From an uncultured cyanobacterium (GTDB taxonomy: Bacteria; Cyanobacteriota; Cyanobacteriia; Cyanobacteriales; Geitlerinemataceae), in the NCBI GenBank assembly GCA_937899645.1, contig CALCCD010000069.1:1-32228 (forward strand): 32,228 bases of DNA, read 5' to 3'. The notes beneath the pieces were generated by a model. It did not search any database and was not told where the DNA came from. It saw only the letters and a list, made by a program, of their open reading frames with translations. This document shows, one piece after another, positions 1 to 32,228 of the stretch. Each line of letters opens with the position of its first letter. Position 1 is the first letter of the stretch. The translations under genes and the position numbers were made by a program.

Positions 1-2
1 GC

Positions 3-45
3 GACGCAGAGCGTCTGGGGAGTGCGTTGTCCACGCAGAGCGTGG
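3..45. repeat. Two tandem short palindromes (ACGCAGAGCGT type)
   Basis: Two small hairpins share the core ACGCAGAGCGT. The first is GACGC-aga-GCGTC at 3-15 and the second is CCACGC-aga-GCGTGG at 31-45, followed by GAACGAT. Short palindromes of this kind are dispersed in cyanobacterial intergenic DNA. They lie just past the surE stop on the minus strand, where they could slow transcription, but no T tract follows, so a terminator role is only inferred. Confidence 0.6.
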
Positions 46-64
46 GAACGATGCTTGGACTTCG

Positions 65-754
65 CTACAAGCTGAGCTTGACGATCGCGATATTCCCCGC
101 AAAACACGTCGCGACATCGGTTCCCGGTAGCGCCTCGCGCATCTGATAGTTGCCTTGATACTGATAGCCCTCCGCCGCCACCCGGTAATCCAACAGCAGC
201 GGCGACGTGCTGGACTGACAAAACACCAGCTCCGGCTCCGGCGCGCCGTCATCTAAATGCGGCAAATTGACGTTCCAGTACGTGCCCCGCTCGCAGCCGC
301 GATCGAGCAGCGCCGCCAGCACCCGCACCGCCATCGCCGTTGTCTTCTCCCAGTTCATCGGCTTTTGCCAGTTGAGGTATTGCGAAATCCCGATCCCCGG
401 CACGCCGTGCATCGCCCCCTCGCGCACCGCCGCCAGCGTTCCGGACAGGTAGATATCGACCCCCATATTGCCCCCGGCGTTGATGCCCGACAGAACCCAG
501 CTCGCCTCGGGGCAGAGCGCGTGCAGCCCGAGCCGAACGCAGTCGGCGGGCGTGCCGGAAATGGCATGGTGACGATCGTCGCGGGTTTCGACGGCGATCG
601 GGGTGCGAGTCGTGACGCGGTGGCCGCAACCGGACTGTTCGCGATCGGGCGCGATGAAGACGGGCGCGGTGTGGCCGAGTTGTGTCAGGGCGTCCGCCAT
701 CGCGGCGATTCCGAGCGCGTCGATGCCATCGTCGTTAGAGAGCAGGAATGTCAT
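65..754 (-). CDS. surE: 5'/3'-nucleotidase SurE
   Basis: This is a 229-residue SurE-family metal-dependent nucleoside monophosphate phosphatase, likely cytosolic, acting in nucleotide salvage or stress metabolism. The N-terminus carries the family signature LLSNDDGIDALG with the metal-binding Asp pair at residues 8-9. The ligand serine follows in PDREQSG (about residue 41), and the active-site Asn lies in SGINAGGN. GTPADCV and the segment around YLSGTLAAVREG are also typical. A longer frame starts at 805, but its extra 17 residues are not SurE-like, so the ATG at 754 is preferred because it puts the NDDG motif right at the N-terminus as in other SurE proteins. No clear Shine-Dalgarno is visible. 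The gene is divergent from the UPF0104 gene with 124 bp between them. The length is close to the family norm. Confidence 0.95.
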   Translation of the reverse strand: MTFLLSNDDGIDALGIAAMADALTQLGHTAPVFIAPDREQSGCGHRVTTRTPIAVETRDDRHHAISGTPADCVRLGLHALCPEASWVLSGINAGGNMGVDIYLSGTLAAVREGAMHGVPGIGISQYLNWQKPMNWEKTTAMAVRVLAALLDRGCERGTYWNVNLPHLDDGAPEPELVFCQSSTSPLLLDYRVAAEGYQYQGNYQMREALPGTDVATCFAGNIAIVKLSL

Positions 755-878
755 ATTTTTTGTCTGGGCTGCGTCCGGGCTTTGTCCGAAGCAATGCGTT
801 TGCATGTTCCCATCGCGGGGGACGCGGGGCTACACTTTGGGCGGCTCGCTCGGCGAGTGAATCTCCACACCAAACTCC

Positions 879-1856
879 ATGAAACGCCTGATTTCCGCGA
901 TCGTCAGCCTCGGCATCCTGATTGCGATTTATACGAAAATCGATTTCGCCGGACTGATCGAGGTGTTTCGCGACTGCGATCGCCTGTGGATGGCGATCTC
1001 GCTGGGCATGGTCGTGCCACTGACGCTGGCAACGAGCTGGCGCTTGCAGCGGCTAATGCCCGAGTCCGGCCTGCTGGGCTTCGGGATGGCGAACCGGCTG
1101 ACGCTAGCGGCGAGCGTGCTGAATATGGTGCTGCCGTCAAAGATGGGCGATATTGCCAAAGCGTATTTCATTCGCGATCGCGGCTACCTGAGCGGGTCGC
1201 TGTCGCTGTCGCTGGTGGTGTTTGAGAAAGCCTGCGATATGCTCTCGCTGCTGCTCTGGTGTGCATTTGGGCTGCTGGTCTATCCCGAGAAGGGCGCGCT
1301 GTTTTGGCTGATGGCGGTGGGGATTTGCGGCGGTCTGATTGCCGGGACGGCGATTTTGGGGTCGAGCCGGGTTGCCGATTTTGCTTTTGGTCTCGGGACG
1401 CGCGCCGCTCCGGGAGGAGCCGAGGGGAAAGTCGGGCAAAAGCTCGATCGACTGCACGCCTCCTGGACGGAAATGCAGACGTATTTTTGGCGCGATCGCG
1501 GCCAGCTTGCGGTGATTGCCGCCACCTCGATCGGGATTTGGCTGCTGCACTTACTGCAAATCTGGTTCTTTATCTTTGCGCTTAATGCCAGCGTGCCGTT
1601 TATTGCCAACCTGGCGCTGTCGCCGCTGTCGATTTTGGCGGGGCTGTTGCCGCTGACCTTTGCCGGAGTTGGGACGCGCGATGCGGCGCTGATCTTTTTC
1701 TATCAGCCGTACTTCGACGCGCAGACGGGCGCGGCGCTGGGGCTGCTGTGTACGTCGCGCTACATCCTCCCGGCGATCGGGGGGCTGCCGTTTTTCGGGC
1801 AGTTTCTGAGCCGGGTGCGATCGGAGCGAGCCGCGAAAACAGCAACAAAACCGTAA
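879..1856 (+). CDS. UPF0104 / lysylphosphatidylglycerol synthase TM-domain family membrane protein
   Basis: This 325-residue polytopic membrane protein resembles the flippase-like transmembrane half of MprF/AglD (YbhN, UPF0104 family). Family marks are the early LTLATSWRLQRLMPESG segment, NMVLPSKMGDIAKAYFIRDR (the loop with P-x-K-x-GD, around residue 87), a VVFEKACDMLSLLLW helix and the late GLLPLTFAGVGTRDAALIFF motif. No soluble aminoacyl-transferase domain is attached, so a lipid-flipping or lipid-linked glycan role is inferred by family only. It starts at ATG 879. The frame ends at TAA 1854-1856, but another frame continues open to 1960, where its TGA overlaps the next ATG. The normal C-terminus could therefore be longer (see findings). 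Confidence 0.85.
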   Translation: MKRLISAIVSLGILIAIYTKIDFAGLIEVFRDCDRLWMAISLGMVVPLTLATSWRLQRLMPESGLLGFGMANRLTLAASVLNMVLPSKMGDIAKAYFIRDRGYLSGSLSLSLVVFEKACDMLSLLLWCAFGLLVYPEKGALFWLMAVGICGGLIAGTAILGSSRVADFAFGLGTRAAPGGAEGKVGQKLDRLHASWTEMQTYFWRDRGQLAVIAATSIGIWLLHLLQIWFFIFALNASVPFIANLALSPLSILAGLLPLTFAGVGTRDAALIFFYQPYFDAQTGAALGLLCTSRYILPAIGGLPFFGQFLSRVRSERAAKTATKP

Positions 1857-1956
1857 AGTCCAAAGTCTTAGCGAAGCTCGATGCCAAACCCGAGAAGCCG
1901 AGTGTTGCTGCTGTAGCTGAAAATATACCGAGCCTCCCCAAACCTAAAACTGCCGT

Positions 1957-2409
1957 ATGAAACGCCTCATCCCGATCCTGCTCGCGGCCTCGAGCGTCGC
2001 GATCGCCGCACGTACTGCACCCGCTCGCGCTCATGATTTTGAACTTTGCCAGGCTTATACCGTTAACGATGCGAGCGAATACGGCTTTCGGGAGGTCAAC
2101 AATTGTCCGCTGACGATCGCCGGAACGTTCACCAACGCTACGCGCAGCCTGAGCATTACCACCTGGGAAACCGCGCTATATCACCTGGAAGTGTGGGACC
2201 CATCGACGGGCACGATGCTGACCGATTCGTACGACTTCGACATTATCGGCAGGACCGATCGCCCCCAATATCGCTTCCTGGACGGCGTCAACGGTCACCG
2301 GTACGTCGTTTCCTTTCAGTACGACGACCCGAACTTCGTCCGCCTGGAAATTTACAACAGCCAGGGCGATCGGTTCTACAACGCGCTGTTCGAGCGCGCC
2401 GGTCTCTAA
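1957..2409 (+). CDS. Small exported protein of unknown function
   Basis: This 150-residue protein starts with a signal peptide: MKRL, a hydrophobic alanine-rich stretch, then an A-x-A site in APARA before HDFELC (about residue 25-26). The mature part has two cysteines (in ELCQAY and NNCPL), probably a disulfide, and is rich in aromatic and acidic residues with short beta-like strands such as RYVVSFQYDD and VRLEIYNSQG. This resembles a small periplasmic beta-sandwich, but I recognise no family. Its ATG overlaps the TGA of an open alternative frame coming from the upstream membrane-protein gene. The GC-rich coding pattern matches its neighbours. Confidence 0.75.
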   Translation: MKRLIPILLAASSVAIAARTAPARAHDFELCQAYTVNDASEYGFREVNNCPLTIAGTFTNATRSLSITTWETALYHLEVWDPSTGTMLTDSYDFDIIGRTDRPQYRFLDGVNGHRYVVSFQYDDPNFVRLEIYNSQGDRFYNALFERAGL

Positions 2410-2592
2410 GTGGGGGCGCTCTCGAGTTCGACGCGCAAATGGAGGCGGCGCTGGAACGTTGCTGGGACGGCGTATAAGCAGTCGATCGTGAAGTTCGTGT
2501 TTTTGGAGTTTGTCGCGATCGCCCCCCAAAAACGGCGAACAGCCGTGCGCCGCGACCAGAATCCCACAACCTCGATCCAGCACCTGCGAGAT

Positions 2593-3525
2593 TTACTCGC
2601 TCTCGGTGGCCTCCTCTTCGATCGCCTCTAGGTCGGGAATACCCAGATCCACTTCTAGATCGGTCTCGGGCGCGGCGTCGGGTGCGACCGAGCCACCGAG
2701 ATCCACATCCTGCGGCGTGGGCGCGTCGAGCTGAGCGACGAGCGCGTCGATGCGATCCTTATATTGCGCCGGAGCCAGACCCGCCGCCGTCGAGAACACC
2801 GCCCGCGCTTCCTCGATTTTGCCCTGGCGCTGAAGGATCAGACCCTTACCCACCAGCGGTCGGAAGTCCGTCGGGTTGGCCTGCTGGGTATTTTCGTAAG
2901 CTTGCAGCGCCTCGTCGTATCGCTCTTGCTCGGTGTAGATCTGGCCGAGGAGTAGCTGCACGGCCACCACATCTACGCTACCTGCCGTTTCGGCGTTAGC
3001 TTCCGGCGCGATTTGTAGCGTGTCTTCGAGGAGCCCGATCGCCGCTTCCGGACGCTCTTGCTGGACGAGCAGCTCGACCAAACCCTGCAGCGCTTGGGTA
3101 TTGCCCGGATCGCCCTGCAAAATTTGACGGTAGACCTGCGCTGCTCCCTCCAGATCTTCAGTGAACTGCTTCACCTGAGCGAGCAAAATCTGATAGCGCA
3201 TTTCCTCTGGGTTGAGCGCCGCGAGTTTTTCCAGGGGCTCGAGAACGCCTGCGATGTCGTTGAGCTGTAGGCGCACCTCGACCAGGCCGCGCAAGGCCGT
3301 TGGGTTCTCCGGCTCGCGATCGAGAACGAGTTCGTAGCCGCGCGCCTGAGCCTCGAGTTCTTCGCGCTGACTTTCCGGCGTGGCGTTCGTGGCTTGGGGC
3401 GAATGCTGGGAGACGTTACGCGCTTCGAGGACGCTGCCGAGCAGAGGCGCGAGAGCAAAGCCCACAAAGGCGAGCGCGCCGACGAGCAGCATGATGCGAG
3501 TAAACCAGGGTCTTTCTTTAGCCAC
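2593..3525 (-). CDS. Membrane-anchored TPR protein
   Basis: This 310-residue protein has one N-terminal membrane anchor (WFTRIMLLVGALAFVGFALAPLL, about residues 7-29), followed by several tetratricopeptide repeats between about residues 60 and 260. Examples are the helix pairs beginning ARGYELVLDREPENPTALRG, AAQVYRQILQGDPGNTQALQG and ALQAYENTQQANPTDFRPLVG. The C-terminal 40 residues are strongly acidic (DLGIPDLEAIEEEATESE). Such anchored TPR proteins in cyanobacteria are usually assembly or scaffold factors at the thylakoid or plasma membrane. No partner can be assigned here. It begins with GTG (3523-3525) preceded by an AGGAA purine stretch. It converges with the small exported protein gene and is divergent from the DUF4912 gene. 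Confidence 0.85.
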   Translation of the reverse strand: MAKERPWFTRIMLLVGALAFVGFALAPLLGSVLEARNVSQHSPQATNATPESQREELEAQARGYELVLDREPENPTALRGLVEVRLQLNDIAGVLEPLEKLAALNPEEMRYQILLAQVKQFTEDLEGAAQVYRQILQGDPGNTQALQGLVELLVQQERPEAAIGLLEDTLQIAPEANAETAGSVDVVAVQLLLGQIYTEQERYDEALQAYENTQQANPTDFRPLVGKGLILQRQGKIEEARAVFSTAAGLAPAQYKDRIDALVAQLDAPTPQDVDLGGSVAPDAAPETDLEVDLGIPDLEAIEEEATESE

Positions 3526-4026
3526 GGTGATTTCCTAAATTTCCTAGCGACGGTGGGTTCTCAAACTAGATTCTCAAACATCCTAAACAAAGGCGAACCC
3601 AGACGATCGCGCCCACCGACAGAATCGCGGCCCCGCGCCACGTCACGTCCCATCGCCCGCCGGGCGCTTTTCGCTTTGCCGCAATTTATTTTAGAAGCTG
3701 CGTTAACAAGGATCGCGATCGCCCGCGCCGCTCCCGGCAAACTCGCGACGAAGACACACCACAAGTGCTTCCGAGATCGACTCCCGACACAAAAGTCACG
3801 ACCTCATGACCAAGCGGCGGCGACTTTGTCGCGAAGGTCATGAAAGCACAACAAAACAAGCAAATTCAGGCTATTCCCTGCGTGAGAACACTTGCGGCAA
3901 CCCTTGGGATCGATCGATAATGCTCGACATGACGGCGGCACAGATCACCGCCTTCCACTGGATATCGAGAAGCTCGCGCTTTAGTCCGGGATTCTTGACA
4001 AAATGAAAGGAGGTTCGAGAACAGTC
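3526..4026. promoter_or_regulatory. Divergent control region containing a stem-loop (3804-3843)
   Basis: This roughly 500-bp spacer lies between the divergent TPR and DUF4912 genes and has no convincing gene. It holds a perfect 8-bp inverted repeat, TCATGACC at 3804-3811 and GGTCATGA at 3836-3843, with an inner GCGAC-ttt-GTCGC hairpin at 3820-3832. The element sits about 185 nt before the DUF4912 start, so it could be a 5' leader structure or an operator. Promoter elements could not be identified with confidence. Confidence 0.35.
4006..4013 (+). promoter_or_regulatory. Strong Shine-Dalgarno of the DUF4912 gene
   Basis: AAAGGAGG at 4006-4013 lies 13 nt before ATG 4027. An in-frame ATG at 4003 overlaps this motif and is therefore unlikely to be the start. 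Strong Shine-Dalgarno sequences are rare elsewhere in this window, so this one helps decide the start. Confidence 0.6.
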
Positions 4027-5637
4027 ATGGCACAGGAACGAATTCCGCTCGAAGAGCTGACTCTCCGTCAGCTGCGTCGCGTCGCAAGTGGCTACAAAGT
4101 TTCCCGCTACAGTCGCATGCGCAAGGTCGAACTAATCGCCGAAATTCGCGCGATCGACCCAAACGCCGCCGCAATTAAAACCGTCGATGCCTCCGCACCG
4201 CTCTACGGCGAAAGCGTCGTAACGGCAAGCGCAGTGACCGACGTCGATCGCGTGCCCAGCACCGCACCGATCGAACCGCCTGCTGAAGTGTCCGCCGAAG
4301 CCCCGGTCGAGGAGCCCGTCGAAGCGCCCGTCGAGGTCTCCGCCGCCGAGCCTTCTGTCGAACCGTCCGTCGAACTGCCCGCTGAAACCCCTGAAACTGT
4401 TGTAGAGTCGCCCATCATGGCCTCATCCGAACCGATTTCCGAACCGGCTTCCGAGCCCATTGTCGCCAAAGCCAATGCGCCCATAACTGGCGCAACCAGC
4501 GAGATTCAAACCAACGAAACTCAAGAGAGCGTCGAGGCAATGAAGTACGCAACCGGCGCTGTCGAAGCGACGCCGCCAACACCGGAAGAAATGGCCGCGA
4601 TCGACGCCAATCTACCCGAGCTTCCCGACGGCTACGGTGCGAGCCGCATCTCGCTGCTGCCCCGCGACCCGCAGTGGGCCTACTGCTACTGGGATGTGCC
4701 CAACGATCGCAAGGAAGAGCTTCGCCGTCAGGGCGGCCAGCAGCTCGCCCTGCGGATCTACGATGTGACAGACGTCGATCTGAACGTCCAAGCGCCCCAC
4801 AGTATTCAGGAGTACACCTGCGACGAACTGGCGCGTGAGTGGTACTTGCCGATTCCGGTGAGCGATCGCGACTACGCGATCGATATCGGCTACCGCACTG
4901 CTGACGGTCGCTGGCTGGTGCTGGCGCGATCGGCGTCGGTACACGTGCCGCCGGTCTTCCCGTCCGACTGGGTCGAAGACGTCTTCGTGACCGTCCCCTG
5001 GGATGAAGACCTGCGCGGTAAAACCTTCGCGACGCTGGTTCCTCCGGCCAAAAAGGTCATCAAGGGCGCACCCGGCCAGCAGTACGACGAGGTGTACCGC
5101 CTCTCCGCCGAAGCTGCCGAAGCCCAACGCATCGCCGGATCGCTGTTCGGCTCGATGCATCAAACGCCGGAAGACAGCCTCAGCTCGTTTATCTTCCCCT
5201 CGGGGGTCGGTAGCTGGTCGGTTCCGACCACGTCGGGCATCGGCGCGGTCACCGCTTCGGGCATGGGCATGCTGGGCGAAACGCCGGAATTTATCACGCC
5301 GTCTGGTGTGGGCCAACTGGGCTTTAGCGCCTCGGTTCCGAACCGCGAACAGCACGAGCCCCGCAAGTTCTGGCTAGTGGCCGACGCCGAGCTGATCGTC
5401 TACGGCGCGACCGAGCCGGACGCCACCGTCACGATCGGCGGTCGTCCTATTAAACTCAACCCCGACGGCACGTTCCGCTTCCAAATGTCGTTCCAGGATG
5501 GCGTCATCGACTATCCGATCTTGGCGGTAGCGAAAGACGGCGTGCAGTCGCGTTCGGTTCACATGAACTTCGAGCGTCAGACGCCGTCGCGCAACACCAA
5601 CACCAAGGAAGAAGCCACTGAAGAGTGGATCTCGTAA
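4027..5637 (+). CDS. DUF4912 protein with N-terminal Rho_N/SAP-like domain
   Basis: This 536-residue protein has three parts. Residues about 8-45 (LEELTLRQLRRVASGYKVSR and on) form a Rho termination factor N-terminal/SAP-like helical motif, suggesting nucleic-acid contact. A long acidic Pro/Glu/Val/Ala-rich linker of about 130 residues follows. The DUF4912 domain then begins near LPDGYGASRISLLPRDPQWAYCYW, containing the typical W-A-Y-x-Y-W-D core and an Ig-like strand pattern ending before VHVPPVFPSDW. A second beta-rich segment near the C-terminus (FWLVADAELIVYGATEPDATVTIGGRPI) resembles another Ig-like domain. The function of DUF4912 is not established. The start is set by the Shine-Dalgarno at 4006-4013 and the gene ends 68 bp before a clear terminator, so it is probably monocistronic. 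Confidence 0.88.
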   Translation: MAQERIPLEELTLRQLRRVASGYKVSRYSRMRKVELIAEIRAIDPNAAAIKTVDASAPLYGESVVTASAVTDVDRVPSTAPIEPPAEVSAEAPVEEPVEAPVEVSAAEPSVEPSVELPAETPETVVESPIMASSEPISEPASEPIVAKANAPITGATSEIQTNETQESVEAMKYATGAVEATPPTPEEMAAIDANLPELPDGYGASRISLLPRDPQWAYCYWDVPNDRKEELRRQGGQQLALRIYDVTDVDLNVQAPHSIQEYTCDELAREWYLPIPVSDRDYAIDIGYRTADGRWLVLARSASVHVPPVFPSDWVEDVFVTVPWDEDLRGKTFATLVPPAKKVIKGAPGQQYDEVYRLSAEAAEAQRIAGSLFGSMHQTPEDSLSSFIFPSGVGSWSVPTTSGIGAVTASGMGMLGETPEFITPSGVGQLGFSASVPNREQHEPRKFWLVADAELIVYGATEPDATVTIGGRPIKLNPDGTFRFQMSFQDGVIDYPILAVAKDGVQSRSVHMNFERQTPSRNTNTKEEATEEWIS

Positions 5638-5705
5638 GTCTGCGCCGTTCGGCGACTCGTTCTCCTCACGCACAGTCCGGCCTGTCCGGTAAATAGCTAC
5701 TTTCG

Positions 5706-5735
5706 CTCCCGTCATTTATTTGGCGGGAGTTTTTT
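5706..5735 (+). terminator. Intrinsic terminator after the DUF4912 gene
   Basis: The stem CTCCCG (5706-5711) pairs with CGGGAG (5724-5729) and is followed at once by a run of T. This is a classic rho-independent terminator on the plus strand. It separates the DUF4912 transcript from the STAND gene and argues against any start for the latter upstream of about 5740. Confidence 0.85.
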
Positions 5736-5800
5736 GTGTCTGCGCTGATGCGGCGACGATCGAGCGGCCTTGGCTAAAATTCAAGCAGACGCGATCTAAC

Positions 5801-8308
5801 ATGGCATCCATGACAAACCAGACGGGTGAGATCTTCCTGGCGCGAACTCAAGAGCAGGCGGAGTTTCGTCGAATTTTGCAGGAGCTCGTCGGGTCGCGGT
5901 TAGCGCGATCGCTGCCGACGTTCCACAAGCTTGCCAAGCGTCTGACGCCCGATGCGGAGCCCGCATCAACGCAACCGCAAATCTGTCTGTTTTATGGCGA
6001 AGGCGGCATGGGCAAAAGCACGCTGAGCCGACGGTTAGAGAAAATCGCCAAGCAAGCGCCGTTTAAGTGTCAGGTCGCGACGGTGCGGCTGGATTGGGAG
6101 GATGCGAAGCGCGATCGCACGGAGCTTCAGGTGGAGCACGATTGCATCGAGCCGGAGACGGTGTTGGCGTTGCTGCATAGCAAGCTGGAGAAAGAGACCG
6201 ACAAGAAGTGTTTGGACGAGTTCGTTAAAACGCGCAAGGCGCTGCGGGATGCGGAGCAAAAGATTGATGCGGCGCTGAAAAAGCCGGAGGTTAATGCGGC
6301 GTTTAATAAAAAGGTGATCGACGGTGGGTCACGGGCGATCGCAGCGATCTTGCAAAAACGGGCGGGAATTGACGTGAATACGACGCAGCCGTATCTCGTC
6401 ACGGGTCTGGAAGTGACGATGGAGCTGGTGGATCAGGCGAAGGCGTTTGTGGGCAAGTCACTGAAAAAGCCGGAGCAGATCGAGCTGTTCGAGCAGCCGT
6501 CGCAGAAGTTGGCACAGGTGTTGGGGGCGGGCATTGCGAAGGTGGCGGCGCGGAAGCCGTTGGTGGTATTTCTCGACACGTATGAAATTGTCGATCGCCC
6601 GGAGTGCGACGCGATCGTGCGAGCAGTGATGCGTGAGGCGGGGGCGCGGGTGGTTTGGGTGGTGACAGGCCGGGCGAACCTGGCGGAAAGCGGCAAGCGG
6701 GGCGGTGTCTACGTGCGGGGCTATTCGTCGGAGTTTAGCGAGGATCGGCTGTATGCGAAGTCACTGTCGGGGTTCGGACGCGAGACGATTTTGGAATTTT
6801 TCCGACAGGCGGTTCCAGGGCGCTCGCTAACCGAGGGGCAGGCGGAACAGGTCGATCGCTTTAGTCTCGGTATCCCGTTCGTGGTGAATGAAGTGGAGGC
6901 GATGTGGCGCAAGGAGGTGGAGTTCGAGGCGATCGTTGCGCCCGTGGAAAAGGCTATTGGAGAGAATGCGCATTTACGAGTGATCGAAAAGGCAAGCGAG
7001 CGATTTTTGGTGCATTGTCTGACGGAGCCAGAGGATTTGGCGGCGGTATACGCGCTGGCGATGATGCGGCGTCCGTCATCGGAGCTGTTTGCGGCGATGG
7101 TGGATTCTGCGGACGTGGTGGCACGGGTGCAGTCGTTGCGATCGCGGTATTCGTTCGTGTTGGAGTCGGGCGGGCTGCGACTGTCGGAGAAGCTGGCGGG
7201 GTTTGTACGAGAGTATCTGCGCTCAAGTGAGATGCGGCGAGCGCAGTACCGACAACTGAATGAGAATGCGATGGCGTGGCTGGAGATGCGGCTGGAGCAG
7301 AAGTCGGTAGGGATTACGGATACGGCAGAGCTGTTTGAGGAGGAGGAGATCGCGCAGCTACGGGCAGATTGGATTCACCACCAATTTTGGATTGGGGAGG
7401 ATGAGGGTTGGCGTACGGGGCTGACTTGGTTTGTTTTGGGGTGGGAGTATGCGCAGAATTGGCTAGCGGCAGAGTTTGCGGAATTAAAGGAATTTGTTGG
7501 CAGTTGGTCTCGGGATGGGCAGAAACGCCTCGAAGTATTTGAGAAGGGTTACCAGAGATTTATCGCAGAATCTAATGCAGTGGAGAAGTTAATCGAAATG
7601 CTGGAGAAGCATGTCGAACGGAAACATTTTTCACCAGAGTTTGAGGATGAATGTGGCACAATTGTGAGGCTAGTAAAAGGAAGATGTCTAGAGCAACAAG
7701 AAAAGTATTTAGAGGCACTTCCCATACTCTTTGAGGTAGACAAGACTATTCAAGACAAATCGCGTCAACTATGCAAAAACCTTGCCTCTTCACTAGCCTA
7801 TGCGGGCCAGCGCCTGAGCCTAGTCAAAGGTCGAGTAGTTCCCTCAGTTGAAGCAGAGAGAGTTCTACTTCGTGCGATAGAATTGCAGAGCGGTCAAAGT
7901 GAATACTGGCGGTGCTTGGGAATAGTACAGTACGGCTTAGGGCAACATAGAGAAGCGCACGACAGCTTCAATAAAGCCCTTTATTTTAATCCTGAAAATG
8001 CAGAGGCATACGGCAACCTTGGCTGGATAAGCCTCAAGAGAAATCAAATATCAGTTGCGAAAGAGCAGTGTAAAAAGGCCCTTGAGATTGACCCAAATCT
8101 TGGCTCAGCTGTCATTAATTATGGTCTTATTCTCGCTCTCCAGAGTGATACTGAATCAGCTCGCTACTACTGGAAACGCAGTATTGACATACACTGCAAA
8201 ACCGGCGAAAAAAACTATTCAGCGCCTTCTACTCAACTATCAGCGAAGAACCAGGATATGGACTTGCTCACCTTAAAGGAGTTCTTGAAGAGAGTGGTAC
8301 CACTTTGA
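5801..8308 (+). CDS. STAND-type P-loop NTPase with C-terminal TPR repeats (zero-frame product)
   Basis: The zero frame gives 835 residues. A Walker A motif GEGGMGKST lies at residues 66-74 (Lys72), Walker B is LVVFLDTYE with Asp259, and VWVVTGR (Thr289-Arg291) fits a sensor strand. This order is typical of signal-transducing STAND/NB-ARC-like ATPases. A helical middle region follows, then at least three TPRs from about residue 702 (YWRCLGIVQYG, AYGNLGWISLKRN, AVINYGLILALQ), probably the ligand sensor. Such proteins act as oligomerising switches, often in antiviral defence or regulated death, but no effector domain is recognisable here. ATG 5801 and ATG 5810 are both possible starts. The zero frame ends with a poorly structured tail after an A7 run at 8208-8214. 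The -1 frame looks like the true C-terminus (see next entry). The 3' part is AT-richer than its surroundings. Confidence 0.85.
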   Translation: MASMTNQTGEIFLARTQEQAEFRRILQELVGSRLARSLPTFHKLAKRLTPDAEPASTQPQICLFYGEGGMGKSTLSRRLEKIAKQAPFKCQVATVRLDWEDAKRDRTELQVEHDCIEPETVLALLHSKLEKETDKKCLDEFVKTRKALRDAEQKIDAALKKPEVNAAFNKKVIDGGSRAIAAILQKRAGIDVNTTQPYLVTGLEVTMELVDQAKAFVGKSLKKPEQIELFEQPSQKLAQVLGAGIAKVAARKPLVVFLDTYEIVDRPECDAIVRAVMREAGARVVWVVTGRANLAESGKRGGVYVRGYSSEFSEDRLYAKSLSGFGRETILEFFRQAVPGRSLTEGQAEQVDRFSLGIPFVVNEVEAMWRKEVEFEAIVAPVEKAIGENAHLRVIEKASERFLVHCLTEPEDLAAVYALAMMRRPSSELFAAMVDSADVVARVQSLRSRYSFVLESGGLRLSEKLAGFVREYLRSSEMRRAQYRQLNENAMAWLEMRLEQKSVGITDTAELFEEEEIAQLRADWIHHQFWIGEDEGWRTGLTWFVLGWEYAQNWLAAEFAELKEFVGSWSRDGQKRLEVFEKGYQRFIAESNAVEKLIEMLEKHVERKHFSPEFEDECGTIVRLVKGRCLEQQEKYLEALPILFEVDKTIQDKSRQLCKNLASSLAYAGQRLSLVKGRVVPSVEAERVLLRAIELQSGQSEYWRCLGIVQYGLGQHREAHDSFNKALYFNPENAEAYGNLGWISLKRNQISVAKEQCKKALEIDPNLGSAVINYGLILALQSDTESARYYWKRSIDIHCKTGEKNYSAPSTQLSAKNQDMDLLTLKEFLKRVVPL

Positions 8309-8445
8309 GTGAGATTAAGGGAGTTCTTGAAGATGCCGAAGTCCTCACCCGCTGCCCCACCGAAATCCCCGGCCTCACCGACGCGATCTCCCTCCTCAAA
8401 ACCGAACTCGATCGCCGCCAAACAGCCCAATCCAAAACCCCGTGA
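8215..8445 (+). other. -1 frame continuation of the STAND gene (76 codons)
   Basis: From 8215 the -1 frame is open for 76 codons and ends at TGA 8443-8445. It reads as a plausible helical C-terminus (AFYSTISEEPGYGLAHLKG, then LSEIKGVLEDAEVLTRCP and IPGLTDAISLLKTELDRR). It is entered from the zero frame through A AAA AAC at 8209-8215, correctly phased for tandem -1 slippage. Its TGA overlaps the GTG start of the next gene as GTGA, a common coupling arrangement. The fused product would be about 881 residues from ATG 5801. Programmed frameshifting, transcript slippage, loss of one A, or a sequencing error cannot be separated from sequence alone. Confidence 0.7.
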
Positions 8446-9134
8446 CGATCGCACGCCCTCACCTCACGGCCATCTTCGCGATGAGCGCCGACGGCAAGAT
8501 CTCCGACAGCGCGCGATCGGGACGTAAATTCGGCTCGCGCCATGACTTTCGTCACCTTGAAGAATGCGTTGCTGAAGTCGATGCCGTACTCATGGGCGCT
8601 GGGACGCTGCGATCGGGCGGGACGGCGATGCGCGTCCTCTCCGACGACCTCTTCCAGCAGCGTGCCGATCGCGGCTTGCCGCCCCAGCCCGTTCAGGTCA
8701 TCGTGTCGCGATCGGGCGAACTGCCGCGATCGCTGAAGTTCTTCACGCAGCCAATCCCCCGCTGGCTCGCGACCACCGCCGCCGGAGCGCAGGCCGACGA
8801 TCCGGCCTTCGATCGCATCCTGACCCACGAAGCAGACAACGGTGGTGTCGATCTCGCCCGCGTCCTGGAGACGCTGCGGCACGAAGGCTTTGCAAAGGTC
8901 GCCGTGCTGGGCGGCGGCGCGCTGGTGGCCGACCTGTTTGCGATCAGCGCGATCGACGAGCTACACCTAACCGTTTGTCCGCTGGTGCTGGGCGGCGCGA
9001 CGGCTCCAACCCCCGTCGATGGCACGGGCTTCCTCAATCTCGAGGCGGCGCTGCCCGGCGCGGCTCCGGCGCTGGAGCTGCTAGACATGCGCGCGATCGC
9101 GGGCGAAGTCTTTCTGCACTATCGCGTCCGCTAG
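8442..9134 (+). CDS. RibD C-terminal-domain (dihydrofolate reductase-like) reductase
   Basis: This 230-residue protein matches the RibD_C/DHFR-like fold: an N-terminal strand PHLTAIFAMSADGKISD, the segment RHLEECVAEVDAVLMGAGTLRSG, a central VAVLGGGALVADLFA nucleotide-binding loop and ELHLTVCPLVLGG near the end. RibD_C proteins reduce the ribosylamino-pyrimidine intermediate of riboflavin synthesis with NADPH. This copy lacks the deaminase half, so it is a stand-alone reductase whose substrate is not certain. It starts at GTG 8442, and that GTG overlaps the TGA closing the upstream -1 frame, implying translational coupling to the STAND gene. CGATCG motifs resume here, so it resembles the host background. 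Confidence 0.85.
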   Translation: MTIARPHLTAIFAMSADGKISDSARSGRKFGSRHDFRHLEECVAEVDAVLMGAGTLRSGGTAMRVLSDDLFQQRADRGLPPQPVQVIVSRSGELPRSLKFFTQPIPRWLATTAAGAQADDPAFDRILTHEADNGGVDLARVLETLRHEGFAKVAVLGGGALVADLFAISAIDELHLTVCPLVLGGATAPTPVDGTGFLNLEAALPGAAPALELLDMRAIAGEVFLHYRVR

Positions 9135-9238
9135 CCCGAGCCCCAGAGTTACAGCACCGTTCGCGCGGGTATCCGCCCGTGACGATCGCCCGCGTTGCCC
9201 TTCATACTAAGAATTGGGTCTCGATTGAATAAGAAACT

Positions 9239-10087
9239 ATGTTGCGAAAATTTTTTATTGGCTTTCTGTGCCTGATGTTGACGTGGACGAGCGTCGCGAT
9301 CGACCTGCCCGGCACGTTCGGCAGCATCGCGATCGCCGCGACGGCAACGGTGGACAGCGGCCGCTTCCCCGTTCAGCAGGCCACCTACGATGACGGCTCG
9401 GGTGAATATTCGCTGATGCTGCTCGATACGCCCGCTGGCAAGTCGCCGATTTTCCGTACGGACGATTTGCAAATGGCGCGCACCACAGATGAGGAGCCGC
9501 TCGCCGGAAGCTACCTGAGCATCGACGACGGTCAGCCCGTACTGCACCTGACTGAGGACTTCCGCATCGAATACGTCCACGCCGTAACGGAAACCCAAGA
9601 GAATCCGCAAACCGGCCAGCCGGAGACAATTATCGTCCGCCGCGAGTCCAATTTCTGGACGCCGTTTGCAGGCGCGATCGCGGGTCAGGCGATCGGCAAT
9701 GCGCTGTTTGGGCCTCGTTACTACGTGCCGCCGATTTACAGCCGCGCGCCGATGGTGGGCTATGGCGGTGCTGGCTCGACCTACGGCCAAGCGGTTTCAG
9801 CTTATAAGCAAAAGCACAACACTGCACCGCCTGCGGTGAAGAACCGCACGAAGTTAAATACGAGCGGTAACCTGCGTCGTAACGCTCGTTCCGGTTTCGG
9901 TAGCAAGAATCGTGCCAACACGACGCGCCGCGCCAACCAAAATCGCATGAAGTCCAGCGGTTCGGGTTTTGGCAGCAACAACCTACGATCGAGCGGCAAT
10001 CGCCAGCGAATGCAGCGCCGTTCGTCGGGCTTTGGTAGCGGTGGCCGATCGCGATCGCGCAGCTTTGGCGGTCGCCGCCGTCGTTAA
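9239..10087 (+). CDS. Exported protein with basic Gly-Phe repeat tail
   Basis: This 282-residue protein starts with a hydrophobic signal (MLRKFFIGFLCLMLTW, cleavage perhaps near residues 30-37). It has a central beta-rich region and then a glycine-zipper-like hydrophobic segment (PFAGAIAGQAIGNALFG). The last 80 residues are highly basic and low-complexity, with a repeated SGFGS motif (SGFGSKN, SGFGSNN, SGFGSGG, then SFGGRRRR). I do not recognise a named family. The tail would suit binding to an acidic surface such as polysaccharide or nucleic acid, but this is inference. The gene converges with the kinase gene and ends before short palindromic repeats. Confidence 0.8.
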   Translation: MLRKFFIGFLCLMLTWTSVAIDLPGTFGSIAIAATATVDSGRFPVQQATYDDGSGEYSLMLLDTPAGKSPIFRTDDLQMARTTDEEPLAGSYLSIDDGQPVLHLTEDFRIEYVHAVTETQENPQTGQPETIIVRRESNFWTPFAGAIAGQAIGNALFGPRYYVPPIYSRAPMVGYGGAGSTYGQAVSAYKQKHNTAPPAVKNRTKLNTSGNLRRNARSGFGSKNRANTTRRANQNRMKSSGSGFGSNNLRSSGNRQRMQRRSSGFGSGGRSRSRSFGGRRRR

Positions 10088-10111
10088 TTCGCGAATCTCC
10101 AGCGATATTCT

Positions 10112-10190
10112 GAGAAACCGGGTTTTCTACGGCTCATTAATGCAAATCGCGTTTGAGTCTAAGAAGCTCGGTTTCTTGCTTATCAGACTT
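10112..10190. repeat. AGAAACC/GGTTTCT-type palindromes between convergent genes
   Basis: Two related hairpins lie here: AGAAACCGGGTTTTCT at about 10113-10128 and AAGAA-gctcggt-TTCTT at 10161-10177. The second is flanked by AGTCT (10156-10160) and AGACT (10185-10189). Such repeats are dispersed in cyanobacteria. Their place between two convergent genes suits a bidirectional transcription-stop role, which is inferred. Confidence 0.5.
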
Positions 10191-10195
10191 TCGAG

Positions 10196-12469
10196 CTAGC
10201 CCGCACCGCCTAGCTCGGTGATTTTTTCTCGGGCGTTGTTGTAGCAGTCCACCTGACCCTGATCGAGGCAGGTTTTGCCCGCCTGCTGGAGATCGTCGAT
10301 CGCGCCGACGCGGTCGTTAAGCGCCTGACGCACCAATGCCCGATTAAAATACGCCCCGGCAAAATTGGGATTTAGGCGCAGCGCCTGGGTGTGGTCTTCG
10401 ATCGCCTTTCGGTACTCGCCCAAATCGTTGTAGGCACTGCCGCGATTGCTGTAGGCGACGGCGTTGTCCGGATCGAGCTCTAGGGCTTTGGTGTAGTCGG
10501 CAATCGCCCGCTCGTGGTCTTCTTGCGCCGAGTAGGAGAGGCCGCGATTGCTGTAGGCTTTGGCCGATTCGGGGTTGAGTTCGATCGTGCGGCTACAGTC
10601 GGCGATCGCCTCAGCGTACTTCTGGGTTTGATAGTGGGCGACGCAGCGATTTGTGTAGGCCAGCGTGGCGGTGTCGTCTAGCTCGATGGCTTTGGAGCAG
10701 TCGGCGATCGCCGCTTCCAGGTCGCTGAGGTTGAGCTGTACGCGACAGCGGTTGACGTAGGCGTTAATCGCTAGCCCACGGAAGTTCGCGAACTTTTCGT
10801 CTGTTTCGTCCGGCACGAGCCCGATCGCTTTCGTGTAATCTTCGAGCGCGCCTTGGTAGTTACCCAGGCTCGAGAACGCCCGCCCGCGGCTGTAGTAAGC
10901 GTCGGGCTCCTGGGGATCGACGCGGATCGCTTGAGTGAAGTCAGAAATCGCCTTTTGCTTGTCGCCGAGAGCAGAGTGGGCGAGGCCGCGACTGATATAG
11001 GGGTAGGGGTTCTCTGCGTCGAGTAGGATTGCCTGGGTGTAGTCCTGTAGGGACGACTGGAAGTCATCGACCTCGTGAGATACCAGGCCGCGATGGTAGT
11101 AGGCGTCCGGATCGTTGGGGTTGAGCTGGAGGACGCTACTGAAGTCGGCGATCGCCTCTTGGTAGTTCCCAGCGTCGGTTTGGACGAGGCCGCGATTGAA
11201 GTAGGCGTTGCTGTCGTTGGGGTCGCGCTCGATTGCCTGACTGTAGTCGGCCACCGCCAGCTCGTAGTTGCCCATGTCGTAGTGGACGTTGGCGCGGTGG
11301 TAGTAAGCGCTGGCGTCGTCGGGGGCGATCGAGATGGCGCGATCGAAGTCCGAGAGCGCACCGGGCTCGTCGCCGTTTTCGATTTTTTCTAGGCCCTGCT
11401 GGTTGTAGACGCGGGCGCGACTCTCGCTCGGTCGCTGCCAGAACCACAGCACGCCCACCGACGCAAACAGCACCAGCATGGCGAATCCGGCGGCGCGGGG
11501 GAGTTTGGCTCGCGTGCGATCGAGGCGATCTTTCAGGCCCTCCCAGGGAGCGTTCGGCGCGGCCTCCGCCACGGCCACGGCACTCCCGGCAGCTTCATCG
11601 TTCTCCGCGGCGTGATGCTCGACGAGGCTGTCGGCACAGTCGTAGCGATCGACGATCGCGACGAGTTCTTCAAGAACGTCGCGCGCGCTCTGATAGCGCT
11701 GGCCGGTCGAGTAGGCGACCATTTTATCGACGATATCGGCGAACTCTTTGGAGATATCGGGAGCGCGATCGTGCCACTGCATCCGGCCATTGCGATCCTG
11801 GAGCTTTGGCAAATTATTGGCGGCAACGCCCGTCAGCGCCTGAACGGCGATCGCGCCGAGGGCGTAAATATCGCTGTTGAACTGGGGGTTGCCCTGAAAC
11901 TGCTCGACCGGCATATAAACCGGCGTCCCGGCGGCGATCGTGCGGCTGTGATTTTCTCCGGCAATCTGCTGGCTGAGCTCTTTAACCGAACCGAAGTCGA
12001 TTAGGGCGATCTCGTCGTCTTCCACGCGACGGATCAGATTGTCGGGCTTGAGATCGCGGTGGATAACGCCTTCGCCGTGGATAAATTCGAGGATCTCCAG
12101 AACGCGATAGACAATCGCCACGACTTCGTCTTCTAGCAGCGGGCGACCGGGCAGGATTTCTTCCGCGAGGGGCTGGCCGTCGATGTACTCCTTAACGAGG
12201 TAAAGCTGGTGTTTCTCCTCGAAATAGGCCAGCAACCGGGGGATGCGATCGTGGTTGCCCAGCTTCTCGAGGGTTTCGGCCTCCTGCTTGAACAGGCGCT
12301 CGGCGTTTTGGCTGTCGTCGATATCTTCGCGTGCCTGAACGAGCTGCTTGACGACGCACTTGGGCATGCCCGGGCGTCGCAGGTCAGCAGCAAGATACGT
12401 CTGGCCGAACGACCCGGAACCGAGCACCTTTATGATTCGATAGCGTCCATCGAGCAGTTGACCAATCAC
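10196..12469 (-). CDS. Membrane-bound Ser/Thr protein kinase with TPR repeats
   Basis: This 757-residue Hanks-type kinase spans residues about 10-275: the glycine loop GSGSFG at 17-22, catalytic Lys41 in CVVKQL, the HRDLKPDN loop with Asp139, the DFG motif at 158-160, and APE-like activation-segment features around GTPVYMPVEQF. One transmembrane helix (AAGFAMLVLFASVGVLWFW, about 326-344) separates the cytosolic kinase from roughly ten TPRs (from about 353 to 735), which should face the periplasm or lumen. All catalytic residues seem present, so it is probably active. The product is a sensor kinase phosphorylating Ser/Thr proteins in response to a TPR-bound signal. It starts with GTG at 12467-12469, 28 bp after the DUF2062 gene, so the two are likely co-transcribed. 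Confidence 0.95.
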   Translation of the reverse strand: MIGQLLDGRYRIIKVLGSGSFGQTYLAADLRRPGMPKCVVKQLVQAREDIDDSQNAERLFKQEAETLEKLGNHDRIPRLLAYFEEKHQLYLVKEYIDGQPLAEEILPGRPLLEDEVVAIVYRVLEILEFIHGEGVIHRDLKPDNLIRRVEDDEIALIDFGSVKELSQQIAGENHSRTIAAGTPVYMPVEQFQGNPQFNSDIYALGAIAVQALTGVAANNLPKLQDRNGRMQWHDRAPDISKEFADIVDKMVAYSTGQRYQSARDVLEELVAIVDRYDCADSLVEHHAAENDEAAGSAVAVAEAAPNAPWEGLKDRLDRTRAKLPRAAGFAMLVLFASVGVLWFWQRPSESRARVYNQQGLEKIENGDEPGALSDFDRAISIAPDDASAYYHRANVHYDMGNYELAVADYSQAIERDPNDSNAYFNRGLVQTDAGNYQEAIADFSSVLQLNPNDPDAYYHRGLVSHEVDDFQSSLQDYTQAILLDAENPYPYISRGLAHSALGDKQKAISDFTQAIRVDPQEPDAYYSRGRAFSSLGNYQGALEDYTKAIGLVPDETDEKFANFRGLAINAYVNRCRVQLNLSDLEAAIADCSKAIELDDTATLAYTNRCVAHYQTQKYAEAIADCSRTIELNPESAKAYSNRGLSYSAQEDHERAIADYTKALELDPDNAVAYSNRGSAYNDLGEYRKAIEDHTQALRLNPNFAGAYFNRALVRQALNDRVGAIDDLQQAGKTCLDQGQVDCYNNAREKITELGGAG

Positions 12470-12497
12470 GAGTATTTCGACCCTAGCCTTTCCTTCG

Positions 12498-13085
12498 TTA
12501 CTGATTATATTCCACTATTTTTGACGGTTTCCCGGAGGAGACAGGCGAGCCGATCGCACCAATTTTGTGGCGGCGCAGGCTGCGCCGGACTCTGGCATGG
12601 CGCTTGAGGCGAGCCCGACGACGCAGCAGCAACAGCACGATCGCGTACACTGCCAAGCCGACGATCGCGCCAGTCGTCAGCGACCCGAGCCCGAGCGGCA
12701 CCGACAGGTCGCGCATACTGGCGAGCATATCCTCGACGGAGTCCCAGCGGATGCGATCGTCCGGCGCAGTGACGTTGGGCAGCAGCCACAGACCGACGTT
12801 ATAGTTCAGCCAAAAAATCGGCAGGTAGGTCAGCGGGTTGCTCAGCCAGGTGGCGAGGGCCGCGCAAAGCTTGTTGCCGCGAAACAGTACGGCCAGCATC
12901 ACGCCGATCGCGGTCTGACAGCCGAACAAGGGCAAACAGCCCGCAAACGCGCCGACCCCGAGGCCGCGCGCGATCGATTGGGGCGTATCGCGCATCCGCT
13001 GGACGCGGCGCACGGAGTAGCGCACCCAGCGCCGACTATTGCGGAACATCGAGGCGGAGCGGCGAGGTTTCGCGCGGGAATTCAT
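12498..13085 (-). CDS. DUF2062 membrane protein
   Basis: This protein of about 195 residues belongs to the DUF2062 family: GLGVGAFAGCLPLFGCQTAIGVMLA, then RGNKLCAALATWLSNPLTYLPIFWLNYNVG, and a last hydrophobic segment GAIVGLAVYAIVLLLLRRRAR. It has about three membrane segments and basic ends. Its biochemical role is unknown, and in several bacteria the family occurs near lipid or glycan genes. The start is uncertain: GTG 13118 and ATG 13049 are also in frame. ATG 13085 is chosen as a compromise because it keeps the basic amphipathic N-terminus. It lies just upstream of the kinase gene on the same strand. Confidence 0.8.
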   Translation of the reverse strand: MNSRAKPRRSASMFRNSRRWVRYSVRRVQRMRDTPQSIARGLGVGAFAGCLPLFGCQTAIGVMLAVLFRGNKLCAALATWLSNPLTYLPIFWLNYNVGLWLLPNVTAPDDRIRWDSVEDMLASMRDLSVPLGLGSLTTGAIVGLAVYAIVLLLLRRRARLKRHARVRRSLRRHKIGAIGSPVSSGKPSKIVEYNQ

Positions 13086-13529
13086 ACAGTAGAGAAAGTT
13101 GGCGGTTCGTAAAGGCACGCGTGACGGGTCGCGGGGAAAGTGCGCTTTTACTGCGGGCGGTAAAGCGCGACAACAGTCCCGCTTCCCATGATGACACTCT
13201 CGCCCGAGTCAAGGCGAGTCGAGAATCTACTGAAGCTTGGGGAATTCGGGTGCGGGTTGGGGCAGAAGGTCGAGGCGATCGCTCGGATCGTCACACAAAC
13301 GATCGCCGTTTGAACCCTACATTTCCGAGCAAATCTACCGGCAAATCTCGGGACGCACTCCTACAAATTTTCGGGCTGATTCTTGCGCGAATCGAGCCGA
13401 GAAGTGCAACAAAGCGTTACTAAAGTTCGTCGGCCTTGTCGGTCTGACCGTATCTCCAGAGGTCGAATTGTTCAGCCATCTCCAAAATTGAGGATACGGA
13501 GGGCAATCAAGGCCAGCAGCAATACCGAG
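13086..13529. other. Intergenic stretch, no feature recognised
   Basis: About 440 bp lies between the end of the Fur-like gene and the start of the DUF2062 gene, both on the minus strand. Open frames here lack family resemblance and plausible starts. It should hold the DUF2062/kinase promoter, but no convincing -10/-35 pair or terminator hairpin was identified. Confidence 0.4.
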
Positions 13530-14087
13530 CTACGGCATCTGAGGGCCAACTCCGAGAGCGGCATCGACCGAGGCCGATCGCACCTCGAGCGAATGGTGAA
13601 TATCGCGAGCTGGATGGTGCTGGCCAGCGGGCGGGTTAGAGCGCGGGCTGAGGTTTCTGTGGCGACCGAAAAAGTCGATGCGGTAGCTGGCGATCGTAAC
13701 GCCCGTTTGCGCCTCGATACGGGCGAGCAGCTCGGGCGGTAGCTCGACGTAAACATCGACGATTTCGTCCGTATCGAGGCAGTTGACGTGACTGTGGGGC
13801 GCGTTGACGTGGCCGTAAAGGCGGGCCTCGGCGCGATCGAGACATTCGATAATGCCGTTTTTCGAGAGCGCCTCGAGGTTTTGATACACCGACGTATAGC
13901 CGATGTGACGACCGGCCCGCTCGAGTCGCGCGTAGATTTCGCGGGCGCACAGGTGCTCGGACGTGCTCCACAGCAGCTCGAGCACGTCCATTCGCTGGCG
14001 ACTGACCCGCATCCCGAGGTTTTTGCAGCGTTCGATCGCCTCATCGTAGGAGCGGATCGGCGAAAAAAAAGGAGCCTCGTGGTTCAT
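13530..14087 (-). CDS. Fur-family transcriptional regulator (PerR-like)
   Basis: This 185-residue protein has the Fur winged-helix N-domain (RVSRQRMDVLELLW, EIYARLERAGRHIGYTSVYQNLEALSKNGII, about residues 27-82). The short dimerisation domain contains the metal-site stretch PHSHVNC and the strand-helix unit VDVYVELPPELLARIEAQTG. Fur proteins repress iron or peroxide-response genes using Fe/Mn as cofactor. This copy lacks any CxxC pair: the expected structural zinc cysteines are absent and NC-LDTDEIVD replaces the usual C-x-x-C-G. The last 40 residues after FFGRHRN look unlike the family and rich in H/P/S, so they may be a non-conserved extension. The target genes are not identifiable from the context. 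Confidence 0.85.
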   Translation of the reverse strand: MNHEAPFFSPIRSYDEAIERCKNLGMRVSRQRMDVLELLWSTSEHLCAREIYARLERAGRHIGYTSVYQNLEALSKNGIIECLDRAEARLYGHVNAPHSHVNCLDTDEIVDVYVELPPELLARIEAQTGVTIASYRIDFFGRHRNLSPRSNPPAGQHHPARDIHHSLEVRSASVDAALGVGPQMP

Positions 14088-14456
14088 CTCGATAGCGCAG
14101 ATAAGTGCAAAGCGCGCTCGTTTAGTGGTGCGAGCGAGCGGTGAGGGCCAGACGACTGCCGGTTTGCGGCAGAATATCGGTGATTTGGGCGACTTTTAGG
14201 TGGATTTTGCGTCGTGGCGTGCAGCCCTGCCGTATTTTATCCCAGGCTTTTTGCGCTGTGGGTGGTTGGCGGAATAGTCGTTTTATTTCTCAATGTCGAT
14301 CGCAGTGCGGCACTCGCGTGGGGCGGTCGCGCTCGAGGAAACCGAATCGATACAATTATGAAACTGACGAGCGAAGCCGCCCGCCGAAATTAGTTTTTCA
14401 GTTTTTCTTTTGCGCCGACCGCGATCGACGGTCGTCCTGCTCTCAAGGTTCTCAAG
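14088..14456. other. Divergent intergenic region (fur-like gene / P450)
   Basis: About 370 bp separates the divergent Fur-like and cytochrome P450 genes. Both promoters should be here, and the Fur-like product could act on its own promoter or on the P450, which is inference from position. No clear Fur box, hairpin or gene was recognised. Confidence 0.35.
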
Positions 14457-15830
14457 ATGAAAACTCTGCCGCGCTCGCAAACGCCCGCTTTCGTTCAAAT
14501 CCTGAACTGGATCGCCGACCCGGTTGGATTTCTCGATCGCCACGCACGCGAATACGGCCCGACCTTTCAAGTGCAGCTCTCCGGTCTGGGCGAAATCGTG
14601 ATGACCGCCGAGCCGCCGCTGCTGCGCGAAATGCTGACCCAAGACGAGGGCGGACGCTACGAAGCCCCCGGCGAAGTGAACGGCATCCTCGCGCCGATCC
14701 TGGGCGAGCGATCGACCATTTTGCTCGGCGGAGCCAAGCACCGCCGCCACCGCAAGCTGATTATGCCTGCCTTCCACGGCGAGCGGGTGCGAGCCTACAG
14801 CGAGACGATCGTGGCGGCGACGCAGCGGGCTTTCGATCGCGTCGCCGACGGACAGGTCTTCGTCGTGCGGGAGGCGATGCAGGAAATCACAATGGACGTG
14901 ATTCTGACGGCGGTGTTCGGGCTCAGCCAGGGCGCTCGCTACGATCGCATCAAAAGCCTAGTAACGGCGATGCTCGATATGCTGGCCTCACCGCTGGCTT
15001 CGAGTCTGATTTTCTTCCCGGCCCTGCAGCAGGACTGGGGCTCCTGGAGTCCCTGGGGTCGCTTTTTGCAGCGACGGCGAGAGTTGGACGCGCTGCTGTT
15101 TGCCGAAATCGCCGAGCGCCGCGCCAACCCCGACCCGACCCGCAGCGACGTGCTGAATATGCTGCTGGAGATGCGCGACGAAAACGGCGCGGCGCTCACC
15201 GACGAAGAGCTGCGCGACGAGCTAATGACGATCGTCTTTGCCGGTCACGAGACCACCGCGACGGCGCTGGCCTGGGCGGTGTACTGGGTGCATCGCGATC
15301 GCGAGGTGCTGGGCCGCCTCACCGACGAGCTGGTCGCTGCCGACCTGGACGGCGACCCCGTGGGGACGTTTCGGCTGCCATACCTGACGGCGGTGTGCAA
15401 CGAGACGCTGCGGCTGTACCCGGTGGCGATGCTGACCTTTCCGCGCTGGCCGATCGGGCCGGTGGATTTCGGCGGCTACGCGCTCCCTGCGGGGACGCTA
15501 ATTATGGGAAACATCTATCTCCTGCACCAAGATCCGGAGCTATACCCCGACCCGAAGACCTTCCGGCCCGAGCGCTTCTTGGAGCGCAAGTATTCCCAGT
15601 TTGAATTTATGCCCTTTGGGGCGGGCAGTCGGCGCTGCGTCGGGATGGCGCTGGCCCAGTTCGAGCTAAAGCTAGTGTTGGCAGCTCTACTCAAAAGCCG
15701 GGCGCTGGAACTGACCGGCCCCGAAGTCGTACCCCAGCGGCGCGGCGTCACGCTCGGCCCGAAAGGCGGCGTGCAGGCGATCGTCACGAAGCGTTGCTCG
15801 GCAGCCGTCGAGGTGGCGGTGACGGCGTAA
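14457..15830 (+). CDS. Cytochrome P450 (CYP110-like)
   Basis: This full-length 457-residue P450 has no N-terminal membrane anchor. The I-helix oxygen-binding motif FAGHETT lies at residues 261-267, the K-helix E-x-x-R is at Glu316/Arg319 (NETLRLYP), PERF follows, and the heme-binding loop FGAGSRRC has the axial cysteine at Cys394. All catalytic hallmarks are intact. The N-terminal region with LLGGAKHRRHRKLIMPAF is typical of the cyanobacterial CYP110 group, whose members hydroxylate fatty acids or terpenes. The actual substrate is unknown. Redox partners are not nearby. It starts at ATG 14457 and stands alone on the plus strand. Confidence 0.95.
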   Translation: MKTLPRSQTPAFVQILNWIADPVGFLDRHAREYGPTFQVQLSGLGEIVMTAEPPLLREMLTQDEGGRYEAPGEVNGILAPILGERSTILLGGAKHRRHRKLIMPAFHGERVRAYSETIVAATQRAFDRVADGQVFVVREAMQEITMDVILTAVFGLSQGARYDRIKSLVTAMLDMLASPLASSLIFFPALQQDWGSWSPWGRFLQRRRELDALLFAEIAERRANPDPTRSDVLNMLLEMRDENGAALTDEELRDELMTIVFAGHETTATALAWAVYWVHRDREVLGRLTDELVAADLDGDPVGTFRLPYLTAVCNETLRLYPVAMLTFPRWPIGPVDFGGYALPAGTLIMGNIYLLHQDPELYPDPKTFRPERFLERKYSQFEFMPFGAGSRRCVGMALAQFELKLVLAALLKSRALELTGPEVVPQRRGVTLGPKGGVQAIVTKRCSAAVEVAVTA

Positions 15831-16024
15831 TGGTCGCGGTGGGGTGAGATTGGCGATCGCCACATTCGTCAAGCGCCACGATGGCCACTCAAATTGCGAC
15901 CGAAATTTGAAGATTTCTTGGCAAAGTTTTGCACCGAGATTTCAGAACGTGACGAGCGAGAAAGCCTCAGCTTGGCGTGCGTTATAGTAAACGTCAACAG
16001 AGGATTTAAAGTACGTCAAAAGTC

Positions 16025-16627
16025 ATGAGCGATCGCAATCCTTACGAACGGTTGGGCGTCTCGGAAGATTCGTCGTTCGAAGAAATTCAGCAGGCGCGCC
16101 AACGTCAAATCGAGCGCAGCAGCGAAGACGGAACGCCCGTCGAACAGATCGAAATGGCCTACGATGCCGTTTTGATGGATCGCCTACGCATGCGCCAACA
16201 GGGCAAGATCAAAGTGCCGGAGGGGATTCGCTTCCCGGAACGCAAAGCGCCTGCCCCGGCTCCCGCATCGTCGCCGTCGCTGGACGAACGCACGCCCGGT
16301 TGGATTCGCGACTCGATCGACCGTCCCGAACGCAACGATATTTTGATCCCGGCGGGAGTCTTTTTAGCGCTGAGCGTCCTGAGTGCCTTTGGCGCGCAGT
16401 ACGCACCGATCGCGCTGGCCTTCGGTGCCGGTGCGAGCCTATATCTGCTCAACCGCAAGGATGGGCGCTTCGGGCGGGCGGCGCTGCTGACCCTGGTGAG
16501 CGTAACGTTCGGCATTATTATCGGTTCGCTGCTCGCTCCGCTGTTGGGTACACCGCTCGCGCCGGAGATCGTCGCCTCCTGGCTGGCATTCTTCGTGCTG
16601 TGGCTGACCACGAGTTTTCTGCGCTAA
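16025..16627 (+). CDS. CPP1-like (DUF3353) J-like membrane protein
   Basis: This 200-residue protein has an N-terminal J-domain-like helix set (NPYERLGVSEDSSFEEIQQARQRQI, EQIEMAYDAVLMDRLRMRQQGKI), but the HPD tripeptide of true DnaJ proteins is missing. A Pro/Ala linker leads to three or four membrane helices from about residue 110 (ILIPAGVFLALSVLSAFG, PIALAFGAGASLYLL, ALLTLVSVTFGIIIGSLLAPLLG, IVASWLAFFVLWLTTSFL). This architecture matches CPP1, the chaperone-like protein of protochlorophyllide oxidoreductase in plastids and cyanobacteria, which stabilises POR at the membrane. The role here is inferred from family. It starts at ATG 16025. Confidence 0.85.
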   Translation: MSDRNPYERLGVSEDSSFEEIQQARQRQIERSSEDGTPVEQIEMAYDAVLMDRLRMRQQGKIKVPEGIRFPERKAPAPAPASSPSLDERTPGWIRDSIDRPERNDILIPAGVFLALSVLSAFGAQYAPIALAFGAGASLYLLNRKDGRFGRAALLTLVSVTFGIIIGSLLAPLLGTPLAPEIVASWLAFFVLWLTTSFLR

Positions 16628-16838
16628 CCAGCACCTGCCGCCGGGGGCGGGTCGCCTTCTCGGGATTGCCGCGATCGACCGCAGGCAACGGCCACAACGG
16701 CGAGCCGCGACCGGAATATACCTCTAGCCCGATCCAGCAGTAGCCGAATCGGGATTTTTCAGCGGCTGTCCGATCTACGAGCGCTCGGTTTGCAATGCTG
16801 CGATCGAGACTGTAACTCAAGTCCGCATCGCCCGCGCC

Positions 16839-18281
16839 GTGCTGTTTAACTCCCTGGAATTCCTGCTCGTTTTCCTGCCGCTGACCGTGGCAGGCTACTG
16901 GTTGCTGCGCGGGCGCGTAGCGCTGGGCTGGCTGGCGGTGATGTCGCTGGTGTTCTACGGCTGGTGGAATCCGGCCTACCTCTGGCTGCTGTCGGGCTCG
17001 ATCGCGGCGAACTACGGATTCGGGTGGGCGATCGGGCGATCGGGCGCGTCGTTGACCCGACGGGCGATCGCCGCCTGCGGCATCGGCCTGAATCTGGCGC
17101 TAATCGGCTACTTCAAGTACGCGAACTTTTTCCTCGACGCCGCCGATCGCCTGCTCGGAACCGACTGGCAAATCCCCGCCGTCGTGCTGCCGCTGGCGAT
17201 CTCGTTTTTTACGTTCCAGCAAATTGCCTATTCGATCGATGCGGCGCGCGATCGCCTGCCGCCCTATCGCCCGCTGGACTACATGCTGTTCGTGGTCTTT
17301 TTTCCGCAGCTGATCGCGGGGCCGATCGTCCACCACCAAGAAGTCGTACGGCAGTTCGACAGAGAGCGATCGCGCCAAACGCCGCACCCGATCGCACTCG
17401 GCCTGACGATCTTTACTCTTGGCCTCGTTAAAAAGATTTGGATCGCCGACCCTCTGGCGACGATCGCCACGCCCCTGTTCGACGCCGCCCGCGACGGCCA
17501 AATCCTGACGACGATCGAAGCCTGGAGCGCCGCGCTGTTCTACACCTTTCAGCTTTACTTCGACTTTTCGGGCTACTCGGATATGGCGATCGGGGCGGCG
17601 AGGTTGTTCGGGATCGTCCTGCCGTTGAATTTCAACTCGCCCTACAAAGCCAGCAATATCAGCGACTTCTGGCGGCGCTGGCACATCACCCTCTCGAACT
17701 TTCTGCGCGACTATCTCTATATTCCCCTGGGTGGAAATCGCTCGGGCAACCCGTTTGTTAACGTCGCCGTGACGATGCTGCTCGGCGGGCTCTGGCACGG
17801 GGCGGGCTGGACGTTTGTGGCGTGGGGCGGGCTGCACGGTTTGTACCTGGGCGCGCACCGGGCGTGGCGGGCACTGCGGAAGAACGAGGCCGAGACGCCC
17901 TGGAGTCGCGCGCTGAGCTGGGCGGCGACGTTTCTGGCGGTGATGCTGGGCTGGGTGGTATTCCGCGCCGATCGCCTGGCGACAGCGGGCTCGATGCTGC
18001 GCTCGATGCTGAGCGCCGCCCCGTTTGGCGAGCCGAGCTTGCTCCACGCCGCGATCGCCACCAGTCTGTTCGCCGTCGTCTTGATGTGTCCCAATACCCT
18101 AGAAATCGCCCACCGCGATCGGCCTGCCCTCGGTGTGGAAGAGCGCCACCTCAGCGCGTCGCCTTGGCTGACCTGGCGACCGCACCCGGCGATCGGGGCG
18201 CTGCTCGGCGTCGTTATTTTCCTAGCGCTGCAAACGTTGCTGCTCGCGCCGGAAAGCGAGTTTCTTTACTTTCAATTTTGA
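16839..18281 (+). CDS. MBOAT-family O-acyltransferase (AlgI-like)
   Basis: This 480-residue polytopic membrane protein of the MBOAT family is most like AlgI/DltB-type O-acetyltransferases that move acyl groups across the membrane onto extracellular polysaccharide. Signatures are ISFFTFQQIAYSIDAARDR, the FFPQLIAGPIVHHQE segment, NISDFWRRWHITLSNFLRDYLY and the catalytic region GLWHGAGWTFVAWGGLHGLY, with the conserved histidines at residues 320 and 333. About ten transmembrane helices are expected. It starts at GTG 16839 with the usual MLFNSLEFLLVFLP N-terminus of the family. No AlgJ/AlgX-like SGNH partner is adjacent, so the acceptor cannot be stated. Confidence 0.93.
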   Translation: MLFNSLEFLLVFLPLTVAGYWLLRGRVALGWLAVMSLVFYGWWNPAYLWLLSGSIAANYGFGWAIGRSGASLTRRAIAACGIGLNLALIGYFKYANFFLDAADRLLGTDWQIPAVVLPLAISFFTFQQIAYSIDAARDRLPPYRPLDYMLFVVFFPQLIAGPIVHHQEVVRQFDRERSRQTPHPIALGLTIFTLGLVKKIWIADPLATIATPLFDAARDGQILTTIEAWSAALFYTFQLYFDFSGYSDMAIGAARLFGIVLPLNFNSPYKASNISDFWRRWHITLSNFLRDYLYIPLGGNRSGNPFVNVAVTMLLGGLWHGAGWTFVAWGGLHGLYLGAHRAWRALRKNEAETPWSRALSWAATFLAVMLGWVVFRADRLATAGSMLRSMLSAAPFGEPSLLHAAIATSLFAVVLMCPNTLEIAHRDRPALGVEERHLSASPWLTWRPHPAIGALLGVVIFLALQTLLLAPESEFLYFQF

Positions 18282-18367
18282 GGAGCCAGTTCTGGGAAGG
18301 TCGGCTCTGAAAGGCCCGTCGGCAGCTCGGGAGCAAAACCAGCACTACCGCCGTGCTGCAAACGCGG

Positions 18368-19048
18368 CTAGTACAGAAACTCGAACGATGAAAAGAAGCG
18401 CTCCGAGTCGTCGGCAAACGAGTCTTCGCGATCGCCAGCAGCGGCGACCACCTGGAAAATATGACGATCGACGACGAAGATCTGATGCTGGTAAAGCAGT
18501 CCGTCGCGGCCTTCGTAGTGCATTTCATGGCCGGGGTAGCCGTTCATTTCCAGCACCCGATCGGGCTCGGTGCGGCGGCGAACGTTCGCTAAAACGCCAT
18601 CGATCGCGCTTTCGATCGTCGTCTCCACCGGTATCACGGCCAGGTAGTCCGGAAAGGCCGTGTAAAACACCGTATAGGCGCGCGAGCCGCTATCGACGCT
18701 AAACGTCCGTACGCTCAGGTCGCCCATGTGCGTATCGAACACCTGACGCTCCTGGCTCAGATCGCCCGGCGGAAATTCCACCTCGAACCCAAGATCGTCG
18801 CTGCTGAACTGTTGCCACGGCCCCGTCACGATTTCCGCTTCGAGCGGGCCATCGCTCGCATCGTCCTTAATTTGCAAACCGGGCAGGTTTCTCGTCGCCG
18901 CGATCGCGATTTGAACGTTGGGCGACGAGCGGGCCAGCAGGAAATTACCCGCAGACTTGCCGCCTAGCACGAGCGCAAAAGTCGCGATCGTCGAAATGCA
19001 AAAGTTGCGCGCGTGCCGTTGAAGCTTGGAGTTCAGCTTGAGTTTCAT
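18368..19048 (-). CDS. Exported protein of unknown function
   Basis: This 226-residue protein has a basic N-terminus and a hydrophobic helix (FCISTIATFALVLGGKSAGNFLL, about residues 16-38), which is either an uncleaved anchor or a signal peptide. The soluble part begins near residue 80 with FSSDDLGFEVEFPPGD and continues with alternating strands (LSVRTFSVDSGSRAYTVFYTAFPDY) and a helical segment (TTIESAIDGVLANVRRRT), ending in FEFLY. The strand-helix order recalls PsbP-like small periplasmic or lumenal proteins, but this resemblance is weak and no name is given. It is convergent with the MBOAT gene. Confidence 0.75.
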   Translation of the reverse strand: MKLKLNSKLQRHARNFCISTIATFALVLGGKSAGNFLLARSSPNVQIAIAATRNLPGLQIKDDASDGPLEAEIVTGPWQQFSSDDLGFEVEFPPGDLSQERQVFDTHMGDLSVRTFSVDSGSRAYTVFYTAFPDYLAVIPVETTIESAIDGVLANVRRRTEPDRVLEMNGYPGHEMHYEGRDGLLYQHQIFVVDRHIFQVVAAAGDREDSFADDSERFFSSFEFLY

Positions 19049-19227
19049 CGTTTTCCCGTGGATGCAGCCGAGAGTCAGGCAATCCGGTAGACAGCAAGAG
19101 TTCGAGCAAACCCCTGTGCGACCTCAGGAGAAAGCTGCTCGACTCCGACGCCAATCTAATTTTAATCGAAGCGTAGGGAGAAACTCTGAGTGAAACCTCA
19201 GTGCTTACACGGAATTTTCTGACATTT

Positions 19228-19416
19228 TCAAACTTCTACATCTTCGGGGATTAATGCTAACCAGCGCAGCGCCAGGGCGAGCATTTGTGCCGATCGTGAC
19301 GCGCCCCAATCTCGGACGGCGATCGCAGCCAACTCAACCGCCATATTTCCCGAAAGGCGCGCCCCATCTCCCATCCAGATGTTGACGCGATGCCAGCGAT
19401 CGGACTGAGCACGCAT
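19228..19416 (-). CDS. Possible small protein downstream of ilvN
   Basis: This 62-codon frame starts at ATG 19416, only 21 bp after the ilvN stop and on the same strand. Its product has an amphipathic, alanine-rich helical character (MAVELAAIAVRDWG, AQMLALALRWLALIPEDVEV). The codons are GC-rich like the neighbours. I recognise no family and the length is short enough for chance, so this stays tentative. Three near-repeats of a TTAATGCG-type motif lie between the two frames. Confidence 0.3.
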   Translation of the reverse strand: MRAQSDRWHRVNIWMGDGARLSGNMAVELAAIAVRDWGASRSAQMLALALRWLALIPEDVEV

Positions 19417-19437
19417 TAAGCCCGCATTAAACCCTTA

Positions 19438-19965
19438 TTAAACCCGCATCGCAGGCGAAGGCGAAGACTTCAAGAACTCCGTATTGACGCCCGACTCGCG
19501 CGTCAGAGAAATTTTGCCCGTCCGGGCGATCTCGCGCAGCCCGAACTTCTGGAGCATCTGCATCAGCGCGACCATTTTGCCCGGATCGCCCACGACCTCT
19601 AGAATCAGCGAATCGTCGGCAACATCGACCACCCGCGCCCGGAAAATCTGCGCGATTTGAACGATCTCCGCTCGCGTTTCGCTGCTCGCCGCCACTTTCA
19701 GCAGCATCAGCTCGCGCTCGACGCAGGGCGTTTCGGTAACGTCTTGAACCTTAAGAACGTTGATTAGCTTGTAGAGCTGTTTGGTGAGTTGCTCCAAAGC
19801 GTTGCGATCGCCGTTGACGACCATCGTGACGCGGGACATGCCGTTTTGCTCGGCGGATCCGACCGCCAGACTCTCAATATTGAAGCCGCGACGCGCGAAC
19901 AGCGCCGCAATGCGCGTCAAGACTCCGGCTTCATCTTCAACTAATACCGAGAGCGTGTGTTTCAT
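19438..19965 (-). CDS. ilvN: Acetolactate synthase small (regulatory) subunit
   Basis: This 175-residue protein is the regulatory subunit of acetohydroxyacid synthase (IlvN/IlvH type), which binds branched-chain amino acids for feedback inhibition and activates the catalytic IlvB subunit. The N-terminal ACT domain is evident ([34 protein letters not shown]) and is followed by the C-terminal domain with [12 protein letters not shown] and [33 protein letters not shown]. The length is as expected. An in-frame ATG at 19977 would add four residues (MVTT), but the start at 19965 gives the usual MKHTLSVL. The catalytic subunit gene is not in the window. A 440-bp structured spacer lies upstream. Confidence 0.95.
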
Positions 19966-20038
19966 GGTAGTGACCATAGAGCGGTAAGCAAGGCAGGCGT
20001 TTGAGCCCTCTTTTTACCATATTTCCCTGAGGTCTCTT

Positions 20039-20225
20039 TCAGGTGAAAGCTACCGGTTCTAAGCGAGCGCGCAACTCCTCATAAAATGCGGGTTCTGGAT
20101 GTCGTCAGCCTGTCCGTGCTACGGCAGCAGGAGGACGCACGGCAGTCATTAGACCTACAGCACGATTCAAAAATTTGGAGCGGCCGAGGCGGTTGCGCTA
20201 TAGGCTGCCATCAATCAGACTTGCA
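20039..20225 (+). ncRNA. Candidate structured RNA, possibly 6S-like
   Basis: This region folds into a long interrupted rod. GCGCAAC (20069-20075) pairs with GTTGCGC (20192-20198). Next, CCTC (20077-20080) pairs with GAGG (20186-20189). An apical arm is formed by CTG-T-CCGTGC (20110-20119) with GCACGG-CAG (20137-20145). A large open region lies between arms, which resembles the single-hairpin-with-bubble shape of 6S RNA. The strand is uncertain because the pairing exists on both. I could not match RNase P RNA, tmRNA or SRP RNA signature sequences. On the minus strand the same DNA would be the ilvN leader. Confidence 0.4.
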
Positions 20226-20232
20226 GTCTTTG

Positions 20233-20339
20233 CCCAAAAAGGGGTTCAGCCCCTAGTTTGATTTTTGGGTCGGGCGCTCAACGGCTTACACCGTAAAGGG
20301 TCGGGTGCTAATTGACGACAGGCCCGAGGGAAAGCCTCG
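20233..20339. other. Further hairpins and a direct repeat in the ilvN-chlM spacer
   Basis: CCCAAAAA (20233-20240) pairs with TTTTTGGG (20262-20269) around an inner GGGG-ttcag-CCCC hairpin. GGGTCGGGCGCT (20267-20278) is repeated as GGGTCGGGTGCT (20298-20309). The copy at 20301-20305 (TCGGG) can pair with CCCGA at 20323-20327, which also takes part in CGAGG-gaaag-CCTCG (20325-20339). These two pairings exclude each other. This may be part of the neighbouring RNA or a separate leader element. Confidence 0.4.
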
Positions 20340-20405
20340 ATATTCTGACCCACAGCACTGGCGTCCCGTCAGCTTTAGACAGTCGAGCTGGGTTCTGAGC
20401 TCGCC

Positions 20406-21089
20406 CTAGCGCACGGCTTCGAGCAGGCGCGAGTAGTAGAAGCGCGTACTCGTCATCTCTTCACGCTTCACCGTAAATCCGTTCTTTTTGAAAATGGCGA
20501 TGATGTCGGCTTCTTTGTGTTGGTAGGCTCGCGTCGTTTTACTCGGGCCGGGAAAAAACTCGCCGATTTTCTTCAGGACTGTCAGCAGCGGCGTTTTCGG
20601 CGCAAAGCTGAGCACCACCCGCGACTCAGCGAGCTGGCAGAGGCCGTCGATCATCGCTTCGATCTTGTCGTCGGGATAGTGGATCAGCACGTCCAGGCAA
20701 ACGACAGTGTGGTGGCTGCCGGTCAGCGTCTCCAGATCTTGCGGGGCGAACTTGATACGGGCGCTCGCGGGTAGCTCGGTGCAGGCGCGTTCTGCCGCTT
20801 CTTTGACCATTGCTTCCGAGATGTCGCTACCGAAGACCGTCGCGCCCGCTTTGGCCAGGGGAATGCTGAGGCTCCCGACGCCGCAGCCTGCATCGCAGAC
20901 GGAGATTTCGCTGAGGTTGCCGTCCGCCTCGAACCAGCCCATGACCTTATCGACGGTTTGCTGGTGGCCTTCGCGAATGTCGAGCTGGACTTTATTAACA
21001 TCGCCGTCGCCGTAAATGCGCTGCCAGCGATCGAAGCCCGTCGTGTTGAAGTAGTCCTTTACGATCGATTTGTCGTCAATGATAATCAT
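20406..21089 (-). CDS. chlM: Magnesium protoporphyrin IX methyltransferase
   Basis: This 227-residue SAM-dependent methyltransferase converts Mg-protoporphyrin IX to its monomethyl ester in chlorophyll synthesis, at the thylakoid or plasma membrane. The N-terminus (DDKSIVKDYFNTTGFDRWQRIYGDG) is characteristic of ChlM/BchM. SAM motif I is VCDAGCGVGSLSIPLAKAG, motif II lies near FAPQDLE, and HHTVVCLDVLIHYP follows. The C-terminal FFPGPSKTTRAYQHKEADI region also fits. A longer frame extends to 21452, but the residues before MIIIDDKS are not ChlM-like and cross the fni promoter area, so ATG 21089 is chosen. It is divergent from fni with 198 bp between the two starts, suggesting shared control of pigment synthesis. 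Confidence 0.96.
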   Translation of the reverse strand: MIIIDDKSIVKDYFNTTGFDRWQRIYGDGDVNKVQLDIREGHQQTVDKVMGWFEADGNLSEISVCDAGCGVGSLSIPLAKAGATVFGSDISEAMVKEAAERACTELPASARIKFAPQDLETLTGSHHTVVCLDVLIHYPDDKIEAMIDGLCQLAESRVVLSFAPKTPLLTVLKKIGEFFPGPSKTTRAYQHKEADIIAIFKKNGFTVKREEMTSTRFYYSRLLEAVR

Positions 21090-21287
21090 GGGCGCTGCAA
21101 AAAAATGCGGAACGTAGGCGGGATTAAAAGCGGTCGATCCGGCTCGTGCCGACGGGCGAGAAGCTGGACAAAAATGAAATGAAACGGTCACATTTAGAAC
21201 ACTACGGTATCTCACTTTTCTTTGCGAAATCTTTGCGGTCTGCATTGATTTTTGTGTCTGTTTATTACGCCCGGTTAACACGCCAAG

Positions 21288-22370
21288 ATGATCATCGCTG
21301 CTTCCGATAATCCCGCCCGCGAGACCCAAGCCCATGAGACCCAAGCCCATGAGACTCAGGCTCGTAAAGCCGACCATCTGAAAATCTGCCTTGAAGACGA
21401 CGTGAACTGCCGTGAGGTGACGACGGGCTTCGATCGCTACCGGTTCGAGCATTGCTGTCTGCCGGAGCTGGACTTTGCCGACATCGCGATCGAGACGACC
21501 TTCCTAGGGAAAAAGCTAGCCGCGCCGCTGCTGATCTCGTCGATGACGGGCGGCACCGATCGCGCCAAGACGGTGAACTTCCGGCTGGCGGAAGCGGCGC
21601 AGAACCACGGCATCGCGATGGGCGTCGGGTCGCAGCGGGTGGCGATCGAAAATCCCGAGCTGAACGAAAGCTTCGCGGTGCGGAAGGTCGCGCCAGACGC
21701 GCTGCTGTTCGCCAATGTGGGCGCGGTGCAGTTCAACTTCGGCTACGGCATCGATGAGTTTCGCCGCGCGGTGGACAACATTGAGGCGGACGCACTGATT
21801 TTGCACCTGAATCCGCTGCAAGAGTGCGTCCAGACGCGGGGCGATCGCAACTTCGCCAACCTGCTCGATCGTATTGCCGAGCTGTGCGACGTGCTGCCCG
21901 TGCCGGTAATCGCCAAAGAAGTCGGCAACGGCATTTCGGGCAAGATGGCGCGGAAGTTACTCGAAACCGGCGTCGCGGCGATCAACGTGGCCGGGGCGGG
22001 CGGCACGTCCTGGGCGAAGGTGGAAAGCGAACGGGCGATCGACCCGATTCAGCGCCGCGTCGGGCGGACGTTTGCGGACTGGGGCATCCCGACGGCGGAG
22101 TGTCTGCGGCAGGTGCGGGCAGTATCGGCAAACGCGGCGCTGATTGCATCGGGTGGACTGAAAACGGGGCTGGATGCGGCGATCGCGATCGCGCTCGGAG
22201 CTGACCTGGCGGGAATGGCGACGCCGTTCCTGAAGGCGGCGGATGCTTCGCCAGAACAGCTCGACGAGATGATGCAGGTAACGATCGCCGAATTGAAAAC
22301 CGCAATGATGTGCAGCGGCTGCGGAACGCTGGCGGATTTGCGAAACGATGGCGTTTTGGTGGTGCGCTAA
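21288..22370 (+). CDS. fni: Isopentenyl-diphosphate delta-isomerase, type 2 (FMN-dependent)
   Basis: This 360-residue type 2 IPP isomerase interconverts IPP and DMAPP with reduced FMN, supplying phytyl and carotenoid precursors. Family motifs are [10 protein letters not shown] near the start, [71 protein letters not shown] and the late [30 protein letters not shown] phosphate/flavin-binding region. The N-terminus before RKAD carries three copies of a five-residue unit ([15 protein letters not shown]), which is not typical of the family. The ATG at 21288 is used. It is divergent from chlM. Confidence 0.95.
21321..21365 (+). repeat. Three 15-bp tandem repeats at the fni 5' end
   Basis: The unit GAGACCCAAGCCCAT occurs at 21321-21335 and exactly again at 21336-21350. 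A diverged third copy is at 21351-21365. The unit is a multiple of three and encodes ETQAH, so copy changes would keep the fni frame. Confidence 0.9.
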
Positions 22371-22378
22371 CGCCAGCC

Positions 22379-22400
22379 GGTGAGGATATCTCTCCTCGCC
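22379..22400 (+). terminator. Weak hairpin after fni
   Basis: GGTGAGGA (22379-22386) pairs with TCCTCGCC (22393-22400), including one G-T pair, around a six-base loop. No T tract follows, so this is at best a weak stop or RNA-stabilising hairpin after fni. Confidence 0.35.
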
Positions 22401-22487
22401 GATCCTGAAGATTTAACGAAGGGATTGTTACAATGCGTGAAGCACGTGTGTGCCCACCGGCTCCGTGCGCTGCCATAGAGGTCAACC

Positions 22488-24488
22488 ATGACAGTCACCC
22501 CCGCACAGCCCCCCGCGCTCGCGCCCGTCCGCGAACGTCCCGAACTCGCTCCTGCCGACATCGCGCTACGGGATGCCTCGAAAGCGTCGCAGTTCTACGA
22601 TCGCGTCCAGACGACGATGGTGCGCTACGACCCGCAGGAACTGGCGGATGAGTACCACAACAAATTTTTCAAGCTGTTCGGCAGACTCTGGACGATCCTG
22701 ACGACGTTCCTCGGTTTTGCGCTCGGGCTCTGGCTCGACAAGGTCGGCGACGCAGTCGAGAAAAACGAAGCCAAGCGTGCGGTACAGCTCAAGGATCTGC
22801 TCACGAAGCTCGGCCCCGCCTACATCAAGATCGGCCAAGCGCTCTCGACGCGCCCCGACCTCGTGCCGCCGACCTACCTCGAAGAGCTGAGCAAGCTGCA
22901 AGATCAGATCCCGCCATTCCCGAACGCGCAAGCCTTTCAGTTTATCCGCGAGGAGCTGGGGGCCGACCCGAGTGAAATCTATGCCGAAATCTCCGACTCG
23001 CCGATCGCGGCGGCGTCCCTCGGGCAGGTGTACAAAGGTCGACTGAAGACGGGCGAAGCGGTGGCTGTGAAGGTGCAGCGTCCCGATCTGGGCGATCGCG
23101 TCTGCCTCGATCTCTATCTCGTTCGCAACCTGGCGCTGTTCGCCCAACAGAACATCGGGCGGATTCGCAGCGACCTGGTGGCGATCGTCGATGAGTTCGC
23201 CACGCGCATCTTCGAGGAGATGGACTACGCCCACGAGGCGTACAACGCCGAGCGCTTCGCCACCCTCTACGGCAAGCTGCCCGATATCTACATTCCCAAA
23301 ATTTACGGAGCCTACACCGGTCGTCGCGTCCTGACGATGGAGTGGATCGACGGCATCAAGCTCACCGACCTGGAAGCAGTGGCCGCCAAGGGCATCAACC
23401 CCACGGAGCTAATCGAAGTAGGCGTCCAATGTTCGCTGCGCCAACTGCTCGAGTACGGCTTCTTCCACGCCGACCCCCACCCCGGTAACCTGCTGGCGAT
23501 GGACAATGGCAAACTGGCCTACCTCGATTTCGGGATGATGAGCGAGGTGAAGACCTATCAGCGCTACGGCCTGATCGAGGCGGTGGTTCACCTGGTCAAC
23601 CGCGACTTCGAGCGGCTGGCGGAAGACTACGTCAAGCTCGAATTCCTGACGCCGGAGACGAACCTGGCTCCGATTATCCCGGCGCTGTCGGGCGTCTTTA
23701 GCAATGCCCTCGGTGCGAGCGTCGCGGAGCTGAACTTCAAGAGCATGACCGATCGGCTCTCGGAGCTGATGTACGAGTACCCGTTCCAGGTTCCGGCCTA
23801 CTACGCGCTGATCATTCGATCGCTCGTCACCCTCGAAGGCATCGCCATCAACGTCGATCCAGACTTCAAAGTCCTCAGCAAGGCCTATCCCTACGTAGCA
23901 AAGCGCCTGCTGACCGACCCGGCTCCGGAGCTGCGTACATCGCTCAAGGAGCTGCTATTCAAAGACGGCAGCTTCCGCTGGAACCGCCTCGAGAACCTGC
24001 TGAAAAACGCCCGTGACAGTCAGGACTACGATCTGGGCGGCTCGATCGAAAAGGCGATCGACTTCCTGTTCTCCGAGCGAGGGGAGTTCATCCGCACGCG
24101 CATCGTCGATGAAGTGGTTCGCAATATCGACGTGCTGTCCCAAGACGCAGTTCGCAACACAAACCAGGCGCTGTCCGATTGGCTGGGTCTGCCGAAGCCG
24201 GAATCGCAGCAACCGGCAAGCCAGCAGGTGGTGACGGTGACTTCGGAAGCCGATCGCAAGAACCTCGAACATATCCGCGCGATCTGGGGCTTGCTTCAAG
24301 AGACGCCGGGATTCGACCCGATGAAGATCCTGCGGGTTGTGCCGACGCTGCTCTCGAAGCCGGAAACGCAGCAGATGGGTCAGGAGATTATCAGCAATCT
24401 GATGCAGCGAGCGGCAGCGCGGCTGATTCGCGAGGTGCTGATCGATCGTGGTGAGGCGGACAGTGCCCCGGTAGCGGCGATGCGCTAG
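22488..24488 (+). CDS. ABC1/UbiB-family atypical kinase (AarF-like)
   Basis: This 666-residue ABC1 (ADCK/UbiB) protein kinase-like protein belongs to a family whose members support quinone, tocopherol or other prenyl-lipid metabolism on cyanobacterial membranes. Key motifs are the K-x-G-Q element (YIKIGQALSTRPDLVPP), the alanine-rich loop AAASLGQVYKG, the lysine strand AVAVKVQRP, the catalytic-loop equivalent FHADPHPGNLLA and the metal-binding YLDFGMM. The N-terminal helix FGRLWTILTTFLGFALGLWL may touch the membrane. The C-terminal 200 residues are helical without a named domain. ATG 22488 is preceded by AGAGGT at a good distance. The length is normal for cyanobacterial homologues. Confidence 0.93.
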   Translation: MTVTPAQPPALAPVRERPELAPADIALRDASKASQFYDRVQTTMVRYDPQELADEYHNKFFKLFGRLWTILTTFLGFALGLWLDKVGDAVEKNEAKRAVQLKDLLTKLGPAYIKIGQALSTRPDLVPPTYLEELSKLQDQIPPFPNAQAFQFIREELGADPSEIYAEISDSPIAAASLGQVYKGRLKTGEAVAVKVQRPDLGDRVCLDLYLVRNLALFAQQNIGRIRSDLVAIVDEFATRIFEEMDYAHEAYNAERFATLYGKLPDIYIPKIYGAYTGRRVLTMEWIDGIKLTDLEAVAAKGINPTELIEVGVQCSLRQLLEYGFFHADPHPGNLLAMDNGKLAYLDFGMMSEVKTYQRYGLIEAVVHLVNRDFERLAEDYVKLEFLTPETNLAPIIPALSGVFSNALGASVAELNFKSMTDRLSELMYEYPFQVPAYYALIIRSLVTLEGIAINVDPDFKVLSKAYPYVAKRLLTDPAPELRTSLKELLFKDGSFRWNRLENLLKNARDSQDYDLGGSIEKAIDFLFSERGEFIRTRIVDEVVRNIDVLSQDAVRNTNQALSDWLGLPKPESQQPASQQVVTVTSEADRKNLEHIRAIWGLLQETPGFDPMKILRVVPTLLSKPETQQMGQEIISNLMQRAAARLIREVLIDRGEADSAPVAAMR

Positions 24489-24570
24489 CGTCGAGCGGCG
24501 CATCGCCGATCGGAAACTGGCGGCTTTTCCATGAAAGTAACGCGCGACTTTGAGGAAAGAGTCCTGCTGA

Positions 24571-24617
24571 AGCGTCCAGAACTCAAGACGGAATAGTGTC
24601 TTCGAGTTCTGGACGCT
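24571..24617. repeat. 14-bp perfect inverted repeat
   Basis: AGCGTCCAGAACTC (24571-24584) is the exact reverse complement of 24604-24617. Inside it a further AGAC/GTCT pair can extend the stem after a short mismatch. It follows the ABC1 kinase gene by about 80 bp. There is no T run on either strand, so it may be a miniature element or an RNA-processing hairpin rather than an intrinsic terminator. Confidence 0.75.
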
Positions 24618-24677
24618 CCAATCGCGGTCGAGCGAGAGCTAAGTGGACGATTTCGTTTTTGGGGCGAAGCCGTCGAG

Positions 24678-24752
24678 ATGCAAGGAAGAATCCTCAGGGT
24701 CGTAACACTTGAGGATGGTGAGGCGATCCATAAATGCGTTTTTCGATCGTGA
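24678..24752 (+). pseudogene. Frame-broken start of a small gene before DUF2283
   Basis: ATG 24678 opens a 24-residue frame (MQGRILRVVTLEDGEAIH and on) that stops at TGA 24750-24752. If one A of the AAA at 24732-24734 is removed, the reading passes smoothly into the downstream frame as IHNAFFDRDFLRKYRRN. This suggests that the sequence belonged to one gene now broken by a single-base insertion. The product family is not recognised. A sequencing slip is the alternative. Confidence 0.4.
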
Positions 24753-25008
24753 CTTTTTGCGTAAGTATCGACGCAATCTACAGCGAGGCGATGCGATAAA
24801 AATTCACTATTATCCCGAGACCGATACGCTTTCGATCGAGCTGAAGGCAGGTATTAGCCAATATACGCGAGAAGTCAGTGAGGACGTAACGCTCGACTTC
24901 GATGAGTCTGGGGCGGTTATTGGCGTGGACATCGACCTCGCGTCGGGCAAGGTGGACTTAGGCTCGATCGAGATTGCAGGTCTGCTGGAGCGGGTCGCGA
25001 TCGCCTGA
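24715..25008 (+). CDS. DUF2283 small protein, start uncertain
   Basis: The C-terminal 65 residues match DUF2283: IKIHYYPETDTLSIEL, then VSEDVTLDFDESGAVIGVDID and a final helix IAGLLERVAIA. These short proteins usually begin directly at MKIHYYPETD. Here the equivalent position is ATA instead of ATG, and the frame runs upstream through a stretch that looks like the end of another small protein. ATG 24715 or TTG 24709 would be the nearest usable starts. The locus may thus be a fusion, or a decayed two-gene cassette of the kind often found near toxin-antitoxin-like genes. Function unknown. Confidence 0.6.
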   Translation: MVRRSINAFFDRDFLRKYRRNLQRGDAIKIHYYPETDTLSIELKAGISQYTREVSEDVTLDFDESGAVIGVDIDLASGKVDLGSIEIAGLLERVAIA

Positions 25009-25141
25009 GTGGCTCCTGGGTTTTCCTGTCGAACGCGTAACTTGCGGGTGAAAAGCTTCTGTGCGCCGACGCCCGCGATCGGAGACAATCGATTGCAGGC
25101 GCGCCGAGATGCGCCCCGGACTCAACCTCGATCTCCACTCC

Positions 25142-28100
25142 ATGCAACCGACCGACCCATCTAAATTCACCGATAAAGCCTGGGATACGATCGTCGCCTC
25201 CCAAGACGTCGCCCGCCGCTACCGCAACTCGAATTTAGAAGTCGAGCACCTGGCGATCGCGCTGGTCGAGACGGTTGACCTGTCCCACGAAATTCTCAAG
25301 CCCGCAGGTGTCGAACCCGAAGCGCTGACCAAAAAGCTCGACCTGTTCGCCCGTCGCCATCCGCGCGTGGGATCTGTAGATCAGCTCTATCTGGGTCGCA
25401 GCCTGGACACGATGCTCGACAAGGCCGAGCGGGCACGCGAGAACTTTAACGACGAGGCGATCGGGGTCGAACACCTGCTGCTGGGATTCGCTGAGGACGA
25501 TCGCATCGGCAGTCGCACGATCGTCAGCCTCGGCGGCAGCCAAGCAGATATCGCCCAGGCGATCGACGACCTGCGCGAACAGGCAAAACAGGCCGCCGAA
25601 GCCAGTCGTTCTAAACCTAGCGGTCGCGCTGGCGAAGCGGGCAAGGATGATGAAGATGCCGACCTTGGCGTCCTCGAGCGCTACGGTCGCGACCTGACCG
25701 AACAGGCACGCCAGGGCAAGCTCGACCCGGTGATCGGACGCGACGAAGAAATCCGCCAGCTCGTTCAGGTGCTGTCCCGTCGCCGCAAAAATAACCCGGT
25801 GCTGATTGGCGAACCGGGTGTCGGAAAAACCGCGATCGCCGAAGCTCTCGCCCAGCGCATCGTCAACGGCGACGTTCCCGAATCGCTGAAGGGTCGCCAG
25901 CTCGTCTCGCTGGATATGGGCAGCCTGATCGCCGGGGCGAAGTTTCGCGGTGAGTTTGAAGAGCGCCTGCGATCGGTGATGCGCGAGGTGACGCACTCCG
26001 ATGGCCAAATCGTCCTGTTCATCGACGAGCTGCATACGGTGATCGGCGCGGGTGGTGGTGGCAGTCAGGGCACGATGGACGCGGGCAACCTGCTCAAGCC
26101 GATGCTCGGACGCGGCGAGCTGCGCTGCATCGGTGCGACGACGATCGATGAATATCGCAAGCACATCGAGAAAGATCCGGCGCTCGAACGGCGCTTCCAG
26201 CAGGTGTTCGTCGGTCAACCGGACGTGGAGGCCACCATTTCGATCCTGCGCGGCCTCAAGGAGCGCTACGAAGTCCACCACGGCGTTACGATTACCGATT
26301 CGGCGCTGGTGGGCGCAGCGACGCTGTCCCACCGCTACGTTAACGATCGCTGCCTGCCGGACAAAGCGATCGACCTAATCGACGAAGCCGCCGCCAAGCT
26401 GAAGATGGAGATCACCTCCAAGCCAGAAGAGCTAGAGGACGCGAGTCGGCGGGTGCGCCAGCTCGAGATGGAAAAACTCTCGATCGCATCCGAAGAAGCG
26501 CGTCTCCCCGGTGGCGCGTCGAATACGGCACAGGAACGACTGGCGCGGATCGATCGCGAAATGACCGACCTCAAGCAGCGCGAAGAAACCCTCAGCGTTC
26601 AGTGGGAACACGAAAAGGGCGTCCTCGACGGCATCACGCACCTGCGCGAAGAAGAAGAACAGCTCCGCCTGCGTATCGAACAGGCCGAGCGCGACTACGA
26701 CCTCAACACCGCAGCCGAGCTGAAGTACGGACGCCTGGAACAAGCGCAGATCGAGCTAGAAGCCAAAGAGGCCGAGCTGCTGAAAATGCAGGAAGACGGC
26801 TCGACGCTGTTGCGCGAACAGGTCACCGAGGCCGACGTTGCTGAAATCGTGGCGCGCTGGACGGGCATCCCGGTCAATAGTCTGCTGGAGTCAGAACGGC
26901 AAAAGCTGCTGAAGCTGGAGCAAGAGCTGCACAAGCGCGTCGTCGGCCAGTCCGAGGCGGTGTCGGCAGTGGCGGCGGCGATCCGGCGCGCGCGCGCGGG
27001 CATGAAAGATCCCGGACGCCCGATCGGCTCGTTTATGTTTATGGGGCCGACCGGTGTCGGTAAAACCGAGCTGGCGCAGGCGCTGGCCGCGTCGCTGTTC
27101 GACGACAAGGATGCGATGATTCGCATCGATATGTCCGAATATATGGAGAAGCATTCGGTGTCGCGGCTGGTCGGCGCGCCTCCGGGATACGTGGGCTTCG
27201 ATTCCGGCGGGCAGCTCACCGAGGCCGTTCGCCGATCGCCCTACTGCGTGCTGCTCTTCGATGAAGTGGAGAAAGCCCACCCGGACGTGTTCAACGTGCT
27301 GCTCCAGGTGCTCGACGATGGCCGCGTCACCGACTCCCAGGGTCGCACCGTGGACTTCTGCAATACGGTCATCATTATGACCAGCAACATCGGCTCGCAA
27401 CACATCCTGGACGTGGCGGGCGATGGCGCGCAGCACGAAGAGATGTCGAAGAAGGTGTTCGACGCGCTGCGATCGCACTTCCGCCCGGAATTCCTCAACC
27501 GCGTCGATGAGATCACGCTATTCCACGCCCTGGGCAAAGACGAGCTGCGCCAGATCGTCGGCATCCAGTTCCAGCGCGTCGAGCGGCTACTGGCCGACCA
27601 GAAGATCGCGATCAAGCTGACCGATGCGGCACAGACTTACATCGCCGACGTGGGCTACGACCCGGTGTACGGCGCGCGTCCGCTAAAACGGGCGATCCAG
27701 CGCGAACTGGAAAACCCGATCGCCACGAAACTCCTGGAGCTGGCATTCGTAGAAGGTGACACGATCCGCGTGGACTGCTATGAGGACGCGCTAGTGTTTG
27801 AGAAGGTGGTCGAGACTGCACCGGAGCCCGCGATCGAGGCCGCGTCGCCGGAAATTCTCGAGCCGACGTCGATGGCAGACGCCGCTGAAGCTGCCGAGGT
27901 CGAGCCTTCGATCGAAACGCCAGTGGAAGCTGTCGCGACACCGGTGGAGCCCGCCGAGACGGTCGAATCTGTCGAGGCCAGCGTTGCTGAAGCAGAAGTT
28001 TCCGAAGAACCCGAATCGATTGAGTCTGAGTCGGTGGAGACTGAGCCGGTAGCTGAAGAAGCCGAGGTGGACGAGATCGACCCAATCGACCCAGATGCCA

Positions 28101-28366
28101 TTTCGCCAGAGACGATCGATGCGGCGGGACTAGAGATGGCAGACCGCGATGTGCCGAGCGATCCGAGCGCGGAGCCCCAGTTCGAGCCCGAGCCGGAATT
28201 CGAGCCCGAGTTCGAGCCAGATGATGAGTTTGCCGAGTTCGATGCGACACCGGTGGTGCGATCGGCGAAGCCGTCTCAGCCCGTTTCCGCCGAAGTCGTC
28301 ACGGCAGTGGGTTCGCCCCCGACGCGCAGTGCGGCGGCGGACGAGGATGAAGACTGGGAGTTTTAA
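25142..28366 (+). CDS. clpB: ClpB-type disaggregase with long acidic C-terminal tail
   Basis: This 1074-residue hexameric AAA+ chaperone works with DnaK to dissolve protein aggregates in the cytosol. The [15 protein letters not shown] start is typical of cyanobacterial ClpB. The Clp_N domain (two repeats, to about 150) is followed by NBD1 with Walker A GEPGVGKT from Gly223 and Walker [10 protein letters not shown]. The coiled-coil M domain (around 430-555) is present, which excludes ClpA/ClpC. NBD2 has GPTGVGKT from Gly635 and [13 protein letters not shown]. No ClpP-binding IGF/IGL loop was noticed. The ClpB core ends near residue 889. About 185 further residues, Glu/Pro/Val/Ala-rich and almost without lysine or arginine for the first 110, end in [11 protein letters not shown] 25142 is preferred over upstream GTG 25061. 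Confidence 0.93.
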
Positions 28367-28406
28367 ACGCAGTGCTTGCAGACTTTTTTGCGTCTGAATT
28401 GGCGGC

Positions 28407-29807
28407 CTAACTCCGCTGGTTGGCAGCAGCTTGGAGGCGCTTGGTTTCCCGGACGACGGCTTCGATGTCGCGCGTACCCGATCGCTGGACGTAGTTGATC
28501 TTAATCTCGTCCACCAGCGCCACCAGCAGCGACTCGATCTCATCCAGGTTCTTCGGTTTCTCAACCTCGGTTTTCAGCGCCTTCGCGAAGTTCTGCGTCA
28601 GGTTTTGCGTCAGCTCCGCGCCGACGGGGTCTTCGATCGCGCCGACAATACCGTCATAGATCGCGCCGACGACTTCGTGGGAGATGCGCTTCGGTAGCTC
28701 CTCCATACCGGGAACCAGCTTGAGGCTCTGGTAAGCGGGCAGCGCCTCGACCGCGCCGAAAACAGTGTGATGCAGCAGCGACTCCAGGTCGGGGCGAATC
28801 TTCGGCAGTACGTCGTAAACGCTGACACCGATCAGCCGTTGGGATAGCTCCTCGACTTCATCGACGTTGTTGAGGTCGATATAGTCTTCCGGCTGTTCGA
28901 GGCTTTGCAACGCGTTCAGTAGCGCGTCTTGACGGATGGCGGTCTGGACTTGATCGAGCACCTGGATAACGACGGTTTCGGTCATCTCCGCCGCGACGCC
29001 CGCTAACACGAACTCGCTGGCGCGGCGGCGCAGGGGCTCCAGGTCGAGGATTTGCGCCCGATCGAGCCGCACGGCCACGGGAATCACGCGCAGCCAGCGG
29101 TAGAACGGCAAGAGTAGCGGCACGTCAAACCAGCGCAGCAGCATCGCCTCGCGCCAGCCCGTACCCAGCCGCCGCGACATCACCCAGGTGCGGGTCAAGA
29201 ACTCCAGGCCGAAGAAGGCGATGAAGAACGAGTCGATGAACCAGAAGCGATCGACGAAATCGCCGGTCTCGCTGATGCCCCGGAAATAGTTCGTGCGGAA
29301 GTTCGGGTAGAGTTCTGCTTCGTACAACTCGATTGAAGCTTCCCAGTTTTCCCGCAGGTGCGCTTGCGACCACAGTTCTCGAAACGAGTCCTTTGCCGAG
29401 TCGTTGCCGATGTAGTCGCGCACGGAATTTTTGATGCGCTCTAGGTTGCCGGTTTTCTCGGCGAGCTGGAACGGGTTATCTTCGATCGTCTCGATGCTGC
29501 GCTCGCGCAGATCGGCCAGGATGACCTCGACTTCCTCAGACTCGACGCCGGTGAGCGCCACTTGGGTTTTGAGGTCTTCGACGCGCTCGATGTACTGCTC
29601 CGTGTCGCGGTAGGGCTCGATACCTTTGACGCGATCGTAAGTTTCGTGGATCGCGGGCGGCACGCTGAGGACGTAGAAGTCGCGCCAAGAAATGTAGGTA
29701 AGGTCGAAGATGACGAGGCCGAGGTCGGCGAGGGCGATCGCGGCGAGGGCGCGCTCGAACCAGAGCGACAGGCGGCTGCGGACTTTGCGCGGGCGGCGAG
29801 AAGACAT
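28407..29807 (-). CDS. Conserved-type membrane protein, ion-transporter-like, function unknown
   Basis: This 466-residue protein has an N-terminal membrane helix (ALAAIALADLGLVIFDLTYI), a long extracytoplasmic helical region, and a second hydrophobic pair around FWFIDSFFIAFFGLEFLTRTWVM. A basic segment follows (WREAMLLRWFDVPLLLPFYRWLRVIPVAVRLDR), whose spaced arginines recall the S4-S5 part of voltage-sensor channels. The C-terminal half is soluble and helical, dominated by repeated amphipathic helices (VIQVLDQVQTAIRQDALLNAL, ELTQNLTQNFAKALKTEVEKP). No pore-selectivity sequence is seen. I infer a membrane scaffold or sensor and give no name. It starts at ATG 29807 and is convergent with clpB. 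Confidence 0.75.
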   Translation of the reverse strand: MSSRRPRKVRSRLSLWFERALAAIALADLGLVIFDLTYISWRDFYVLSVPPAIHETYDRVKGIEPYRDTEQYIERVEDLKTQVALTGVESEEVEVILADLRERSIETIEDNPFQLAEKTGNLERIKNSVRDYIGNDSAKDSFRELWSQAHLRENWEASIELYEAELYPNFRTNYFRGISETGDFVDRFWFIDSFFIAFFGLEFLTRTWVMSRRLGTGWREAMLLRWFDVPLLLPFYRWLRVIPVAVRLDRAQILDLEPLRRRASEFVLAGVAAEMTETVVIQVLDQVQTAIRQDALLNALQSLEQPEDYIDLNNVDEVEELSQRLIGVSVYDVLPKIRPDLESLLHHTVFGAVEALPAYQSLKLVPGMEELPKRISHEVVGAIYDGIVGAIEDPVGAELTQNLTQNFAKALKTEVEKPKNLDEIESLLVALVDEIKINYVQRSGTRDIEAVVRETKRLQAAANQRS

Positions 29808-29829
29808 GGTACGAGTGGCGTAGGGATGA

Positions 29830-30216
29830 CGAAAAACGGCGTGGCTTCCTAATTATGCCGATTCGCGACAGCGATGGTTTCTTTATGGTGGCAGAGGAGT
29901 CGGACTCTTCACGCTGGCGCTGAAAGGTCGTAGCTTTTCCAAAAAGTCCGACTTCTGGGGCGAACGACGAGATCGTCAGAAGCGTGAAGCCAGTCGAGAG
30001 AACAGCGACATAGAACGAGCCGCAGAAGACGACTTCCAGCTCGGCAACGATGCTTACAACCGAGGCGATCGCGCCGACCACTACTGCCAAACCTGCCTTG
30101 CGAAAGACCCGCAGCTCCACTTCGCGCGCTACAACCTGACCGTAGTGTTGGGGGAGTTAAAGCTGTGGGAGCGCGCCGTCAGCGAGCTAAATCGGCTGAA
30201 GATTGCTCGTGAATAG
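29830..30216 (+). pseudogene. TPR-protein remnant cut by a miniature transposon
   Basis: A 128-codon open frame follows TGA 29827-29829 and contains no ATG, GTG or TTG until its last third, so it cannot be translated normally from its N-terminal half. Its C-terminal part reads as a TPR-like helix set (AEDDFQLGNDAYNRGD, DPQLHFARYNLTVVLGELKLWERAVSELNRL). The stop TAG at 30214-30216 is formed by the first bases of the adjacent mobile element, so the original protein was longer. It lies directly upstream of the divergent membrane protein gene. Confidence 0.5.
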
Positions 30217-30508
30217 ACCTCTTGCACAAAGATCCTGAGTTCTCGAAAAAGAGAGATTTTGAAGGCTGAGCGGAGTCGAAGCCTGGGTGCCGTCGCGAAA
30301 AGTGGCCGCGCTTCGACTCCGCTCAGTAGACTTGTTGCGAAATAGCTTCCAAAATCACTGAAACCCTTACTAAGTAGAGCTTTCAGGGGTTGTGGGTTCG
30401 AGATCGCCAAAAGCCATATACAGCCAGAGTTTGAGCCATTTTTGAGCCGTAATTCACAACAAGTCTAGTGCTCGAATCCTGGCTCTTTCGATTCATGCAA
30501 GAGGTCTA
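30214..30508. mobile_element. Miniature inverted-repeat element (outer), TA-flanked
   Basis: TAGACCTCTTGCA (30214-30226) and its reverse complement (30496-30508) bound a 295-bp segment without coding capacity. The TA at each end fits the TA target duplication of IS630/Tc1-type transposition. Inside, a 17-bp perfect inverted repeat (CTGAGCGGAGTCGAAGC at 30266-30282, partner 30310-30326) forms a stem. A second element sits within it. Confidence 0.7.
30327..30467. mobile_element. Miniature inverted-repeat element (inner), nested
   Basis: TAGACTTGTTG (30327-30337) is repeated inverted as CAACAAGTCTA (30457-30467), giving a 141-bp TA-flanked unit wholly inside the 295-bp outer element. It begins right after the inner stem of the outer element. 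Its ends GACTTGTTGC resemble the outer ends GACCTCTTGCA, so both may be mobilised by related transposases. Confidence 0.65.
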
Positions 30509-30545
30509 ATATGAAGCCTCAACTTCGTCCAGCCCTTGCTCAGCC

Positions 30546-30686
30546 AATCTGTTGTTGGCCGCGCCATACTCACCCGACCTAAACCCGATTGAGAACACCT
30601 TTGGAGTCATGAAGCGTCACCGCTCACACCGCCCTCAGCTTTCTCTCGACGACCTCGTTCGTGCGTTCTGTTCGATTCTGAATTGA
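30546..30686 (+). pseudogene. IS630-family transposase, C-terminal fragment
   Basis: The frame reads LLLAAPYSPDLNPIENTF and continues through MKRHRSHRPQLSLDDLVRAFCSILN to TGA 30684-30686. YSPDLNPIE is the hallmark around the third catalytic acid of DDE_3 (IS630/Tc1-mariner) transposases. The remaining catalytic core and the N-terminal DNA-binding domain are absent, so this is a dead remnant. Confidence 0.85.
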
Positions 30687-30693
30687 CTGTAAT

Positions 30694-30719
30694 AAAAAAG
30701 CGCCCCGATTGAGGGCGCT
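30694..30719 (-). terminator. Intrinsic terminator of the DUF3747 gene
   Basis: Read on the minus strand, AGCGCCC and GGGCGCT (plus-strand 30713-30719 and 30699-30705) form a 7-bp stem with a 7-base loop, followed by a T tract (plus-strand A run before 30699). It lies about 90 bp after the stop of the DUF3747 gene and should end its transcript. Confidence 0.85.
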
Positions 30720-30808
30720 AAGCGGTAGGAGAAACTCGTACGAGAGAAAGCTAGAAAGCGAACTGTAAAGAACGAACGAACCGGCGGGAGGCCCTGAGAC
30801 CGAGGAAC

Positions 30809-31891
30809 CTAGCGAACCATGCCAGTCAGCAGCGGCTCGTCAGACTCAACGGTACTGCGACGCGTAATCAGCTCGGCAAACTCGACCTGCTGCTCGTCGT
30901 CCATCACGTCGCGCATGTCGCTCAGGCTGGAGTAATACAAATCGGCGAGGCTGCGATGGATTTTGCGGATGGTCGAGCGCGAGCGGCGTGCTTGACGGTT
31001 CTCGCCTGCGAAGATTTGGTCTTGCAGAGTGTTGCGCGCCTCGGCTAGGGCAATTTCTTGGCGATCGCGCTCTTCTAGGTAGTCCTGGTGAATGCGGTTG
31101 ATGGCAACGCGCTGGTTGTCGGTCAGCTCCAGGCGATCGCGCCAGTCCATGTTCGGGTCGTCGGCCACTGGCGCGCTGTCAACGCCGGGAGGCTCGGGCA
31201 AAGCGATCGGACTGGGGGTCGGAGCTGGGGGAGCCGGGTCGATCGCTACGTCCGTGTTGGTTTCGGCCAGCTCGGCCAGGGTGCTGTCGTGAGTCAAGTA
31301 GATGTGTCCGAGGGTGCGGCCTTGGTAAGTGCGTTTCGTGAAGCGCCAGCCCGGATTTAGCTGGACTTTGCTGAAGTCGTCGGTATAACCCGCGCGGCCA
31401 ATTTCGAGGCGGGGGCCGTCGCCACGGAAGGGATTAGCCATCAGCAGCATTTCATCGCCGCTACGCACCAGGCTCAGAGTGTAGCCAACGCCTAGGTCTT
31501 CACCGCCGACGCGGACGGAGTAGGCGTTGCTGTCAGTGGCGCGACCGCAGATGCCAGTGAAGTCGAAGTCCAGCAGCAGCGGCTCGACAACGGTCGGCGC
31601 AGAGCCGCTTTCCGACCAGCAGGGGCGGGTGCTGGCTTTTTGCTCGACAATTAGCAGCGAGCGGCGGATCGTCGTGCCAACGGGAGCGGAGATGGCAACG
31701 AAGTCTCGCTGGCGGACTTCTTCTTGACCGAACAAGGCAGCGTTGGCCGGGGCGATGCTGCCGAGGAGAGTCGCGCCGAGTAGGGTCGCACTGAAGGTGG
31801 CGAGCTGAACTTTTTTGGGGAGTTTTTGGGAAGGCTGGCCGGAGAGTTGACCGGAGAATTTGTCGGCGATGAGGCGTGCGATCGTGTTCAT
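30809..31891 (-). CDS. Exported DUF3747 protein with Spy/CpxP-like C-terminal region
   Basis: This 360-residue protein has a long signal peptide (KVQLATFSATLLGATLLGSIAPANA, cleavage near residue 50) before ALFGQEEV. The DUF3747 domain, typical of cyanobacteria, follows with CWSESGSAPTVVEPLLLDFDFTGICGRATDSN and the strand-rich EMLLMANPFRGDGPRLEIGRAGY. After a Pro/Ala linker with APTPSPIALPEPPG, the last 110 residues are helical and charged (LELTDNQRVAINRIHQDYLEERDR to DDEQQVEFAELI). They resemble Spy/CpxP-type periplasmic LTxxQ proteins. DUF3747 function is unknown. A frame up to 32068 exists, but ATG 31891 gives a proper signal peptide. An intrinsic terminator follows at 30694-30719. Confidence 0.85.
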   Translation of the reverse strand: MNTIARLIADKFSGQLSGQPSQKLPKKVQLATFSATLLGATLLGSIAPANAALFGQEEVRQRDFVAISAPVGTTIRRSLLIVEQKASTRPCWSESGSAPTVVEPLLLDFDFTGICGRATDSNAYSVRVGGEDLGVGYTLSLVRSGDEMLLMANPFRGDGPRLEIGRAGYTDDFSKVQLNPGWRFTKRTYQGRTLGHIYLTHDSTLAELAETNTDVAIDPAPPAPTPSPIALPEPPGVDSAPVADDPNMDWRDRLELTDNQRVAINRIHQDYLEERDRQEIALAEARNTLQDQIFAGENRQARRSRSTIRKIHRSLADLYYSSLSDMRDVMDDEQQVEFAELITRRSTVESDEPLLTGMVR

Positions 31892-32152
31892 GGCTGTTCC
31901 TGCGTCGTGCGTGTGAGGTGCGGGTGCTCGTCCCGCTTCGATGTGTTTATTGTGCGGGGCGCTCGATAGCAGCAGAACGTGCTGCGTTCTACTTTGCGAA
32001 CTGTCTCCGCCCCCCTGTGACAATGGGAGTCCTGGCTTTTTAGCTCGGACGATCGCACAACTGCACATTGCCCCCGCTCCGAGCCGTTACTGGAGCAGGC
32101 GCAGACCCTTTCGGACTCGGAGCGTTGCCGGAAAAAATCGCGCTCTATGAAA

Positions 32153-32228
32153 TAAACCTCTTGCACAAAGATTTCTGGGCTTGGAAAAAGCAAAATCTCG
32201 AAGGCTGAGCGGAGTCGTTCGCGAAGCG
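32153..32228. mobile_element. Second copy of the outer miniature-element left end, cut by window edge
   Basis: TAAACCTCTTGCACAAAGAT (32153-32172) matches the left end at 30214 at 19 of 20 positions and in the same orientation. GGCTGAGCGGAGTCG follows at 32203-32217 as in the first copy, then the sequence diverges (TTCGCGAAGCG) and the window ends. The two copies flank the DUF3747 gene. Confidence 0.7.

Follow-up and report, generated by a model that had tools for sequence, protein, structure and literature searches.

A long C-terminal tail with a conserved terminal peptide on a cyanobacterial ClpB, probably a tether for a docking motif

The ClpB encoded in this stretch of cyanobacterial DNA carries a C-terminal tail that, judged by comparison with its relatives, is a real part of the protein and is under selection in a few short blocks, the C-terminus among them. 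The tail is best read as a flexible tether for a C-terminal docking motif, and we consider this reading a probable one. The window, as the term is used here, is the whole stretch of 32,228 nucleotides that was analyzed, contig C69 of genome G000, which measures 4.55 Mb and was rated 100% complete.

The window is 60% G+C and contains 43 copies of GCGATCGC, which we take to be the HIP1 octamer of cyanobacteria. Positions 10196-12469 (minus strand) encode a protein in which a protein kinase domain precedes a long TPR array, and positions 30809-32068 (minus strand) encode a protein that fuses DUF3747 with an LTXXQ-motif stretch. Translation of the window determined that the reading frame at 25061-28366 (plus strand) is open throughout. 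The ATG at 25142 was taken as the likely start of ClpB, for a predicted length of 1074 amino acids, because the start is conserved among full-length relatives of this paralogue; 18 of 19 others begin with MQPTD, and the remaining one begins with VQPTD. The features of the gene are as follows.

25142..27799, plus strand: ClpB core (N domain, NBD1, M domain and NBD2; residues 1-886), from TIGR03346, Pfam, the PDB match and the start MQPTD
27800..28366, plus strand: C-terminal tail (residues 887-1074 and the stop codon), probably disordered, from composition, AF2 and the family tails
28103..28150, plus strand: conserved tail block 1 (residues 988-1003), kept in G001 and G002, with low pN/pS when pooled with blocks 2 and 3
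28220..28258, plus strand: conserved tail block 2 (residues 1027-1039; DDEFAEFxATPVx), kept in G001 and G002
28280..28363, plus strand: conserved tail block 3 and C-terminus (residues 1047-1074), kept within the genus, with V, V, V, R and W invariant in 8 rows
28340..28363, plus strand: acidic-Trp terminal motif DEDEDWEF (residues 1067-1074), from the Trp survey of long tails; DnaK3-like by eye, weakly so by score

The NCBIfam ClpB equivalog model TIGR03346 matched residues 9-886 with 1234.2 bits (cut-off, 1232.1), the best solved ClpB in the PDB aligned to residues 8-887, and the Pfam ClpB_D2-small domain was complete. Walker A and B motifs were present in both modules (GEPGVGKT and DEVEKAH among them), and the AF2 model had long helices at residues 429-551, consistent with the coiled-coil M domain. 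Scores against the ClpG and ClpK models were 771.3 and 793.1 bits, respectively, below the cut-off of 1900 bits for each. The nine best named relatives were all cyanobacterial. ClpB_D2-small was matched at six places in G000, and the genome has two ClpB-like paralogues: the window copy, presumably ClpB2 of the two cyanobacterial ClpB paralogues, and one on contig C40, which has a tail of just 17 residues and is a long-branched outgroup in our tree. The NCBIfam and PDB matches and the final D2 strand, which ends at residue 889 in the AF2 model, place the end of the core at about residue 886-889.

The first-pass annotation of this DNA, made from the letters alone, had described a tail of about 185 residues past about residue 889, rich in E, P, V, A and D, free of Lys and Arg in its first 110 residues and ending in DEDEDWEF. 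Each of these points held. Residue 889 fits the ATG start, with position 27800 falling at residue 887. Residues 887-1074 (188 amino acids, about 186 of them past the core) include 43 E, 30 A, 25 P, 20 V and 15 D, with a pI of 4.05 and a net charge of -53, and the translation ends in DEDEDWEF. Only five K or R are found from residue 887 onward; K888 is followed by none until R1002, leaving 113 residues (889-1001) without a basic residue. AF2 returned pLDDT below 50 over residues 892-1074 and no helices, but the whole ClpB model was poor (57.2; 18 rows), so the low confidence in the tail is weakly informative. The tail is an evolved extension that is probably disordered in solution.

The ClpB tail is also carried by both other species of the genus (G001 and G002), and the ends in these two congeners are EDEDWDF and DDDDWEF. 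Three blocks of the tail, comprising 56 aligned codons, had pN/pS of 0.06-0.11 over the three species pairs (pS 0.61-0.83, pN 0.05-0.08; uncorrected proportions), compared to 0.59 for the tail outside the blocks between G000 and G001, where identity was 38%. The blocks were chosen by eye for conservation, so part of their contrast to the remaining tail follows from that choice; the abundance of synonymous changes relative to the few amino acid changes inside the blocks does not. The G002 tail is divided between two contigs, in different reading frames (L009 and L130), and was read in two pieces. The break is probably an assembly fault in a genome that is 86% complete. The split tail is the one observation that would favor an artefact, whether a lost stop codon, read-through or the annotation of a neighboring frame. 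Such an origin has very little probability in our estimation, given that the blocks are conserved with many synonymous changes across three species, which disfavors a lost stop codon in particular, and that all 12 complete members of the family have a long tail. The two doubts that the first-pass annotation had itself raised, a tail absent from relatives through a lost stop codon and an end that is not conserved, were thus answered by the presence of the tail in both congeners (in two pieces in G002) and throughout the complete family tails, and by last residues that are conserved within the genus.

Those 12 complete family tails, the window's included, ranged from 77 to 271 residues, counted from residue 880, and from -69 to +2 in net charge. 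The six complete tails of genus g6 had linkers rich in Pro, Lys, Gln and Ser, with net charges of only -5 to +2, and the ClpBs of this genus end in VVSVSATVVDPMEI.RGRPVQ.D.FPW(E/D). The ends of ClpB in G004 (g3) and G005 (g4) are related to the g6 end, and in all, an end of this kind (VSATVV...R...FPWE or SWE) is kept by 3 of 5 sister genera. In 8 aligned ends from g1, g3, g4 and g6, which have differing linkers, five columns (V, V, V, R and W) were invariant. A profile of the ends, run against 195 genomes, recovered the ClpB of 10 family genomes (E <= 2.1e-13), several of these being the rows from which it was built, and matched no protein besides ClpB below E 0.004. Two of the 12 complete tails had no Trp among their final eight residues. 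In G003 (g2), a similar stretch includes a Trp, but 23 residues follow it, so that this W is 24 from the end; G006 (g5) lacks a terminal Trp, its W residues being at -25 and -50. Both branch outside the other family ClpBs in the tree, and the end profile misses their ClpB. Because a related end is kept while length, sequence and charge vary, the feature conserved within the family is the terminal peptide and not acidity. The interpretation offered in the first-pass annotation is therefore upheld in part. Tails that differ in length and sequence yet end in conserved blocks agree with a flexible, recruiting tether, whereas acidity as the key property does not agree with g6 tails that are nearly neutral yet keep the related end.

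We surveyed ClpB tails across the order and obtained complete tails, counted from residue 880, for 134 of 155 genome handles (195 residues for G000 by this count). The 21 handles outside the survey were G002, G011 and G021, in which the tails end at contig ends, and 18 others. The median tail was 29.5 residues, and 37 tails had at least 60; a few of the short tails may stem from the second ClpB paralogue, in genomes where it gave the top match (possibly G043). Trp was present within the last eight residues of 18 of the 37 long tails (60 or more residues) and of 0 of the 97 shorter ones, leaving 116 of 134 tails without a W end. Of the taxa with long tails, 7 of 20 genera and 4 of 11 families (f1, f22, f28 and f29) had Trp ends, and among the long tails the W was precisely at -2 in 12 and at -3 in 2. 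With the Trp rate elsewhere in the long tails as the base, the naive binomial chance was 6e-6 by genus, which is too optimistic owing to kinship within families, and 6e-4 by family. On a tree of 37 selected ClpB cores, which are no random sample, the Trp-end label needs four changes, at least three of which are forced by well-supported branches. These changes suggest repeated gain, or gain and loss, of the Trp end. Strongly acidic tails were found in g1 and f29. In one genus of f29 (L287-L292), the tails also have extra internal acidic-Trp sites (e.g., DDDWGEDE and NWLDEDxDE) besides the W near the end.

Fourteen genomes were searched for other proteins with such an end. The pattern [DE][DE]W[DE]F-stop gave 13 sites, and the 7 with a real stop, all of which were read, were ClpB in G000, G001 and G002, a 189-aa ORF in G006 that on inspection is not ClpB, and three short ORFs (13-36 aa). 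With [DE][DE]WF-stop there were 50 sites; loci were read for 30 of them, and all 9 ORFs of 100 or more aa among those were DnaK3. In G000, [DE][DE]Wx-stop gave 19 sites, and the three real-stop ORFs of 100 or more aa were DnaK3 and two others. An end of this type is rare in G000, yet not unique to chaperones. The genomic neighbor of clpB was considered separately as a partner. This gene (about 28407-29807, minus strand) encodes 466 aa without a Pfam or NCBIfam match. All 14 family genomes gave a match to it, 9 of them also a further and weaker one, and it adjoins clpB in G000 alone. It lies 5-6 kb off in G009, at least 50 kb from clpB in G004, G007, G008 and G010, and on a different contig in the remaining genomes; it was rejected as a candidate because the adjacency is found only in G000.

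One of the three full-length DnaK proteins of G000 ends in NAYDEDWGDEDDWF, its last six residues being DEDDWF, and was confirmed as HSP70 (L307, L311). We identified its relatives as DnaK3 because a GFP-tagging primer for sll1932 (dnaK3), printed in PMC4297356, translates to LQNGWDDDDDDWF directly ahead of the tag linker. DnaK3 was read in 90 of 147 genomes (loci L311-L400), and 86 were complete after L385, L389, L392 and L396 (cut or containing N) were dropped. The DnaK3 tails were 55-215 residues long, with W at -2 in 85 of the 86 and F or L last in 81. DnaK3 is reported to be essential in Synechocystis (PMC7609799, PMC4297356), is concentrated in the thylakoid region and is found with Vipp1 (PMC4297356). 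A C-terminal GFP fusion of DnaK3 was fully segregated (PMC4297356), and a free DnaK3 end is thus dispensable for life although dnaK3 is essential. Our coverage of the literature on cyanobacteria, outside of which most subscription journals lie, yielded no account of the ClpB tail or of a motif or function at the DnaK3 end. Another DnaK of G000, at L306 (C124), adjoins a GrpE gene (Pfam GrpE) and has a long low-complexity tail that ends in NPFV, unlike the other two full-length DnaKs.

The tails of DnaK3 and of the window's ClpB share a variable linker and an acidic-Trp end, and both are found on chaperones of the same genome. They differ in that DnaK3 has two Trp, with W at -2, F or L last and the second W upstream of the acidic run, a pattern that the window's ClpB, with one W at -3 and F last, does not show. 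W ends are also lineage-specific on ClpB, whereas they are near universal on DnaK3 in the order. On visual inspection, the ClpBs of g1 and f29 have ends that resemble the one on DnaK3. When this likeness was scored against composition-preserving shuffles, however, there was no clear excess over the 134 tails: 5 reached p<=0.02 (G012, G000, G041, G111 and G063; 2.7 expected) and 8 reached p<=0.05 (6.7 expected). Among single genomes, G000 had p=0.007 and its congener G001 had p=0.20. The AF2 model of DnaK3 was poor (49.5; 17 rows). Opposite charges as a cause of binding between the two tails were rejected, both being net negative in G000 (ClpB, -55; DnaK3, -8).

Several known systems invite comparison. 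In PMC6212638, the acidic C-terminal DDLD of yeast Hsp104 is described as binding dicarboxylate-clamp TPR co-chaperones; as an Hsp100 disaggregase with an acidic C-terminal docking motif, Hsp104 is the nearest known working model. Its end is DDLD, whereas the window's ClpB end holds a Trp on a tail of about 186 aa and would have a TPR reader as a candidate by analogy; DEDEDWEF does not match a DDLD/EEVD-like terminal motif. For ClpG/ClpK, PMC8024975 describes a C-terminal extension that is predicted to be disordered and has some effect in vivo. The ClpG extension (20-40 residues, rich in Pro and Lys) is the nearest bacterial parallel that we found, and it differs in that the window's core is ClpB. 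The window's ClpB end belongs to neither the Hsp104 DDLD type nor the ClpG extension type. The C-terminal tip of SSB has acidic residues and an aromatic end on a flexible tail, and the first-pass annotation had likened the ClpB end to it. The window's protein is an AAA+ disaggregase, and no SSB domain was among the 25 of 27 Pfam families displayed for the window. The analogy is a resemblance that our data did not support, and closer parallels are the DnaK3 C-terminus and Hsp104 DDLD. EEVD, which is also used by class B J-proteins, is unrelated in sequence to the window's ClpB end, for which a docking role is putative. On eukaryotic Hsp70/Hsp90, EEVD is a shared terminal code that co-chaperones read (PMC6212638).

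The main rivals to a flexible tether are a pseudo-substrate acting in cis and a role for bulk charge. The N domains and pore loops of ClpB bind hydrophobic or aromatic segments, and the linker is long enough for the acidic-Trp end to reach its own ring (at the N domain, the M domain or the pore) by folding back and to regulate it as a pseudo-substrate. AF2 gave the tail no structure that would favor this, but a model of such low quality cannot settle the matter; any resemblance to the DnaK3 ends would also have to be coincidence, and we regard regulation in cis as unlikely. Alternatively, the tail could act in bulk as a bristle, acidic or entropic, that maintains the solubility of ClpB or fends off non-clients, its sequence being irrelevant. 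The strongly acidic tails of g1 and f29 and the drift outside the blocks are what such a bristle would predict. The low pN/pS of the three blocks is not, and the nearly uncharged g6 tails that keep a related end are hard to fit, so that a bulk property of this kind seems improbable.

The tail could also dock ClpB on a proteasome-like or other self-compartmentalized peptidase in the manner of HbYX, in which the penultimate residue is aromatic. The penultimate W of 12 long tails among the 37 and the single Pfam Proteasome match in each of the 8 other family genomes searched would be consistent with this. G000 itself, however, was without a Pfam Proteasome match although rated 100% complete, and such matches were present in 67 of 147 genomes of the order; we give docking on a peptidase scarcely any credence.

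With the flexible tether as the favored reading, the ClpB tail would hold a short linear docking motif at the NBD2 face in six copies per hexamer, a position on the ring that we infer from the known architecture of ClpB. The linker would be free to drift, and a partner, presumably bound in trans, would read the terminal peptide (VV...R...acidic-Trp). Weighing against this reading are the two family tails without a terminal Trp, the 116 tails of the order that lack a W end, the 17-residue tail of the other paralogue and the dispensable free end of DnaK3. The likeliest type of partner would be a protein of the chaperone network, such as a J-protein or a TPR protein, to which the acidic-Trp-Phe/Leu C-terminus of DnaK3 would bind as well; such a shared reader would bring the cell's Hsp100 and one of its Hsp70s to the same place. 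Because the shuffle score showed no clear excess, a receptor common to the ClpB and DnaK3 ends is only a lead, and a doubtful one. Equally tentative is a cyanobacterial acidic-Trp C-terminal code that would be fixed on DnaK3 and repeatedly gained on ClpB, with one receptor gathering Hsp70 and Hsp100.

Bacterial ClpB is usually described as recruited via its M domain (by DnaK) and its N domain (to aggregates). With a selected docking end on its long tether, ClpB would gain a third route of recruitment, and the near-universal DnaK3 end offers a candidate for a receptor shared with ClpB. If true, the acidic-Trp code would be to bacteria what the EEVD/DDLD code is to eukaryotes.
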